From Cyanomargarita calcarea GSE-NOS-MK-12-04C (GTDB lineage: Bacteria > Cyanobacteriota > Cyanobacteriia > Cyanobacteriales > Nostocaceae): a stretch of DNA of 64,000 bases. The stretch is taken from positions 1-64,000 of the forward strand of contig JAHHGZ010000025.1 of assembly GCA_019359595.1 (NCBI GenBank), given 5' to 3'. Position 1 is the first letter of the stretch; every line of letters starts with the position of its first letter. The position numbers and the translations under genes were made by a program. Of this stretch, positions 1 to 64,000 are shown one piece after another. Under the pieces are notes generated by a model that saw nothing but the letters and a program-made list of their open reading frames with translations, did not search any database and was not told the origin of the DNA.

Positions 1-67
1 GCTATCTAAGCAACGCCATCCCTTCAAACAACAACAACACACACATCACTAATTAAGGACTAAAACC

Positions 68-412
68 ATGTTGAACAAATCTCATATCTTCGGTGTACTA
101 GCTGCAGTTATAGCGATCGCTCCTGGTACTGCATTTGCCGGACAAGTTCAAAACAACCAACAAAACATCAACCAAAGTGGTGCTGCTGTTGGTAGTGGAA
201 ACACTGTTGTCAACCAAGCTAACCAACAAGCCGTCCAAAATGCATTGAAAATTAAGAAAGGTCATCGTTACGGTTCCGGTGGCTACCAAGGACAACGCTC
301 CGGTCAAAATATCGGTCAAAGTGGTGCTGCTGTTGGTGAAGGTAACACTGTTGTAAACACCGCAACCCAACGTGCCGTACAAAACGCTACTCAATTAAAT
401 CGCGGTCGCTAG
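68..412 (+). CDS. Secreted Q/N/G-rich repeat protein, copy 1
   Basis: A 114-residue protein with a clear Sec signal peptide (MLNKSHIFGVLAAVIAIA, cleavage after AFA near residue 24). The mature part has two copies of a roughly 27-residue repeat of the form QNIxQSGAAxGxGNTVVN followed by a Q-rich tail, at about residues 29-58 and 78-110. A basic Gly/Tyr linker separates them. Alternating polar and hydrophobic residues with regular Q, N and G recall curlin-type or beta-solenoid repeats, but the curlin consensus is not matched exactly. It is likely exported and may self-assemble at the cell surface; that is inference. AAGGAC sits about 10 bases before ATG. This copy differs from copies 2 and 3 in the linker and C-terminus, ending LNRGR. 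Confidence 0.8.
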   Translation: MLNKSHIFGVLAAVIAIAPGTAFAGQVQNNQQNINQSGAAVGSGNTVVNQANQQAVQNALKIKKGHRYGSGGYQGQRSGQNIGQSGAAVGEGNTVVNTATQRAVQNATQLNRGR

Positions 413-503
413 TTAGACGAGCTTCTCAATTGCGTTGCTATCTAAGCAACGCCATCCCTTCAAACAACAACAACACACACATCACTAATTAAGGACTAAA
501 ACC

Positions 504-860
504 ATGTTGAACAAATCTCATATCTTCGGTGTACTAGCTGCAGTTATAGCGATCGCTCCTGGTGCTGCATTTGCCGGACAACAAAACAACGATCAAAACA
601 TTTACCAAAGTGGTGCTGCTGTTGGTAGTGGAAACACTGTTGTCAACCAAGCTAACCAACAAGCCGTCCAAAATGCATTGAATATCAACAAGGGTGGTCA
701 TCATTACGGTTCCGGTGGTTATCAAGGACAACGCTCCGGTCAAAATATTGGTCAAAGTGGTGCTGCTATCGGTGAAGGTAACACTGTTGTGAACACTGCA
801 ACCCAACGTGCAAGGCAAAATGCTACTGAATTAAATCGCGGTCACCGCTATCACTATTAA
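504..860 (+). CDS. Secreted Q/N/G-rich repeat protein, copy 2
   Basis: A 118-residue paralogue of the preceding gene with the same signal peptide and the same two internal repeats, but with an insertion of His/Gly residues in the linker (GGHHYGSGGY) and a C-terminal RGHRYHY extension. Its upstream region duplicates that of copy 1 almost base for base, including the AATTAAGGACTAAAACC leader, so the two are likely controlled alike. It could be a structural subunit of an extracellular polymer; I do not recognise a named family. Confidence 0.8.
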   Translation: MLNKSHIFGVLAAVIAIAPGAAFAGQQNNDQNIYQSGAAVGSGNTVVNQANQQAVQNALNINKGGHHYGSGGYQGQRSGQNIGQSGAAIGEGNTVVNTATQRARQNATELNRGHRYHY

Positions 861-928
861 TTCTCAATTGTGAAGAATCCAAGCAACGCCATCCATTCAA
901 ACAACAAAACTAATTAAGGACTAAAACC

Positions 929-1285
929 ATGTTGAAAAAATCTCATATCTTCGGTGTACTAGCTGCAGTTGTAGCGATCGCTCCTGGTGCTGCATTTGCC
1001 GGACAACAAAACAACGATCAAAACATTTACCAAAGTGGTGCTGCTGTTGGTAGTGGAAACACTGTTGTCAACCAAGCTAACCAACAAGCCGTCCAAAATG
1101 CATTGAATATCAACAAGGGTGGTCATCATTACGGTTCCGGTGGTTATCAAGGACAACGCTCCGGTCAAAATATTGGTCAAAGTGGTGCTGCTATCGGTGA
1201 AGGTAACACTGTTGTGAACACTGCAACCCAACGTGCAAGGCAAAATGCTACTGAATTAAATCGCGGTCACCGCTATCACTACTAA
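929..1285 (+). CDS. Secreted Q/N/G-rich repeat protein, copy 3
   Basis: A 118-residue protein identical to copy 2 except for Asn3 to Lys and Ile15 to Val, both within the signal peptide, so the mature proteins are the same. The upstream spacer is shorter than in copies 1 and 2 because the CAACACACACATCA stretch is missing, so expression may differ. A large hairpin at 1301-1339 follows and probably ends the transcript. Identical mature proteins suggest selection for dosage, as for an abundant structural protein (inference). Confidence 0.8.
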   Translation: MLKKSHIFGVLAAVVAIAPGAAFAGQQNNDQNIYQSGAAVGSGNTVVNQANQQAVQNALNINKGGHHYGSGGYQGQRSGQNIGQSGAAIGEGNTVVNTATQRARQNATELNRGHRYHY

Positions 1286-1300
1286 TTTGTCTAATTCCAG

Positions 1301-1339
1301 ATTTTAGAAGGGGATGGTGGTCATCCCCACATCTAAAAT
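1301..1339 (+). terminator. Hairpin after the tandem array
   Basis: The arms ATTTTAGA (1301-1308) and TCTAAAAT (1332-1339) enclose GGGGATG (1310-1316) and CATCCCC (1322-1328) with a short loop. There is no long T tract after it, so it could be a terminator or an RNA-stabilising hairpin. Confidence 0.5.
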
Positions 1340-1460
1340 CCAGTAAACCTATCTAATTAATTAGCGTCGATTAACCTTGGAAAATAGCCAAACCTTCCTT
1401 TGGAAAACCAACGCCATACCAAAACCAACAACAAACACACAACTAATCAGGTCGAAAAAG

Positions 1461-1817
1461 ATGTTGAAGAAAACTTACACCTTTGCTTTATTAGCTGCTG
1501 CCCTGATTATAACTCCCAATGCAGCATTTGCCCAGTCTTATCAAAACAGCACGCAAAACATTGAGCAAAATGCAGTAGCAGAAGGTAATGGCAATGTGGT
1601 TGTAAATACCGCCAGTCAGCAAAGCTTTCAGAATAGAAGAAATTTGGGTAATCGCAGATTCTGCAGTGGAATTAACAACTCTCAAGCACAATCATCTGCC
1701 CAAAATATGATTCAGAATGCTGTAGCGATTGGTGATAACAACACCGTTGTCAACACTGGCAGCCAGGTAAACGTCCAAAAACTCCTGAGTAGAGCTAACA
1801 GCTATTACTGCTACTGA
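1461..1817 (+). CDS. Secreted Q/N-rich repeat protein, divergent paralogue
   Basis: The reading frame is open from 1377, but the likely start is the ATG at 1461, which gives a proper signal peptide (MLKKTYTFALLAAALI, ending AAFA). The mature protein has two repeats, QNIEQNAVAEGNGNVVVN and QNMIQNAVAIGDNNTVVN, clearly homologous to those of the three upstream copies, with QN replacing QSG. The linker contains one Cys, and another lies near the C-terminus (YYCY), unlike the upstream copies. It is a fourth, older member of the cluster and probably an alternative or capping subunit if the family forms fibres (inference). Confidence 0.75.
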   Translation: MLKKTYTFALLAAALIITPNAAFAQSYQNSTQNIEQNAVAEGNGNVVVNTASQQSFQNRRNLGNRRFCSGINNSQAQSSAQNMIQNAVAIGDNNTVVNTGSQVNVQKLLSRANSYYCY

Positions 1818-2040
1818 GTCTGGTTTGATGAATGAAGGAAGAAGGAATTAAACCCACCACCTCTACCGAACCCGTTTGAGAAGAAGACTTCTTCCTTCTT
1901 CCTTCTTACTTCTTCCTTCGTTGAATGTGTCTGTTAGCAGTGCCGTGGTGTGCTGTGTGGGGAGTTGACACAGGTTTTACCGATTTCCTGGCTAATAAAG
2001 CAAATAAAAAGGTTTTTTATATCTCAAGAGGGATGAAGCC

Positions 2041-2388
2041 ATGCCTGCTAAACAATCCATTTCATTGATCGCGCTTTCTTTGTTAATTGCATTACCTGCC
2101 GGCTTTGCTACCGCAGGTGATATCGATATTCAGAATGGCGACGTTCGGGTAACAGTTACTCAAGACAGTGGTGTCAGGATTAACTCTATTCCCACCAGAC
2201 CAACCATTATTCGTACTCGCAGTACACCGATTTATCGACAAAGTCGGACAACACAGCGTTCTCGGATTTTGAAGGCTCCACAACCCCTGCGATGTAATGG
2301 CAGAACTATCACCCAACATAGCAATCAAGGCTACGGGAATAATTCTAACAGTACATACAGTTCAACAACAACAAGTTCGTGTCAATAA
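2041..2388 (+). CDS. Small secreted protein of unknown function
   Basis: A 115-residue protein with a signal peptide (hydrophobic ISLIALSLLIALPAG, cleavage after TAG near residue 26). The mature start, DIDIQNGDVRVTVTQDSG, looks like beta-strand. It is followed by an Arg/Thr/Ser-rich stretch and a Ser/Thr/Asn-rich tail with two Cys. It lacks the QSGAA repeat of the upstream genes but lies in the same run of secreted proteins on the same strand. A GAGGGATGAAGCC purine-rich stretch precedes the ATG. I do not recognise a family. Confidence 0.65.
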   Translation: MPAKQSISLIALSLLIALPAGFATAGDIDIQNGDVRVTVTQDSGVRINSIPTRPTIIRTRSTPIYRQSRTTQRSRILKAPQPLRCNGRTITQHSNQGYGNNSNSTYSSTTTSSCQ

Positions 2389-2427
2389 TTCAACCCAACT
2401 ATTTATCACAGAATGAGGATACCAACC

Positions 2428-2829
2428 ATGAAGTTCAGATTACTTTCCGCTTTCTTATTATCAGTTTCTGCTATATCTCCTTTCTTAGTGCCTTCCCTAA
2501 CTCCAAAAGCACAAGCACTTGGCTGCGTGGCCACTAGTGTTGGAGTACAAGTAGATATCAGTGGCTCCAGAACTGGAGGACGCCAAACCAATAACGCAAG
2601 TCAAAAGATTGGTGAAGATTGTGTTGGGAACAGCAGCACTAATACTTCAACCCAAGTTCATAAGGGATCTAATTCTGCAAATCAAACCCGAACCAGCAAT
2701 CAACAGCTTGGTCGCGGACGCTCAGGTCGTGCTGGTGTTGGCGATGTTAGGACTAATATTCACATTCCAGTCAAGGTATACAACCCAGCGGCTGATCGCA
2801 ATTTCATGAAGAATGTTCCTGGTAGATAA
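2428..2829 (+). CDS. Small secreted Asn/Ser/Thr-rich protein
   Basis: The first ATG of the frame is at 2413, but that ATGAGGAT overlaps a ribosome-binding-like AGGA, so the second ATG (2428, MKFRLLSAFLLSVSA) is preferred. The signal peptide is cleaved near KAQA-LG. The mature protein has two Cys and a Q/N/T-rich section (NASQKIGEDCVGNSSTN, ANQTRTSNQQ) that echoes the spacing of the neighbouring repeat proteins, then a basic Gly/Arg stretch. It follows the previous gene after 39 bases, so the two are probably co-transcribed. A good terminator follows at 2865. Confidence 0.65.
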   Translation: MKFRLLSAFLLSVSAISPFLVPSLTPKAQALGCVATSVGVQVDISGSRTGGRQTNNASQKIGEDCVGNSSTNTSTQVHKGSNSANQTRTSNQQLGRGRSGRAGVGDVRTNIHIPVKVYNPAADRNFMKNVPGR

Positions 2830-2864
2830 AGTAGTTTATCTATCAGTAGTTTCAGTTACGAACT

Positions 2865-2885
2865 ATCCCCCTTTAGGGGGATTTT
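2865..2885 (+). terminator. Rho-independent-type terminator
   Basis: ATCCCCC and GGGGGAT pair perfectly around a TTTA loop and are followed by TTT. The hairpin lies 36 bases after the stop codon of the upstream secreted-protein gene. Confidence 0.7.
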
Positions 2886-3152
2886 AAACTTAGACTAAGT
2901 TCCGTTCACCCTGGTTGTCTCACTTGACCTAAATTGCTCCAGATGACCGGAACTTGATATTAGTATAATTAACCGCGTAAAACTATAGTGAATTAAAAAT
3001 TTAAATTAAAATATAGAGGAGGGCAGCAAGTAGCGCAAAGGAAGCCAGAGTTTTTGTTTAATACCTTAATTCAATTTGCTATCAGTTAAAAAAAATTATC
3101 TTTATTCTCTGCGTCCTCTGTGTTCTATGTGCTTCTTTACTCAGGTATAGTT

Positions 3153-3659
3153 ATGAAAAAAATAGTGTTTTTTGCCTGCTGCATGGCTTTGATTGTTTCT
3201 GTAGGTGCAGCTGTTGCTCAAAATTTTTCCCAAAATAGCCAAAGTTCTTTTGTCCATTCAGAAAGCAATTCCGAGAGTGGTGATGATATGAATAGTTTTT
3301 CGAGTTTTTCTAGCCAACAGTCGTCAAGTAATTCATCTAGCTATCAACAAAGCACACTGAGTTTGAGTGCTGAAAATCTCAATCAACCTCATATCTTGAG
3401 CATTAATAGTTCAGGCAATCAGTTGAATGGTGAGATTACTGTCAATGGCAGAGCGATCAAACGTTTTACAAACAATAAAGTTGAGATTGATTTGTCACCT
3501 TATCTATCAGTAGGGGAGCAAAAAGTGCAAATTTCCGCTCGCTATGCCCCAGTGGGTTCTGCGGTAAATGTGCAAGTTTCCGGACCGGGCACTAATGTTA
3601 TTCAACAAACCAATGGTGATGGTGTTTTAAATTCTACTATCAATCTAAGCGTACATTAG
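3153..3659 (+). CDS. Secreted Ser/Gln-rich protein with C-terminal beta domain
   Basis: The frame opens at 3120, but the ATG at 3153 gives a standard signal peptide (MKKIVFFACCMALIVSVGAAVAQ). The mature protein of about 145 residues begins with a low-complexity Ser/Gln/Asn section (roughly residues 23-75). A compact domain with alternating hydrophobic residues follows (about 80-168: HILSINSSGNQLNGEITVNG, EIDLSPYLSVGEQKVQIS), which looks like an Ig-like or other beta sandwich. It may be a surface or matrix protein with a flexible spacer. It closes the run of secreted proteins. No family is recognised. Confidence 0.7.
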   Translation: MKKIVFFACCMALIVSVGAAVAQNFSQNSQSSFVHSESNSESGDDMNSFSSFSSQQSSSNSSSYQQSTLSLSAENLNQPHILSINSSGNQLNGEITVNGRAIKRFTNNKVEIDLSPYLSVGEQKVQISARYAPVGSAVNVQVSGPGTNVIQQTNGDGVLNSTINLSVH

Positions 3660-3699
3660 TGGTCTGTCACAGCAACTTTGCTTATCTTTAGACGCTTTT

Positions 3700-3815
3700 G
3701 CCCCCTAAATCCACGCCACATGCTACAAGTCGGCAGAGCCAAGAAACGCAGTGGCTCCGCAAGTATGTTCAACTTTGAATTTTCTTCTCGAACATAATTG
3801 GGGGATTTAGGGGGC
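3700..3815 (-). repeat. Dispersed repeat with terminal inverted repeats, copy A
   Basis: A 116 bp element bounded by a 13-base inverted repeat (GCCCCCTAAATCC at the left, its complement at the right). The interior contains the complement of GGCTCTGCCGACTTGTAG. The same element occurs at 13885-13996 and 57592-57712 in the opposite orientation. The shape is that of a MITE with no coding capacity. Confidence 0.85.
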
Positions 3816-3972
3816 TGCTTAAATAGCGAACATGATATTGACGCTCATAGTTAAACTGATAACTAAGTAAAGGTTATTGTGTATGTACAAATCTAAAATT
3901 GATAAGATGCACCAATCTGACTTATCTAAATTATTAATAGGGGTAAGCCGTCAACTCAAAAAAACAAAATAA

Positions 3973-4452
3973 CTAACTAGTTGTGGTCGCTTGCAACTGA
4001 CTTTCTAGGTTAGCACGCACCCACAATTCCGCAACTGACCAAATCCAAATTCTATTGGAGGCTTCAGCAAAATCATCATGTTTGTGAGTAACTATCGCAT
4101 CCAGCCCTCGATCGCTGGCACAAATTAGTTCTACTGCAGATTCAAAATCTTTAATGGGTGATGTGCGTGCTTGCTGCATGATTGCCTGATCCACAGAGCA
4201 AATATGAATTTTCTCTTGCAACCAATCTACTATCATTTGTCCAATCTTATTATTTCGCAAACGGCTGGTATAAGCGTATATTTTTTGCCAACCGACATCT
4301 GTGACGTACATTTTAATTGAAGGATGTACTCTATCCAATAATTGCCCCACATCTCCTTCTTTACCATTTCTGTTGAGTAAAGCTTCTAATATTAAATCAG
4401 CATCAATTAAAATCCCGATCACTTTCAACCCCCCGATTGAGCGAATAATCAA
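3973..4452 (-). CDS. PIN-domain protein (VapC-like ribonuclease)
   Basis: A 159-residue protein with the PIN fold layout: LIDADLILEALL near the N-terminus supplies the first metal-binding Asp, a mid-protein Glu lies in DFESAVELICASDRGLDAI, and IVTHKHDDFAEA supplies the C-terminal acidic residues. PIN proteins are metal-dependent single-strand RNases, commonly the toxin of VapBC modules. No antitoxin-like ORF is visible within 400 bases on either side, so this looks solitary: an orphan toxin, a housekeeping PIN protein, or one with a distant partner. The start could also be at an internal residue nearer IGILIDADL. Confidence 0.7.
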   Translation of the reverse strand: MIIRSIGGLKVIGILIDADLILEALLNRNGKEGDVGQLLDRVHPSIKMYVTDVGWQKIYAYTSRLRNNKIGQMIVDWLQEKIHICSVDQAIMQQARTSPIKDFESAVELICASDRGLDAIVTHKHDDFAEASNRIWIWSVAELWVRANLESQLQATTTS

Positions 4453-4865
4453 TGTGACGTGAGAAATACAAGATAGTATCTCACTTACGTAGGTACAATA
4501 CTTATATACAAAAGGAAGGAACGATATTTCAGATTTTTATAAAAACTTTGGCTAACCTGAGATGTGACTTGGGTATCAATTGGCTGTGACATGAGTTCAA
4601 AAATGCACAGGTTAGCAGGTTTAAATTAAATCTAATTCTAGGTAATACTGATGACGACAAATAATTTTTGTAGTTCCAACCTACACTATCCTCATTTTGA
4701 GGATTTTTGGTTAGCATAAACGGACAAACTGAAATAAGCTAGAATTTTACTGCCAGCAAAGAAAAAAACTATATCATTAATTCTATCAACACAAATTGGC
4801 TCAAATGTGTTGTTAATTTGTTAATTTTTTTGGTATTCACAATTATTTTTAAAACGTCAGATGAT
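4453..4865. other. Intergenic, no gene seen
   Basis: A short antisense-frame ORF here (4529-4717, minus strand) has no signal or domain features and I regard it as chance. The stretch is AT-rich and contains no repeat that I recognise. Confidence 0.5.
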
Positions 4866-6155
4866 TTAGCTTTTTAGCTTGAGTAGCAGATAATACAAAT
4901 GTCCGTTGGTGACTGTGACACCAGCGCGATCGCCTGCGATTTTTCCAGTACCTAAAAAGTAATCCACCCTACCTGAGCCTTTAATTGCACCTCCGGCATC
5001 TTGGTCAAGAACATAACGACTAACTAAACGATGTTGGACATTTCCATTCTTCTCGACAAAAGGAAAAGAAGCGCGAATCAAAGCTAAAGCTCCCGGTGGC
5101 ATAAGGGATTTATCTGTAGCAATTGAACGTTCTGCTGTTAGTGGTACATTAATAGAACCACCAGCGGGTGCGCCGTGTTTTTCTTCAAAGAAAACAAAAC
5201 TTGGATCGCGGGGAATATAAACATTTAATTCTTCTGGATATTTGTGAAAATAATCAAGGATGATTGGCATGGTCATTCCTAAAAGCGGTAATTTCCCATC
5301 GTTTGCCAATTCTCTGCCGATGCTTTTGTAGTCTTGAGCTATATTACCGGCGTAACCGACTGTAGTTTGGGTACCATCGGTAAGTTGGAGTACCGCTGAA
5401 CCTTGAATTTGAACCATGAATGGTTCTAAGCGATCGCGAAACCAAAATAACTCCAATCCCCGTAATTTTCCTTTTTTTCCTTGCAAACCATCAGCCCCTT
5501 CTAAGTCTAGACGGGTGGGATGGGGTCTTTGCCATTTATCTAAGTCGGGTGGTACGCGGTACATTGGATAGCGATACTCGGCAGTGGGGACTCGACTCGC
5601 GGTATACTGAGGCTCATAATAGGCGGTAAATAACACCCTACCTTTGCCATTACTTCCCACTGATTGGTAAAGGACAAACTCTTGGGCGATCGCCTGATTA
5701 AATTCCCCTGCTGATTTGGATTTGAGCAGTAGTTGGCGGAATCTTTGTAAACTGTTAATTACGCGATCGCGTGTTACCTGAACCACGGGATAATTTTGAT
5801 AATCAGATGAAGCCTTTTCAGTTTGTAGATACTGGAGACTTTGAGCAATAGAAGTTAAAAGCGCCTTTTTATCTGCACCACGAACACCTTCACCCCACAA
5901 TTGCTTGTCCAAACAAGAGGTATCACCCTCGCAGCAAGTTATGGGTGACCTTTGGACAAGTACTGGTGATTTTTTATCTTGACTGGGGACTGATTTCGGT
6001 AATTGCCACTTTTTTACCTGACATTCCTGCTTACTGAGCGGTCTATACCCCAAACGCTGCATCGGTACTGCAATAATTGTCAAAGCAACTGGTAAACCGA
6101 TGGCGATCGCCCAAAAAGGTTTATCCGACGCTAATGCAAGAAATGTCTTTTTCAT
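4866..6155 (-). CDS. mltA: Membrane-bound lytic murein transglycosylase A
   Basis: A 429-residue protein with an N-terminal hydrophobic segment (about residues 15-32) that anchors it or acts as a signal. The MltA domain contains VLFTAYYEPQYTASR and YRYPMYRVP, then GYAGNIAQDYKSIGREL. The C-terminal 3D domain reads YVLDQDAGGAIKGSGRVDYF followed by GTGKIAGDRAG, with the conserved acidic residues of the family, including the Asp of the DYF motif. It cleaves glycan strands of peptidoglycan to 1,6-anhydromuropeptides in the periplasm. The length exceeds E. coli MltA because of an N-terminal extension typical of cyanobacterial homologues. It is transcribed alone. Confidence 0.9.
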   Translation of the reverse strand: MKKTFLALASDKPFWAIAIGLPVALTIIAVPMQRLGYRPLSKQECQVKKWQLPKSVPSQDKKSPVLVQRSPITCCEGDTSCLDKQLWGEGVRGADKKALLTSIAQSLQYLQTEKASSDYQNYPVVQVTRDRVINSLQRFRQLLLKSKSAGEFNQAIAQEFVLYQSVGSNGKGRVLFTAYYEPQYTASRVPTAEYRYPMYRVPPDLDKWQRPHPTRLDLEGADGLQGKKGKLRGLELFWFRDRLEPFMVQIQGSAVLQLTDGTQTTVGYAGNIAQDYKSIGRELANDGKLPLLGMTMPIILDYFHKYPEELNVYIPRDPSFVFFEEKHGAPAGGSINVPLTAERSIATDKSLMPPGALALIRASFPFVEKNGNVQHRLVSRYVLDQDAGGAIKGSGRVDYFLGTGKIAGDRAGVTVTNGHLYYLLLKLKS

Positions 6156-6654
6156 CTTTGTTTAGGGGACGAAGAGAGCGATTTTTAGGTAATTAAACCA
6201 CACACCGACAGTTCCACGACGAGGTAGCCCCGCATTCATCCGTGGGGGTAAGTCGTGGACGAATTTAGAGGATGTTTTAAAAGTGGGGGCTATTGGAAAA
6301 AAATTGCTCACTGTAAATTGGCTTGATTAAATGCTTGATTGCGAGGTAAGACCATCTGTACATCTCGCAAGGTTTGAATTTCTGCGTTAATATTTTGAAA
6401 TTCTCCTGCCGTTGAACATGAATTTTTCCCAGACTTACTTAGTAAATATCGTGTTAAAGTTCTTTACGTTGGTAAAGTTTAGTGTCGGAAGTTTAATTTT
6501 CATGTTTTCTAAGATTAGGTTGTAGAAACACCTTGAACAGGTGATGGACAAAGATTTAGATAATACAAATAAATGGTTCCTCTGGTCAAGTAATTCGCGG
6601 CTCTACACCCAATCTATAAATATTGCCTATGTCAATAACTTGACATGAGTTCCT
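6156..6654. other. Intergenic region upstream of bioA
   Basis: There is no confident gene. A short open frame at 6544-6648 on the plus strand (34 codons, beginning MDKDLDNTNKWF) might be the surviving N-terminus of the decarboxylase whose tail lies after bioA; this is speculative. Near 6208-6256 a CCACGAC...GTCGTGG inverted repeat with a CCCCGCATTCATCCGTGGGGG core resembles the subterminal hairpins of IS200/IS605-type elements, but no transposase is present. Confidence 0.3.
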
Positions 6655-7932
6655 ATGACGACACGAGTTCATTCGCTCTGGCTTCCGTACGCACAAATGA
6701 AGACCGTTCCGCCCCCGTATCGAGTAGTTCGAGGAGAGGGGGTCAAACTCTACCTCGATGATGGCACGGCACTCATTGACGGTATCTCTTCGTGGTGGTG
6801 CGTTATTCACGGGTACAATCACCCTGTCCTCAATAAGGCGGTTCACGAACAGCTTGCAAAATTCGCTCATGTTATGCTCGGGGGTCTCGTTAACGATGCA
6901 GCTATTGATCTTGCTGAGACGTTAGTCAGGATTACCCCGTCAGGTCTCAATCACGTGTTCTTTGCTGACAGCGGCTCAGTGGGAGTAGAGGTGGCGCTAA
7001 AGATGGCAATTCAGTTCTGGCGCAACAAAGGGGCAACACAGAAGAGCCGTTTCGTGGCGCTCCGCCGGGGATATCACGGCGACACAACAGGGGCAATGTC
7101 GGTGAGTGACGACGAGGAGGGGATGCACCGATTGTTCAAAGGGGCAATACTCCCCCAGTATTTTGTTGATGCACCAGGCGGGGCTAACATAGAGTCTCAG
7201 GAATGCCAAGCATCGCTTTGTCAACTTGCTGGGCTTCTCGAATCGAACAAGAACCAGATTGCCGCCTTAATCCTCGAACCGGTATTTCAAGGAGCGGGTG
7301 GCTTTTGCTTCTATCCCCCCGAGTATTTATTCTACGCCCGAAGACTGTGTGATAAGCACGGGGTGCTACTCATATTCGACGAGATAGCGACGGGTTTCGG
7401 GCGAACAGGAGCCCTATTCGCAGCGGAGCTTGCCAATGTCACCCCGGATATCATGGTGCTTAGTAAAGCACTCACTGGGGGATACTTCGGACTATCGGCA
7501 ACTATCGCTACAAGCGAAGTCTACGAGTCCTTCCTCAGTGACGATCCGGAACTCGCCTTCATGCACGGGCCGACTTTCATGGGAAATGCAGTCGCCTGCG
7601 CTGTAGCGTTGGCAAGTATCAGCCTTATCGAAACCGAAAACTACCTTAGTAAAGTCAAAGCTATTGAGCAAGTACTCAAAGAAGAGATCCAGGGATTGGA
7701 GGGACCATCGCTTTGCGACGCACGAGTGCTTGGAGCCATAGGAGTCCTGGAGTTTGAATGTCCGTCGAACCTCATGGGATTCAGAGAGTTCGCTCTAGAC
7801 CGGGGAGTGTGGCTCCGCCCGTACAGTAAGTGGCTGTACACTATGCCCCCATACGTCATTAGTGAGGACGACTTGCGACAAATCACCGCAGTAATGAAGG
7901 AGTGGGTGTCACACCAGGCCAAACGCATCTAA
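6655..7932 (+). CDS. bioA: Adenosylmethionine-8-amino-7-oxononanoate aminotransferase
   Basis: A class-III PLP aminotransferase of 425 residues with the BioA signature set: DGISSWWCVIHGYNHP, FADSGSVGVEVALKMA, RRGYHGDTTGAMSVSD, FDEIATGFGRTG (241-252) and the Schiff-base lysine in VLSKALTGGY (Lys271). It uses SAM to convert KAPA to DAPA in biotin synthesis. No other bio gene is nearby. Base composition is visibly more GC-rich than the neighbours, HIP1 sites are absent, and codon choice (CTC, CGA, CCG) is unlike the flanks, which suggests horizontal acquisition. Its stop is followed immediately, in the same frame, by the tail of an unrelated decarboxylase. Confidence 0.92.
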   Translation: MTTRVHSLWLPYAQMKTVPPPYRVVRGEGVKLYLDDGTALIDGISSWWCVIHGYNHPVLNKAVHEQLAKFAHVMLGGLVNDAAIDLAETLVRITPSGLNHVFFADSGSVGVEVALKMAIQFWRNKGATQKSRFVALRRGYHGDTTGAMSVSDDEEGMHRLFKGAILPQYFVDAPGGANIESQECQASLCQLAGLLESNKNQIAALILEPVFQGAGGFCFYPPEYLFYARRLCDKHGVLLIFDEIATGFGRTGALFAAELANVTPDIMVLSKALTGGYFGLSATIATSEVYESFLSDDPELAFMHGPTFMGNAVACAVALASISLIETENYLSKVKAIEQVLKEEIQGLEGPSLCDARVLGAIGVLEFECPSNLMGFREFALDRGVWLRPYSKWLYTMPPYVISEDDLRQITAVMKEWVSHQAKRI

Positions 7933-8127
7933 AAATTTGGTGATGCAATTAACCAAGAAATCATTAACAATATCAACTCGGAAGGTAAAATTTATTTCAC
8001 TTCCACCAAGCTGGAGCAAAAATTAACTTTAAAAATGTCAATTGGACAAGCAACCACAGATAAAATACACGTACAGCAGGCTTGGCAATTAATTTGTCAA
8101 ACTGCTGAGAACTTAGAAAATAATTAA
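7933..8127 (+). pseudogene. C-terminal remnant of a group II PLP-dependent decarboxylase
   Basis: Directly after the bioA stop and in the same frame lie 64 codons ending in TAA. They read NQEIINNINSEGKIYFTST...LKMSIGQATTDKIHVQQAW, the conserved C-terminal tail of aromatic-amino-acid or glutamate-type PLP decarboxylases (the usual pattern is hinaSGkiyltpT...lRf.ig...Te..hV..aw). The rest of the roughly 480-residue protein, including the PLP lysine, is missing. The composition is AT-rich like the host and unlike bioA, so the junction at 7932/7933 marks the edge of the foreign DNA. Confidence 0.75.
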
Positions 8128-8150
8128 CTTACTTTTGACCTACTCCCCTC

Positions 8151-9470
8151 CTACTCATTCATATTGCGATAAGTTGCAACAGCAGAAGGTGATATCCGAT
8201 TTAAGTATCTGAAAATCCAGTATTTAAACATGGTATCTAAAATTACTGGGAAAGTGGCAATAAATAAGGAGATTAAACTGCGACTTTCTGGTAATCCCCA
8301 ATGTCGCGATAAACTTTCGAGAATTACTTCCCAACCGTGTGGAGAATGGAATCCGACAAATATATCAGTAAATAAGATAATAATAAAAGCTTTAGCGCTG
8401 TCACTCAAGCCATAAACAAAATGGTCAAAGAAATCTTTTAGCACCGCGATGGAAGGTTTGCTAATCACCAAAAGCCATATGAAAGCAACAACAGACAAAA
8501 TATCACACAAAACGTTTTTGATAGCGCCAGCACTTTCAGAACGAAATTCTATAGCAATTTCTCGCGCTTGTTCTTTGACGCGAGTTTCTATCTCTTCGTC
8601 AGACAGTGGTTTTTGAATACTAACTAAGTTTTGAAACTTGATTTTTTCTTCATACATTTCCAATTTTTCTAATGCTTCTTCTTTCATTTCATTGTTGAGA
8701 AATATCACCATTTGATGAGGAACTCTGGCCCGGTCAATCAATGGGCCAACTACCAGAGCTTTTGATAGCTGATGAGTCAAAATTGGGACTATAATTATTA
8801 GTAAAATAAACCTAACAGATATGAGTGTTCGTCTTTGAGTATGGCGAAAATTTTGAACAACATCTTGTTCGGAGTTGGGGTCTAATTCCAGTTGTAGCCT
8901 TGTGATGGTACTAAAAATGGAACGAGGTAATACACCGGTTGTATTTGCTTTACTCCGTGGCTTTTTGTGGAAATTAGTGGATAGATTTTGTGATTTTGTT
9001 TGAATTGTTCCTGAGTCAACTGGGGCAATCGCAGCTTGAGGAGGAAAATCTTGAGAAGTTATTTCATTATCAAAATGGGTGTATTTGGCGGTGATATTAT
9101 CAATGACTCTTAATTTTTCCAGAATCAAATCAAGACTGGGATATTCTACGCCATATTTTATAGCAACTTTTTGGTTAGATTCATTCAGAAAATAACGACT
9201 TAAGCGAAATTCTGTTAGCCTCATCCGAGCATTTTTTAACAATTTTCTCAGGTCTGACTCAAAATAATCCATGACACTGCCACTATATGTGGTTGAATCA
9301 AAGTCTATTTTATTACCATCAAAATGCTCGTCTTCTATTGCCTTAATCTCTAATGCCGCTTTGTAAGCTTCATCTAAGGAACGCGCTGGTGTCCGTAAAT
9401 ACCACTGATAAGCTGCTAATAAAAAAGGATAGATTTTTTGGCTAAAAACAGAGTTATTCATCGTTGGCAA
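8151..9470 (-). CDS. pxcA: Proton extrusion protein PxcA (CemA homologue)
   Basis: A 439-residue membrane protein. The long soluble N-terminal region (about 1-205) includes RTPARSLDEAYKAALEIKAIE. It is followed by four hydrophobic segments at about 214-238, 318-337, 360-378 and 394-418. The C-terminal CemA core reads LFTDIFVGFHSPHGWEVI, GLPESRSLISLFIATFPVI and DTMFKYWIFRYLNRISPSAV, the family hallmark. PxcA is needed for light-induced proton extrusion and affects pH and CO2 uptake in cyanobacteria. The length matches Synechocystis PxcA. It is convergent with the bioA/decarboxylase remnant and divergent from the next gene. Confidence 0.9.
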   Translation of the reverse strand: MPTMNNSVFSQKIYPFLLAAYQWYLRTPARSLDEAYKAALEIKAIEDEHFDGNKIDFDSTTYSGSVMDYFESDLRKLLKNARMRLTEFRLSRYFLNESNQKVAIKYGVEYPSLDLILEKLRVIDNITAKYTHFDNEITSQDFPPQAAIAPVDSGTIQTKSQNLSTNFHKKPRSKANTTGVLPRSIFSTITRLQLELDPNSEQDVVQNFRHTQRRTLISVRFILLIIIVPILTHQLSKALVVGPLIDRARVPHQMVIFLNNEMKEEALEKLEMYEEKIKFQNLVSIQKPLSDEEIETRVKEQAREIAIEFRSESAGAIKNVLCDILSVVAFIWLLVISKPSIAVLKDFFDHFVYGLSDSAKAFIIILFTDIFVGFHSPHGWEVILESLSRHWGLPESRSLISLFIATFPVILDTMFKYWIFRYLNRISPSAVATYRNMNE

Positions 9471-9548
9471 TCATCCAGCATGATTTGGTGATTTTTAACC
9501 CGAAGTTAATGTACGAGTTATACTAGCAAATTCACAAGGAGTCGGTTT

Positions 9549-11807
9549 GTGGTTTCTAATTCCCTTTGGATTGTTGGTCCTAGCCGGAGTGGTAAGACTA
9601 ATTGCTTAGTAGAGCAATTCTGTAATTGGGTGCAAAGCAAAAATTCAGGCTATGAATTATTTTATACTAGAAAACCTGACAAAAAAAGTAGCGTTGGCAC
9701 ACCAAAGGGTTTTACTTTAAATCAAGCGGAACCAGGAGTTTTAGTCTTTGCGGCCAATGACGATAATCGACGGGAATTGGTAGATAGAATTGTTACCGCG
9801 ACTCAGGGGAAATATCCGGTACGAGGTAAAACCCCATTAGGCTTTTTTCAGGATGAAGTGATTCTATTTTGGCCTTTGCTGATTGAGTCGTTGAAGTTAA
9901 AGGCGCAATTTCCGGTGAGACTGCGGCCAGAAACTGAGCAAGAATTAGCAACTAAGCTTTGGCGTCCTCGGTTAAACGAGGAGGTTTTACGGGGGTTGGG
10001 TGGTGTGAATGAGTCCCGAGGGGTGCGTCGTATCTTAGACTTACTACAGTTAGCGGCAATGAGTGGCACGCCAGTTGAAGACATTGCCAGGGTTTTGACA
10101 ACAGCATTACCTCAACAGGACGACAGCACAAATCTGGAGCCGGAATTTTTGGCATCTTTATTGCTAGATTGGCGCAACTGGTGTTTAGAGCGGGGGTTGT
10201 TAACTTACGGGATAATTATTGAACTCTGGAGCCAGCATTTATTAACCCATCCCAATTATCTTTCTCACCTTGCTAAACGCTATCAGGCAGTATTGGCGGA
10301 TGACGTGGGCGATTATCCTACCGTAGCACGTTACCTGTTTGACTTTCTACTGGAGGGTGGTGGTATGGGCGCATTTAGTTACAATCCTGATGGGATAGTG
10401 CGTTTGGGATTGGGAGCAGATCCTAATTACTTGGAGGGGTTATCTGAGCGTTGTCAGGTAGTAACTTTAACTGCGCCACCTCTATTGAGCCTTGCAGACA
10501 CACTAACTGCGTCGATGGTGCAATTAATCGCACAGCCGATGCAAGAAGCCTTGCCCACCTCGGTGCAGTCAATTCAAACTACCTCCCGCGCTCAACTGTT
10601 GCGGCAAACAGCGGAGTTAATTGCATCAGCGATTAATGAGGGGTTAGTGGAAGCAGATCAAGTGGCGGTAATTGCACCAGGTTTGGATGCGATCGCTCGT
10701 TATACATTGATAGAAATTCTCAGCAAACAAAATATCAAAGTCGAATCCTTAAACGACCAGCGTCCGCTAATTAGTTCGCCGATTATTCGCGCCTTACTGA
10801 CCGTATTGGCGCTAGTTTATCCCGGCTTAGGACGCTTAGTAGACAGGGATGCTGTAGCAGAGATGTTAGTCGTATTGAGTAGGGGAATGGCAGAGGGGGA
10901 AACTGCATCAAATTCTGCCCATCACCCAATCATAGATCCAGTACGCGCCGGATTAATTGCAGATTACTGTTTCAGTCCGCATCCAGAACGCCCGAATTTG
11001 CTGCCCGTGACCGCATTTGACCGCTGGGATAGACTGGGTTACAGTGCGACTACAGCCTATGGCGAGATATTAAAATGGTTAGAAAAACAGCGATCGCAAC
11101 AAGAACAGTATTTAATTCCCAGTCCGATTTCCCTCCTCTACCTAGCAATTCAGGATTTTCTATGTAAGGATATTAATCCACCTTACGAGCAACTGGCAGT
11201 CCTGCGGGAATTACTGGAAACAGCCCAACATTACTGGCAAATTGATACAAGGCTGCGCCAAAGCATTTCCGTAGGAGAGGGACAAGGGGGAAATCAAACT
11301 CCTAGCTCCACCCCTGCGGGGAAGCAAGCTACACTCCTAACTCCTCACTCTAAACTCAGCAATACCATCGCCGAATTTATCCAACTGCTAAGACGTGGCA
11401 CCATCACCGCCAATCCTTACCCGGTGCGTCCTGTAGGATTGGCATCTTCATCTGTCACATTAGCAACAATCTTCCAATACCGCTCCAGCAGGCGTTCTCA
11501 CCGCTGGCATTTCTGGCTGGATGCAGGTTCATCACTGTGGGCAAAAGGCGGTGCGGCCACCCTATTCGGTGCCCCATTCTTCCTACAACACAGGTTCGGA
11601 CAACCTTGGACAGCAGAAGATGAAAACTTGGCAGACGAACAACGGCTACGGTGGATTTTAGCAGATTTGCTGGGACGTGTATCCCAAAAAATTTATCTCT
11701 GCCACAGTGAGTTAGCTGTCAACGGACAAGAACAACTCGGTCCTCTGTTACCATTAGTGAATGCCTGCGTATTGGTTCAGGCTAAAGCATATGGAGTAGA
11801 AGGCTAG
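9549..11807 (+). CDS. AddB/RecB-like P-loop recombination protein
   Basis: A 752-residue protein starting at GTG, supported by an ideally placed AAGGAG 7-8 bases upstream. A Walker A motif GPSRSGKT lies at residues 10-17, and an acidic motif-II-like segment AVLADDVGDYPTVARYLFDF near residues 247-266 replaces the usual DEAQD box. Later sections (TASMVQLIAQPMQ, RAQLLRQTAELIASAI, VEADQVAVIAPGLDAIARYT) match the organisation of UvrD-superfamily AddB/RecC-like proteins, where a degenerate helicase acts with a nuclease partner. No iron-sulfur nuclease domain is evident. Its role may be double-strand-break processing, inferred from resemblance only. It ends before a short spacer to the catalase-like gene. 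Confidence 0.6.
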   Translation: MVSNSLWIVGPSRSGKTNCLVEQFCNWVQSKNSGYELFYTRKPDKKSSVGTPKGFTLNQAEPGVLVFAANDDNRRELVDRIVTATQGKYPVRGKTPLGFFQDEVILFWPLLIESLKLKAQFPVRLRPETEQELATKLWRPRLNEEVLRGLGGVNESRGVRRILDLLQLAAMSGTPVEDIARVLTTALPQQDDSTNLEPEFLASLLLDWRNWCLERGLLTYGIIIELWSQHLLTHPNYLSHLAKRYQAVLADDVGDYPTVARYLFDFLLEGGGMGAFSYNPDGIVRLGLGADPNYLEGLSERCQVVTLTAPPLLSLADTLTASMVQLIAQPMQEALPTSVQSIQTTSRAQLLRQTAELIASAINEGLVEADQVAVIAPGLDAIARYTLIEILSKQNIKVESLNDQRPLISSPIIRALLTVLALVYPGLGRLVDRDAVAEMLVVLSRGMAEGETASNSAHHPIIDPVRAGLIADYCFSPHPERPNLLPVTAFDRWDRLGYSATTAYGEILKWLEKQRSQQEQYLIPSPISLLYLAIQDFLCKDINPPYEQLAVLRELLETAQHYWQIDTRLRQSISVGEGQGGNQTPSSTPAGKQATLLTPHSKLSNTIAEFIQLLRRGTITANPYPVRPVGLASSSVTLATIFQYRSSRRSHRWHFWLDAGSSLWAKGGAATLFGAPFFLQHRFGQPWTAEDENLADEQRLRWILADLLGRVSQKIYLCHSELAVNGQEQLGPLLPLVNACVLVQAKAYGVEG

Positions 11808-11860
11808 GCTAGAAAATTCTTAATTTTTCTTTTTCCACCTCTTAACCCCCCAATGTTTAT

Positions 11861-12931
11861 ATGCAAATTTCATCCGTCAACTTAGAACTGGGTAAGGAAT
11901 ATCCACCCGCAGATGAAGCATCTGCCATCGAAGTAATCGAACGCATTAGCATAGAGCAAGTTCAGCGAAACTACCAAACAGGAGAAAAACCAGTCCGACG
12001 TGATGCTCACGCCAAACATCATGGTTGTGTTAGGGCAGAATTTATCGTTGAATCCAACCTACCCGAAGAAATGAAAATTGGCGTTTTCAAAGAGCCTGAA
12101 AAAAAATTCACTGCTTGTATTCGCTTCTCCAATGGCTCAGGTAATTCCCAATCTGATTTAAAAGGGGATGCTCGTGGTATGGCAATTAAACTCCTCGGTG
12201 TAGAAGGCGAAAAACTATTGCCAGACGAAAAGAATACTCAAGACTTTGCCACCATCAACCATCCAGTCTTCTTTATTCGGAACGTCCAAGACTATATTGA
12301 CTTTTTTACTGCGATTGAATCCGCAAAGGGTAAGCCGCCATTGAAGTTTTTCTTCCCCAGTTACAATCCGTTAAAATGGCGCTTGCATGAGTTTATGATT
12401 ACTAGGTCAATCAGAAGTAAAAAAGTAGTTAGCCCGCTGGAAATTCAATATTGGAGTACGACCCCATCTAAATTTGGTTCAAGAGCAATTAAATTCTCTG
12501 TTAAACCCCATGTAGATAATGCTTTGCATAGGTCAATTTCTGATTCGGAAAATTATCTTCGTGAAGCTATGGTGGAACATTTAAATAGCAAACAAGCTGG
12601 TTTCGATTTTTTAATTCAGTTCCAGACTGATGTTGCTCAAATGCCGATTGAAGATTCAACTATTGAGTGGAAATCTCCTTATCACAAAGTGGCTACTATC
12701 AAGATTCCTCCTCAGAGCTTCGATTCACCCGAACAAATGGAATTTTGCGAGAATCTGTCCTATACCCCGTGGCATTCATTGTCAGATCATCAGCCACTAG
12801 GGGGAGTCAACCGCGCTCGGAAGCCAGTCTATGAATCAATTTCTAGACTGCGGCATGAATTGAACGGTGTTTCTAGGCAAGAACCCACTATAGAAGAATT
12901 TTCTTCACTTTTTCCTTATCTGGAAGGTTGA
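11861..12931 (+). CDS. Catalase-like haem protein
   Basis: A 356-residue protein with the catalase-superfamily core: the distal His region RRDAHAKHHGCVRAEF, then ACIRFSNGSGNSQSDLKGD and ARGMAIKLLGV, and TQDFATINHPVFFIRNVQDY. It is shorter than monofunctional catalases and matches the small catalase-like group (y4iL type, related to the allene-oxide-synthase haem domain). It probably acts as a peroxidase or organic-peroxide processor rather than a true catalase; the proximal Tyr region is not obvious to me. It lies 53 bases after the AddB-like gene, with msrA next, a plausible oxidative-stress grouping. Confidence 0.75.
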   Translation: MQISSVNLELGKEYPPADEASAIEVIERISIEQVQRNYQTGEKPVRRDAHAKHHGCVRAEFIVESNLPEEMKIGVFKEPEKKFTACIRFSNGSGNSQSDLKGDARGMAIKLLGVEGEKLLPDEKNTQDFATINHPVFFIRNVQDYIDFFTAIESAKGKPPLKFFFPSYNPLKWRLHEFMITRSIRSKKVVSPLEIQYWSTTPSKFGSRAIKFSVKPHVDNALHRSISDSENYLREAMVEHLNSKQAGFDFLIQFQTDVAQMPIEDSTIEWKSPYHKVATIKIPPQSFDSPEQMEFCENLSYTPWHSLSDHQPLGGVNRARKPVYESISRLRHELNGVSRQEPTIEEFSSLFPYLEG

Positions 12932-13071
12932 TCTGTCAAGTGACCGTTCGTTCTATTTATGCTACATTGTGGATCGGAATTTACACCCGCTCATACTACA
13001 AACGCGATCGCTCTTCTTGTTTAGAATATTAAGTAAAGTAAATATAGTTTTCACAAATAGAGTTACAAACA

Positions 13072-13728
13072 ATGGCGATATTTGGATTTGGTAAGAAATC
13101 AGCCCTACCCACCCGTGAAGAAGCTTTGCCAGGAAGGGCGCAAGCGATGCCAGTACCTGCCCAACATTATGTTAATGGCAATCCTTTAAAGCCGCCTTTT
13201 CCAGCGGGTATGGAAACAGCGATGTTTGGCATGGGGTGCTTTTGGGGTGCAGAACGTAAATTCTGGCAACTGGATGGCGTTTTCAGCACTTCAGTGGGTT
13301 ATGCTGCTGGCATTACTCCCAACCCCACATATAAAGAAGTATGTTCTGGCATGACTGGTCATAACGAAGTAGTATTCGTTGTGTATGACCCGAATGTAAT
13401 TAGTTACGAAAAATTGCTCAAAGTCTTTTGGGAAAGTCACAACCCCACCCAAGGGATGCGTCAGGGTAATGACTCTGGAACTCAATATCGGTCGGGAGTT
13501 TATGTGTATTCTGAAACGCAAAGAAAGTTAGCTGAAGCGTCACGGGATGCCTATCAAAAAGCCATCACTGCTGCTGGCTACGGTAATATTACCACCGAAA
13601 TCCTTGATGTAAGTGAGTTTTATTACGCCGAAGATTACCATCAGCAGTATCTGGCAAAAAATCCTGGTGGATATTGCGGTTTAGGCGGGACAAATGTCGC
13701 TTGTCCGGTTGGGATAGCTCAATCTTAA
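13072..13728 (+). CDS. msrA: Peptide-methionine (S)-S-oxide reductase
   Basis: A 218-residue MsrA with the active-site motif GMGCFWGAE (catalytic Cys56), followed by [52 protein letters not shown] and [20 protein letters not shown]. The C-terminal Cys in GGYCGLGG and Cys in VACP can resolve the active-site disulfide with thioredoxin. It repairs oxidised methionine. About 45 N-terminal residues precede the core, usual for the longer cyanobacterial and plant type. It has its own upstream spacer of 140 bases containing a HIP1 site. Confidence 0.95.
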
Positions 13729-13736
13729 GTTCTTAC

Positions 13737-13845
13737 CTAGTACTCCACCGCACTCGCTATGACAGGTACATTTTTCGTAGACGCATTGGTGTTCGGTTAA
13801 TCCAGGCTGTGGTCACCCACCATAGCGAGTGCTGTGGAGTACTAG
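13737..13845. repeat. Inverted-repeat element (MITE-like), 109 bp
   Basis: Arms of 25 bases, 13737-13761 and 13821-13845, are complementary with one mismatch (CTAGTACTCCAC... against ...GTGGAGTACTAG). The 59-base interior has no ORF. It lies directly after msrA and could also act as a terminator when transcribed. Confidence 0.8.
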
Positions 13846-13884
13846 TAGTCTGTGTCAAAAGTTCTGATCGGTTGGGACGATTAA

Positions 13885-13996
13885 GCCCCTGCCCCAATTC
13901 AAAGGGGAGAATAAAATTCAAAGTTGAACATGCTTGGGGAGCCACTGCGTTGGGTGGCTCTGCCGACTTGTAGTATGTGGCGTGGATTTAGGGGGC
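13885..13996 (+). repeat. Dispersed repeat, copy B
   Basis: Same element as at 3700-3815 but inverted: it shares CCCCAATTCAAAGGGGAGA (also in copy C), GGAGCCACTGCGTT, GGCTCTGCCGACTTGTAG and the terminal GTGGCGTGGATTTAGGGGGC. The left end is eroded (GCCCCTGCCCC). Confidence 0.85.
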
Positions 13997-14024
13997 TGCG
14001 TAAGTCCTGGGGAATTTAGAACAC

Positions 14025-16565
14025 TCAAAACTTAAAATTAGCATTTTCTGGAATATATTCTTCCAGTTCAATCTTGATTCCATCAACATTCCAAATTTCT
14101 TGGCAATATTCCCGAATTGCCCGGTCTGAGGAAAATTTGCCCATGCGTGCGGTGTTCAGAATAGACATCTTTATCCAGTTGTCTTTATCGTTATAAGCTT
14201 GACTGACTTTATCTTGACAAACTACGTAAGATTGATAGTCTGCTAACAACATAAATGGGTCATTCGATAACAACTTGTCAACCAATGGTTTAAACAAGTT
14301 AGTATCATATGGAGAAAAATGGCCCTCAGAAATCAGGTCAATTACTTTTTTTAACTCCGAATTGGAATGATAGTAATCCCAAGGATGATAGCCCTGAGAT
14401 TTATATTCAGAAACTTCATTATTTGTCAATCCAAATAGAAAGAAATTTTCTGCTCCCACACTATCGCGAATTTCAACGTTGGCACCATCGAGAGTACCAA
14501 TAGTTAATGCCCCATTCATCGCAAATTTCATGTTACCTGTACCTGAAGCTTCCAATCCAGCAGTGGAAATTTGTTCTGAGAGGTCGGCTGCTGGATAAAT
14601 TCTTTGGCTGTTGGTGACGTTGTAGTCAGGAAAGAAAACAACTTTTAAGCGATCGCTCACATCTGGGTCATTATTGATTACTTCAGCTACGGAGTTAATT
14701 AGTTTAATAATTAACTTTGCCATGTGGTAACCGGGAGCGGCTTTTCCGGCAAAAATAAAGGTTCGAGGGGTAATATCTAAGTTAGGGTTATCTTTAATGC
14801 GGTTGTAAAGAGTGATGATATGCATCACATTTAAATGTTGCCGCTTATACTCGTGGATGCGTTTTACCTGAATATCAAATAAAGACTCAGGGTTAACTGT
14901 AATTCCCACAGCCTTGTAAATGCGATCGGCTAAATTTTGCTTGTTTGCTTGCTTGACTTGGTACCAAGCAGCCCGAAACTCAGAATCATCAGCAAATCCC
15001 TCAAGTTGTTGCAAATCTTCTAAAGATTTAACCCAGCTTTCCCCAATCTTGCTGGTAATTAATTTGGTTTGTCCGGGGTTACTTAAAGCTACAAAGCGAC
15101 GGGGAGTGACTCCGTTAGTTTTATTACTAAACTTCTCGGGGGAAAATTCGTAAAAATCTCGCAATACCGTTTCTTTGAGCAATTGGCTATGTAATGCAGC
15201 TACACCATTGATTGCGTGACTGCCAACACAAGCCAGGTGTGCCATGCGGATGTATCTTTCACCGCTTTCATCAACTAAAGACATCCGGGAAATGCGTTCC
15301 TCCTGATCCCCAAATTTCGAGCGCACTTGTTCGAGAAATCTATGGTTAATTTCGTAGATAATTTCTAAATGTCGGGGTAAAAGACTGCCAAACAGACTCA
15401 AAGGCCAGCGTTCCAAGGCTTCTGGCATTAAGGTGTGGTTGGTGTAGGCAAAGGTGTTTTGGACAACAGACCAAGCTGCTTCCCACTCCATCCCATACTC
15501 ATCTAACAACAATCGCATTAACTCAGCAACAGCGATCGCTGGATGGGTATCGTTTAACTGGATAGCAAATTTCTCGTGGAATTGCTCTAAAGGTAGATTT
15601 TGTCCAAACAGAATCCGGAACATATCTTGTAGGGAACAAGAAACAAAGAAAAATTGCTGTTCTAACCGCAGCATCTTACCCTCGATTTTTTCATCGTTGG
15701 GGTAAAGGACTTTTGTCAGGTTTTCTGAGACAATTTTTTGGTCAACAGCACCATAATAATCGCCTCGGTTAAAGGCTTCAAAATCAAATATTTCAGTAGC
15801 TTCAGACCTCCAAAGCCTAAGAGTATTTGCGGTGTTAACTTTGTAACCGAGAATTGGTGTATCGTAGGGAACACCCCTAACAGTTTGTTCGGGAAACCAA
15901 CGCACCCGATAGTGACCGCGTTCATCAGTATAGGGTTGGGTGTGACCGCCAAAATTTACCTTGACAGCCCACTCCGGACGGACAATATCCCAAGGATTGC
16001 CAAAACGCAACCACTTATCAGTAATTTCAACTTGCCAACCGTCTTTAATTTTTTGGTCAAAAATACCAAACTCATAGCGGATACCGTACCCCAGAGCCGG
16101 AATTTCTAAAGTTGCCAAAGAATCAATATAACAAGCAGCTAACCTACCCAAACCCCCATTTCCCAGCCCCGGTTCTTCCTCTTGTTCCAGCAAATCATCA
16201 AGTTTTAACCCCAATTGGGCGATCGCCTGGTTTACTTCATCGAAAATGCCCAAATTGATCAGGTTATTGCCTAGGTGAGGCCCAGTGAGGAACTCAGCAG
16301 ATAAGTAAGCAACTGTTCGTGAACCTCTTTCTGTATAGGTTACAGCAGTTTCCAACCAATGCTGCAACATGCGATCGCGTACAGTGTAAGCTAGCGCCAT
16401 GTAACAGTCGTTTTTGCTTGCAAGGGCAGGAAACTTACCTTGGATGTAAAAAAGGTTATCCAAAAAAGCTTGTTTCAGGGTTTCTATACTCAAACCAGTG
16501 CGATCGTCTTCAACTGTTATCTTATTTTCCTGTCTGGTACTCGCTGAAATATTTTCTTCTTGCAT
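14025..16565 (-). CDS. glgP: Glycogen phosphorylase
   Basis: An 846-residue GT35 phosphorylase. Diagnostic sections are AYLSAEFLTGPHLGNNLINL near residue 90, EEEPGLGNGGLGRLAACYID, LNDTHPAIAVAELMRLL, and the PLP-site region EASGTGNMKFAMNGALTIGT with the cofactor-binding Lys in GNMKF. It releases glucose-1-phosphate from glycogen in the cytoplasm. The length is normal for the family. The coding region is complete and stands alone, with a 485-base AT-rich spacer upstream. Confidence 0.97.
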   Translation of the reverse strand: MQEENISASTRQENKITVEDDRTGLSIETLKQAFLDNLFYIQGKFPALASKNDCYMALAYTVRDRMLQHWLETAVTYTERGSRTVAYLSAEFLTGPHLGNNLINLGIFDEVNQAIAQLGLKLDDLLEQEEEPGLGNGGLGRLAACYIDSLATLEIPALGYGIRYEFGIFDQKIKDGWQVEITDKWLRFGNPWDIVRPEWAVKVNFGGHTQPYTDERGHYRVRWFPEQTVRGVPYDTPILGYKVNTANTLRLWRSEATEIFDFEAFNRGDYYGAVDQKIVSENLTKVLYPNDEKIEGKMLRLEQQFFFVSCSLQDMFRILFGQNLPLEQFHEKFAIQLNDTHPAIAVAELMRLLLDEYGMEWEAAWSVVQNTFAYTNHTLMPEALERWPLSLFGSLLPRHLEIIYEINHRFLEQVRSKFGDQEERISRMSLVDESGERYIRMAHLACVGSHAINGVAALHSQLLKETVLRDFYEFSPEKFSNKTNGVTPRRFVALSNPGQTKLITSKIGESWVKSLEDLQQLEGFADDSEFRAAWYQVKQANKQNLADRIYKAVGITVNPESLFDIQVKRIHEYKRQHLNVMHIITLYNRIKDNPNLDITPRTFIFAGKAAPGYHMAKLIIKLINSVAEVINNDPDVSDRLKVVFFPDYNVTNSQRIYPAADLSEQISTAGLEASGTGNMKFAMNGALTIGTLDGANVEIRDSVGAENFFLFGLTNNEVSEYKSQGYHPWDYYHSNSELKKVIDLISEGHFSPYDTNLFKPLVDKLLSNDPFMLLADYQSYVVCQDKVSQAYNDKDNWIKMSILNTARMGKFSSDRAIREYCQEIWNVDGIKIELEEYIPENANFKF

Positions 16566-17080
16566 AATTTTATGAGTTCACTACTTCCAATTAATTAACG
16601 ATTATTGACTCAATTTAGAACAAATGCGCTTTTAAAAACGAGAAAAAAAACACGTTCCGTGAAAAGTTTATAATCAATTAATTAAGAATAGGTAAAGCTC
16701 AAATTATTTTTGACTGGACAAAAAAAGCAGATAGATAATTATGTTTAAAAAATTCTTTACTAATAAGCCTGAAAAACATCATAATATTTAGCGATTTTTT
16801 GGGAATAAACAACATTGTCGTCAACAATACTTGATTTGTTAACAGATGTTGAAATAGTATGATGTCAATCGGCAACATAATCCGTGTTTAATTTTGAGGT
16901 AAACGTTCAGTGGGAGCGCCCTTGAAGATACCCATTGCCTAATTAGTCCGTGAAGCCCAGATATTAGCTCAGGTTGCTGATGAAGACGTAATTGAGAGAT
17001 TATCTACTAGTATCTAGAGTCTAGCGAAGACAAAATCTGACACAAAAATCGTGGGCATTCTTGTAATCAGGGGACTAACT
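16566..17080. other. Intergenic, possible gene scrap
   Basis: AT-rich promoter space for glgP on the minus strand. Near 16948-17022 the plus strand reads LVREAQILAQVADEDVIERL before an in-frame TAG, with another stop just upstream. This could be a short decayed coding remnant of unknown origin. Confidence 0.3.
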
Positions 17081-17623
17081 GTGACGCTTGAAGAGTTATG
17101 GCAACAGAAAAGCGATCGAGAACTTGAAGTTGCTGCCAGAAAGATTACTGAATATACAGAAGAAGCTGAACAAGTAATACGTGCCGAAATACGTAAGCGT
17201 GGTATGCCTGAACCACCAACATTTATAAGAAATGCTATAAGAGATGCTCATGGGCTAACACCAGTCGCAAATCAAGAGACCGAAGATTATATAAGAGAGC
17301 AGATTAGGGCAATACATCAGGGAAGATGTCCTCGTTGTAGTGGTCATGGTCCGGTTGATGTGCATACATCGCATTGGGTTTGGTCACTAGTTTTTTTTAC
17401 ATATTGGGGAAGCAATTCACACATTTGCTGCCGTAAGTGCGGACGAGTTAAGCAAATAAAAGCTTGCTTGTTTTCATTCGTTTTAGGATGGTGGGGATTT
17501 CCTTGGGGGTTGCTGAAGACCCCAATTCAGATCATTCAAAATTTGATAGGGTTATTTGGTGGACCTAGCGATTCCAAACCTTCAGAAAATCTTTATCTCA
17601 TAGTTTATAAACAGTTGAAATAA
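17081..17623 (+). CDS. Zinc-ribbon membrane protein, unknown function
   Basis: The frame opens at GTG 17051, but GTG 17081 is preferred because AGGGGA stands 8-10 bases upstream; the protein is then 180 residues. The N-terminal half is charged and helical (LEELWQQKSDRELEVAARKI, EEAEQVIRAEIRKRG). The pairs CPRCSG and CCRKCG form a zinc ribbon split by a hydrophobic stretch (HWVWSLVFFTYW). A second hydrophobic segment (LFSFVLGWWGFPWGLL) follows and probably sits in the membrane. No close family is recognised. It stands alone. Confidence 0.65.
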   Translation: MTLEELWQQKSDRELEVAARKITEYTEEAEQVIRAEIRKRGMPEPPTFIRNAIRDAHGLTPVANQETEDYIREQIRAIHQGRCPRCSGHGPVDVHTSHWVWSLVFFTYWGSNSHICCRKCGRVKQIKACLFSFVLGWWGFPWGLLKTPIQIIQNLIGLFGGPSDSKPSENLYLIVYKQLK

Positions 17624-17839
17624 GATTCAGCAACACATTAAAACAGGAGTGTAGTCATTGCCGTATAGAGATGCTTGGTTAAGTACTAGCGACGGGAGAA
17701 CGGAAACGTTTTGACGAAGTTTTGAGTAATATTTTAATTTCTCAAATTCTCACTATGATTTTGGTTAAAAAATCAAAAATTCATAGGCACAAAGAGACTT
17801 CCGCAGGTAATGTAAAATCTCAAATACTTGAACTACAGT

Positions 17840-18556
17840 ATGCAAACAATCTGGATTGCAAGGCATGGAAATCGGCAGGATTATGTTGACCGCAACTGGC
17901 GTCGCACTGCACTTAAACCCTTCGATCCGAGCCTTTCTGCTGACGGTGCAGTGCAGGCTCAAAAATTAGCAGGTCGCTTGGTCGGTGAAAAAATTCGGCA
18001 TATTTTTGCTTCCCCAGCTTTCCGAACCTTAGAAACAGCAAATTACACCGCCGAAGCATTAAATTTGCCAATCAAGATTGAAGCAGGTTTAAGCGAATGG
18101 TCTAATTTTATTCACATCTGGTATGTTCGCCTTGATTGCTTGTGGGGTCATTTTCGCCAAACTTCCGTAGATTCTAAAGAGGAAAATCCTCGCAACTCTC
18201 CAGGTTCTATACTTCAATTAATGCCAGAAACATCAGCAATTAATTTATTACTTGAACGCTTTCCCCGAATTGATACTAGTTACACTTCGAGTGTCGTCCC
18301 AAAACGTATGGAAACTTGGTTTGAGTTGCGAGAAAGAGGACAAAAAACTATTAGACATTTAGCAGAAAACTACCCAGAAGACATCTTGATTATCAGCCAT
18401 ACTTCGGCTATCCGACCGATGGTTGCAGGATTAGTTAATAACTCACCTCCAATTAACTGTCCGTTGTGTAGTTTAATCAAACTTGTAGAAACAGATGATA
18501 AATGGATCGTGGAACTGAATGGGGATACAAAACATTTAACTAACCATTATTATTGA
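17840..18556 (+). CDS. Histidine phosphatase family protein
   Basis: A 238-residue protein from ATG 17840 (a TTG 12 bases earlier is less likely). The phosphohistidine motif RHG lies in TIWIARHGNRQDYVDR. SADGAVQAQKLAGRL, HIFASPAFRTLETA and the second catalytic His in ILIISHTSAIRPMVAGL complete the branch-1 pattern seen in SixA/phosphoglycerate-mutase relatives and eukaryotic UBASH3/TFIIIC-type phosphatases. The substrate is not predictable. Its 3' end overlaps the convergent kinase gene by 7 bases. Confidence 0.85.
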   Translation: MQTIWIARHGNRQDYVDRNWRRTALKPFDPSLSADGAVQAQKLAGRLVGEKIRHIFASPAFRTLETANYTAEALNLPIKIEAGLSEWSNFIHIWYVRLDCLWGHFRQTSVDSKEENPRNSPGSILQLMPETSAINLLLERFPRIDTSYTSSVVPKRMETWFELRERGQKTIRHLAENYPEDILIISHTSAIRPMVAGLVNNSPPINCPLCSLIKLVETDDKWIVELNGDTKHLTNHYY

Positions 18557-19935
18557 CCATTGGATCGCAACCAATCTTTGATTTCTTGCGCTAACCAAAC
18601 GCATTCAATTGCACTCAATCCTACACCAAAAGAATATCGCTTAGTTCCAGTTTGAATTGTCACCATTTCTTTATCTTCTCCACTTTCTATTTTAAAAGCA
18701 TTTTTGCTACCAATTCGCAGCACACTTTGAAAAACATCTTGAATATCTGTAGTTTTGCCAACTCTTCGGCTGCGGCAAAATTTAAATAGCCAGAATTCAA
18801 CAGCAAAGAAATCTTTGGTAATGACGACACGTTGATGTCCCCAAATGGATAACACTAAGTTATCTATAATCGACCACCAAATTAGAAATAAAGTAAGTAA
18901 AACACCCAATGTTATTAAAGGAGCGTTGAAAAATACGGCTGATAACCCGGACATCAGCATTATTCCTAGAAACAAAAGGAATAGTATCGTCACAGTAGAA
19001 CCGATAACTTCTATCTCAGATTTAGACCGTCTGGGAAGTTTGATTGATAATTCCTTGGCAGATTTACTTATTTGCACAAGGCTGCTGATTGGTTGACGAA
19101 TGCTCCGGAGGATAGCACTGGGTAAACGATTAGCTTTTAACGCTTCTAATGCTTGCGTAGCGCTGCTAAATCGTCGCTCTACAGATGGTTCTGTAATTTG
19201 CTCCAACCAATTTTTGAAACTAGAATTAATATTAGTCTTCTGGCTAAATTGAATCCGCAAGTCTTGTACTGGTAAATCAGCAGGAGCAATACCTGTTAAT
19301 AAATGAATTATACTTGCTCCCAAAGCATATAAATCGGATGCTGGAACTGCCCTACCGCCAAATTGTTCCATCGGTGCATAGCCATAGGTTCCCACTACAG
19401 TAAATGTCGCTCCCTCTTTTGCAGCTTTATCTTGAACTGCACCAAAATCTACCAAATAAATTTGATTATCTTTACCGCAAATTAAATTACTTGGTTTAAT
19501 ATCTCGATGCAATACCGCTGGATTTAATTCATGCAAATCTCTGAGAATCTCTAAGACTTCGATAGCAATTTTTTTGACTTGTTTTTCTGAAAACCTTTTT
19601 CCTTGTGTTAGTTGTTCTTTGAGAGATTCACCTGGTATATATTGTTGCACCAGACCAAACCAAAGCAAGCGGTCATCTATGGAAAAATAATCAATATATT
19701 TGGGAATGCGGGGATAATCTAACTGTTTAAGAATTTGCGCTTCCCGTTCAAAAAGTTTTAAATCATCCCATTGTACAGTACCGCCAAATGCCAGTAGCTT
19801 GACCACAACTAATGCATTTTCACTACCTTCTGTGGCTTCTAAATCTTTTGCCAGCCAAGTTTGACGGGCTGCATTGTTGCTGAGTTGGTGTTGGAGTTGG
19901 TAACGGTTTTGTAATATTTGTTTTGGTTCTAGCAT
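18550..19935 (-). CDS. Serine/threonine protein kinase, membrane-anchored
   Basis: A 461-residue Hanks-type kinase. The domain (about 1-270) has the VAIK-like Lys in LVVVKLLAFGG, the catalytic loop VLHRDIKPSNLI, DFG in YLVDFGAVQD, and the activation segment GTYGYAPMEQFGGRAVPASD; GYAPMEQ is typical of cyanobacterial kinases. No obvious glycine-rich loop is present (LSNNAARQTWLA), so ATP binding may be atypical. Two hydrophobic stretches at about 316-335 and 340-360 precede a cytoplasmic tail of roughly 100 residues resembling a PH-like DUF. The tail-to-tail overlap with a phosphatase gene is suggestive but not proof of a functional pair. Confidence 0.88.
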   Translation of the reverse strand: MLEPKQILQNRYQLQHQLSNNAARQTWLAKDLEATEGSENALVVVKLLAFGGTVQWDDLKLFEREAQILKQLDYPRIPKYIDYFSIDDRLLWFGLVQQYIPGESLKEQLTQGKRFSEKQVKKIAIEVLEILRDLHELNPAVLHRDIKPSNLICGKDNQIYLVDFGAVQDKAAKEGATFTVVGTYGYAPMEQFGGRAVPASDLYALGASIIHLLTGIAPADLPVQDLRIQFSQKTNINSSFKNWLEQITEPSVERRFSSATQALEALKANRLPSAILRSIRQPISSLVQISKSAKELSIKLPRRSKSEIEVIGSTVTILFLLFLGIMLMSGLSAVFFNAPLITLGVLLTLFLIWWSIIDNLVLSIWGHQRVVITKDFFAVEFWLFKFCRSRRVGKTTDIQDVFQSVLRIGSKNAFKIESGEDKEMVTIQTGTKRYSFGVGLSAIECVWLAQEIKDWLRSNGQ

Positions 19936-20055
19936 CTGATAGTTCCATAAAACAACGATTTTGGATTAAAAAATCTTTCTTTGCCGCATTAATTGGGATA
20001 GACCGTAAGATCCCCGACAACTTTCAAAGAAAAGGGGATCTCGTGAGTACTAGGC

Positions 20056-20253
20056 TTACCGCACATGAGTCAGTAAAGCGATCGCCGACCACCATAAAAG
20101 CAAACTCAGAGGTGCCCCAATCAGAACTCCAGCGATCGCCCAACCTCTCTGATGCTCCTTAAAATGTTCTACACTGCGCCAACGTCTACTTTTCCATGCC
20201 AATTCATTGCCTTCGCTAACTTTGATTCTCCACCCTACGGGTTTGCGGAGCAT
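20056..20253 (-). CDS. Small membrane protein, uncertain
   Basis: About 65 codons with a basic N-terminus (WKSRRWRSVEHFKEHQRGW) followed by one hydrophobic helix (AIAGVLIGAPLSLLLWWSAI). The upstream part of the frame runs into a palindromic dispersed repeat (GTAGAGTAGCTACGC near 20256-20275), so the true start may have been overwritten. It could be a real single-pass protein or an eroded one. Confidence 0.4.
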   Translation of the reverse strand: MLRKPVGWRIKVSEGNELAWKSRRWRSVEHFKEHQRGWAIAGVLIGAPLSLLLWWSAIALLTHVR

Positions 20254-20402
20254 TCTCGTAGAGTAGCTACGCAACGCTGCGGACAGAAGTATAGTTGTGT
20301 TTATTCACGCTCACCTACTTACTGTACAAAGGAGAAGCATGGAAGATGCCCGATAGAAGCATTTAAGGTAATTTAAATTCACAACGCTTCAAAGTTTCAT
20401 AT

Positions 20403-21398
20403 CTAACTACGAAAATATTTCTTCTTCAACTTACCAATTATTCTTTGCGTGAATAATTTTGTCGCACGCAATTTACTAAAACTCTTGATATTGGATGGAT
20501 ATTGCTTTTTGCAGTCAAAAAACTCGTTTAATTCCGTCAAAATTACTTGCAACTTGTGAATAATATTTTCAGTCCGATACTCGGAAAAAAAATGTTCGTT
20601 TAAAGTAGGTGATGTCCAATTTTCAACCACTTTCAATATTCGTTGAACATCATATTCTTGAGAATAGCCAGCAATTTTATAGCAATTAAATCCAGGGTCT
20701 AAATAATCAGAAAGTCCACCATTCAGACTGGAGAAAACCTGGCAGCCAGAGGCAAGGGCTTCCATCGGTTGCAAGCCAAAACCTTCACTCACACCTTGTT
20801 GCGCCCAATATTCAGCCGAATCATAAAGATAAATTTTCGCCCGATTAAATAACCCAGGCAAATCTTCTACATAAGAATTCACAACCTTAACTTTACACCG
20901 CTGCTGCAACCCCGGAATCAAATCTTGCAGTAAATATTCCGAAGATTTTCGTGATTGAACTAAAACATCAATATCTCGTTCCAGTTTCAAATCTTGAAAT
21001 TCATCGCTAATTTGATTTGGCAAATAATAAATCAGAGAATTTGGTGACATCTGCCCCCAATATCCCATTGTATTTCGGCTTACAGTGACGATTGGAACAC
21101 TCGCAGGCAGCGTAAAACCGTAACCTGCACTGTGGGCATGATAAATAACATTGTAGGATTTGAGCTTAGTTGCGAGTTTAGCAACATCAAATCCCCAACA
21201 CATCACCAATATCGCATCATCCAAGTTATTCGCAAGTAAATCATCCAGAAAAAGCTTACCCTCCTCCCGTTGACGGTAAGTCACAACATCCGCACTACAA
21301 ATTTGCCGAACCAGATTAAAGGTTTTTAACTCTGCCCAAAGACCACCACAAGCAAATTTGCCATCTGTCCCAGGGAGTAAAAAGTAAAGCTTTCTCAT
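20403..21398 (-). CDS. Glycosyltransferase, GT4/GT1-like
   Basis: A 331-residue protein beginning MRKLYFLLPGTDGKFACGG. A C-terminal GT-B domain has SEGFGLQPMEALASGCQVF, the family motif E-G-F-G-L-x-x-x-E-A-x-A-x-G, followed by SSLNGGLSDYL. Earlier sections read VIYHAHSAGYGFTLPASVPI and VTVSRNTMGYWGQ. It probably transfers a sugar to an exported glycan. It is monocistronic here. Confidence 0.8.
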   Translation of the reverse strand: MRKLYFLLPGTDGKFACGGLWAELKTFNLVRQICSADVVTYRQREEGKLFLDDLLANNLDDAILVMCWGFDVAKLATKLKSYNVIYHAHSAGYGFTLPASVPIVTVSRNTMGYWGQMSPNSLIYYLPNQISDEFQDLKLERDIDVLVQSRKSSEYLLQDLIPGLQQRCKVKVVNSYVEDLPGLFNRAKIYLYDSAEYWAQQGVSEGFGLQPMEALASGCQVFSSLNGGLSDYLDPGFNCYKIAGYSQEYDVQRILKVVENWTSPTLNEHFFSEYRTENIIHKLQVILTELNEFFDCKKQYPSNIKSFSKLRATKLFTQRIIGKLKKKYFRS

Positions 21399-21593
21399 AG
21401 TGATTTTAGATTAGATTTAGAATTTTAGTTCAATCGAAAATTGACGGTGCCCAGAAAGTTTCTAAGACTGCCATACACAGGTTGTAGAGACGTTATACGT
21501 AACGTAAGAACATTAATATCCATAAAATAATAAGATTCTAGGTTACGGGCAGTTTTGCAAGGGAGCTACGACACACATATAAAATTCTTAATT

Positions 21594-21652
21594 CCTAACT
21601 CCCAACTCCGCTCCTCCGCTCCTCCTAACTCCTAACTCCGCTCCTCCTGCCA
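21594..21652. repeat. Short tandem repeats (TAACTCC / CGCTCCTC)
   Basis: Heptamer-type runs such as CCTAACTCCTAACTCCGCTC. The repeat overlaps the last codons of the gene at 21632-22291 and therefore contributes its Glu-Glu-Arg-Ser end. Confidence 0.7.
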
Positions 21653-22291
21653 ACGTATTCTGATAAAATGGGCTTCCCGTCCCCAACTATCACGGGTAAG
21701 AGTGATATTTTCGATCGCTAAGTTAAAAGGAATGGCTGTTGTCACATACCTTTGTGCCAAAGCACCCACGTCAGGCGCAATTTCAGCCGCTGTTGTCGCT
21801 GCTAACCCTAAACCGACAATTTGCTCAATGGGGCGGAATGGTACCAATAGGTGTACGCCCACCGCAAGTCCTGCAGTTAACAGCATTGCCACTGATAAAT
21901 TTGTGCCGCAACGGGGATGTACTGCTAAATCCCATTCTCCATTTGTGAGCCGATGCAGTGCTAGGGTGACTGCACGTCGCAAATCGCTGATATTTACCTT
22001 ACCGTAAAGGTAAAATCCTTGGTCAGTAGACAACCCGCCTAATAGTTCATTATCAATTTGAAAACTAGTGATTCCCTGGGTGGGAGTATTCAGGTTTTTT
22101 GATTCACTCAATACCCATACAGTCGCATGTTCAAGAGCATGAACCTGGCGCAGCATGAGAATTTCTTTCAGCCCCGGAACAAATGATAGCTGCCTAAGTA
22201 AATCGGCATCTAGTGTCGGTTGAGGTGCTGTTAAATCAAAATTAAAAAAGTCAAAAGAAGCAGAGGTATTCATAAGAACACTGCTACCCAA
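21632..22291 (-). CDS. DUF6391-type cyanobacterial membrane protein
   Basis: A 219-residue protein. It has RQVHALEHATVWVLSE, a His-rich helix with a possible metal site, then GGLSTDQGFYLYGKV, LALHRLTNGEWDLAVHPRCG, and hydrophobic segments LSVAMLLTAGLAVGVHLLV and IVGLGLAATTAAEIAPD. It matches what I remember as the cyanobacterial DUF6391 family; the function is unknown. An alternative start lies six codons in (MNTSAS). The C-terminal codons come from a short tandem repeat. Confidence 0.65.
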   Translation of the reverse strand: MGSSVLMNTSASFDFFNFDLTAPQPTLDADLLRQLSFVPGLKEILMLRQVHALEHATVWVLSESKNLNTPTQGITSFQIDNELLGGLSTDQGFYLYGKVNISDLRRAVTLALHRLTNGEWDLAVHPRCGTNLSVAMLLTAGLAVGVHLLVPFRPIEQIVGLGLAATTAAEIAPDVGALAQRYVTTAIPFNLAIENITLTRDSWGREAHFIRIRWQEERS

Positions 22292-22825
22292 GCCAATGGA
22301 GCAATATAGATTTCTTTCAAATGTAACGTTTCAACCTGCGGATTGTTGCTAAATTTATATTTATTGTTGGATATATGCCACAGGACTTACGCAAAAAATG
22401 CCTCATTTGAGGGTAATTGGTGAATTACGCCCTACGTCCAATCAGGATGAAAGAGAAAGTTTTGCGTAAGTCTTATGCCAGTTAAACAGACAAAATTTAC
22501 CGTCCTCACCCTCTTGACGGCATTGGGGACTTCCAAAATCAAAATATCCAATAATTACTGTAGAACAGAGTAGACGTCTGAAGAAAATGGAATAACTTAT
22601 TTTTGGAAGACCCCTAAGAAAGAAAAATCACGCCTTACAACACAGACAAAGAATATACTGCAATGAAGATGACACCGTTACACAACCAATCTGTAGAGTT
22701 TGTTCATTATGAGCCATAAATGCTAGTTGTGTACTTCAGTTCTACCTGAATTTGAGGGGATTGCACTGGAAGTAAGGCGCGAGGAGCAAAGTCAGCAACC
22801 CGTCAAAACAGGGAAGTGCAGTAAA
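22292..22825. other. Intergenic region with inverted repeat
   Basis: No gene is seen. GACTTACGCAAAA (22384-22396) and TTTTGCGTAAGTC (22460-22472) form a perfect 13-base inverted repeat enclosing 63 bases, an 89 bp MITE-like unit. Part of its interior (GATGAAAGAGAAA..TTTTGC) recurs after the fructokinase gene near 24540-24562. Confidence 0.6.
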
Positions 22826-23107
22826 CTAGGGACTTGTAGTATCCTTTTGGGTTGGCTGAGGCAAAACGCAGCAATTTACATCGTTCAAGCAGACTTTGCC
22901 CCACTGCAAAGCCCAACGAACAAGAGCCACTCGGTTACCGGTTCGTGTTTTATCGAGAATATTGCTGATATGGTTATCAACTGTACGTTTGCTAATCTCC
23001 AGTTTACCTGCAATCTCTTGGTTAGTTAAGCCAGTGGCCACTAAATCGATAATTTGCAGTTCTCTGTCTGACAGACTAACGGGGGTCTGAGACTCGCCAC
23101 CAGCCAT
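22826..23107 (-). CDS. pedR: PedR-like small LuxR-type regulator
   Basis: A 93-residue protein that is almost only a GerE/LuxR helix-turn-helix: SLSDRELQIIDLVATGLTNQ, EIAGKLEISKRTVDNHISNI, LDKTRTGNRVALVRWALQWG. Size and content match PedR (Ssl0564) of Synechocystis, a redox-responsive regulator of photosynthesis genes that interacts with thioredoxin through a C-terminal cysteine. Here Cys73, Cys79 and Cys80 follow the HTH, so the redox site appears conserved. It is probably autonomous; upstream is a 400-base spacer. Confidence 0.72.
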   Translation of the reverse strand: MAGGESQTPVSLSDRELQIIDLVATGLTNQEIAGKLEISKRTVDNHISNILDKTRTGNRVALVRWALQWGKVCLNDVNCCVLPQPTQKDTTSP

Positions 23108-23506
23108 GAGCTACTTACTCCTCCAAATGGTATTTGTACTTAATCGCTCTTTCTCATTCTAGAAGATTCTTTAGCTGGTAGGTGTTTCAAGTGTTAGCAG
23201 CAATACGATTATCAATATTTTCTTTATGACTCAAGTTAGCTGCAATACAAGCTAATAGTTTCTAGTATATATTCATACATTTAAATGCAAAAAAGCCGAA
23301 TTTTTTTGGGTAATAAAAATTCGGCAGATGAGTAACAATTGTTGCTTTTTATGCTATTTAATTGTCTAAACGCCTGCGAACAAATAATTATAAATTATTA
23401 TAGATTTCATTGAGGAAATTGGTAATCTAAAATCTGTCTTGAAAAGTTTGGCAGGACGGAAACCGACACCGCCAACTTTCCGCAAAATATAAAACCTAAA
23501 ATTCAA
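23108..23506. other. Intergenic with leader hairpin before the PfkB kinase
   Basis: A hairpin at 23442-23480 pairs AAAGTTTGGC with GCCAACTTTC around a loop containing GGAAAC. It may be a 5' leader structure or a small RNA of the cyanobacterial Yfr2 type, whose loop carries a GGAAAC-like motif. Evidence is weak. Confidence 0.3.
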
Positions 23507-24484
23507 ATGAGTAATCCCCGTGTTTTGTGCCTGGGTGAAGTTTTGTTTGATTGTTTAGCCGATCAACAGGGGCTAAAGTTAGAAGAAGTTCAGTCGTGGA
23601 CACCCTACCCAGGAGGGGCACCAGCTAACGTCGCCTGTGCTTTAGTCAAGTTAGGGGCAAGTGCGGGGTTTATCGGCGCTGTAGGTGAAGATGACCCTGG
23701 AAAAGCGCTCTTAAAGTTGTTGCAAGAAGTTGGTGTGGATACAACTGGAGTCCAACTCCACCCGACAGCACCAACGCGCCAAGTTTATGTGACGCGGGAT
23801 ATGGCAGGCGATCGCACGTTTGCCGGTTTTGGTTCGTATGATACAGCGGAGTTTGCTGATACGCGCCTCAACGCCAATAAATTGCCAGAATCGCTATTTA
23901 ATGCCGCAGATTTTTTGGTTTTAGGGACTTTGGAATTAGCTTATCCCGAAAGTAGCAAGGCTATTTACCGCACCTTGGATTTAGCGGAACAATACGACTT
24001 GAAAATTTTGCTTGATGTCAACTGGCGTCCGGTATTTTGGCAGAATCAAGATATTGCACTACCAATTATTCGAGAATTATTTAAGCGTGTGGATTTTGTC
24101 AAACTGGCAAAAGAAGAAGCTGAATGGCTGTTTGACACAGCAGACGCTGGAGCAATTAAATATCGTCTGGATAGCGTTGAAGGCGTGCTGGTGACAGATG
24201 GCGATCAAGGTTGCGCTTACTGTTTGGGTGAAAGTGAAGGCAAAGTTCCCGCTTTTTCTGTCCCCGTAGTCGATACAACTGGTGCCGGGGATAGTTTTGT
24301 TGCCGGGTTAATCCACCAATTGCTGATTCATGGCATTCACAGTTTAGGTGACACAGAAACCGCGAAACAAATCGTAACCTATGCCAGTGCTGTTGGGGCG
24401 CTGACAACGACTAAACCGGGTGCAATCGCTTCTCAACCTGATTCAGCGGTAGTGGAAGCTTTTTTAAGCAAGCATCAACTTTAA
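23507..24484 (+). CDS. Fructokinase-type PfkB carbohydrate kinase
   Basis: A 325-residue PfkB-family kinase. The N-terminal signature YPGGAPANVACALVKLG and the C-terminal signature VVDTTGAGDSFVAGLIHQL (catalytic Asp in GAGD) are intact. LCLGEVLFDCLAD at the N-terminus and VNWRPVFWQN match fructokinases. It phosphorylates fructose, or a related sugar, at the expense of ATP, probably in sucrose use. Its own 5' leader contains a hairpin. Confidence 0.88.
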   Translation: MSNPRVLCLGEVLFDCLADQQGLKLEEVQSWTPYPGGAPANVACALVKLGASAGFIGAVGEDDPGKALLKLLQEVGVDTTGVQLHPTAPTRQVYVTRDMAGDRTFAGFGSYDTAEFADTRLNANKLPESLFNAADFLVLGTLELAYPESSKAIYRTLDLAEQYDLKILLDVNWRPVFWQNQDIALPIIRELFKRVDFVKLAKEEAEWLFDTADAGAIKYRLDSVEGVLVTDGDQGCAYCLGESEGKVPAFSVPVVDTTGAGDSFVAGLIHQLLIHGIHSLGDTETAKQIVTYASAVGALTTTKPGAIASQPDSAVVEAFLSKHQL

Positions 24485-24707
24485 CCTGTAAATATTCTTC
24501 AATTGGGGGTAATTCATCAATTACCCCTACAGAAAATTGAGATGAAAGAGAAAATTTTGCTCCCATTTTAAATATACACAGAACGTAACGCACGGATTAT
24601 TTAAAATATTAAGCAAAAGTAATATTCACTACCTGCATAAATCCCACTAGTGGCACATATAGGTAAATAGGAGTTCGTCAGATTTACTTAAATAATTGGT
24701 AGTGCAA

Positions 24708-25139
24708 ATGAAAAACATCACAAAATGCCTGTTGGGTTTAGCAATTGTCCCCGCTGGTTTAGTGTTCGCATCCAATCACGCCAACGCTGGGCTTGCCGTA
24801 CGGGAATGGTTCTTTGGCACCTGGGATTGTAATATTGATGGCAGACCAGCCCAAATGCAGTGGCGTGTAGTCGATGACTCGCAAACCACTTGTAATGGTA
24901 ATACTTGCTCAACTACTTCCGGTGTACGTATCGACGGGCGGTTTAGCGATAACGGCAGTCCCTGGGTTTCCCTGGGAAAACGCTTTTCCAACGCCCAAAG
25001 ACAGGAATTGGGTATTCGTTATCTAGGTAAAGAGCAGGATAACTGGTATTTAAAATATAACAGTAAGACTAAAGTCGCGGATGGTTGGACGACATGGCGG
25101 GGTAAACGTTATCCATTGCAATGTCGGAATCCAAGATGA
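24708..25139 (+). CDS. Secreted small protein, DUF6006-like
   Basis: A 143-residue protein from ATG 24708. The signal peptide (MKNITKCLLGLAIVPAGLVF, cleaved after ANA) precedes a compact domain with WFFGTWDCNIDGRPAQMQWR, SGVRIDGRFSDNGSPWVSLG and WYLKYNSKTKVADGWTTWRG. Four Cys in the mature part could form two disulfides. It resembles a cyanobacterial secreted family I recall as DUF6006; the function is unknown. Confidence 0.65.
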   Translation: MKNITKCLLGLAIVPAGLVFASNHANAGLAVREWFFGTWDCNIDGRPAQMQWRVVDDSQTTCNGNTCSTTSGVRIDGRFSDNGSPWVSLGKRFSNAQRQELGIRYLGKEQDNWYLKYNSKTKVADGWTTWRGKRYPLQCRNPR

Positions 25140-25186
25140 TAGTTTTAATGCTTGTAAGTAGGTGGGCATAAATAAACCTAAAATAA

Positions 25187-25287
25187 AATTTTGTTAATAG
25201 GGTGGGCTAGAAGCTCGCCCATTTTATATTTAATTACGCCCACGGACTTAGGATAGGCGGCTCACCTGTCCTACAATTAACAAAATT
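25187..25287. repeat. Inverted-repeat element (MITE-like), 101 bp
   Basis: AATTTTGTTAAT (25187-25198) and ATTAACAAAATT (25276-25287) are perfect 12-base inverted repeats. Inside is a GGGTGGGC...GCTCGCCC hairpin. No ORF. Confidence 0.65.
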
Positions 25288-25367
25288 AAACGTTTTGGGG
25301 TATTTTGGCAGTTTTAGAATTAGTTTACAAGCATCCTCTAAAACACCCTATAACTTAAACAATGCAA

Positions 25368-25694
25368 TTAACTTAAAGCTTTTTGATTAAAAATCGCCAC
25401 TCCGGGTGCATCTAGTGAAAGCATGAAACCTTTTAAAAAAACCTTGCCATCCTTTTCTACTTTTTTAACGCCATGCCAGCCCCTTTGATAACATTCTTGC
25501 AAAAGTTTATCTGTAAATTCATTTTTTGAAATTGGCTTGCTATTTTTTTCAAAACAATATTGAGAATAGGAACCGTAAAGAGTTTCTACATCCAGCCCGG
25601 TAAGATAATTTTTTTCATCTTTTTGTGTTTGTGCTGTGGTGGCAATACTCAAATTTTGCACCCTGTTTTTCTTTGTTCGTTTGCCCTTTGCCAT
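25368..25694 (-). CDS. Small basic protein, unknown
   Basis: A 108-residue protein with a Lys/Arg-rich N-terminus (MAKGKRTKKNRVQN). A possible winged-helix-like section, TLYGSYSQYCFEKNSKPISK then FTDKLLQECYQRGWHGVKK, recalls the C-terminal wing of D5-like phage primases, but this is faint. Its ATG starts one base after the stop of the gluconokinase gene, so the two are co-transcribed. Confidence 0.5.
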   Translation of the reverse strand: MAKGKRTKKNRVQNLSIATTAQTQKDEKNYLTGLDVETLYGSYSQYCFEKNSKPISKNEFTDKLLQECYQRGWHGVKKVEKDGKVFLKGFMLSLDAPGVAIFNQKALS

Positions 25695-25695
25695 C

Positions 25696-26181
25696 TCAAC
25701 CCATCAATTGCTCTAAAATGTTTTTTACAATTATATCTGGCGGTTGACAAATATCTACAGAAATAGCTTCCTCTGGCTCTTGCAAAGCATTAAATTGACT
25801 TTTGAGAAGTTTTTCGGACATATAATGATTTTGGCGCTGTTGCAGGCGTTTTTTTATCTCTTCAAACGAACCTTTGAGATAAACCAATTTAATGCGCTGT
25901 TCATCCAGCATCAAAAACTGACGATAACTTTCTTTCAATGCCGAACACGCTAATACCACATTTTTAGCTTCTTGCAACCACTTTTTTATTGCTTCTTGCA
26001 AAGCTTGCAGCCAAGGCATCCGATCATTATCATTCAGGGGGATATCATGACGCATTTTTTCAATATTTTCTTTTGAGTGAAAATTATCAGCGTCTTGAAA
26101 TTCCCAGTGCAAAGATTCTGCCAAACTATGTCCAATGGTAGTTTTGCCAGAACCTGATACACCCATGAGGAGAATAATCAT
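25696..26181 (-). CDS. gntK: Gluconokinase
   Basis: A 161-residue P-loop kinase of the GntK family: Walker A GVSGSGKTT at residues 7-15, then WEFQDADNFHSKENIEKMRH, PLNDNDRMPWLQAL and VLACSALKESYRQFL. It makes 6-phosphogluconate from gluconate and ATP for the pentose phosphate pathway. The size is standard. A small basic protein gene follows with one base between stop and start. Confidence 0.93.
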   Translation of the reverse strand: MIILLMGVSGSGKTTIGHSLAESLHWEFQDADNFHSKENIEKMRHDIPLNDNDRMPWLQALQEAIKKWLQEAKNVVLACSALKESYRQFLMLDEQRIKLVYLKGSFEEIKKRLQQRQNHYMSEKLLKSQFNALQEPEEAISVDICQPPDIIVKNILEQLMG

Positions 26182-26303
26182 TGATCCTTTATCCTTGGCT
26201 ACTTTTTTTCATGCCAAAATCAGAGTAGCGTTAAATCAGCGAACAGTGAAGACACAAGACTTTTAATTGTTAAATGTATAGCCAGACAAACGATCGCCAA
26301 GTT

Positions 26304-26912
26304 ATGAACTATAAACTCTACGACTCCCCCCCATCAGGGAACTGCTACAAAGTCCGGTTGTTGTTGACGCAGTTGGAAATTCCCTTTGACCGCATCAATG
26401 TTAATATTTTGCAGGGAGCAACTAGAGTTCCAGAATTTTTACAGAAAAATCCCGCTGGAAAAGTACCTGTATTAGAAATTCAACCGGATGTGTACTTATC
26501 AGAATCGGGTGCTATTTTAGCTTATCTGGCGGAGGGTACGGAGTATTTTCCCAGGGACAACCGTCTACTGCAAACACGAGTACTGCAATGGCTGTTCTTT
26601 GAGCAATACAGTCTTTCTCCAAATCTTTCCCGTCCCAGATTTTTCATCTCTGTTGCCAAACAACAAGATAAATTCGCCCATTTGATAGACCATTGGCGTA
26701 ATCTTGGCTACCAAGCTTTGGATGTAATGGAACAGCATTTAGAAAAGTATGCATTTTTTGTCAATGATTCTTACACCATTGCTGATATTGCTCTATATTC
26801 CTATACCCATGTGGCATCAGAAGGGGGTTATGACATGAGCAAGTATCCTGCGATTCAGGCTTGGTGTGACAGGGTTAAGTCGCAGCCTAAGTATATTGGA
26901 ATTAAGGAGTAG
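26304..26912 (+). CDS. Glutathione S-transferase family protein
   Basis: About 202 residues from ATG 26304 (ATG 26274 would add ten residues with no family similarity). The thioredoxin-like N-terminal domain reads YKLYDSPPSGNCYKVRLLL, NPAGKVPVLEIQPDVYLSES and GAILAYLAEG. The helical C-terminal domain contains YTIADIALYSYTHVA. SGNC provides the glutathione-activating Ser/Cys position. It is likely in detoxification; the substrate is unknown. Confidence 0.88.
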   Translation: MNYKLYDSPPSGNCYKVRLLLTQLEIPFDRINVNILQGATRVPEFLQKNPAGKVPVLEIQPDVYLSESGAILAYLAEGTEYFPRDNRLLQTRVLQWLFFEQYSLSPNLSRPRFFISVAKQQDKFAHLIDHWRNLGYQALDVMEQHLEKYAFFVNDSYTIADIALYSYTHVASEGGYDMSKYPAIQAWCDRVKSQPKYIGIKE

Positions 26913-26991
26913 TAATATATTGCACTTTTAAAAGGAATGTCAAAATTATCACTGCTATTACCCTGGGGAATCGATTAACGTCCTTACCCGC

Positions 26992-27040
26992 CAGGGACTA
27001 TAAGTCCCTGTCTAATATCATAAGTCCATTAAAATGGACT
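26992..27040 (+). terminator. Two consecutive hairpins after the GST gene
   Basis: CAGGGACT/AGTCCCTG (26992-27010) and AGTCCATT/AATGGACT (27023-27040) are perfect short stems. No T tract follows, so their use as a terminator is tentative. Confidence 0.4.
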
Positions 27041-27098
27041 AGAAATAATGGTTTGTTTATCGTATTTTTTATAACTTATAAAACTATAAATATGTGTT

Positions 27099-27290
27099 TT
27101 ATACGCTGCCATAATCTTTGCCAAGGTTGAAAGGTGGATCGGCAAATATAACATCAATGCAAGCATCAGGAAGAGCTTTTAAAAAGTTGAGGCAATCTCC
27201 TTGGTAGAGAATGCCGTAATTGCTTTGATAAACCTCAATTAATTTCTGATTAGTGACATTTATTGGTGATATGAGGCGAACAGATGTCAT
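27099..27290 (-). pseudogene. N-terminal fragment of a DNA methyltransferase
   Basis: Sixty-three codons, reading YQGDCLNFLKALPDACIDVI then FADPPFNLGKDYG, the N-terminal part of a beta-class N6/N4 methyltransferase including the catalytic DPPF. The frame ends six residues later, where normal enzymes continue for 200 or more residues, and nothing similar follows downstream. I read it as a truncated remnant. Confidence 0.75.
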
Positions 27291-27492
27291 TGAGGTATTC
27301 TCTGCTTTACTAACACTAATGTAAAATATTAGAGAGTCTGTTAATATATGTCAATAGAGTCTGCTGTCGAAGCTGTAGTACATGGTTGACTACAAATTGA
27401 GTGTCTAATATTCAGATAAAATAAATGCTCCCTTGGGATGAGAGCATTGGCTATATGAAACCTACTATTTGAATTGGTATCGCAACTGTTAA

Positions 27493-28584
27493 TTAACGCT
27501 TCAAAGCAGCAAATGATTCCAACGAGGCCCTCAGAGCATTCATGTACCAATTACCTTGATGGCGATCGCCTAAGATTTTCTCATAGACTGCCTCATAACC
27601 ATCAACCATCTGAGTCACGGTAAAGTTGTTTTTTACGTGTTCTCGGCACTTTTGACGGTTCAATTCCAAGGCTTTGGGTACCATCGCTGCCATTTCTTCG
27701 TAGCTTTGGCAAACAAAACCAGACTCTCCATGAGCAATGACCTCTGGTGCTGCACCCATACTCATGGCAATTACTGGTGTACCAGTTGCCATTGATTCAA
27801 TCATCACCAAACCAAAAGGTTCGCTCCAGGTGATGGGGAACAGAGTCATTGCCGCATTCCCCAGAAGTACTGCTTTTTCGGCATGATTGACTTCACCTAA
27901 GAATTCAATCTGCTTGCCATCAATATGGGGGGCAATTTCTTGCTCAAAAAACTCCTTGTCTACTACATCTATTTTTCCTGCCATTTTCAAATTCCAGCCA
28001 GTCTGAAGTGCGATCGCAATGGCGTGTTGCGGACCTTTTTCTTTTGAAAAGCGACCTAAAAATGCTAGATATGGTGGGTCTTGTGATAAGGGAAAAAACG
28101 GAAAATCTTCAATGCGGATACCGTTGTAGACCGTAGCAGCATAATTTAGGTCGAACTGACGCTGGGAGTTACTAATGCTGACGTATGGTTGCGTTCGGTA
28201 TTGACTAAATACTTTGCTGTTATCACGAGTAAAGATGCCATGCAGGGTATGGACTGTTGGCGTTGACACCATACTCGCCAAAGCTAATGACCAAACACCG
28301 ATATGAGAGTGAATGATATCGAATTCTGTAGCGTGTTGGTAAGCATAATTGGCTCCCATCATCTCGTACATCACATGCTCTTTAATATCTGGATCTAAGC
28401 GCAAGGCATGTGGGGTAGGTGCTTCTAAACGAGCGAGAGTTTGGGAATCTCCAGATGCGAATAGCGTGACTTCGTGACCTCTACGTACCAATTCATCGGT
28501 CAGACGACTCACTACCAACTCAGTTCCTCCATAGGTAGAAGGCGGAACTTTTTCCCATAAAGGGGCGATTTGAGCTATTTTCAT
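27493..28584 (-). CDS. Glycosyltransferase family 4
   Basis: A 363-residue GT-B enzyme. The N-terminal part reads IAQIAPLWEKVPPSTYGGTE and FDIIHSHIGVWSLALA; the C-terminal nucleotide-sugar-binding part reads LAFLGRFSKEKGPQHAIAI and PITWSEPFGLVMIESMATGT with the catalytic E-P-F-G-L-x-x-x-E motif. GTs of this group (close to Nostoc orphan GT4s) probably act on a glycolipid or exopolysaccharide. It is transcribed alone. Confidence 0.85.
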   Translation of the reverse strand: MKIAQIAPLWEKVPPSTYGGTELVVSRLTDELVRRGHEVTLFASGDSQTLARLEAPTPHALRLDPDIKEHVMYEMMGANYAYQHATEFDIIHSHIGVWSLALASMVSTPTVHTLHGIFTRDNSKVFSQYRTQPYVSISNSQRQFDLNYAATVYNGIRIEDFPFFPLSQDPPYLAFLGRFSKEKGPQHAIAIALQTGWNLKMAGKIDVVDKEFFEQEIAPHIDGKQIEFLGEVNHAEKAVLLGNAAMTLFPITWSEPFGLVMIESMATGTPVIAMSMGAAPEVIAHGESGFVCQSYEEMAAMVPKALELNRQKCREHVKNNFTVTQMVDGYEAVYEKILGDRHQGNWYMNALRASLESFAALKR

Positions 28585-29217
28585 AGGTTTAAATGGTTCA
28601 GGCAGTCAGAAGCCCGATTTTGGACTTCAATCAGATTTGTCTGAAATCGACAGTCACCATACTTGCAACACATGGCGCATATCTGGCGAACTGAACCGAA
28701 AAAACTCTTCTCCAGGGAGTATCTAGAAGTTGATCATCTCTAATACTACAGGTCGTAATTATTTTTTGGCGTCTATCTAAAGAGTTATTAAAGATTTCCT
28801 ATAATCGACGAAATTGTCTTGACAAGATTACCACTATAGCTATTTTTTGAGAGCGAGGAAAGACTTCTTTTGCGTATCACGTAGCTTGGTTTACACAGGA
28901 TGCACTCCAACATCGCAATCCTGACTGCCTGATAGATAAGTAAATGGCGGGAAAATTTATAACAAAGTGTAAAGTTAAGCACTGTTCAACCTTTTTACTC
29001 GCCAAATCTAAGTCAAAACGGGTAAAGTTCTGACTCCCAAATAAAATTCGGTACTTTGTCCTGCAACTTTGCCCCTGCTTATAGCTTGCGTAAGACTGCC
29101 CCAAAATTGGCAGCAGAATTATTTTTTCACATACACCATAAACTTTTTTTTACTAAGTGCGGTAAATAAGGAAGGTACTTAAGATTTTTTCAACTCGTAC
29201 ACCACCACGGTAAGCAC
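28585..29217. other. Intergenic, nothing recognised
   Basis: Two short minus-strand ORFs (28788-28982 and 28877-29104) lack any domain or translation signal and overlap each other in different frames. I see no repeat or RNA gene. Confidence 0.5.
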
Positions 29218-29814
29218 TCATTTACCCCAACTCATATAAGGTAACTTTGCAGCAGTAGCCCTCACAGAGTCAGAAGAAGCCACCAATTGCCCACAAGCAT
29301 CCCAAGTGCCGGCAATAAACATATTTTTAGCACCTTCACCCATTGAAACAGCGCCTATAAAATTATCACATTGCACTTGCATTGTTTCCAGATTCAGAGT
29401 CATTACTGCTTGAGGATTATTCGTTAAAATCTCCTGAATTTGTTTGACAGTTTCACTATCAGCAGTGACACAAGGAATACCCATCGCTACGCAATTACCG
29501 AAGAAAATTTCCGCGAAACTTTCACCGATTAAAGCTTGAATACCCCATTTAGCGATCGCCTGTGGTGCATGTTCTCGTGACGAACCACAACCAAAGTTAC
29601 GGTTAACTACCAAAATTTTCGCACCCTGATACTGCGGTTGGTCAAAAGCATGTTCTCCTTTGAGTCCGATTCTGTCATCAGCAAATGCATATTCACCTAA
29701 ACCGTCAAAAGTCACACAGCGCAAATAGCGGGCAGGTATAATGCGGTCGGTGTCAATATCATTGCCCGTTAAGGGAATACCGCGACCAGAAACTGATTTT
29801 ACTTCACTTATCAT
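29218..29814 (-). CDS. leuD: 3-Isopropylmalate dehydratase small subunit
   Basis: A 198-residue LeuD from ATG 29814. An upstream extension of the frame (to 29883) translates the GGGAAGG repeat as Pro-Phe-Ser and is not expected to be real. The swivelling domain reads [39 protein letters not shown] and [19 protein letters not shown]. It forms the aconitase-fold enzyme of leucine synthesis with LeuC, the upstream gene. Between the two genes are tandem repeats, so the operon has been padded by repeats. Confidence 0.95.
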
Positions 29815-29819
29815 AGGAA

Positions 29820-29953
29820 TTTGGGGAAGGGGGGAAGGGGGAAGGGGGAAGGGGGAAGGGGGAAGGGGGAAGGGGAAGGACATTTATTTTTTAACTCCTA
29901 ACTCCTAACTCCTAACAACTAACAACCAACAACTAACAACCAACAACTAACAA
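29820..29953. repeat. Short tandem repeats between leuC and leuD
   Basis: Runs of GGGAAGG (29824-29880) adjoin TAACTCC and CAACAAC-type repeats (29888-29950). These are the short tandemly repeated repetitive sequences common in Nostoc-type genomes. Confidence 0.9.
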
Positions 29954-31357
29954 CTAAAGCAATTCACGCACATCAATTACTTCACCTTTCAAGGCCGCAG
30001 CAGCAACCATCGCAGGACTCATCAACAAAGTCCTACCGGAGGATGAACCCTGTCGGCCTTTAAAGTTTCTATTCGAGGAAGAAGCGCTGATTTGTCGTCC
30101 CTGTAGTTTATCGGGGTTCATAGCCAGACACATCGAACATCCAGCTTCTCTCCACTCAAACCCGGCTTCGGAGAAGATTTTATCTAGTCCTTCCGCTTCC
30201 GCTTGTTTCTTCACCCTTTCCGAACCGGGGACAACAAAGGCTTTAATTCCTTCGGCTACATGATGTCCCCTGGCTATTTTAGCTGCTTCTCTTAAATCGC
30301 TAATTCTTCCGTTAGTGCAGCTACCAATAAAACAAACATCGACTTTAGTACCTAATATCGGTTGACCGGGAGCCAAATCCATGTATTCATAAGCTTCTTC
30401 GGCAATGAAGCGCTCATCTTCGGCTAATTGTTCGGGTGTGGGTATGTGTTGGTCAACTCCAATACCTTGACCGGGAGTAATTCCCCAAGTGACGGTGGGT
30501 GAAATTTCGGCAGCATCAAAAACTACAACATCATCATACTCAGCATCGCGATCGCTCTTTATGGACTCCCACCAAGCAACGGCTTTATCCCAATCTTTAT
30601 CTTTGGGGGCAAAATCTCTACCTTTGAGGTATTCATAGGTAACTTGGTCTGGGTTAATATATCCGCATCTGGCACCGCCTTCTATGGACATATTACAGAC
30701 AGTCATCCGTTCTTCCATGTTCATTTGCTCGAAGGTTGTGCCTGCAAATTCATAGGCATATCCCACACCACCTTTGACTCCTAAGGTGCGGATAACGTGC
30801 AAAATAACATCTTTAGCGTAGACACCGGGTTTCAGCTTGCCGTTTACTTCAACTTTGCGGACTTTTAATTTTGATAGCGCTAGGGTTTGTGATGCCAGAA
30901 CATCCCGCACTTGACTGGTTCCGATCCCGAAGGCGATCGCTCCAAATGCACCATGAGTAGAAGTATGGCTATCTCCACAGGCGATCGTCATTCCCGGTTG
31001 TGTCAGTCCCTGTTCTGGTGCAATTACATGAACAATACCCTGATTGCCAGAACCAATGTTATGGAAAGTGATGCCATTTTCTTTACAACTCTGCTCAAGT
31101 GCCTGCATCATTTCCTCTGCCAGAGTATCAACAAACGGACGTGCCTGATTTTCTGTAGGCACTATATGGTCTACTGTAGCGACAGTCCGAATCGGAAATA
31201 GTACCTTTAAACCCCGCTCCCGTAACATTGCAAAGGCTTGGGGACTGGTAACTTCGTGAATCAGGTGCAGTCCAATAAACAGTTGCGTTTGTCCTGATGT
31301 CAGCGTACCAACGGTGTGTGCATCCCATACTTTATCAAACAGCGTGCCCTTGCTCAT
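29954..31357 (-). CDS. leuC: 3-Isopropylmalate dehydratase large subunit
   Basis: A 467-residue LeuC from ATG 31357 (the frame opens four codons earlier; [17 protein letters not shown] is the usual family start). The iron-sulfur site cysteines lie in [18 protein letters not shown] and in the [14 protein letters not shown] pair; [20 protein letters not shown] binds substrate. Acts with LeuD in leucine synthesis. It is upstream of leuD on the same strand. Confidence 0.97.
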
Positions 31358-31993
31358 AAGAAAATCCACCCTTAAGCAGTCCGATCTCTGATGTTATCAA
31401 AAAGCAAGTTCAATTTTAACAAAAACGCCGTAATTCCCCATATTTAGTAAAGCAATGGCAGCTGCACAAGATGTGATTAGCCCAATCTATCCAGCAAAAT
31501 TACTGAAGCTTTAAGTCATATTTAAAACTTTACTTGAGAGGATATAAATATTTCTTGGCTATTCGTTCACTCTAACTTAAATAAAAGTATATTTTTTAAT
31601 GTATAATCAATATATACAGGGATATTGATACTACGTATAAACTTCAGAACTCATCCATTCAGGTTAAGTATATCAAGAGTTATCAGGGTTTATACTTATA
31701 CTAATTCTGTATGAGGTTGCGCTTTATTCACCCACACCCTAGAAGGGTGCGGCTATACGAACAAAGCCCACCTGCGTGGGCTAATTAGGCGCATCTTCAT
31801 AATATTTGGTATTAGGCTTTTCTGCTCAATTCCTTACTTCTTTTGCTCTCGACAGCCAAGTTATTTATGCCTACAGATTCAGTAGTAGGTTTTTTTATTG
31901 ACTAGGACATCTCCAAAAAAGCTAATTAACTGCTTTGCTTGCGAAAAGCAGGTAACCATTTGAGTTGAACTAGTTAAATCTTAAAGGTAATCC
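31358..31993. other. Intergenic with MITE-like element
   Basis: No gene is seen. At about 31699-31814 imperfect inverted arms (ATACTAATTCTGTATGAGGTTGCGC against the complement of GCGCATCTTCATAATATTTGGTAT) enclose the palindromic GCCCACCTGCGTGGGC. This resembles termini of Nostoc insertion-sequence-derived MITEs. Confidence 0.5.
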
Positions 31994-32995
31994 ATGAAAG
32001 AATTCATGCTGGATATTCATATCAAGCTAATTGCGTATTTACGTGATAACATAGGGGAATTTTTTTCTAATCCGCAGTGGTTTTTCATGCGCAAAACGGC
32101 TCGGTTTCATGCTATCCGCAATTTGAAGAAAGCTTCATTGAAGAAATGGGATAATCTGAGAGATATTGAAAAGCAAGAATCGAAAATTTTCCCCGACATT
32201 AACGTAGAAGACGTAGTGAAGAGCTTAGAAAAAGATGGCTTATTTCAAGGGATTAACTTACCTACAGATATTGTCAACGATATATTGCAATTTGCTTTGA
32301 ATGCAGATTGTTACGGCAGCAAAAAACCTAACTTTGGTTTTCGAGTTCATGAAAAAGAAAAAGCAGAGCTTCATTATGGATGTAAATTTCTAGTTGCTAG
32401 ATATTTTAATACGGCTTCGCAATGCCCTGCTATTAAAATGTTGGAGAACGACCCAATCTTATTAACAATTGCTGCAAAATATTTCAAAACTAAACCAGTA
32501 CATATAGCAAATTCTCTTTGGTGGAGTTTCCCGAAAGAGTCCACTTTTTTGGAGCAATCTAAAGCAGCGCAAGTATTTCATTGCGACCTTGATGACTATG
32601 ACTTTATTAAGTTTTTCTTTTATATTACAGATGTAGATTTAGATAGCGGGCCACACGTATATATTCAGGGTAGCCATAAAAAGAAGAAATTCTTCTACCA
32701 ACTGTTGCGTGGACGTGCGACAAAAGAAGATTTGATTAACTATTATGGTCAAGAAAATATAGTTAACATTTGTGGAGCAGCAGGATGGGGATTTGTAGAA
32801 GATACATTTGGTTACCACAAAGGAAGCCATCCGATTAATCAGCCTCGTTTGATACTACAGGTAGAATTTGCTACCCATAATTACCAGACGCAGCATGATG
32901 AGATTGATCCTATTCACCTCAAAGCTATTTCCTTTGAAGATGAACATCAAGGAAACTTAAACACTCAAAACTTACACTCAGCTAAACCTAAATAG
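31994..32995 (+). CDS. Phytanoyl-CoA dioxygenase-like (PhyH) protein
   Basis: A 333-residue protein; AAAGG lies 6-7 bases before ATG 31994. The Fe(II)/2-oxoglutarate site reads VFHCDLDDYDFIKFFFYITD (the H-x-D pair), DVDLDSGPHVYIQGSHKKKK (next His) and FGYHKGSHPINQPRLILQVE (distal His and the 2OG-binding Arg). Members hydroxylate diverse small molecules. An N-terminal 90-residue helix-rich extension is unusual. The substrate is unknown. The 3' end overlaps sfsA by 31 bases in convergent orientation. Confidence 0.8.
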   Translation: MKEFMLDIHIKLIAYLRDNIGEFFSNPQWFFMRKTARFHAIRNLKKASLKKWDNLRDIEKQESKIFPDINVEDVVKSLEKDGLFQGINLPTDIVNDILQFALNADCYGSKKPNFGFRVHEKEKAELHYGCKFLVARYFNTASQCPAIKMLENDPILLTIAAKYFKTKPVHIANSLWWSFPKESTFLEQSKAAQVFHCDLDDYDFIKFFFYITDVDLDSGPHVYIQGSHKKKKFFYQLLRGRATKEDLINYYGQENIVNICGAAGWGFVEDTFGYHKGSHPINQPRLILQVEFATHNYQTQHDEIDPIHLKAISFEDEHQGNLNTQNLHSAKPK

Positions 32996-33693
32996 CGAAT
33001 TCCCTCTGGGGAGATATCAAAGCGACAAGGTAAGATTTCGACACCAAGAGCTAATGCATCCCGCAACAACTTACCATAAACAGGGTCAGCACTATCTCCA
33101 GGGGCAAAGTGAGTACAATCACCTCGATTAATAAAGTAAAACATCACTGCACGAGTGTGAGGTAGGACTGCCATCAATTCCTGTAGATGCTTTTGTCCTC
33201 TCGTTGTTTCCGTGTCGGGAAATAATGCTAATCTTTCTTGTGCCCAAGTAGTGTTTTTTACTTCTAAATAAATCGAGCGAATATCGTCATTTCCTGTCAG
33301 GAAAAAATCTACTCGACTTTTTTTATCTTGCCCATAAACTACTTCACCTTTGATTAAGCTATATTCTCCCAATTCTGGGAAAAGATAGTTTTGTAGTGCT
33401 AGTTTAACGACTCGATTTGGCAAAGCAGTATTAACACCTACCCAAGTTGGCTGGTTGTCTTCTACCTGAATTAGTTCTAAAGTATAAGCCAATTTGCGGT
33501 TAGGATTATCACTTAAAGATAGCATAACCGCGCTACCAGGGGTTGAGACTCCAGTCATTGGCCCTGTATTTGGACAGTGAGCAACTACTACCTCTCCAGA
33601 GGTTAGCTCAACATCAGCAAAAAAACGTTTGTAACGTCTAAGTAAAATACCAGAGTATAGAGTTGGATAGCGGTAAAGCCAATCAATCATCAT
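32965..33693 (-). CDS. sfsA: SfsA family protein (DNA/RNA nuclease-like)
   Basis: A 242-residue protein with family motifs GEVVVAHCPNTGPMTGVSTP, KSRVDFFLTGNDDIRSIYLE, VKNTTWAQERLALFPDTETT and RGQKHLQELM; the D-x(n)-E-x-K triad of a PD-(D/E)XK nuclease is present (VDFFL, YLEVKN). SfsA was named for effects on sugar fermentation and binds DNA; its physiological role is unsettled. Tail-to-tail overlap with the PhyH-like gene. Confidence 0.93.
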   Translation of the reverse strand: MMIDWLYRYPTLYSGILLRRYKRFFADVELTSGEVVVAHCPNTGPMTGVSTPGSAVMLSLSDNPNRKLAYTLELIQVEDNQPTWVGVNTALPNRVVKLALQNYLFPELGEYSLIKGEVVYGQDKKSRVDFFLTGNDDIRSIYLEVKNTTWAQERLALFPDTETTRGQKHLQELMAVLPHTRAVMFYFINRGDCTHFAPGDSADPVYGKLLRDALALGVEILPCRFDISPEGIRYLGLAECKF

Positions 33694-33960
33694 TAGTCAT
33701 TGGTCACGAGCCTCACTATCATACCTTCCCCTGGATCGATTAATTCATATCTTGCATCTCTACGTATAAATCATTGTACTTATATATAATAGCTCAAAAT
33801 ACATTTTTTATTAAATAGAATTAAAATGTATTTTTCGCCACATTATCTATTATTCAAGCTGTTGAAATAAGAGAGTACAAAGAAAGTTTTAGTAATAGAA
33901 TGAGATAATTCCAAGTGGAATATCAACTCCCACAACTTAAATTTAGGAGGCTAGGTCAAA

Positions 33961-34149
33961 ATGTCTAATATTGCAATTGCTGACCTGCATCCCGTCGATA
34001 TTGAATCATGCCAAGCTTCTGAAAGCTTTGTGCAAGAACTAACGGAGCGGGAAATTGCAGGTGTTCTGGGTGGTTACGATATGGTTATTAACTACCCTGG
34101 ATTTCAATTCAGCAATTTGAATCCTATAATTCCCATTACCCAAAAGTAA
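33961..34149 (+). CDS. Double-glycine-leader peptide precursor (bacteriocin-like)
   Basis: A 62-residue peptide with a strong AGGAGG ten bases before ATG. The leader ends LTEREIAGVLGG (Gly37-Gly38), matching the class II bacteriocin/RiPP consensus for C39-peptidase cleavage. The predicted mature peptide is 24 residues starting YDMVINYPGFQF, rich in Pro, Asn, Ile and aromatics, and without Cys, so lanthionine or disulfide links are excluded. No modifying enzyme is nearby. Downstream on the opposite strand are a PPIase, an HlyD adaptor and a C39-ABC exporter, exactly what such a peptide needs. It might be a toxin or a signalling peptide. A bidirectional terminator separates it from the exporter genes. 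Confidence 0.8.
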   Translation: MSNIAIADLHPVDIESCQASESFVQELTEREIAGVLGGYDMVINYPGFQFSNLNPIIPITQK

Positions 34150-34242
34150 TGTTTAAATCAGTTAACAGTTAACATCCCCTACGGATACGCATAAGTGTTC
34201 AATAGGCTTCGTGTTTCTATTTAACTGATAGCTGTCAAAAAG

Positions 34243-34276
34243 CAGCCCAAAATCTCTAAGTTTGGGCTGTTTTTTT
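34243..34276 (+). terminator. Bidirectional terminator
   Basis: CAGCCCAAA and TTTGGGCTG form a perfect 9-base stem around a 9-base loop, followed by seven T. On the other strand CTTTTTG follows the same stem, so it can end both the peptide gene and the convergent exporter operon. Confidence 0.9.
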
Positions 34277-34281
34277 GATGC

Positions 34282-35007
34282 CTAGATAATTTTTATTTCA
34301 TTAAATTGTTGCTTTAGCCATTCATTGAATAGATGCGAACCAATTATATTGCGTAGGTTATTATCCAATTGCGGTTGAATAATCTCCTCTACAAAAATCA
34401 GATATGTTTCTTTAGCAGTCACAATTGGTTTGAGGAGTTCTGGTGGTTTCGCAGCAAAGACAGCAGCCGAAATCTCTGGTTTCAAATCTTGACGACGCAA
34501 TATTCCTCGATATCCTCCTCTCCTGCGTAACTCTGTATCTTGAATATATTTGGAAGCAACATCAGCAAAAGTTACTTCATCTTCTTTAATCGCATAAAAG
34601 ATTTCTAGTGCTAAGTCTTCATCATCTAGTGCAAGTTCATACAGCACTACACGAATATAGTCTAGTTGATGTTCAAAAAAGTACGGTTCAATTTTATCTA
34701 CAAATAAATGAGCCGCTAACTTTCTAGAGATAAGATTGTTATAAACAATTTTTTCAAAGTCCTCTACAGCAAGACCGTGTTTTTCCAGCCATTTCCAAGT
34801 ATCCTCAGATCGGAGGAGTCGTTTGCCAATCCGGAATTTATCTGCTGCTTTTTGCAGTTCCTCTGTCTTGACTTCAATACCGGCCTCAGATGCCGCATTT
34901 TCAATAATTTGACGGATTACTATTTCTTTGGTTATCTCTGGATATTTACAAGATAGCTTGATTTGGGTCACAATGTCTTCGCTATTTATCTTGACTGTTT
35001 GTAACAT
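34282..35007 (-). CDS. Peptidyl-prolyl isomerase-like protein of the export cassette
   Basis: A 241-residue SurA/PpiC-type protein from ATG 35007. The N-terminal helical part (VIRQIIENAASEAGIEVK, KLQK-type SurA-N helices) precedes a parvulin-like section: VRVVLYELALDDEDLALEIF, VTFADVASKYIQDTELRRRG and GYRGILRRQDLKPEISAAVF. No signal peptide is seen, so it may work in the cytoplasm on the precursor before export, or at the transporter. Such genes commonly sit beside C39-ABC/HlyD bacteriocin exporters in cyanobacteria. It is downstream of the HlyD gene on the same strand. Confidence 0.75.
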   Translation of the reverse strand: MLQTVKINSEDIVTQIKLSCKYPEITKEIVIRQIIENAASEAGIEVKTEELQKAADKFRIGKRLLRSEDTWKWLEKHGLAVEDFEKIVYNNLISRKLAAHLFVDKIEPYFFEHQLDYIRVVLYELALDDEDLALEIFYAIKEDEVTFADVASKYIQDTELRRRGGYRGILRRQDLKPEISAAVFAAKPPELLKPIVTAKETYLIFVEEIIQPQLDNNLRNIIGSHLFNEWLKQQFNEIKII

Positions 35008-35091
35008 CTTTTTTTCTTGTGTTAGAGGGATGAGGTATCGCAATCATATTTATTTGAGAAAGGAAGCACAGACAATTATGTGAGAAAAAAT

Positions 35092-36567
35092 CTATAGTTT
35101 AAAACCACCATTTTGTAATTGCTTAAAAGGGTCAAGGATAAAATCAATAATTCGACGTTGCCGCACAATTACCTCTGCGCTTGCTGTATCTCCAGGACGC
35201 AAGGGAATACATTTATTATGAGTAGAGATACAATTTTGATTGAGGATAACTTCTAACTTATAAGCTTCCACTTTTCCATTAGGGGTATTTACCTCTGTGG
35301 TAGTAGGAGAAATCTGAGACAATTTTCCTTCTACCACCCCATAATCTTGAAATGGATAAGCGTCAAACTTAACCTTAACTGGTAATCCTTTTTGTAAAGA
35401 ACTGCTCTGGTTTGTTGACATATTGGCACGAATTATTAAAGGTGAGTTCGCAGGTGCAATTTCTGCAACCATCGTTCCCGATTGGACTACACCCCCAGGA
35501 CGCTGCATGGGTAACTGAAATACCATACCGTTAATAGGTGCTTTTAAGACACGTTGTTCTAGCTGAAGTCTTAATGAATCAATATGAGTTTTATTTTGAG
35601 CAATTTCTGTGTTAGTAGCGGTAATTTCTCGCTCAATATTTTTCAGTTGCTCTTGACTTTTGAGTATAGCTAGTTTACCGGAATTAGTCAAAGATTGATA
35701 GCTCCGCTGCTGTTCTTTAAGTCGCAGTTGTGCTTGCTTGATATCAGCATTACCTTGGCGAATAGTCCGTTGATAGCTATTCTTTTCTTCCACTATACGT
35801 AATCTAGCTTGTTCGATATCAAATTTTGATTTTTCATATAATTTTTGTCTTTCTTGAGCTAAATCTTTCTTCTCGACTACATTAATTTGGGCAACAATTC
35901 CTTCGTTTAAAGCTTGTTGGTAACGTTCAACTTCTCGCTGGGCACTAGCTAAACTCTTCTGGGATGATTGACTCGCATTTTCACTTTGTGTAAGTGTTTG
36001 CTGGACTTGATTGAGTTGAGCTAGCTTTTCTTCTTTTTGAAAGCTCGACGAATTTATCAGTGTCTGAATATTCTGCTGTGCTTGGTCAATTTGTGTTTGT
36101 TTCTCTAACTCTTGGGCTTGATTTTGTTGTTGCTGAGTTGACAAAGCCAAGAGAAATTGATTTTGCAATAATTTTAATTGGGACAATTGCTTTAACTGCC
36201 CATTTAACTTCTCTTGCATCTGCTGCAAGTCAATATCAACTAATTTTGAATCTAATACAAGTAAACTCTGTCCAGCTTTTACCGTATCACCTTCTTTTAC
36301 GAGAACTTCTGAAACAGTACCTGCAACTATAGTATCCAGTTTCACAGTTTTTCCTTGAGGTTCCAGCCTTCCTTTTGCCGTCCCTGTTTCATCAACTTGA
36401 AATAGCATCATCCAAGGTAAAATAATTGAAACAAATATCAATAATAGATACAGTAGTCCCCTTGTCCAAACTAGGGGTAAACTATCAAGCAGTTCCTGAG
36501 TTACATCAGACCAATCATCAGTCTCATATGGTTTATTCATTACCTGTTTATTCAGTGAATTTGGCAT
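35092..36567 (-). CDS. HlyD-family periplasmic adaptor subunit
   Basis: About 491 residues from ATG 36567 (the frame opens 19 codons earlier). One N-terminal transmembrane helix (LLYLLLIFVSIILPWMMLF), then a beta-barrel/lipoyl half (GTVSEVLVKEGDTVKAGQSL), a long coiled coil rich in Gln (about 135-370), the second lipoyl half (LKAPINGMVFQLPMQRPGGV) and a C-terminal barrel. It links the inner-membrane C39-ABC transporter with an outer-membrane TolC-like channel not encoded here. It probably forms an operon with the flanking genes. Confidence 0.9.
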   Translation of the reverse strand: MPNSLNKQVMNKPYETDDWSDVTQELLDSLPLVWTRGLLYLLLIFVSIILPWMMLFQVDETGTAKGRLEPQGKTVKLDTIVAGTVSEVLVKEGDTVKAGQSLLVLDSKLVDIDLQQMQEKLNGQLKQLSQLKLLQNQFLLALSTQQQQNQAQELEKQTQIDQAQQNIQTLINSSSFQKEEKLAQLNQVQQTLTQSENASQSSQKSLASAQREVERYQQALNEGIVAQINVVEKKDLAQERQKLYEKSKFDIEQARLRIVEEKNSYQRTIRQGNADIKQAQLRLKEQQRSYQSLTNSGKLAILKSQEQLKNIEREITATNTEIAQNKTHIDSLRLQLEQRVLKAPINGMVFQLPMQRPGGVVQSGTMVAEIAPANSPLIIRANMSTNQSSSLQKGLPVKVKFDAYPFQDYGVVEGKLSQISPTTTEVNTPNGKVEAYKLEVILNQNCISTHNKCIPLRPGDTASAEVIVRQRRIIDFILDPFKQLQNGGFKL

Positions 36568-36773
36568 AATTTTTACTATCTGAAAAAGATTGGTTAGATC
36601 CTCGACTTCTGAAATATACTGCAAACGGTTAATATCTGGACTTTACTTTCCTTGCGTAAATTCAGAGCAGAAACTTGAACAAAAACTCTGCGTACCTTTG
36701 CGTTTACCGAGCGCAAACCTCTGCGTTTAAAAGTAAAGTTCCAAACCGTCTTTAGTATAAATCGGGCTTCTCA

Positions 36774-39458
36774 TCATGCAGCAAGGTCTAATTGTTGTTG
36801 GTTGAGATAAAAATAATGTCCTCGTTTATTCATCAATTCTTCGTGACTTCCACTTTCAATCAGCACACCACGATCTAACACCAAAATTACATCCGCATTC
36901 CGCACTGTTGAAAGACGATGGGCAATTACCAAAGCCGTTTTTCCTTGCAGAATCTTATGCAAATTTTTCTGAATAATTCTTTCTGACTCTGCATCTAAAT
37001 GAGAAGTAGCTTCATCTAAAATCAACAAGCGGGGATTGCCTAATAAAGCACGAGCGATCGCTATCCGTTGTCGCTGTCCCCCAGATAGCATGGAACCACC
37101 TTCTCCTATCTGGGTTTCATAAGCCATAGGTAAGTTTTGAATAAACTCATCAGCACCGGAAGAATGTGCTGCTTCGATAATTTCTGCTTCATTTGCACCC
37201 GGATGTCCTAAACTGATATTCTCGCGAATAGTACCGCCAAATAAAAAACTATCTTGGTCAACTACACCAATCTGTTGACGTAAGGAGCGCAAAGAAATAT
37301 TAGTAATATCCTGTCTATCAATTAAAACTTTCCCATTACTAGGAGGATATAAACCCAAAACTAACTTGGAAATCGTTGTTTTACCCGAACCACTGCGTCC
37401 CACTAGAGCTACCATTTGCCCTGGTTGGACTGTGAAATTAATATTTTCTAAAATATTAACATCACTTTCTGGATGATAGCGAAATGTCACCCCCTCAAAG
37501 GAAATCTCACCTTGAATTGTTGCCAAAGATTGCCGTGCAGATAACTGTAAATCTTCTTCTGGCTCTGCATCCAATACATCATTAATTCGTTCTATCGCAA
37601 TCAATACTTCCTGCAACTCATTCCACAATACTGTTAATCTTTGAAACGGTCGAATAATATTAGCCAGCAACATATTAAATGCCACTAATTGACCAATAGT
37701 TAACTGGTTTTTAATTACCAAACTGGCTCCCAAACACAGTAAACTTGTCGTAACGATTGCTTCAATTGCGTTACTAAAAATTTGCAACCGATTGCTAATA
37801 ACTTGACCAGTAAATTTAGTTTTTATCTCTTTATTTAATAATTCCTCCCAATGCCAACGAACTGTCTGTTCTACCGCAGAGGATTTCAATGTTTGGATGC
37901 CAGAAAGAGCTTCAATTAGGTAACTACTTTCACCCGCAGAAGCAGTAAAAATTTCTCGGGAAATCTTTTGCAGAAAAGGTGTGGCAATTAACGCTAAAAA
38001 GAAAAAAGGTGGTATGATAGCTAGTGCTAACAATGCCATTGAAGAACTGTACCAAAACATCAATCCCAGATAAACAAATACAGTAAGTAAATCTAGCAAG
38101 ATTGATAGAGCCTCACCACTCAAAAAGCGTTGAATCTTGCGATTTTCCTGAATACGAGAAATAATATCCCCCACATAACGTGTCTCGAAAAAACTCAACG
38201 GTAGCCGCAGCGTATGGCGAATAAATGCCACAATCAAAGCTAAATCCACCTTATTTGCTGTATGGTCTAGGAGATATTGCCGCAGCCCAATTGTTGCGAC
38301 ACGAAACAGGCTAAACATCAACAATCCTAAACCCACAGTCACTAAGGTTAGCCCCGAACGCTGCACCACTACTCTGTCTAAAATTAACTGGGTAAATAAT
38401 GGGGTGATGAGTCCAAATATCTGGATAAAAATGGAAGCAACAAATACTTCCAACATCACCAACCCATGAGGCTTAATTAACTCAAAAAATTGCCATATCC
38501 CAGTTGTACTTTCTTTAACATCTTTAAATATTGGTGTCGGTTGCAGCAGCAGTGCATAACCAGTCCAATGTGTATTAAATTCTCGATGAGTCAGGGTAAT
38601 TTGACCAATAGCAGGGTCGGCAATAATTACCTGTTTTTTCGTAATTTCATACACAACAATGTAGTGCTTCCCCTTCCAGTGGGCAATTGCAGGTAATTGT
38701 TGTTTTGCCAATTGGTCAAGACTAGCTTTCACAGGTCGAGTAGTGAAGCCAATACTTTCCGCTGCTGCTGATAAACCCCGCAGGGAGGTACCATTACGGT
38801 CTACATTAGCGATATCCCGCAAACGGTTGATACTAAAACGTTTTCCCCAATAGCGAGACACCATGACCAAACAAGCTGCACCACAATCTGACGAACTCTG
38901 TTGGGCAAAAAACGGATAGCGTCGAATAAAGCGTTGCCATAAATACCCGACTCGATTGCTAGGGTTGGGGAAATAGGCCTTGCTAATTTTTTGCTGCGGT
39001 TTGGAGGGGGGAGGAGGTGAGGAGGGGGGGAGAGGAGGAGAAGATGCTAACAGGGTGCTACGCAATAAAGCTTGTGTCCGCAAATGTTCTCGAATTTCTG
39101 GATATTTAGCCATCAGTGGGGATATGGCATTCTCGGGAACAAAAGCCAACTGCAAATTTACTGAAGCTCTGGCTGTGTAAGGATGGAAGTCAGCTTGATT
39201 AAACAAGGTAAATTCGCCAAATGATTCTCCCACCTCTAGGGTGGCAATTAATTCAGCTGTTTGTTTGAGCAATCTCACCTTGCCAGCAACAGTAATATAA
39301 ATCCCTGCTTCAACATCACCCTGCCAGAATTTGCCTACTTTGGGCTTGAGAATTTTAACTTGTCCGAGACAATGCTCAAATTCCGCTTGCGAAAGAGAAT
39401 ACCCTAAAGCATTGTTTAGTTGTTGAAAAGACAACTGCTCGGATGGATTTTGCACCAT
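36774..39458 (-). CDS. C39-peptidase ABC exporter with cyclic-nucleotide-binding domain
   Basis: An 894-residue bacteriocin-type PCAT with an added sensor. Residues 1-130 form a cyclic-nucleotide-binding beta-roll (VGESFGEFTLFNQADFHPYT). A Pro-rich linker (138-155) leads to the C39 protease with catalytic Cys192 (SSSDCGAACLVM), His265 (WKGKHYIVVYE) and Asp281 (IIADPAIG). Six transmembrane helices follow, then an ATPase with GRSGSGKTT, LSGGQRQRIAIARALL and LLILDEATSHLDAES. It should cleave after Gly-Gly of the peptide at 33961 and export the mature part. The cNMP-like domain could link export to a cytoplasmic signal. Confidence 0.92.
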   Translation of the reverse strand: MVQNPSEQLSFQQLNNALGYSLSQAEFEHCLGQVKILKPKVGKFWQGDVEAGIYITVAGKVRLLKQTAELIATLEVGESFGEFTLFNQADFHPYTARASVNLQLAFVPENAISPLMAKYPEIREHLRTQALLRSTLLASSPPLPPSSPPPPSKPQQKISKAYFPNPSNRVGYLWQRFIRRYPFFAQQSSSDCGAACLVMVSRYWGKRFSINRLRDIANVDRNGTSLRGLSAAAESIGFTTRPVKASLDQLAKQQLPAIAHWKGKHYIVVYEITKKQVIIADPAIGQITLTHREFNTHWTGYALLLQPTPIFKDVKESTTGIWQFFELIKPHGLVMLEVFVASIFIQIFGLITPLFTQLILDRVVVQRSGLTLVTVGLGLLMFSLFRVATIGLRQYLLDHTANKVDLALIVAFIRHTLRLPLSFFETRYVGDIISRIQENRKIQRFLSGEALSILLDLLTVFVYLGLMFWYSSSMALLALAIIPPFFFLALIATPFLQKISREIFTASAGESSYLIEALSGIQTLKSSAVEQTVRWHWEELLNKEIKTKFTGQVISNRLQIFSNAIEAIVTTSLLCLGASLVIKNQLTIGQLVAFNMLLANIIRPFQRLTVLWNELQEVLIAIERINDVLDAEPEEDLQLSARQSLATIQGEISFEGVTFRYHPESDVNILENINFTVQPGQMVALVGRSGSGKTTISKLVLGLYPPSNGKVLIDRQDITNISLRSLRQQIGVVDQDSFLFGGTIRENISLGHPGANEAEIIEAAHSSGADEFIQNLPMAYETQIGEGGSMLSGGQRQRIAIARALLGNPRLLILDEATSHLDAESERIIQKNLHKILQGKTALVIAHRLSTVRNADVILVLDRGVLIESGSHEELMNKRGHYFYLNQQQLDLAA

Positions 39459-40006
39459 GAATGCCGCCTTAATCTCAACAATAATCTCGATTTGTTAAAA
39501 AGTTTTGGTAGCTGCCCTTAATATTTATATGTAGAAGCATTTTTGGAATTTTCCTATATATTTAGGAATAATTTAATATTTATCTAATTATTTTATTTCA
39601 TTGTAATAAATTAAATCTTAAGTATACAGCAAATTTCAACTTTGTGAGGTACAGAAATACCCCTCCCCAACCCTCCCCTTGCCAAGGGGAGGGGGTGTAC
39701 TTCATTTACTTGCAAAGTGCTGTATTTGCGCATTTAAATTAAAAAAATTATAAAAAAAACTTGGAAAGTATAAAGTAAAATTTGTACTACATAACCTTGT
39801 TTAGGTCGAGAAAAATTATGTTTATTTTACTCACTTTCCGGTCTAAAATTACCTATTTTCTCTTTAACCTCTAACCTTTGCGCACTTTGCGTCTTGGCGG
39901 TTAATTCACGAACATTTTTTGAATTTATAGTCTGCTGTCGGGCATATGTGTAAAATGAAAAAACTTGTGGTAATATATTTGGCACACGCAAGATTTCCGT
40001 GGCAAG
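39459..40006. other. Intergenic with MITE-like element
   Basis: ATACAGCA (39624-39631) and TGCTGTAT (39718-39725) bound a 102 bp element whose core is a CCCCTCCCC...GGGGAGGGG hairpin. No gene is seen; the rest is AT-rich promoter space for the exporter operon on the minus strand. Confidence 0.6.
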
Positions 40007-40582
40007 ATGAGCAATAATTCTGGGCACTCACACCACATTTTGGTACAATCTCATCATCCAATAAAGTTGGATTTAAAACTGCAACAAAAACAACAAAAAG
40101 AGTCCACATTTTACTACTTTGCATATGGCTCCTGTATGTGCCCGGTGGATTTAAAGCGATCGCTTGGTGAGAATACTTACTCTTATGTCATCGGCCCTGC
40201 AACGCTTAATGGTTATCGACTCGGGTTTTATCGCTATTCTAAAACTCGCAAATGTGGCGTTTTGGATATGGTAGAAGACACTACAAAAAGCGTGATTGGT
40301 GTACTATATAAACTGCCGATGCGACTGAGCGATCGCCTAGATAAGCGCGAAGATGTCCCACATGGTGGTTATCGTCACGAAATCGTTGATATTGACACCC
40401 AAGGTAAGGTGTATAAAGCCGTTCGTACTTACGTTGTAGTCAACAAGTTATTAGAAGAAGCCGCACCCAACGACTGGTACTTTAATCTAGTTCTACGGGG
40501 TGCTGTTACTTGCGGCTTACCTGAAGAATATTGCTGGAATTTGTTTAACCATATGCACCAATTGCAACAGCGTCAAAACTAG
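40007..40582 (+). CDS. Gamma-glutamylcyclotransferase-fold protein
   Basis: A 191-residue AIG2/GGCT-like protein. FYYFAYGSCMCPVDLKRSLG carries the Y-G-S substrate-binding loop; LNGYRLGFYRYSKTRKCGVL, KSVIGVLYKLPMRLSDRLDK and the acidic catalytic-type Glu in LDKREDVPHGGYRHE follow. It probably acts on gamma-glutamyl amines or glutathione-derived dipeptides. The N-terminal 35 residues are His/Gln-rich and poorly conserved in kind. It is tail-to-tail with the CHAT-CHASE2 gene. Confidence 0.8.
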   Translation: MSNNSGHSHHILVQSHHPIKLDLKLQQKQQKESTFYYFAYGSCMCPVDLKRSLGENTYSYVIGPATLNGYRLGFYRYSKTRKCGVLDMVEDTTKSVIGVLYKLPMRLSDRLDKREDVPHGGYRHEIVDIDTQGKVYKAVRTYVVVNKLLEEAAPNDWYFNLVLRGAVTCGLPEEYCWNLFNHMHQLQQRQN

Positions 40583-40634
40583 ACAAGAGAGCAAAAGTTA
40601 GATGTACCGTTTGACAAAATAGTAGGGATGATAT

Positions 40635-43055
40635 CTATTTTTTTCTCCTTGTTGCGGGTAAAACGTAAGCGAAGAAGACTGATGAGGGCAAAAGCCAGGG
40701 AAGTAAAACTGCCGCAGATATATAAAGCTGCAAACCAACAATGCCGTAGATGATGACTGCACCCAATGAACTCGCAATAATTTGCAGACGCAGAGTATGA
40801 CTGAAATTAGACTTACGTTTGATTGCCAATACCGCAATTTTACTGATAATGACCGCAACCCCAATCATCCAGATGTCGGGAATCGGAATCAGAAAACGCC
40901 GCGTTAGGAAATGGTGAGTCATGTATGCTAGAAATTCACCTCCAGTCATGTAAGGTTGCTGCGTCCAATATTTTGTGGCAGAAGTCGCAGGTGAGCGGTC
41001 TGGCTGACCTGCTGCAATTCCCAAGCGTTCGTCGCTTCCCGCTGCAATCAAGACAACCTGTTTAGAAATTAAGGGAAATTTGTTGATATCTGGATTTTCG
41101 ATCAATTTCCATGCCGAAATCTTTGTATACACTTGATTGGGAGGAATAGAAAAATCAACTAGAGGCTGCAACCCCCAGAAGTCACGCAACTCCAACAGTT
41201 TCGCTAAATTGCCTATTTTGGGGTGCTTTTGTTCAATAACATCAAGCAGTTCAGCACGTAAATTTCTTGTCCGATTAGTGTGTGGTGTGGGCAGTTCAGT
41301 CATTTCCTGCTTTGCCGTTTGCACGAGAGACATTAAATATGAGATCGGGCAAGTTTTACGACAATCTTTTTTAGTAGAAGGTAGTTCTACAAAGTATTGG
41401 TCAGTATCGGTATATCCTTGCAAAGTCCAATTCCACTTAGTAATCCCGATCGCTTCATTTGCGCCCAATTCTCGGTTGGGTTCAAGAATTGCGCCAAAAA
41501 TTAGCCACATCTTTGCATCCACGGCACGTTGCACTGCTATCCCTAAATCTTTATCCCCAGATGGAGGGTCTTCCTGTGGTGTATCAAAAATAAAGTCCAA
41601 GCCCACGACGGAAGCATTTAACTTTCTCGTACTATCAACCAATTTGGCAATGTAGCTCCGGTTCATTGGTAGCACTTGAGAATTAGGAAGTCCGAAGCGG
41701 GAAATCGATTCGGCATCAATTTCTACCAGTGCAACTGGGGGGGCTTCCTCCGACGAGACTTGGGCGGTGGCATTGCGGTAAGCTGACTGAGCAAACATTC
41801 GCGCATCCAGCAGTAGTTCTTGAACTGGGGGAAGTACGCTCAGGGTGAGACTTGTTGCGAGGGCGATCGCTTCAATGTAAGTTGGTAAACTTTGGCGCAA
41901 ATGCTGTTTCCACCGAAAGGGAGAGATGCGAAATAATTTCGCTTCTGGATGGCAAAATAGAGAAGGAACCAAGTAGGATGAGGGGTAAGTGTGGCTTTTG
42001 TCCATGCGGAGAAATTGCCGCGCTCCCATCAGCGACTCATAGACATCAAGGTGTTTCCCCAAACCTTGTAAAAATCTTACCAAAAATTCCTGAGCGACAC
42101 GGTTGTGAATTGGTTCGCGCATCACCACAACTTGACTGAAACCCAAGTCAATCAAAGCATCCGCGATACTCAATCCGCTGCATGAGTTAAAAATTGCCAC
42201 TTGCAGCCCCCGTTTTTTTGCTGCACTCAATTGGGTAGCAATTTCGCTGATAGAAATCGATACACCGGGTGCAATCCCCAACTCACCCCCCGTCATATCT
42301 GTTTCGTTACTATGTCCGGCAAAAAACAGCACATCCCAGCCTTGCTCATCATTAATCGCATCGGTAATTTGCTGAATAACTTGACTGGGTGTTTGCTCCG
42401 GTTGCCAACCGACAAATTTAACCTCTGCAATCCGAATCAGCGACTGTACCGCTTCTCGATCTTCCTGAAAATTTAACCCAGTATCATCACCCAAAATAGC
42501 CAGGATGCGAGCGCGTTGCTGTGGAATTTCCTTTGCAGAATTTGCGATATTAGCCCCAATATTTAACGGAGCGCGAATTAGTTGAATTGCCCCAATAGTC
42601 GCAAATTCAGTTCCAATTTCCCACGCTTCCCACGGGAAACGGTCTAACTCAACCGGCGCACAGGTGAGAAAAACTTTTACAACCTCAGTTCTTTCTGGCT
42701 TCGCTTTTACAAGTTCCTGACTTGCCTGAGCAATTTGAGCGCGGATTTCATATAATTCAGCACTACGCAACCAGCGGTGAAACTCAAACATCAACTTAGT
42801 TTCCGCTTTCACAAGTTCCGCATGCCAGTCTACGGTTATACTTGCAACCCCCCCACCAAGCGTCCGTCCCCGCATCTGTTCGGACTGATAAAAGTTGAGA
42901 TATGCCCGTCGCCACTCTTGATAAAGAGGAGTCAAAGCGCTGGGATAATTAACCTGTGCGGTCAATCTTTGTCCTTGTCCCCAAGACAAATAGAACAAAC
43001 AGATTTGCTCTATCTTCTGAACTTTTAAATCAAAAACATGAGAATTAAACTTCAT
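40635..43055 (-). CDS. CHAT caspase-like protease with CHASE2 sensor
   Basis: An 806-residue membrane protein. The CHAT domain (about 120-375) has an intact catalytic dyad: His248 in VLFFAGHSNE and Cys292 in VAIFNSCSGLSIADAL. A hydrophobic segment (IEAIALATSLTLSVLPPV, about 394-411) leads to a CHASE2 domain (about 430-690; PPVALVEIDAESISRFGLP, NASVVGLDFIFDT), expected outside the membrane, then two or three C-terminal helices. It should sense an extracytoplasmic signal and cleave a cytoplasmic target. Upstream on the same strand are a DUF1822 protein and a sigma-like factor, candidates for substrate and effector (inference). Confidence 0.85.
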   Translation of the reverse strand: MKFNSHVFDLKVQKIEQICLFYLSWGQGQRLTAQVNYPSALTPLYQEWRRAYLNFYQSEQMRGRTLGGGVASITVDWHAELVKAETKLMFEFHRWLRSAELYEIRAQIAQASQELVKAKPERTEVVKVFLTCAPVELDRFPWEAWEIGTEFATIGAIQLIRAPLNIGANIANSAKEIPQQRARILAILGDDTGLNFQEDREAVQSLIRIAEVKFVGWQPEQTPSQVIQQITDAINDEQGWDVLFFAGHSNETDMTGGELGIAPGVSISISEIATQLSAAKKRGLQVAIFNSCSGLSIADALIDLGFSQVVVMREPIHNRVAQEFLVRFLQGLGKHLDVYESLMGARQFLRMDKSHTYPSSYLVPSLFCHPEAKLFRISPFRWKQHLRQSLPTYIEAIALATSLTLSVLPPVQELLLDARMFAQSAYRNATAQVSSEEAPPVALVEIDAESISRFGLPNSQVLPMNRSYIAKLVDSTRKLNASVVGLDFIFDTPQEDPPSGDKDLGIAVQRAVDAKMWLIFGAILEPNRELGANEAIGITKWNWTLQGYTDTDQYFVELPSTKKDCRKTCPISYLMSLVQTAKQEMTELPTPHTNRTRNLRAELLDVIEQKHPKIGNLAKLLELRDFWGLQPLVDFSIPPNQVYTKISAWKLIENPDINKFPLISKQVVLIAAGSDERLGIAAGQPDRSPATSATKYWTQQPYMTGGEFLAYMTHHFLTRRFLIPIPDIWMIGVAVIISKIAVLAIKRKSNFSHTLRLQIIASSLGAVIIYGIVGLQLYISAAVLLPWLLPSSVFFAYVLPATRRKK

Positions 43056-43396
43056 AAATTAATTCTAAAAAAATATTAAACAGCACTTACGAAAAACCCT
43101 CTAAAAACTCCTTTTTTTTCTTTGCGTCCTACCGAGGCGGAAGCCGCTTCGCGTCTATCGCGTCTGAGCGGTTAATTTTTTCATAATTTTCTTCCCGTCA
43201 CAAGAATATTTATTTAATTAACCGCGTAGACAGAGCCAGCCGTTTCGGCTTAGACACGAAGATACGAAGGGAGTAGTTTTAATAAATATTTTTTTGTCAA
43301 TGTGTTTTTAAATGAACCGCCATAGGCGCTGTACGCCTTCCGTCTCGGTAGACGCCAAGAACGCCAAGAAAAGAGCGCCAAAAAGTTTTACAATTC
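43056..43396. repeat. Cluster of small dispersed repeats
   Basis: Several palindromic units of the GAGGCGGAAGCCGCTTCGCG and GTAGACGCCAAGAACGCCAAG kinds, common between Nostoc genes, lie between the DUF1822 and CHAT genes. They enlarge an otherwise operon-like spacing. Confidence 0.6.
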
Positions 43397-44674
43397 TTAT
43401 AATTCCAAACCAAAAGGCGGAATCTCAAAAACAGTCTCATTATCAACAGTCACTGTCACCCAGAACCGCTCATTTATATTGCCAATAACCTGAGCGTAAA
43501 GTATCCCCTGACTCGTATCTTCCAGCAGCTGCTCGAATAATGATTGTGTTTCATCGCGCACTTTCAATGTAATAGTTTTTGGCATTTCAGCTTGTGCCTG
43601 GGGTTCCAAGGCAACCAATAACATCCATTCTGAATTATCGGATGTTTCCGATAACACCCATGTAATTGCGTACAGCCGCACACTACCTTCTTCGCTCTCC
43701 AAGTCGCGGAAAGCACCCCGTGCCGCTGCGGGGATGTGAATTTGCTGCTGTTCTAATCCCGAGCGAATCTGGTCAAAATCCCCCCGCAATGAGCGCAATC
43801 CTGATAACACTGGTAAGGGCATCAGCATCCAACCTAATTCTTGAGCCGCTGTATCAATTTGATTTTGCAACCACAAACCGACGTTGATTAGGGGTTGCAC
43901 GGGTGAGGTAGTCGCTCTTTTGTAGACCCAATTAACCAAGTCTGAGTTGCTCATTAGGGTTGTAGCTTCTTTGACTGTCAGCAATTTCCAAAGATGTTTG
44001 CTTTGGAGTTGAGATTCTAGCTTTGCCAGTTTTTGCCGCAGCGCTACTGTATCAATCTCTGCTGTGGGTATAATTGCAGGCAGTTTAATTGCGTCTGCTT
44101 CTAAACAACGGAGATTGAGCAGTAGGGCATCAGGATCTGGGTTAAACCAAGTTTGAGGTAATGTATATGTCCAATCTTCATCTACCTGAAGTCTTGCTGT
44201 TTGTTGATAGCTTTGGTACTGCTTGTAGTTCATAAAACCCGATACCGCAACCTGTCCCTGTTCCTCCTCAACCTGCATCAACACGTAAAAATGAGCGGCA
44301 AAATCGGGGATGTCTAAAGCAAAGAAAGGGACGCTATGTTGGTTGGTTAAACTGCTCGCAGTTATCAGGCAAATTTTGAAGTCACCAATGTGGATGTTAC
44401 ACGCTGCTGCCATCAAATTTGCGTATGCGGGTTGCCAAATTGATGCCGAGTCACTAAGTAAGCGCAAATCGGGAGCGCGTTCTTGAAGCCATTGCTCAAA
44501 TCCCAAAGCTGCCAAAGCACAAAGGTAAACTTGCCAGCGTTGTTCTGACTGGTGTATCGATTGACTCAGACCCACAGCTTGTTGGAAATGCCCCGGTAAT
44601 AGTCGGGAGTGGGTTTGGTTGAGAGACTGCCAATCAATCAATGTGAACTCTGTAATGGGTGGAGGTTGATTCAT
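43397..44674 (-). CDS. DUF1822 family protein
   Basis: A 425-residue protein. Typical sections are QRWQVYLCALAALGFEQWLQ, ASIWQPAYANLMAAACNIHI, VSGFMNYKQYQSYQQ and NPDPDALLLNLRCLEADAI, with a C-terminal beta-rich part (DESETQSLFEQLL-like, WVTVTVDNETVFEIPPFGLE). The family is cyanobacterial and of unknown function. The gene follows the sigma-like gene after 44 bases on the same strand and probably shares its mRNA. With a CHAT protease downstream it is a candidate scaffold, inhibitor or protease substrate. Confidence 0.75.
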   Translation of the reverse strand: MNQPPPITEFTLIDWQSLNQTHSRLLPGHFQQAVGLSQSIHQSEQRWQVYLCALAALGFEQWLQERAPDLRLLSDSASIWQPAYANLMAAACNIHIGDFKICLITASSLTNQHSVPFFALDIPDFAAHFYVLMQVEEEQGQVAVSGFMNYKQYQSYQQTARLQVDEDWTYTLPQTWFNPDPDALLLNLRCLEADAIKLPAIIPTAEIDTVALRQKLAKLESQLQSKHLWKLLTVKEATTLMSNSDLVNWVYKRATTSPVQPLINVGLWLQNQIDTAAQELGWMLMPLPVLSGLRSLRGDFDQIRSGLEQQQIHIPAAARGAFRDLESEEGSVRLYAITWVLSETSDNSEWMLLVALEPQAQAEMPKTITLKVRDETQSLFEQLLEDTSQGILYAQVIGNINERFWVTVTVDNETVFEIPPFGLEL

Positions 44675-44718
44675 AGGGGATTTTGGATTTTTAACCGCAG
44701 ATGAACGCGGATTTTTTT

Positions 44719-46131
44719 CTATTCTCTGCTTTGGAGATAATGGCAGATACGACGGGCTAATAGACTGCGTAGGGGTTGATTGCGAGTTGGATTTTTGACT
44801 TCCGATTCTGCTTCTTGGATAATCTCGGAAATCTGTTCATCCAAAATCGATTCCACCTGCTGGTCTAAATGTTGCAAGCGTTCGGAGTTGGCAAAGTGTT
44901 TGGCGAGGTCGAGAACGCGATCGCGCAAAATCACTAACAATTTTTGGCGAATATCGGCACGCAATTCATTAAGTTTTAATAAGCGGGTGACTTCGTATTG
45001 TTTTTTTAAACCAATTTGTGGTGCGATTTGGCTCATCGATTCACCTTGACAATGAAAAAGATGTAAGCCAGTTATAAAATTTTCGACAGGAAAGCCCTTA
45101 TGTTGCAGTTTTTTGATAAAATCATCAACAATTTGGGAAATAGCTTGGTCTAAACTTTCGAGAAATTGATTTTGATATAAATTAATAAATTCATTTTGTT
45201 CTTCGTCGTCGTTTTGAGTAATTTGCGATCGCTCCACAATTGGTTGAACCTCAGCCTGGTCGAAAGAAACTGAGGAAACATAACCACCTTGGGCTGCAAT
45301 TCGATATCGTCTCAATTTGGCGGCGACCGCATTCAATTGGCTAAGTACTGCCTCGGGGCTAAGTTTCCTACCAGTCTGGCTTTGCAGGTCGTCAGCAATG
45401 CGAGTTAACTGTTCAGATGTTGGGGGCTGACAGGGTAGAGTCCCTGCTGTGAGTCGTTGTTCCATGCGGTCTTCTCGATAAACTGCGTGGTAACTTGCCA
45501 GTAGTCCGCAGGTTTGCTGAATTTCAAAGGTTGTTGAACTATACATATCAGAGAGAATTCGCTTTACTTCCTTGGCGTTTGTGTCATTTAAAAGTGCCCA
45601 GTCGCTAATCAGAAAAACGCCATGTTGGAGTAGAAAGCGTCTGAGTTCTAGATGTTGTTTCACATAGCGACTTACCCATGTATTGAGCGACCCTTTGCTG
45701 GGATCGAATGTTTTCAATACAGTAGTCGCTAAGGACTGATAGGAACTGTCCGGAGTTACCTTCGATGTGCTTTTTTGCTGGGTTCGTGTTGCCTTTACTA
45801 CTTCATCATCCAACACAAACGGCAACAAATCCTCACAAGTAAAACCGTTGCAACTGCCAAACTTCGTTCCCAAATTAAAGCAAACTTGATAGATTTGGTG
45901 AGAAATGTAGCAACGAAGACAAATTTCAGCTAAGTAGGATTCATCAGTGTCGGTTTCTCCACTCAAGCGCATTTGTTGCCAAAGTTGTCGCACAATTGTT
46001 GTATCAGCAACCTCAGCATTCTGCGTAAATGACGAATAAAAATAAGTTTGAGCAGGCAAAATTACTTCAACCAGGCGCTTACTAGCAGAATCTAACTTGA
46101 CAAATTCCCAGTACTTTGATACTACTATCAC
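44719..46131 (-). CDS. Sigma-70-like protein of the CHAT-CHASE2 module
   Basis: A 470-residue protein. The middle part (about 135-215) contains LATTVLKTFDPSKGSLNTWV followed by SRYVKQHLELRRFLLQHGVF, reminiscent of sigma region 2. The C-terminal third has FHCQGESMSQIAPQIGLKKQ then YEVTRLLKLNELRADIRQKL, a helix-turn-helix like sigma region 4. Between them are helices and an acidic, low-complexity segment. The resemblance is partial and DNA binding is unproven. It is the first gene of the module, 44 bases before DUF1822. An alternative is a general DNA-binding regulator that only mimics sigma. Confidence 0.6.
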   Translation of the reverse strand: MIVVSKYWEFVKLDSASKRLVEVILPAQTYFYSSFTQNAEVADTTIVRQLWQQMRLSGETDTDESYLAEICLRCYISHQIYQVCFNLGTKFGSCNGFTCEDLLPFVLDDEVVKATRTQQKSTSKVTPDSSYQSLATTVLKTFDPSKGSLNTWVSRYVKQHLELRRFLLQHGVFLISDWALLNDTNAKEVKRILSDMYSSTTFEIQQTCGLLASYHAVYREDRMEQRLTAGTLPCQPPTSEQLTRIADDLQSQTGRKLSPEAVLSQLNAVAAKLRRYRIAAQGGYVSSVSFDQAEVQPIVERSQITQNDDEEQNEFINLYQNQFLESLDQAISQIVDDFIKKLQHKGFPVENFITGLHLFHCQGESMSQIAPQIGLKKQYEVTRLLKLNELRADIRQKLLVILRDRVLDLAKHFANSERLQHLDQQVESILDEQISEIIQEAESEVKNPTRNQPLRSLLARRICHYLQSRE

Positions 46132-46314
46132 AGTATTATTACTTACTCAAAGCTAATTAATTATAATTTTTTCACCTCCTTGAAGTAAAAGCAATTAGTT
46201 GGTGCAAACTAATTCCTTAATATTGTTTGCGCTTTGTTATTTTTTTCTATTTCTGGCGTTGGGCAACTCATGCAAAAATGTGGGAGAGTAACCTAAAATT
46301 CACCATTGCCTACC

Positions 46315-46719
46315 GTGTCAGCGAAAGACCTTTTCCACGATTAGGCAAAAACAGCCTTAAAAAAGGATGGCTAGACGATTACTGACGATCCATTATATTT
46401 AAGATTGGGAGACGACCAGTTGCACATTGACTTAGGCGCAGAACGAATTATTATAGCTGAACGCGCACAGGAGAAGATAGCGGTAGAAGTTAAAAGCTTC
46501 CTTGCACCTTCCGCGATCGGGGAGTTTCATACTGCGTTGGGACAGTTTCTTAACTATCGAGCAGTATTACAGTTGCAACAGCCCAACCGTTTGTTGTATT
46601 TGGCTGTAACATCAGAAATATACCAGAGTTTTTTTCCAAGAGACTAACCTCAGTTAAGCATTCAGACTTACAAACTAAAATTAATCGTCTTCAACCCAGT
46701 AGCCGAGGTGATTGTATGG
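46315..46719 (+). pseudogene. xisH: xisH pseudogene with three in-frame stops
   Basis: One continuous reading frame reads KDLFHD, TAG, KTALKKDG, TAG, TITDDPLYLRLGDDQLHIDL, EKIAVEVKSFL, FHTALGQFLNYRAVL, FFPRD, TAA, LKLIVFNP and VIVW. This is XisH, the fdxN-element excision controlling factor with an endonuclease-like core, broken by stops at 46342, 46372 and 46645. No indel is needed, so decay is by point mutation. The usual xisI partner is absent. Confidence 0.85.
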
Positions 46720-47249
46720 GAGCGGAACCTTATTTTTATTTTGTTGAATACCAGCCGAACATCAACGCAGCCCTGGAAGCTCTAAGAGAAGGGGAATTTC
46801 GAGCAGGTAGATACAATCCTGTCATTCCATTTCTTGATTTTCCCATAAACCCTAACTCCCCTAAACCTGGAGCCAAACATAGCTCTATTGAGATGGCAAT
46901 AAAAGCGGCTAATGCAGACGGGACACGCTCAATTATTGATATATATCGAGTCTCGGAATTTCCATTTCCACATAACAAGCTACAATCTCTAAATGATGTT
47001 CAAGCCATATATGAGGAAATGAAAATACTTTTCCACACAACCTTCCCACTGACGACTTCCGAACTGCTAAATCTTTTCGGTACAGATGAACCAACTCACG
47101 AGATGGTAGAGTCAATAATTATTGAAGAACTAGGCCCAGTTGCTTTTGATTTTTGGGATAGTATTGAGCGAGGAACAAGCAAACATATTGTTTTGTATGA
47201 GGAAAGTCAACCTAGTGAAATATTCTTTGCAGGATATTCATTTGATTGA
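46716..47249 (+). CDS. Hypothetical protein, cyanobacterial
   Basis: A 177-residue protein starting at ATG 46716, with GAGGTG about 8 bases upstream, so the start overlaps the end of the decayed xisH frame. It contains YFYFVEYQPNINAALEALRE and GEFRAGRYNPVIPFLDFPIN, is mixed alpha/beta, and has no membrane segment or signal. I do not recognise the family. Its position, where xisI would be expected, suggests replacement of the partner gene. Confidence 0.65.
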   Translation: MGAEPYFYFVEYQPNINAALEALREGEFRAGRYNPVIPFLDFPINPNSPKPGAKHSSIEMAIKAANADGTRSIIDIYRVSEFPFPHNKLQSLNDVQAIYEEMKILFHTTFPLTTSELLNLFGTDEPTHEMVESIIIEELGPVAFDFWDSIERGTSKHIVLYEESQPSEIFFAGYSFD

Positions 47250-47302
47250 TAATAAAGTCAACATCGCAAAGCACCCAATTTAACTTGTTAACCAACGTTT
47301 TG

Positions 47303-47374
47303 GTGAATAATCCGTCAATTTTAGTGATGGATGAAGCGACAAGTGCTTTGGATGCAAAAACGGAAAAAAATTAT
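47303..47374 (+). pseudogene. Scrap of an ABC-transporter ATPase
   Basis: One frame reads NNPSILVMDEATSALDAKTE, the Walker B and D-loop of an ABC exporter ATPase, with no other part of the domain before or after. The segment is a short gene fragment that abuts the tail of the DUF1003 gene on the other strand. Confidence 0.7.
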
Positions 47375-47994
47375 TCAGATATTTCCTGCTTCTGAAGATT
47401 TTCTAACTCTTGTGATAGTGTCTCTTCAAGTGCCTCAATTACCGCATGTGGATCGGCAGCTTCCTTCATCATTTCCGCTTCTGGGTCGTAGCGATTTTTC
47501 ACATTGGGTAGATCGTGACGTAGTTCCTCCATTAAAGCGATGAGTTTGGCAATTTTTTGCTCGGATAGTAGGTTTAGTTGCAAAGTTAGCTGTGCCCGTT
47601 GTTCTGCCAACTTTTCTTGTCGATTTTGCGTAACTAACACCCCTGCTGTCATCAGTAATGAGCCAGCGCTAACCATAAGTCCCAGCCAAGCAAAAGGAGG
47701 GGGGTCAAATCGCCTTACACCTAAACGGCGGGGCAAAATATTCGGTACGATCCAAAGGGCGATCGCAATTATCAGGCTGAACAAGAATACCGGACGACCA
47801 AAGAAAGCAGTTACAGTTTCTACAACCCGCTGGTGTCGAGATATGCTTTGTTCATGACGTGCATGCAACGCCATAATTGCATCGATATTTTGAGTAATGT
47901 GTTCCGGTAGTGGTGCGATGGGTAGGATGTGATGGTGTATTTCATCTGATTCTTCCTGTGGTTTTTCTGACTCTGGTTTGCTGTTGGGCTTCAT
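47371..47994 (-). CDS. DUF1003 membrane protein
   Basis: About 207 residues from ATG 47994. The frame continues upstream into a foreign fragment, so this start is chosen because the downstream part is a complete DUF1003 protein. HITQNIDAIMALHARHEQSI and SRHQRVVETVTAFFGRPVF lead into two transmembrane helices (LFSLIIAIALWIVPNIL and WLGLMVSAGSLLMTAGVLV), then a helical tail with NRQEKLAEQRAQLTLQLNLL. The function is unknown. Confidence 0.75.
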   Translation of the reverse strand: MKPNSKPESEKPQEESDEIHHHILPIAPLPEHITQNIDAIMALHARHEQSISRHQRVVETVTAFFGRPVFLFSLIIAIALWIVPNILPRRLGVRRFDPPPFAWLGLMVSAGSLLMTAGVLVTQNRQEKLAEQRAQLTLQLNLLSEQKIAKLIALMEELRHDLPNVKNRYDPEAEMMKEAADPHAVIEALEETLSQELENLQKQEISE

Positions 47995-48027
47995 GCTTAA
48001 GTGTTGTCTTTTTTTTGCTTGTTTAGT

Positions 48028-48237
48028 AGCAAAGCCAATAGTGTTACTAACTGCGTAGCTGGTAAAAGCAGCTAATGCAACCTGTGGATAAGACAAGGGA
48101 CGGTGAATATGCCTGCAAGCTAAAACCTCATACCCTGTCAAAACTAAGTAATTTAGAGCTACAAATATTACTGCCAGCAATAAGCGATCGCTTTGCGTCC
48201 TTTTCAGGCTATTAACTGTGTCATAGAAGAGTTTTTT
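48028..48237 (-). pseudogene. Fragment of an MprF/YbhN-type membrane protein
   Basis: In frame with the DUF1003 gene but upstream of its likely start, the sequence reads FYDTVNSLKRTQSDRLLLAV, ALNYLVLTGYEVLA, RPLSYPQVALAAFTSYA and SNTIGF. That is the second transmembrane region of lysylphosphatidylglycerol synthetase/flippase-like (UPF0104) proteins. Similarity stops abruptly at about 48028, and a TGA closes the frame upstream at 48238. It is a remnant, now possibly translated as an extra N-terminus. Confidence 0.7.
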
Positions 48238-48409
48238 TCAAGTTGCTACAGCAAATGCAATCAAAACTGATTATCCCGGTTGATTTTTAGTTTTTCATCC
48301 GTTAATGGGCTGAATTGGTTAGCGCTACAGGTAGAGTTTTGTTCAGATAGGTAAGTTTTTACATAAGTCTTTCCTATACCCAGTACGAGTCCCTTTGAAC
48401 AAGTCACGT

Positions 48410-50761
48410 TCACGTTAGAAGATTGAGAATCCGACCGGGCACGTAAACAACACGGGAAATTTCCTGGTTTTTGAGATAATGTTGAACTGATTGTGTTTGT
48501 CTTGCAATTGCGATCGCCTCCTCTTGGGACGCACTGGGTGAAAGGAGAATGCTTGTTCTCTTACGTCCATTGATTTGTATTGTGATTACCACCTGTTGGA
48601 GCGTGAGAAATTCTGGATTGGCATTAGGAAAGGTCTGTTGATGAATTGAGTATGATTCACCTATTTGATGCCAGAGTTCTTCAGTCAGGTGCGGTGCAAA
48701 GGGAGCCAGCATCAACAAGTAAGACTTCAGTTCCACCTCACAAAGCTTCGGTTTCGCTTGAAGCACATTCAGATACTCCATCAATGCTGCGATCGCTGTA
48801 TTGTACTTCAGTGACTGAATATCCTCTGATACTTTGGCGATTGTTTGGTGTAGACGACGCAGGGAGTCCAAATCAGGTGAACTGAGCTCAAGGCAATCCC
48901 GATGCTTGCTCACAAGTTGCCACACCCGATGCAAAAATCGTCGCATTCCGGCAATCCCGCGATCGGAAAAATCACCACCCTGATGATACGGACCCAAAAA
49001 CATCAAGTAGGTGCGTAAGGTATCTGCGCCGTATTCCTTGATATATTCATCCGGATTCACCACATTACCCTTTGATTTGCTCATTTTAGCTCCATCTTTG
49101 GTGAGCAATCCATGAGCGCAAAAGCGTGAGTAGGGTTCTTCAAATTTGATATAACCCAAATCATGCAGCACCATTGTGATGAAGCGGCTATACAACAGAT
49201 GTAACACTGAATGTTCTGCCCCGCCGATGTACATATTCACCGGCAACCATTTGGCAGTGATTTCTGGATCAAAAGGAACATCATTGCGATCGCTCGAAGG
49301 ATAGCGAAGGAAATACCAAGCAGAATCGAGAAAGTTGTCAGACACATCCGTTTCTCGACGAGCATGACCACCACAGCACGGACAAGTGGTGTTAACGAAT
49401 GAGTCAATTTGCGCCAAAGGTGATGTTCCGGTTCCTTTGGGCAACCAATCTTCGGTTTGGGGTAAATGAACAGGTAACTGATTCTCTGGCACTGGAACTG
49501 TACCGCAGATGTCGCAGTAGACAATTGGAATTGGTGGACCCCAATAGCGCTGCCGGGAAATTAACCAATCTCGCAAACGATATTGTACTCTACCTTCACC
49601 CATTTTCTGATTTTCAAACCAGTTGATGATTTGCCGGAAAGCATCTGCACAGGCAAGTCCGGTAAACCTCCCTGAGTCAATCAAGGTGCCATGTTCTGTA
49701 AATGCAGTATCAAGTTCAAGCGGTGCTGTAGATGTTCCACTCATAGGAATCACCACCTGTCGAATCGGCAACCCCATCGTTTTGGCAAATTCAAAGTCGC
49801 GATCGTCATGAGCGGGAACTCCCATCACAGACCCGGTGCCATAACTCGACAAAACGTAATCTGCAATCCAAATTGGGATACGTTCCTGTGTGAGCGGATG
49901 AATTGCATACGCACCAGTGAACTGCCCTGTTTTGCTCTGGTGAGTAGTGCGAGTAAACTCAGATTGACGTGATGCCTGTTCTTTGTAAGTGGCAATCGCG
50001 TCCCAATATTCCAGAGTCACAATCCGATCGACCAAAGGATGCTCTGGAGCAAGCACTACATAAGTCATGCCAAAAATTGTGTCTGGACGAGTGGTGAAGA
50101 CTGCTATTTGCAACTCAGATTCAGCCACGTTCAAGCAAAATTGCAAGCCTTCTGAACGACCAATCCAGTTGCGTTGAGCCGTTTTTACCTTTTCCGACCA
50201 GTCCAACTGCTCCAAGTTCTCTAACAAGCGTTGAGCATAGTGGGTAATCTTGAAGAACCACTGCTCTAATTCGCGTTGAGTGGCGATCGCATTACACCGT
50301 TCACACGCACCCCCAATCACCTGCTCATCGGCAAGCACCGTTTTGCAGGAGGGACACCAATTCACCCGCGCTTTTTTGCGAACTGCTAACCCTGCTTTGA
50401 ACAACTGTAAGAAAATCCACTGCGTCCACTTATAGTACTCAGGATCGGTGGTTTGGACTTCGTGATTCCAACAGAAGCGATTCCCAATCTGCTTCAACTG
50501 CGTTTCTCGAAATCGCTCCACATTTTGTGCGGTCAATCGGTTAGGATGAATCCCTTGCTTAATGGCAAAGTTTTCGCTGTGGATGCCGAAAGCATCAAAT
50601 CCCATCGGCTCAAAAACTTCTTTGCCCTGCATTGCCATGAAGCGACCGTAGATATCAGCTCCGGTGAATGCATAGACATTGCCTACATGCAACCCTTCTG
50701 CCGATGGATAGGGAAACATCATCAAATTGTAGAACGGATGAGCGGCTGCCTTCTTATCCAC
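48410..50761 (-). CDS. leuS: Leucyl-tRNA synthetase, divergent type
   Basis: At least 783 residues from GTG 50761. Class I motifs: FPYPSAEGLHVGN (HIGH-like, with Asn in place of the last His) and GAKMSKSKGNVVNPDEY (KMSKS). A CPSC/CERC zinc pair and the editing domain (TTRPDTIFGMTYVVLAPEHP) are intact. The type differs from usual cyanobacterial LeuRS and recalls Chloroflexi/actinobacterial enzymes. In-frame similarity to the N-terminus (YNHLSIEAYWQTVWQQNQTY) extends about 27 codons upstream of the GTG, with no ATG, GTG or TTG before a TAA; the true start is therefore unresolved or frameshifted. Confidence 0.85.
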   Translation of the reverse strand: MDKKAAAHPFYNLMMFPYPSAEGLHVGNVYAFTGADIYGRFMAMQGKEVFEPMGFDAFGIHSENFAIKQGIHPNRLTAQNVERFRETQLKQIGNRFCWNHEVQTTDPEYYKWTQWIFLQLFKAGLAVRKKARVNWCPSCKTVLADEQVIGGACERCNAIATQRELEQWFFKITHYAQRLLENLEQLDWSEKVKTAQRNWIGRSEGLQFCLNVAESELQIAVFTTRPDTIFGMTYVVLAPEHPLVDRIVTLEYWDAIATYKEQASRQSEFTRTTHQSKTGQFTGAYAIHPLTQERIPIWIADYVLSSYGTGSVMGVPAHDDRDFEFAKTMGLPIRQVVIPMSGTSTAPLELDTAFTEHGTLIDSGRFTGLACADAFRQIINWFENQKMGEGRVQYRLRDWLISRQRYWGPPIPIVYCDICGTVPVPENQLPVHLPQTEDWLPKGTGTSPLAQIDSFVNTTCPCCGGHARRETDVSDNFLDSAWYFLRYPSSDRNDVPFDPEITAKWLPVNMYIGGAEHSVLHLLYSRFITMVLHDLGYIKFEEPYSRFCAHGLLTKDGAKMSKSKGNVVNPDEYIKEYGADTLRTYLMFLGPYHQGGDFSDRGIAGMRRFLHRVWQLVSKHRDCLELSSPDLDSLRRLHQTIAKVSEDIQSLKYNTAIAALMEYLNVLQAKPKLCEVELKSYLLMLAPFAPHLTEELWHQIGESYSIHQQTFPNANPEFLTLQQVVITIQINGRKRTSILLSPSASQEEAIAIARQTQSVQHYLKNQEISRVVYVPGRILNLLT

Positions 50762-50849
50762 TTCGTAGGTTTGGTTTTGCTGCCAAACGGTTTGCCAATA
50801 GGCTTCTATGGAAAGGTGATTGTAAACGTTCGATTGCGTGATGTCATTT

Positions 50850-50892
50850 GCCGGATCTGGTTGATCCGGCTTTACAGGTCCGAGTGGTTCAT
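50850..50892 (-). promoter_or_regulatory. Leader with mini-ORF and hairpin before leuS
   Basis: A six-codon ORF, ATG at 50892 to TAA at 50872 (MNHSDL), has AGGA nine bases upstream and ends with a Leu codon. It is followed two bases later by a perfect hairpin, GCCGGATC/GATCCGGC (50850-50870). A translated leader next to a hairpin suggests attenuation, but no T tract follows. Confidence 0.4.
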
Positions 50893-50919
50893 CTTGTTAA
50901 GTCCTGTATCTGTAGTATG

Positions 50920-50947
50920 ATTGTAACATTTACGGGCGCTTTGTCAA
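50920..50947 (-). promoter_or_regulatory. Sigma-70-type promoter for leuS
   Basis: TTGACA (-35, 50947-50942) and TACAAT (-10, 50925-50920) are separated by 16 bases on the minus strand. Transcription would start near 50913 and give a roughly 150-base leader. Confidence 0.75.
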
Positions 50948-50996
50948 TATCTATATCATGTCTGGTGGACTAACAGGAAACCGGGTACAAAATAAT

Positions 50997-51140
50997 TCAA
51001 TACGCTTGGTGTTAGCGCAAAAAACCTGGTATCGCTGTTCCCGCTTGGGTTGAGGAACGAAACCCAACATTTGGGCGGGTTGTTGGGTTTCGCAAAGCCT
51101 CAACTCAACCTACGATTCTCCTTAACACCAAGCGTATTGA
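50997..51140. repeat. MITE-like element with perfect 18-base ends
   Basis: TCAATACGCTTGGTGTTA (50997-51014) is perfectly complementary to 51123-51140. The interior holds nested palindromes of the GGTTGAGGAACGAAACCCAA type widespread in cyanobacteria. 144 bp, no ORF. Confidence 0.85.
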
Positions 51141-51149
51141 CAAATAATT

Positions 51150-51173
51150 AACCCCCCACATATTGGGGGGTTA
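51150..51173 (-). terminator. Terminator after cupA
   Basis: AACCCCCC and GGGGGGTT form a perfect 8-base stem 31 bases after the stop of the cupA-like gene; on the minus strand it is followed by AATTATTTG. Confidence 0.75.
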
Positions 51174-51203
51174 AGAGATTAAAAGCTGGCTCTTGACAAT
51201 TAT

Positions 51204-52526
51204 CTATCTATAATCCTGACTTTGAATATCCCGCAAACGGGCAGCATCACGCATCCCATATTCGGGACGGGAAAAGCGACTTATTTGGGCTTCAAAGAAT
51301 TCGCGGTTTGCTTGCAAATGTTTGGGATTGGGGTCATCTAAAGGATACAAAAGTGCTGTTCGTAAGGCTTGAATTACCGCCGATGTTACGTTGTACATTG
51401 AACGTTGGAAGGTAATTCCCAACTGAATTAACATATCTTCGTCACCCCGGCAATGTTTTCTGTAATAATCAACAAGATATGGCGGTAAGAAATGCAGCAT
51501 ATCTTGCATTAATAATGTTGGTGGAATACCGGCGGTACCTACAGGGAATACATCTGCGTAGAGAATGCCGTAGTGAAAGTCTTTTTGGTCGTCAGGCACT
51601 TGACCTGCTTGAGCGTTGTATGATTTTGTACCACGGAAGGGAGCGGTACGATAGAAGACGGCTTCTACATAGGGCAGTGCAGCTTCGTACAGCCATGTAA
51701 AACCTTTGGATTTAGGTATAATTTCGTAGCATTGACCGCGAATGTATACATGATGATAAATCGGACGACCAGCGATCGCAAAAATTCCATTGACCAAGAA
51801 ATTCATTGCATCGGGGACACCTTTAAATCCGCCTTCATCATAAATATCTGACATTTCAAAGAAGACGGGGGCCATAACTTCCCAGAATAAGCCCAAATTA
51901 GAGTAATACGACATCTGACGGCACTGTTCTAGGAACATTTCTGGGAACATTTTGTGCAGTGCCAGCATGGCTGGATTACCTTGGAAGTAGGCTTTTATTG
52001 CCCTGTCGGCGTTTGCTTTGTATTCTTCTGAATCGAGGTAAGCGTCAAATTGATTCACGGGTGCGTACATATGACGGTGCCACAACATAGCCCGCATACA
52101 GGCTTCGGCAAACTCCATATTGACGCGATCGTGGAATAAGTGATGGAATAATTTAGGACCTTTGAAGGTTTCCCCCTTCTCCATATATTCCAATAATTCT
52201 GGGTGGGCTGTAGCTACCCCACGCCAAATCCGTAAATCGGCATCATCACCGGCGTAATGATTGTGTCTGTCTAAATATTCTTGGGGAATGAAGTATTTAA
52301 AGAAGGGGAAGGGATTTAAAAATACTTGTTCGGCAATATATAACAAGTCGCGCCAATAAAAATCCATCGGCACTGCATAAGCTTTATAAATGCCGATAAT
52401 TTGCATGAGATTTTCTGGGGTATCCGGTAGCATTGAGCCACCTGCTTCTAGACGATGAATTACATCGGCAAATTCATGAGTGGAAGGCGGTAATTTAGTT
52501 GTCTGTTTCTCTGGAGTCAGTACCAT
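51204..52526 (-). CDS. cupA: CO2 hydration protein CupA (ChpY)
   Basis: A 440-residue soluble protein of the Chp family. LPDTPENLMQIIGIYKAYAV, PMDFYWRDLLYIAEQVFLNP, HNHYAGDDADLRIWRGVATA and a run of His (KLFHHLFHDR, WHRHMY, YHHVYI) are characteristic. CupA joins NdhD3/NdhF3 in the NDH-1MS complex, which converts CO2 to bicarbonate at the thylakoid side. The order ndhF3-ndhD3-cupA on one strand supports the A rather than the B type. A small cupS gene, which normally follows, is not present downstream. Confidence 0.85.
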   Translation of the reverse strand: MVLTPEKQTTKLPPSTHEFADVIHRLEAGGSMLPDTPENLMQIIGIYKAYAVPMDFYWRDLLYIAEQVFLNPFPFFKYFIPQEYLDRHNHYAGDDADLRIWRGVATAHPELLEYMEKGETFKGPKLFHHLFHDRVNMEFAEACMRAMLWHRHMYAPVNQFDAYLDSEEYKANADRAIKAYFQGNPAMLALHKMFPEMFLEQCRQMSYYSNLGLFWEVMAPVFFEMSDIYDEGGFKGVPDAMNFLVNGIFAIAGRPIYHHVYIRGQCYEIIPKSKGFTWLYEAALPYVEAVFYRTAPFRGTKSYNAQAGQVPDDQKDFHYGILYADVFPVGTAGIPPTLLMQDMLHFLPPYLVDYYRKHCRGDEDMLIQLGITFQRSMYNVTSAVIQALRTALLYPLDDPNPKHLQANREFFEAQISRFSRPEYGMRDAARLRDIQSQDYR

Positions 52527-52789
52527 TTTGGATTTCCCTAATTGAATGAAGGAAGAAGGAAGAAGGAAGAAGGACGTTTATATATGGGGATACAGACAAG
52601 GCACGTTTGAAGAAGGAAGCTTCCAAGAGCAAGCTGCCGTCCCAACTCAAAACGGGCGACCTCTTTCTTGTCGGGGTATTAACAAGTTTATTCGAGGATA
52701 AATCGCAATATTTTTTATTTATTTAGGGCGCAACTGAAGGGCATGAAAAATACTTAAAACATCATGCGTCCACACTGGCAGAATTAATG

Positions 52790-53047
52790 TCATCGCAATA
52801 ACCACGCACTAGCCGAAATGCAGGTATAAAGACAGACATCAGCCAAACTATCTGCTTGGCGCAGTTGAACATTACTAACACCAAGACGACGGGCAATAAT
52901 ACCATCGAAGATATCTGAGAAAAATGCTGCCACAAAACCGATGATGAACCAAACACTCGTGTTCCCATCAATAGCATCCCAAAGCAGAAATGGAGAAATT
53001 AGAAAGCGAAAAATTACAAGAGCGCTGGGAATTAATTTTAAGTTCAT
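52790..53047 (-). pseudogene. N-terminal fragment of a CDP-alcohol phosphatidyltransferase
   Basis: Eighty-five codons: VIFRFLISPFLLWDAIDG, FFSDIFDGIIARRLGVSN and VQLRQADSLADVCLY. The D-x2-D-G-x2-A-R motif with D-x3-D is recognisable, but the Gly before the last D-x3-D is replaced. The protein is under half the usual length and ends after SASAWLLR. It lies between ndhD3 and cupA, where no such gene is expected. Confidence 0.65.
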
Positions 53048-53060
53048 GGGAAAGTTAGGA

Positions 53061-53172
53061 GGTGGAGTTAGGAGTTAGGAGTTAGGAGTTAGGAGTTAGG
53101 AGTTAAAAATTCATAACTCATAATTCATAATTCATAACTCAGAATTCATAACTCATAATTCATAACTCCTAA
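53061..53172. repeat. Heptamer tandem repeats between ndhD3 and the fragment
   Basis: Runs of GGAGTTA and CATAACT/AATTCAT-type units. A similar array lies upstream of ndhD3 and a shorter GAAGAAG run lies before cupA. Confidence 0.85.
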
Positions 53173-53182
53173 CTCTTCCTCC

Positions 53183-54682
53183 TCATTCCTTAAGTGCTAT
53201 TTTTGGAGTTACAACTCTTTCAATCGTGGGTACTGCAGCCACCATTGCTGTAGTTGTTGGTTCACTCCAACGCACTAACCATGTGGGTTGTACTCCCAAG
53301 ATGATGATTAAAGCGGTTAAGACGATTCCTGGCATTTTTTCATGCCACTCAACTTTGGGATAGTAGGCTAGGTTATCAAGTTTGCCAAAACAGGTGCGGT
53401 TGAGCAGAATGACAAAATATACCGCAGTTAAGCCTGTCCCGACGACACATAACAATGTAGCCAAAGGAAATACTGAGTAGGAGCCTTGAAAAACGATAAA
53501 TTCTGAGATAAACCCAGTCATACCAGGAATTCCAGCGCTTGCCATCCCACCTAAAACCAACATGGCGCTGGTTAGGGGTAAGCCGCGTACTGGACTCATC
53601 AAACCATTTAGTTTATCTAACTCACGGGTGCCAACTTTATCTTCCACTACTCCCACTAGGTGAAATAGTAGGGCTAATATTAAACCGTGGCTAACCATTT
53701 GTGATACTGCACCGACGAGGGCAAGAGGAGTAGCTGCGGCAGATGCTAATATTACGTAGCCCATGTGAGCGATAGAACTAAAGGCTACCATCCGCTTGAT
53801 ATCTGTTTGGGCGATCGCGGCCATTGAACCATACAAGACACACACGGTTCCCCAAATCGCCATTGTGGGAGCAAAAATACTCCAAGCTTGGGGAAACATA
53901 CCAATTCCAAACCGCAAAAGTCCGTAAGTTCCTAACTTTGCCAGGACTCCACCCAGGATAATCGCAACTGGTGCGGAAGCTTCAACGTAAGCATCTGGCA
54001 ACCAAGTATGAAAGGGTACCAGAGGAATTTTTATCCCAAAACCCAGGACAACTCCCGCAAGGAGGATGATTTGCAGTGTTGTCGATAGAGTTTGGGTTGA
54101 GAGGGAATCGTAAGCGAAGCTAGAAGCGCCAGTCAGCCATACTGTACCGAGAAAGGTTGCCAAAATCAACGCTCCAGAAACAGCGGTATAGATGAGGAAT
54201 TTCATCCCAGCATAGGCGCGTTTTTCCCCACCCCAAATTGAAATTAGTAGATAGAAGGGAATTAATTCTAGTTCGTAGAATAGGAAGAATAGCAGTAAAT
54301 TCTGTGCCGCGAAAGCACCTGCAACTCCACCGCTGATGAGCAACATCATTGAGTAGAAAAGCCGGGGACGTTCAGTTTCTCGACTGCTGCTATAAATAGC
54401 AATCGTGGTGAGGAGGCTATTTAACGCCAACATCGGCATTGAAAGCCCATCAGCACCCAATTGATAGCCTAAACCGAGGGTTTCATTCCAAGGTAAATAT
54501 TCTGCAAATTGTACCCCCGGATTGACGACATCAAATTTAAAGAGAATCAAAAGATTCCACAGGAAAGTTATCCCAGCAATGCTAACCGCTGCTAAACGAA
54601 TGCGGTTAGCAGGAAGCCTAGATGGTAATAATATAATCAGGGCAGCCCCGAATATTGGCAGCCAAATCAAAACACTCAGCAT
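53183..54682 (-). CDS. ndhD3: NAD(P)H-quinone oxidoreductase chain D3
   Basis: A 499-residue membrane protein of the NuoM/NdhD family with about 14 helices. GLGYQLGADGLSMPMLALNS, LLLFFLFYELELIPFYLLIS and TAVSGALILATFL lead to IKIPLVPFHTWLPDAYVEA with the conserved proton-channel Lys and Glu residues, then MVAFSSIAHMGYVILA. As part of the inducible NDH-1MS complex it couples redox-driven proton pumping to CO2 uptake. Its place after ndhF3 and before cupA identifies it as D3. A repeat array lies on both sides. Confidence 0.88.
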   Translation of the reverse strand: MLSVLIWLPIFGAALIILLPSRLPANRIRLAAVSIAGITFLWNLLILFKFDVVNPGVQFAEYLPWNETLGLGYQLGADGLSMPMLALNSLLTTIAIYSSSRETERPRLFYSMMLLISGGVAGAFAAQNLLLFFLFYELELIPFYLLISIWGGEKRAYAGMKFLIYTAVSGALILATFLGTVWLTGASSFAYDSLSTQTLSTTLQIILLAGVVLGFGIKIPLVPFHTWLPDAYVEASAPVAIILGGVLAKLGTYGLLRFGIGMFPQAWSIFAPTMAIWGTVCVLYGSMAAIAQTDIKRMVAFSSIAHMGYVILASAAATPLALVGAVSQMVSHGLILALLFHLVGVVEDKVGTRELDKLNGLMSPVRGLPLTSAMLVLGGMASAGIPGMTGFISEFIVFQGSYSVFPLATLLCVVGTGLTAVYFVILLNRTCFGKLDNLAYYPKVEWHEKMPGIVLTALIIILGVQPTWLVRWSEPTTTAMVAAVPTIERVVTPKIALKE

Positions 54683-54705
54683 AGTTAGTTGTTGGTTGTT
54701 GTTGT

Positions 54706-54785
54706 TAGGAGTTAGGAATTAGGAGTTAGGAGTTAGGAGTTAGGAGTTAAAAATTTATAACTCATAACTCTTACTCTTACTCTTC
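54706..54785. repeat. Heptamer tandem repeats between ndhF3 and ndhD3
   Basis: About six units of GTTAGGA/AGTTAGG followed by ATAACTC units. They lie in the 122-base spacer of the operon. Confidence 0.85.
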
Positions 54786-54804
54786 CTGACTAATAAGGAG
54801 GTAT

Positions 54805-56667
54805 TTAAAAGATCAAGTTTAAAAACTGAGTTCCCCAGTATTGCCAAGTTACAAATGCGCCTAAGACACTTACTCCCATCAGTATGGTGAATGCATAAAA
54901 TTGGGTTTGTCCGGAGGTACTGTATTTTAGGCCTTCTCCACCCAACACTGAAAACAAACCGACGAAGTTGACGATACCATCGACTACCAAACGGTCAACC
55001 ATATCGGTGAGTTTGGAAATCAGTGCTACTCCCAAAATAATTGTCATGCGATACAGTTTCGGGGTGTAAAAGTCGTATGCCAACAAGTCTTGTAAACCTT
55101 TGAAGGGAAGGTGTATTGGTTTGGGGATGAAATCGCTCAGATAAATCACAGCGCTGATGCTGCAACCAAAAATACTCGACCAAGCTAGTAATAGTGCTAC
55201 ATCTTTATTCAAGCTTGCCCAACTCGGTAGGAGTGATAAACTTTCTAAAACCAAGGGCAGATGGAGAACGAAGCCAAGTAAAATTACCATTGGCAGAACC
55301 ATTGGCCAGTGAACTTCAGGCGATCGCTCGCTCATGGCCTTGGGTTTGCCACCAAAAAGTAAACAAAATTCTCTGGTTAAACTAAAAGCTGTCAGAGCGT
55401 TGACGAGCAAAATTACTCCCACCAACCAAGGTTTTGTCACCCACAAATCGTCGGATAATTCCATCAATGCCCAGAAGCTACCCAAAGGTGGGAATCCAAT
55501 TAACCCCAAGGTTCCAACAATAAATGCTATTCCCGATATCGGTCTGCGTCCCCACAATCCACCAAGCTTAGTTACATCTTGGGTGATACTGTTCCAAATA
55601 ATTCCACCTGTACTCATCACCAATAATGCTGCTGATACAGCATGGGTGAGTACTAATAATAGTGCTGCATCGTCTTGCTGGGTACCTACAGCAATGAACA
55701 CCAAACCCATGTAGGCGCTCACTGTATAAGATAAGCAGCGTTTGAGGTCAATTTGGGCGATCGCAATCAATGAAGCACCCACTGCTGTCACTGCACCAAT
55801 CCCGATCATGGCATTTGATACAATTGGCGACAAGGCAAACACTGGTTGCAACTTGACTAACACCCATGCACCACTAGCCACTACCACCGAATTCCGCAGA
55901 ATTGTACTGGGAACTGGGCCTTCCATCGCCTCATCCAACCACAGATGCAATGGGAACTGGGCACATTTACCCATCGGTCCGGCAATTAATGCTAAACTCA
56001 CCAGCCCAATAGCTGTAGGGTCAACTTTTGCCTTTTCCGCCCACTCCGCCAACTCTGTATAATTCCAAGTGCCAGCGAGGGGCCATATTGCCAACACTCC
56101 CATCAGTAGAAATAAGTCTCCTGTCCGCTTGGTTAGAAAAGCATCTCTCGCACCTGTGACCACCAAGGACTGGCTAAACCACAACCCAACTAGGAGGTAA
56201 GTCCCTAGAGTCAGGATTTCCAATATTACATAGCTGAAGAACAAATTGTTGCACAGCACAAGGGCGCACAATCCAGCTTCAAACAATCCCAAAAGAGAAA
56301 AGAAGCGTCCCCAACCCCAATCCATCTCCATATAGCCGATCGCAAAAATCTGCGCCAGGAAATTCAAACCACAAATCAAAACCAATCCACCGACACTCAG
56401 GGATGATATTTCTACCGCGATGGTGAGGTTTAAGCCTGCAACATCCAGCCAAGGAAGAAATAGTTCTTGTGGGGGTTGATTCCAAGTCGCTTGCAGTGCG
56501 ATCGCGCTATGGAGAAACGACAAAAATGTCATCACTAAGTTCACATAACCCGCCGGTCTTGGCCCGGTTAGCCGGATTAGTCCCGGCGACCAAGGTATCG
56601 CGAATGAAGCACCGATTAAGGCATAACAAGGCACTAACCAAACGGTCTCAAGCAGGTACTGAGACAT
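54805..56667 (-). CDS. ndhF3: NAD(P)H-quinone oxidoreductase chain F3
   Basis: A 620-residue NuoL/NdhF-type membrane protein with about 16 helices. LTIAVEISSLSVGGLVLICG, FFSYVILEILTLGTYLLVG and MGKCAQFPLHLWLDEAMEGP (the conserved H/W-L-x-D-A-M-E-G-P pump motif) are seen, with a C-terminal lateral-helix region. It is the first gene of the CO2-uptake cluster. In other cyanobacteria this cluster is induced by low inorganic carbon through a LysR regulator; I could not identify a convincing site in the 611-base upstream spacer. Confidence 0.88.
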   Translation of the reverse strand: MSQYLLETVWLVPCYALIGASFAIPWSPGLIRLTGPRPAGYVNLVMTFLSFLHSAIALQATWNQPPQELFLPWLDVAGLNLTIAVEISSLSVGGLVLICGLNFLAQIFAIGYMEMDWGWGRFFSLLGLFEAGLCALVLCNNLFFSYVILEILTLGTYLLVGLWFSQSLVVTGARDAFLTKRTGDLFLLMGVLAIWPLAGTWNYTELAEWAEKAKVDPTAIGLVSLALIAGPMGKCAQFPLHLWLDEAMEGPVPSTILRNSVVVASGAWVLVKLQPVFALSPIVSNAMIGIGAVTAVGASLIAIAQIDLKRCLSYTVSAYMGLVFIAVGTQQDDAALLLVLTHAVSAALLVMSTGGIIWNSITQDVTKLGGLWGRRPISGIAFIVGTLGLIGFPPLGSFWALMELSDDLWVTKPWLVGVILLVNALTAFSLTREFCLLFGGKPKAMSERSPEVHWPMVLPMVILLGFVLHLPLVLESLSLLPSWASLNKDVALLLAWSSIFGCSISAVIYLSDFIPKPIHLPFKGLQDLLAYDFYTPKLYRMTIILGVALISKLTDMVDRLVVDGIVNFVGLFSVLGGEGLKYSTSGQTQFYAFTILMGVSVLGAFVTWQYWGTQFLNLIF

Positions 56668-57278
56668 TTATTCACCTCTACACTCTTCTTGTTTTAATTT
56701 GGGTTTTTCAACCAACAAGCTTTGATCCCAAGCACAAAAAAATTTAATTAACGCAATTTAATAATTGATTAATCTTCACACCTACAGAGTAACTTTATAT
56801 GGCTAAAAATGGAATTGCTGATTAAGAATTTTACACGATGTTATCTCTAATTAATTCTTATATGTCTCATCATTTGATTAATGAATCATAACTATTGGTT
56901 TTATCTATGCTTTTAAGTTATTAACTTTTTTAAAGTTGAAAGGAAAGATAGTATATGTTCGTCAAAACCTGCTTTGAGGAATTTGAGAGTGCCAATCTTA
57001 TTCTTGCTTTTCTCTAGAGATAATTAGTAATTAATACTTATTGACTTAATATGAAAAGATAAATTAGATGAGCGATTCCAGGCTAATTAGAACGTGTACA
57101 CTCAGGGATTTTTGTCAAGGCAAATTGCGAAAAATATTTAGTGCAGAGAATTATTGGGATTAGTGGCTAACTACAGATCCCCGACTTCTCGAAGAAGTCG
57201 GGGATTTAAAAGGCTTGTTGTAAGTAACTTCTGAATATTAACTTTATGACTGGGGAGTTATGTTTGCTCTTGTTGCAC
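56668..57278. other. Intergenic, presumed ndhF3 promoter region
   Basis: No gene is seen. The stretch is very AT-rich with ATTGATTAAT and TTTGATTAATGAATC-type motifs that might be LysR sites. A CCCCGACTTCTCGAAGAAGTCGGGG hairpin (57179-57203) is a perfect stem and could be a terminator for the small gene at 57279 on the minus strand. Confidence 0.45.
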
Positions 57279-57497
57279 TCATTTCGATTTAATCGTATTT
57301 GCAAAAATGGGATGCTCCCCCCCATTCACAGGATAGGCATAGGCAACTATTATTAACGATGGTTGTTGAATTTGACTTATTGGTGCAGGCTTCATTTCCC
57401 CTCGAAAATCCAAAAACTGCACGAGGATAAGGTAGGCGATCGCGATAATTATAGAAATTGCGCCTGTAACAATGGCTACGAACTTTGAAATATCCAT
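57279..57497 (-). CDS. Small membrane protein
   Basis: A 72-residue protein with one N-terminal helix (VAIVTGAISIIIAIAYLILV) followed by LDFRGEMKPAPIS and a short soluble tail. The context, next to a terminator-like hairpin downstream and its own spacer upstream, suggests a real gene. Such single-pass proteins are common in cyanobacteria; no function can be given. Confidence 0.55.
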   Translation of the reverse strand: MDISKFVAIVTGAISIIIAIAYLILVQFLDFRGEMKPAPISQIQQPSLIIVAYAYPVNGGEHPIFANTIKSK

Positions 57498-57591
57498 AAG
57501 TATTTCCTACATGATCTGAGAATAATATGATTATTTCTCTATTATGATATTAATTCAGCGGAATTTTGCCTTTAGGTGAGGAAAGTCTTTT

Positions 57592-57712
57592 GTCCCCCTA
57601 CCCCCAATTCAAAGGGGAGAAGAAAATTCAAATTCAAAGTCCCCCAGAATTAGGGAGCCACTGCGTTTCTTGGCTCTGCCGACTTGTAGCATGTGGCGTG
57701 GATTTAGGGGGC
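57592..57712 (+). repeat. Dispersed repeat, copy C
   Basis: Third copy of the element at 3700 and 13885, sharing CCCCAATTCAAAGGGGAGA, GGCTCTGCCGACTTGTAG and GTGGCGTGGATTTAGGGGGC. The interior includes a small duplication (AATTCAAATTCAAAG). Confidence 0.85.
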
Positions 57713-57743
57713 TTATATTGTACCTCACTGGATGCTCCCATCG

Positions 57744-59027
57744 CTATAACTTATTACTAATTACTTTCCAGATGCGGGGCTGATAAAATAAAGATTGACT
57801 GATAACTTTACTAGATTTGACTGCAAATCTAAAAGATTCAACTATATCAAAAGAGCATACTCCCTCTTTAATATATATTTTAGCGCTATATAAACCAGGT
57901 AATAAACAACAATAAGGCATCTGCATCTGTATCTCCACTTTTCCAGGGAGTATTTTTAATGTTTGATTATCGCTCGCAGATGTTATATATAAAATTCGTT
58001 CGTTTTGTCCGGATAATGCAGTAATTAATACGCCTACATTGGCATTAATAATTTGTTTATTTGCTTGACATTCTACACATAAATAAGCGGGTTCTCCACA
58101 ATCGAGGGTTAGAATAATATTACCTTGCTCATCTTGAAAACATAGAGATACAATGTCCACACCCAGACTTTGCTCGGGAGACTTTTTTGGTAAGAACATT
58201 TTTCCTTGATGTATGTCTACTCCACCCAAAGAGAAATCCTCTTCATACTTCTTAATAACTACTTCTGTTTTCCCAACTTTTATCAATTTACCTTTTGCTA
58301 AATAAATAGAAGATTCGCATACATTTAATACCACATGAGGATTATGAGAAACTAAAATAAAAGCTGTTCCTTGTTCTCGCAGTTTTGCTAATCTTTGGTA
58401 ACATTTCATTCTAAAATTTATATCACCTACAGCCAGCACTTCGTCAATTAGTAAAATATCTGGTTCTATGTGAACTGCACAAGCAAAACCCAACCTAGCA
58501 GCCATTCCAGAACTATAAGTTTGCACGGGTGCATCAATTGCATCTCCAATTTCAGCAAAATCTATGACATCTGAAAATCTTTCTTTTATTTCTTTGATTG
58601 ATAAACCCAGAATAGACATATTTGCATAAATATTCTCTCTTCCTGTCAGGATAGGATTAAATCCCGCACCCAATGCGATTAAGGGGGCCACCTTACCTCG
58701 GACTTTGATACAGCCAATATCAGGTTTAATCAAGCCGCTAATGATCCGTAACAGCGTACTTTTTCCGGCTCCATTTGCACCAACTAAACCTAAAGCTTCT
58801 CCCCGTCGCAGTTGGAAGGTAATATCTTTAAGTGCCCAAAATTCTTTCTGACGTAGAGTGTTGCTATTTCTATTTTTTCCGATTAGTTCTGTCGCGATGT
58901 CTTGGATACCATATAGTAAAGATTGCTTTAAGTCTCGACAAAACTTTTTAGATAAATTTTCAACGGAAATAAGTATTTCCGTATCTTGAGGTTTAATTGT
59001 ATCCTTTTGATTAATTAAATTAGTCAC
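57744..59027 (-). CDS. Polysaccharide ABC transporter ATPase (Wzt-like)
   Basis: A 427-residue protein. The ATPase (about 1-255) has GLVGANGAGKSTLLRIISGL, YSSGMAARLGFACAVHIEP (the polysaccharide-type signature) and DILLIDEVLAVGDINFRMKC. The C-terminal part (about 285-427) is a beta-rich Wzt carbohydrate-binding-like domain (ILTLDCGEPAYLCVECQ, LPGLYSAKIYIKEG). It works with the permease encoded at 60279-61148 to export an O-antigen-like or capsular glycan. A broken Rpn gene lies between the two. Confidence 0.9.
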   Translation of the reverse strand: MTNLINQKDTIKPQDTEILISVENLSKKFCRDLKQSLLYGIQDIATELIGKNRNSNTLRQKEFWALKDITFQLRRGEALGLVGANGAGKSTLLRIISGLIKPDIGCIKVRGKVAPLIALGAGFNPILTGRENIYANMSILGLSIKEIKERFSDVIDFAEIGDAIDAPVQTYSSGMAARLGFACAVHIEPDILLIDEVLAVGDINFRMKCYQRLAKLREQGTAFILVSHNPHVVLNVCESSIYLAKGKLIKVGKTEVVIKKYEEDFSLGGVDIHQGKMFLPKKSPEQSLGVDIVSLCFQDEQGNIILTLDCGEPAYLCVECQANKQIINANVGVLITALSGQNERILYITSASDNQTLKILPGKVEIQMQMPYCCLLPGLYSAKIYIKEGVCSFDIVESFRFAVKSSKVISQSLFYQPRIWKVISNKL

Positions 59028-59191
59028 TGCTGCAAGGTAACGAGCAATTAATTTTGATGACTGGGGTTGGTGGAAGGTGCAGATTTAAAAATGGCGGATT
59101 TAGAAAAAGCATCACAGTGGAAAAGGGAATTATTGAAGGAAAAATAGACGCGATTTCTAAATTTCCCTTGCTCCCCATCGAACTTTCGCAA

Positions 59192-60062
59192 TCATAATTG
59201 ATTAAACCAAGCATCCAAATCAGCCATGCTGGTAAAATCAAGCAATGCTTCCCCCAGATTTTCCAACTGTTCCAACGAGAGAGATTCAACTTGTTGACGC
59301 ACCTCTTGCGGTAATTCCCCCACCCGTCTGGCTAATTGACGCAGAACGAGCGATTTTTCTCCTTCCTCTCGTCCTTCTTCTCGTCCTTCTTCCTTGATTT
59401 CTCGATAAACCCGTGTTTCTCGCAGTGTAATTCCTAGCATTTCTTCTACCTCCCGTTGGCTCTTATTTTCAAATTTGTACACCATTATTGTCGTTAATAA
59501 CTCTATTATGGCGCTATTTTCTGGCTGAGGGGCTTCCTGCTGACTTCTGGCAAGCAAATACCTAGCTTCTTGGGTTGCTTGTTCATCATCTATTGTTGTC
59601 AACACCATTAACGCTACCCACAAGGGTAAAGAGCGAATATCGCCCAATTCATCTAAATATATGCGATTTACCTGTGGGCTGTTAAGTTGACTGAGATAAG
59701 GACGAATATCACTTTGTTCGAGACTACGGGATGGGTAAAGTATCACTATTTGCAGATTACTAAATCTATCCCGGTTACGGTAGAAATATAACCAAGATTC
59801 AGCAAATACTCGTTCATAGAGCCTTTCGTCTTTTTGAAATTGCACTATGCCTCCGGCAGGCTACGCCAACACAAAAATATACAACACCCGGATTTTGACT
59901 TTCTGGTGGTAAAAATACGCCATCGATTTCAAATTTTGGTTCTTTAACTGCTACCGAATCAAATCTATATTCGTCTGCATTGGCTGGCGGATTTGTCAAT
60001 AGTTCAAATAGTAAAGTTGGCGATTGTTGAAATAGTTTATAGAAAATTGTATCTCGACGCAT
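59192..60062 (-). pseudogene. Rpn family nuclease/transposase, frameshifted
   Basis: The N-terminal part (MRRDTIFYKLFQQSPTLLFE, FEIDGVFLPPESQNPGVVYF, PD-(D/E)XK core) and the C-terminal part (VQFQKDERLYERVFAESWLY, EMLGITLRETRVYREIKEEG, QLARRVGELPQEVRQQ) are in different frames. They are separated by a 25-base palindromic insert at about 59846-59870. Removing the insert restores an approximately 285-residue Rpn protein, a family that promotes recombination and shows defence-like roles. Confidence 0.85.
59846..59870. repeat. Small dispersed repeat inserted in a coding sequence
   Basis: TATGCCTCCGGCAGGCTACG plus CCAAC interrupts the codons for the nuclease active-site strand. The insert is not a multiple of three. 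It resembles the small dispersed repeats known from Nostoc. Confidence 0.7.
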
Positions 60063-60278
60063 GAAGAATTTTATTTGAGGATTGCACCTTCTCAATTTTA
60101 AGCTTTAAGTGCTTCTAATCATCTATCTTGGTTGGCGCGATCGCATAGTGGTTTCTCTTGCTCCTCATCGAACTTTAGACCCAGAGTGTTTTCCTACTGT
60201 CAAACACTTAACCTCTTGCTTAGGTTTATGTGCCGGTCAGTTTCTTGAGAGCCTCCGACAGGCACCGTCCAAACCCTC

Positions 60279-61148
60279 CTAAGAACTTACTCTCTCAACC
60301 ACAAAAGGCATAGCTAGACGAAATGCAACCCAAGTTATTAGCAAGCCAATTAAGGTAATTAAACTGACTATCCAAAATCTTGATGGATCTGATACCACTC
60401 CTGTTGTTGCTAACTCTCGGGTTGTTACCAATAAAGGAGTGACGGGATTAAGTTTGACTAAAAAACCAAATATTCCTCGATTGGGAATGGGATAAACGAC
60501 TGGAGTTAGAAACAGCCAAAAGCCTGTAAATAGAGATAAGCCTCTAGATATATCTTGATATAAAATTCCTAATGGGGCTAATAAAATGCCGATAAATGTG
60601 CCTAGTAAAATTAGATGAAGTAATGGGACTGGAGTTAAAAATACTGTCCATGTAACAGAAATGCGAAACCAGATAAATAATGCGACTATTAAAATTAATT
60701 TGATCGCAAAGTTAAAAAATACTTCACCTAACTTAGCTAAAATCAATGCTTCCCGAGGAAAGTTTACTCTAGATAGCATTGGTTTTGCCACAATTACAGC
60801 TTGCATTGGGCTATTTAATGCCTCAACAAATGTTTGCCAAAGTGCAGTGCTGAATACTATATAAACTGGATATGGTAAATCTGTTTTGGCAATATTAATA
60901 ACCTTGGCATCATTAGCAAGACTAAATCCAACGGCCATAACAATTGGTGGTAGAAAAGCCCAGGTAATTCCTAATAAAGATTGCCGATATTGGGCGCTAA
61001 TATCTCTCACCATTAATCGCCATGCAAGTTCGCGGGAAGCTAGTAAGTCTCGCCACATTTCTTTGGACAATTGAACCGGATGTTTTAGCAAACTCTCAGG
61101 TGTATAAATGACCTCAGATAGCTGAGATTTTAGATGCTTTATTTTCAT
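60279..61148 (-). CDS. Polysaccharide ABC transporter permease (Wzm-like)
   Basis: A 289-residue ABC-2 type permease with about six helices. The N-terminal amphipathic part (LAWRLMVRDISAQYRQSLLG, then ITWAFLPPIVMAVGFSL) is the family hallmark; VYPIPNRGIFGFLVKLNPVT precedes the last helices. It pairs with the ATPase at 57744-59027. Its start overlaps the end of the upstream GT2 gene by 35 bases, so translation is coupled. Confidence 0.9.
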   Translation of the reverse strand: MKIKHLKSQLSEVIYTPESLLKHPVQLSKEMWRDLLASRELAWRLMVRDISAQYRQSLLGITWAFLPPIVMAVGFSLANDAKVINIAKTDLPYPVYIVFSTALWQTFVEALNSPMQAVIVAKPMLSRVNFPREALILAKLGEVFFNFAIKLILIVALFIWFRISVTWTVFLTPVPLLHLILLGTFIGILLAPLGILYQDISRGLSLFTGFWLFLTPVVYPIPNRGIFGFLVKLNPVTPLLVTTRELATTGVVSDPSRFWIVSLITLIGLLITWVAFRLAMPFVVERVSS

Positions 61149-62112
61149 AGCGACTGGTGATATAGCGGTTTAATCTTTTGTCCAGAAAACGCAGGATTTT
61201 CGCTACTATCTTTGAGCCAATTTTGCCGATGGGTAGGTTGCGGGCAAAAGGATTGATAATTGTCATATGTCGTCTCCATCCCAAGCTTTTATATCTCTTT
61301 TGAAAGTATTCGTCTTCAGTCAAATTCCATTTTTGTTGTAGATGTTTTAGGCTGGCTACTTCCCATGCATCGCTCCAACGCAGCATATAATAATGGATGT
61401 CTGTCCGTTCCAATGGTGTTCCAAAGACATAGGTCATGAGAGATTTAGGTTCTAAATAAACTGTACCGCCTTTACTCTGTACCAACATACACAAATCAAT
61501 ATGTTCTTTTGTATTTAACAGTGCTTCATCTAGCAAACCAATTTGTTGAAATATCTCTGTGCGTGCCATCATGCAGTGAAACTCAGCTAATGCCGTTTGT
61601 TGTCGTTGTAGCTGGGTTGCATCTGTGATTCGGCATCCTTGTTTGTAAATTTTTTCAATAATCTTTCGTCTAATTGTTCCATTGTTCGTTTCCACCAACA
61701 CTCCTGTTTCTCCACCTGCACAATGTATTTGTTGGTGTAGGGGTGTGCCTTCACAGATCAGGGGGCTAACAATGGTGGCTGCTGTTGCTTCTGCGCACTC
61801 TACCAATGATTTCAGCCAACCGGCAGTGACTACCACATCGTTGTCAATGAAAACTACGTATTTGCTGTTAACTTGACGCAAACCGATGTTTCTGGCTTGG
61901 TTGGGTGAGAGGTAGCAATCTGTACGAATTAATTGAAATTGTTTTTCGAGAGATTGACGTGCGAGATAATCTCTGATGTGAGCCGGGGAATTCCCATCTA
62001 CATAGATTAAGTTGAAGGGATATTCTGTATATTCGTAGATGCTTAAGAGTGATTGTTGAGTATAGCTGAAACGCTCTCGGGGAACGACTATAATTGTAAC
62101 TTCAGGGTTCAT
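61114..62112 (-). CDS. Glycosyltransferase family 2
   Basis: A 332-residue GT-A enzyme. VTIIVVPRERFSYTQQSLLS and NLIYVDGNSPAHIRDYLARQ precede the nucleotide-sugar motif NSKYVVFIDNDVVVTAGWLK (D-N-D). LDEALLNTKEHIDLCMLVQ provides the usual E-D-like acceptor residues in altered form (KEHID). It is probably part of the exported glycan pathway with the ABC permease, with which it overlaps. Confidence 0.87.
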   Translation of the reverse strand: MNPEVTIIVVPRERFSYTQQSLLSIYEYTEYPFNLIYVDGNSPAHIRDYLARQSLEKQFQLIRTDCYLSPNQARNIGLRQVNSKYVVFIDNDVVVTAGWLKSLVECAEATAATIVSPLICEGTPLHQQIHCAGGETGVLVETNNGTIRRKIIEKIYKQGCRITDATQLQRQQTALAEFHCMMARTEIFQQIGLLDEALLNTKEHIDLCMLVQSKGGTVYLEPKSLMTYVFGTPLERTDIHYYMLRWSDAWEVASLKHLQQKWNLTEDEYFQKRYKSLGWRRHMTIINPFARNLPIGKIGSKIVAKILRFLDKRLNRYITSRYENKASKISAI

Positions 62113-62208
62113 ATAATTTTATCTGAATGAGATTATTTTTTTTAATTAAATTAAGATTGACGGCTTTCGGCGTAATTCCTGTAATTGCATCTTCATACAA
62201 AAATGGTA

Positions 62209-63468
62209 TCAGGATTTAATGCCATTTTTGGTTTTGGATTCAGAAATGACTTGCCGATAAATTTCTACTAATTCATCGTTTAATTTATTTATATCGTAGT
62301 GTGTGGATACGTAAATACTACCAGCTTTGCCCATTTCCAACCACTTTTCTGGATGCTCTATCAAATAGTTCAATTTTTCGGCGATCGCATTCGCATCTCT
62401 CTCTGGTACTAAAAAACCAGAGGTACCATCTTTTACTAGTTCAGGTATACCACCGTGGAGAGTGGCAATAACTGGTAAACCCATTGCCATTGCTTCTTTT
62501 AATGTATTGACAGGTGCGTCTTCATTGCCGTCTTTGGCAGTGACGCTGGGGGCAATAAATATATGAGATTTTTCCAGAATTTCAATGATTTCTGGCTGAT
62601 TTTTCCAACCTAACAGCTTAACTTGCTTGTTGAGTTTCAAGTCTTGAATAACTTGCTGTAAGTGTTCTTTTAAATATCCATCTCCAATGATATTGTACTC
62701 GATATTGGGGTGCATTTTTGCCACTTGAGCTAAGGCGCGAATGCTATATTCTATGCCTTTTTTTTCGATGAGCCGACAAGTTGTAGCAATCCGAATTTTA
62801 CCCTCTGGGTGGGGATATCGTGGTTTAAACTGAAAGCTATTGCAATCTATTCCTGAACCATGAACTATTATTTTTTCTGGTTCGCAACCTAGTTTAATGG
62901 CTCGTTTATGGAAGAATTTACAGTTAGCAAGAAAAAAATCTCCTGTAGTAAATAATTCTTCATAAACTCGTTTTCCATACTCTTGTACATACCAACTGAT
63001 ATCGTAACCGCGAAAGGAAGTAACTAATTTTCCTTGTAGGGCACCAATATTACGTAGAATCATTCCGTCAATGGCAAATGTTCCAAATTGGCAGTGGATT
63101 ATATCGTATGGTTGTGTATTTAATAATGGAATGACTGAGTAAAATAATCTTAAGGAAGCTGCTTGTCTGCCATACTTGAAAAAATTAAGCGATCGCAATA
63201 ATACTAAGGGTGCTTTGTGAAAGTTTTTCCAGATTAATATTAGAGCTTGGAATACTCGCCATAATTGGTTTTGTGGGACTGAAAGTGCATAATGTGTTTT
63301 CTCAATTAGGTGATATTTTTCTACGTCTGGATGCACAAAGTCAGATTCTTTTGGTTTTGTTCCGTAGATATGAACTTCATGTCCCCGAGCAATTAAACCT
63401 GTAATTTGATTCAGAATAAATGTTTCTGATAAAACGGGGAAGTACCCGACTAGGAAGGCTATTCTCAC
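62209..63468 (-). CDS. Glycosyltransferase family 4
   Basis: A 419-residue GT-B enzyme. MRIAFLVGYFPVLSETFILN is typical of colanic-acid-type glycosyltransferases. YDIIHCQFGTFAIDGMIL, IRIATTCRLIEKKGIEYSIR and FIAPSVTAKDGNEDAPVNTL with the EAMAMGLPVIATLHGGIPEL motif complete the domain. It is the first gene of the polysaccharide cluster. The 97-base gap to the GT2 gene suggests one transcript. Confidence 0.9.
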   Translation of the reverse strand: MRIAFLVGYFPVLSETFILNQITGLIARGHEVHIYGTKPKESDFVHPDVEKYHLIEKTHYALSVPQNQLWRVFQALILIWKNFHKAPLVLLRSLNFFKYGRQAASLRLFYSVIPLLNTQPYDIIHCQFGTFAIDGMILRNIGALQGKLVTSFRGYDISWYVQEYGKRVYEELFTTGDFFLANCKFFHKRAIKLGCEPEKIIVHGSGIDCNSFQFKPRYPHPEGKIRIATTCRLIEKKGIEYSIRALAQVAKMHPNIEYNIIGDGYLKEHLQQVIQDLKLNKQVKLLGWKNQPEIIEILEKSHIFIAPSVTAKDGNEDAPVNTLKEAMAMGLPVIATLHGGIPELVKDGTSGFLVPERDANAIAEKLNYLIEHPEKWLEMGKAGSIYVSTHYDINKLNDELVEIYRQVISESKTKNGIKS

Positions 63469-63781
63469 AGGAATTTTGGAATCTGAGAAAGTTGTTTAAA
63501 CGCAGAGGTACGCTAAGTTTTTTTAGTATAGGTTTATTGTTTAGTTAAATGAAGCAAGTAAGATAAAACTTTTTCTGAACAATCTATTTCGGTAAATACT
63601 TTAGGCTTTTATATTGCTTTTAGGCTAATAGTCTTTATTTGAGGGGGTTTTAATTAGAGAGTGCGGTAAACATTTTGAGAATGAGATGTAATAAATAGAA
63701 CAAATATCTCCGGAATGAATTGCAATAGTAAATTGTGCAAAGATACGATCCATATGAGTAGATTTGCGGGATTTAAGTTTT

Positions 63782-64000
63782 ATGACTCTGACTGAAGAAA
63801 TTCTTTCACAATTACCCGGAGATGTTTTGTTCAGATTACGTAGCGCCGATCGCATTTTAACATCAGTGAGGGAAGGCATAGCACCCATACCAATGGTTGT
63901 GAAGGAAAATAACCAGCCTTTGGGTTCTGTAGAGTGGGATGTTGCCATCTGTGGTGGCACTTTAGGTATTTTAATCGGTTGCGCTTTGGCTGTGCAAGGT
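63782..64000 (+). CDS. Lycopene-cyclase-like flavoprotein (CruA/CruP), partial
   Basis: The 5' end of a gene cut by the window edge: 73 codons from ATG 63782. They read EEILSQLPGDVLFRLRSADR, then WDVAICGGTLGILIGCALAV, a Rossmann FAD-binding site of the CGGTLGIL type that I associate with the CruA/CruP lycopene cyclase group. The assignment rests on this short section only; another FAD-dependent oxidoreductase is possible. A long antisense frame over it (63625-63960) is a shadow. Confidence 0.55.
   Translation, partial: MTLTEEILSQLPGDVLFRLRSADRILTSVREGIAPIPMVVKENNQPLGSVEWDVAICGGTLGILIGCALAVQG

Follow-up and report, generated by a model that had tools for sequence, protein, structure and literature searches.

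The first genes of the window, a 64,000-nucleotide stretch of Cyanomargarita calcarea DNA (C52:1-64000), probably encode an extracellular fibre of stacked β-arches, as judged from patterns in the encoded proteins. Seven plus-strand open reading frames with signal-peptide-like starts (Sec-type, judged by eye) form the run of secreted proteins described in an earlier note: four array proteins, followed by the three further secreted proteins p5, p6 and p7 (Table 1). For copy 4, p6 and p7 the start was placed at the ATG before the signal peptide, the listed frames beginning further upstream.

Table 1. Features at the contig end and flanking genes
Feature	Position	Strand	Remarks
Leader between copies	1..67	+	very start of contig; identical to 437-503 over 67 bases
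Array protein copy 1 (body type)	68..412	+	two arch units (predicted); no Cys
Array protein copy 2 (body type)	504..860	+	
Array protein copy 3 (body type)	929..1285	+	mature part same as copy 2; structure predicted
Array protein copy 4	1461..1817	+	terminal copy, adjoins p5; two Cys
p5	2041..2388	+	secreted, 115 aa; two conserved Cys; homologues in conserved order
p6	2428..2829	+	secreted, 133 aa; Q/N alternation; invariant Cys and Gln
p7	3153..3659	+	secreted; S/Q-rich disordered N-terminus, then predicted β-sandwich domain (residues 65-168)
PIN-domain gene	3973..4452	-	PF13470 and synteny; flanking marker outside block
MltA murein transglycosylase gene	4866..6155	-	PF03562, PF06725 and synteny; flanking marker outside block

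Each of the first four genes contains an 83-nt repeat twice (eight copies in all), in agreement with the internal repeat reported earlier. The mature parts of copies 2 and 3 are identical and copy 1 shows 89% identity to them, so that three near-identical tandem copies are indeed present. Copy 4 has diverged (45% identity to copy 1 over the precursor), and the motif QNIxQSGAAxGxGNTVVN, given in the note for all four proteins, is thus exact in copies 1-3 and only loosely kept in copy 4. The mature array proteins comprise 90-94 residues in two units of ~35 residues each, joined by a basic linker. Gln and Asn make up 30-33% of them; among the window's 27 open stretches of 250 aa or longer, their share has a median of 9.2% and reaches 18.4% at most.

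The window starts at contig base 1 and its first 67 bases repeat the leader that separates copies 1 and 2. The array is therefore probably truncated by the assembly, and further copies are likely to lie upstream of the contig end. Scanning genome contigs with an alignment of the four copies returned no relatives, and hence the helix-turn-helix (HTH) regulator that precedes the array elsewhere was taken as query; 90 relatives were found, of which the best 80 were kept. In related heterocystous genomes the block, consisting of n array copies plus p5, p6 and p7, is located between this regulator and the PIN/MltA genes, with the HTH regulator and a polysaccharide deacetylase upstream of the array; the C. 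calcarea assembly itself contains no close match to these two (best 37% and 31% identity). Genomes have or lack the block almost as a whole, with empty sites in close relatives, and among the genomes sampled all occurrences fall within one GTDB family. A p6 homologue accompanies all 21 clustered loci, including that of the window. The repeat, on whose conservation the earlier note had let its reading depend, is kept in other genomes.

The copy adjoining p5 mostly represents a distinct type common to several genera, and this terminal label changes 5 times on the tree vs 30.7 times with shuffled labels. The remaining copies are largely homogenised within genomes, in places to identity. Such a pattern would be expected if many major subunits were accompanied by a single minor one, and copy number together with homogenisation suggests a bulk structural product. 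The body proteins, present in multiple copies, would then serve as major subunit, and the single type next to p5 as a minor one, e.g. a nucleator or cap. Tandem arrays and the rapid divergence of array proteins between genera would also be expected of secreted effector or antimicrobial peptides diversified within an array, and one within-genome pair has a dN/dS of 0.92. We regard this explanation as highly improbable, given that dN/dS, computed for 13 of 14 listed pairs, stays below 1 throughout and is at most 0.49 in the other 12, one of which is without amino-acid change, that homogenisation prevails among copies of the same genome, and that no Pfam or NCBIfam match exceeded a cut-off. Copy 1 gave a match to the antimicrobial family Moricin, at chance level (E 0.19; 12 bits, cut-off 27.6), which is counted among the points for such peptides but not relied on.

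Sequence statistics were derived from 109 mature array copies, corresponding to an effective sequence number of ~26. Alternate residues of the strands are conserved, polar and uncharged, and those between them are variable. The lag-2 autocorrelation of column entropy is 0.59 in both units, a value attained by 0 and 1, respectively, out of 20000 column permutations. The putative inward face carries 0.5% charged and 77.7% Q/N/S/T residues, the outward face 17.8% charged residues; K/R/H account for 22.7% of the linker vs 1.3% for D/E. Gln residues Q32 and Q81 are near-invariant (108/109 each). Of the 109 proteins, 71 have two Cys and 38 have none; where present, one is situated in the linker and one at the C-terminus, and copies 1-3 of the window are devoid of the pair. 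These observations bear on the view that the array proteins, secreted and rich in Q/N, are intrinsically disordered and owe their period-2 pattern to composition and common descent in the absence of a fold. Such a view, to which the low AlphaFold confidence and the weak phylogenetically independent support for covariation (see below) lend something, appears improbable to us: the entropy alternation lies far above that of permuted columns, Gln is position-specific, charge is kept off one face only, and 109 out of 109 proteins contain either two Cys or none.

The same residues recur at an offset of 49 in the second unit. Identity between units in excess of expectation is considerably higher on the inward than on the outward face (mean kappa 0.59 vs 0.13, p = 2e-6), and at position pair 11/60, 88 of the 109 proteins have QQ and the other 21 II, with no mixed pair. 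Among the 60 top covarying pairs, 35% are of the type i,i+49, vs 1.1% among all pairs. The offset-49 peak is also seen on the outward face, but weaker (0.158 vs 0.305 inward), so that some homogenisation between units is likely. Codon agreement between units is 0.577 vs 0.536 expected for inward and 0.538 vs 0.442 expected for outward positions; some internal gene conversion is possible, but as the cause of the higher inward matching it was rejected, since codon agreement fails to explain it. Within a unit, facing positions sum to about 35, where unit 1 peaks and unit 2 is about equal to its value at 37; at register 35 the facing pairs have scores of 0.121 and 0.150 on the inward face and 0.015 and 0.022 on the outward face. 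With body copies alone the register peaks at 37 (in unit 1 equally at 43), slightly over 35; when only terminal copies are taken, unit 1 has its maximum at 39.

Shared ancestry may account for much of the covariation, in view of the effective sequence number and because none of the sign tests on independent pairs, underpowered at the level of single positions, reached 0.05. Summed over inward positions, independent pairs changed the same way in 23.3, in opposite ways in 2.3 and on one side only in 36.3 cases; the outward sums (25.6, 8.9 and 69.4) differ modestly from these. The 109 alignment rows correspond here to 113 tree rows, identical copies mapping more than once.

AlphaFold modelling of copy 3 returned the four strands expected (residues 5-16, 21-37, 54-65 and 70-86), in a model of low confidence (mean pLDDT 58.8, pTM 0.33). 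A fold search with it found no match in the PDB, which has little weight as the model is weak. According to our proposal, each unit would fold as a strand-turn-strand arch with its Q/N/S/T face inward, and unit 2 would stack in register on unit 1 to give two rungs. No capping segment is visible, so the edges of such an arch would be open, favouring head-to-tail stacking of subunits into a fibre. The Cys of the linker and of the C-terminus, where present, may form a disulfide, and the basic linkers may bind acidic matrix or sheath polysaccharide. That each subunit has only two arches was counted against the fibre reading.

The same sequence statistics fit small secreted β-solenoid proteins, soluble or matrix-bound, that do not polymerise and whose flat polar face might e.g. 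bind polysaccharide or protect against desiccation; basic linkers and the mere two rungs per protein agree with this as well. We consider it unlikely, though less so than disorder, because the uncapped arch would leave open edges, copy number and homogenisation within genomes point to a bulk product, and the conserved face is nearly chargeless, unlike a usual binding face.

The earlier note had likened the Q, N and G spacing to curlin and β-solenoid proteins and had suggested a fibre. In principle this holds, given the period-2 conservation, the uncharged polar core face, the matching of units and the facing register. It does not hold for curli, membership of which was ruled out by motif, Pfam, profile and channel tests. 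The minimal curlin repeat is given as X6-Q-X-G-X2-N-X10 (PMC3521004). Its motif Q.G..N, with five sites each in the E. coli controls CsgA and CsgB, is found in 1 of the 109 array proteins vs a shuffle mean of 19.3. PF07012 (Curlin_rpt) has no hit in the C. calcarea genome nor in any of 118 genomes of the family, this one included, the E. coli control being positive, and it is absent from the best 25 of 34 Pfam families with E <= 1 for the 109 members. Profile-profile comparison with CsgA/CsgB (hhalign) gave a probability of 0.04 over one aligned column, with just two sequences on the curlin side. The CsgG-like secretion channel that was to be looked for is absent from the C. calcarea genome (PF03783) and from 16 of 18 other block-bearing genomes, and lies away from the block in the other two; the search was positive in 4 of 14 named genomes serving as control. 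The motif GVN.AA, which we take to be a FapC-type repeat motif, occurs in none of the 109 array proteins, and by the tools used the core pattern matched no known fibre family.

Likenesses to known systems, as far as the cited sources describe them, are architectural. As in curli, polar Gln/Asn residues occupy core positions of secreted repeat subunits, in alternation with variable residues that point outward, and strand-arc-strand arches with a facing core (PMC10192328) are proposed; major and minor subunits also have curli counterparts (PMC3521004), the roles here being putative. Unlike curlin repeats of ~23 residues with N-x-psi-x-psi-x-Q motifs (PMC10192328), the array proteins have two ~35-residue units, each strand contributing 8 residues to the core. 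FapC/FapB of Pseudomonas similarly combine few imperfect repeats, stacked within the monomer, with flexible linkers and conserved Asn/Gln, but form three Greek-key repeats (PMC12822426) instead of the two simple arches proposed here. EbfG1-4 of the Synechococcus elongatus biofilm are likewise a small gene set of secreted cyanobacterial matrix proteins (a matrix role being presumed for ours), and three of them reportedly form amyloid structures (PMC9981879). Their secretion involves the C39-peptidase-family transporter PteB (PMC9981879), whereas the array proteins carry Sec-type signals; tandem array and arch repeat further set these apart from EbfG by description. No account of the array protein family was found in the literature searched (open-licence papers, word matches).

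Descriptions of cyanobacterial sheaths usually present them as polysaccharide, and the same literature says little about a protein part of the sheath in branching and tapering heterocystous forms. We infer assembly, export route and a sheath role of the block proteins from sequence; passage across the outer membrane does not use CsgG in C. calcarea. More tentatively, and with the odds rather against it, the block might represent a new class of bacterial functional amyloid: a polar-zipper β-arch with 8 residues per strand, two rungs and mostly a linker-to-tail disulfide, encoded by a tandem major-subunit array together with a single minor subunit and three helpers. Its export would not involve CsgG, and it would act as the protein scaffold of the firm sheath or the holdfast matrix of sheathed heterocystous cyanobacteria; relative to the Nostoc/Anabaena/Nodularia group it would have undergone a single loss or gain. 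If true, the short list of bacterial functional amyloids would gain an independent solution, and a compact, sequence-diverse system would become available for asking which core residues an amyloid arch requires. A conserved block with amyloid-fibre anatomy, together with empty sites in close relatives, makes a protein-fibre role directly testable.

The proteins p5-p7 might aid assembly or anchoring. By hhalign p6 gave no match to the array proteins, though it has a Q/N alternation of its own. Profile searches with p7 found no sequence relative in the PDB, and Foldseek gave no match at E <= 0.001, the best rows being NAD kinases (E 0.011). VIA-align returned middling matches only, the best to an MmpS5-containing complex (Z 7.9, rmsd 2.9, 89 aligned). 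Sandwiches of the p7 type also occur in sugar-binding proteins (at middling Z only), which would suit non-polymerising, polysaccharide-binding array proteins. Two matches of p7, with GH2_N (E 0.0022) and with the amyloid assembly protein TapA (E 0.068), stayed below cut-off and are not relied on.

The window opens with seven head-to-tail ORFs that have signal-peptide-like starts and lie within its initial 3.66 kb, in agreement with the seven secreted proteins claimed in the earlier note (see table). The first four, termed the array, each carry an 83-nt repeat at two places. In their mature form copies 2 and 3 do not differ, and copy 1 is 89% identical to both; the claim of three near-identical copies holds for these, and copy 4 is a diverged member. 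The window takes in 64 kb of contig C52 (119,222 nt), counted from the contig's first base. Its bases 1–67 are identical to the leader separating copy 1 from copy 2, so the array was probably cut by the assembly. No copies beyond these four were found in the same genome (7.92 Mb, 82 contigs; copy 3 as query, E ≤ 10). Several related contigs, among them those of loci L059, L071 and L073, stop less than about 1 kb from the regulator on the array side. Given a contig that starts within the array and relatives' contigs that end near the regulator, draft genomes understate the size of the array.

Features of the array block and its flanks, in the window and at loci of relatives
Feature	Location	Strand	Remark
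Array copy 1	window 68–412	+	
Array copy 2	window 504–860	+	
Array copy 3	window 929–1285	+	
Array copy 4	window 1461–1817	+	
p5	window 2041–2388	+	
p6	window 2428–2829	+	
p7	window 3153–3659	+	
PIN, MltA, CemA genes	window, downstream		one example of each scanned
HTH_3 regulator	relatives, upstream of array		one example scanned
Polysaccharide deacetylase	relatives, upstream of array		one example scanned
Array, p5, p6 genes	L050 2881–9529		two adjoining sets; p5 undetected in one
Two array-like genes, p5, p6	L044 7782–9860		no HTH regulator detected nearby
One array-like gene, p6	L045 8932–10194		no HTH regulator detected nearby

An alignment of 109 mature array proteins (A5; effective number 26 at 62% identity) shows an alternation of conserved polar and variable positions. 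In unit 1, positions 1, 3,…,15 and 20, 22,…,34 (‘inward’) are mostly more conserved and polar while the intervening (‘outward’) ones vary; unit 2 repeats this alternation shifted by +49. The entropy autocorrelation at lag 2 is 0.59 in each unit, reached by 0 and 1 of 20000 permutations. Among the 3484 inward letters 0.5% are charged, His counted; the share rises to 17.8% among the 3052 outward ones. The linker between the units (A5 positions 35–49) is strongly basic and Gly/Tyr-rich, and from its composition is a candidate contact for acidic polysaccharide. Two Cys are present in 71 of the 109 proteins and none in 38; positions 45 and 91 covary.

Matching and covariation scores are inflated by shared ancestry; read accordingly, units 1 and 2 match beyond expectation (mean 0.59 inward vs 0.13 outward, p = 2e-6), and at offset 49 inward positions covary at 0.305 (0.03–0.06 at neighbouring offsets) and outward positions at 0.158. 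The offset-49 peak is kept in the terminal, p5-proximal copies (0.160), in the body copies (0.247) and without the Ile-type rows, which have II at 11/60 (0.279). Within unit 1, facing covariation is strongest at sum 35; within unit 2, sums 35 (0.150) and 37 (0.154) are about equal. As the sum-35 signal comes from inward pairs (0.121, 0.150) and not from outward pairs (0.015, 0.022), side chains facing across an arch fit better than a hairpin. This peak remains at 35 without the Ile-type rows; among terminal rows it lies at 39 in unit 1 (0.088 vs 0.078 at 35) and at 35 in unit 2, and among body rows at 37 and 43 in unit 1 (0.095 each vs 0.092 at 35) and at 37 in unit 2 (0.112 vs 0.097 at 35). 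An independent-pairs test, underpowered at every position, gave, summed over positions, 23.3 same-way, 2.3 opposite-way and 36.3 one-sided changes inward; the outward figures were 25.6, 8.9 and 69.4. The AlphaFold model of copy 3 with A5 has strands at 5–16, 21–37, 54–65 and 70–86 (mean pLDDT 58.8, pTM 0.33), which at this low confidence may represent the arms expected of two arches; no PDB match to the model was found.

Both the alternating pattern and the gene block are real and conserved. The block most likely represents a fibre-forming system comparable to curli in the way it works but distinct from it; how its proteins fold, assemble, leave the cell and function is inferred. Curlin repeats are described as strand-arc-strand arches of ~23 residues with N-x-psi-x-psi-x-Q strands (PMC10192328), whereas the predicted array-protein arch is mostly polar and longer, each strand having eight inward residues. 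The curlin-like fibre proposed earlier is supported in principle by the polar alternation and the unit-to-unit matching, but membership of curli was rejected: the minimal curlin motif occurs in 1/109 array proteins and the two-strand pattern in 0/109, PF07012 in 0/118 genomes of the family, and hhalign of the array profile against CsgA/CsgB gave nothing. The suggested CsgG-like channel is absent from the same genome and was detected in 2 of the 18 further genomes with the block, in both at a distance from it (L147, L148: one on the same contig but megabases off, one on another contig). As raw counts without shuffled control, a single curlin-like strand pattern occurs in 45/109 proteins and QX10Q in 27/109. 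The layout of FapC, with three stacked Greek-key repeats and flexible linkers (PMC12822426), is nearer to that predicted for the array proteins than is curlin's; the FapC motif GVN.AA is absent from them. EbfG of Synechococcus, by its description as a secreted amyloid system (PMC9981879), is a different system.

None of the seven proteins matched Pfam or NCBIfam above curated cut-offs. Searched individually against Pfam, the 109 proteins gave, in the 25 families listed of 34 (E up to 1), best E values of 0.006 or worse with at most six members each, and their profile found no PDB relative (best E 0.41). Among the open-licence papers searched, no description of the family was found.

The gene order is HTH regulator (divergent), array, p5, p6, p7, PIN, MltA. 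Loci were gathered via the regulator, and in the best 80 of 90 found, p5, p6 or p7 never occurred without the array. Among the 51 bearing the array-side flanking marker, all four parts are complete in 26, the array is present with one or two parts undetected in 6, and 19 are empty sites with 124–1598 bp between regulator and marker. Fourteen loci lack the marker despite a long flank; 1 of them holds all parts and 13 hold none, though the block could be elsewhere in those genomes. The 15 cut at a contig end hold none in 8, array copies only in 6 and three parts in 1. In the first 21 loci (the window and 20 around array matches), p6 proteins clustered across all 21 and array proteins across 19, more sensitive profiles adding array proteins in the remaining two. 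The gene sets of L050 suggest a duplicated block, and those of L044 and L045 are reduced. A quick MltA tree (40 loci, 29 with block, 11 without) needs one presence change (support 93), which one loss or one gain would explain, so any link between block and sheath type, based on the known sheaths of the strains, is confounded by descent.

The four-copy profile matched 26/100 genomes, namely its own and 25/59 others of the same GTDB family, and 0/40 from other families of the order. The 109-row profile matched 7/386 genomes across the phylum at E ≤ 1e-5 (its own counted), all of the same family. The organisms of the named loci are heterocystous cyanobacteria, e.g. Scytonema, Brasilonema, Calothrix, Rivularia, Fischerella, Nostoc and Anabaena.

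In the tree built from 149 array proteins, p5-adjacent copies, putative minor subunits, take 5 label changes (shuffled mean 30.7); 28/34 fall within one 40-row group (support 96/98), the other 6 being of body type and sole copies of Calothrix-type loci. Body copies, putative major subunits, cluster by genome or close genus, with frequent near-identity. Window copies 1–3 cluster together beside Fischerella-type body copies, within the group holding most terminal copies, so the split between the two types is less clean in the window.

In the p7 model a disordered N-terminus precedes a beta-sandwich predicted confidently at residues 65–168 (ten-residue means 84–96 from residue 71 on). Foldseek returned nothing for it at E ≤ 0.001, and VIA-align gave only middling matches, to MmpS5 and to sandwiches of the GH2 and carbohydrate-binding kinds (best Z 7.9), which are too unspecific to assign a function. 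No link between p6 and an array protein was obtained with hhalign. The p6 family alignment has a two-part pattern, Cys33…Gln41…QxNxVxQ and Cys65…Gln76…QxRxSxQ, and p6 is possibly a diverged arch protein.
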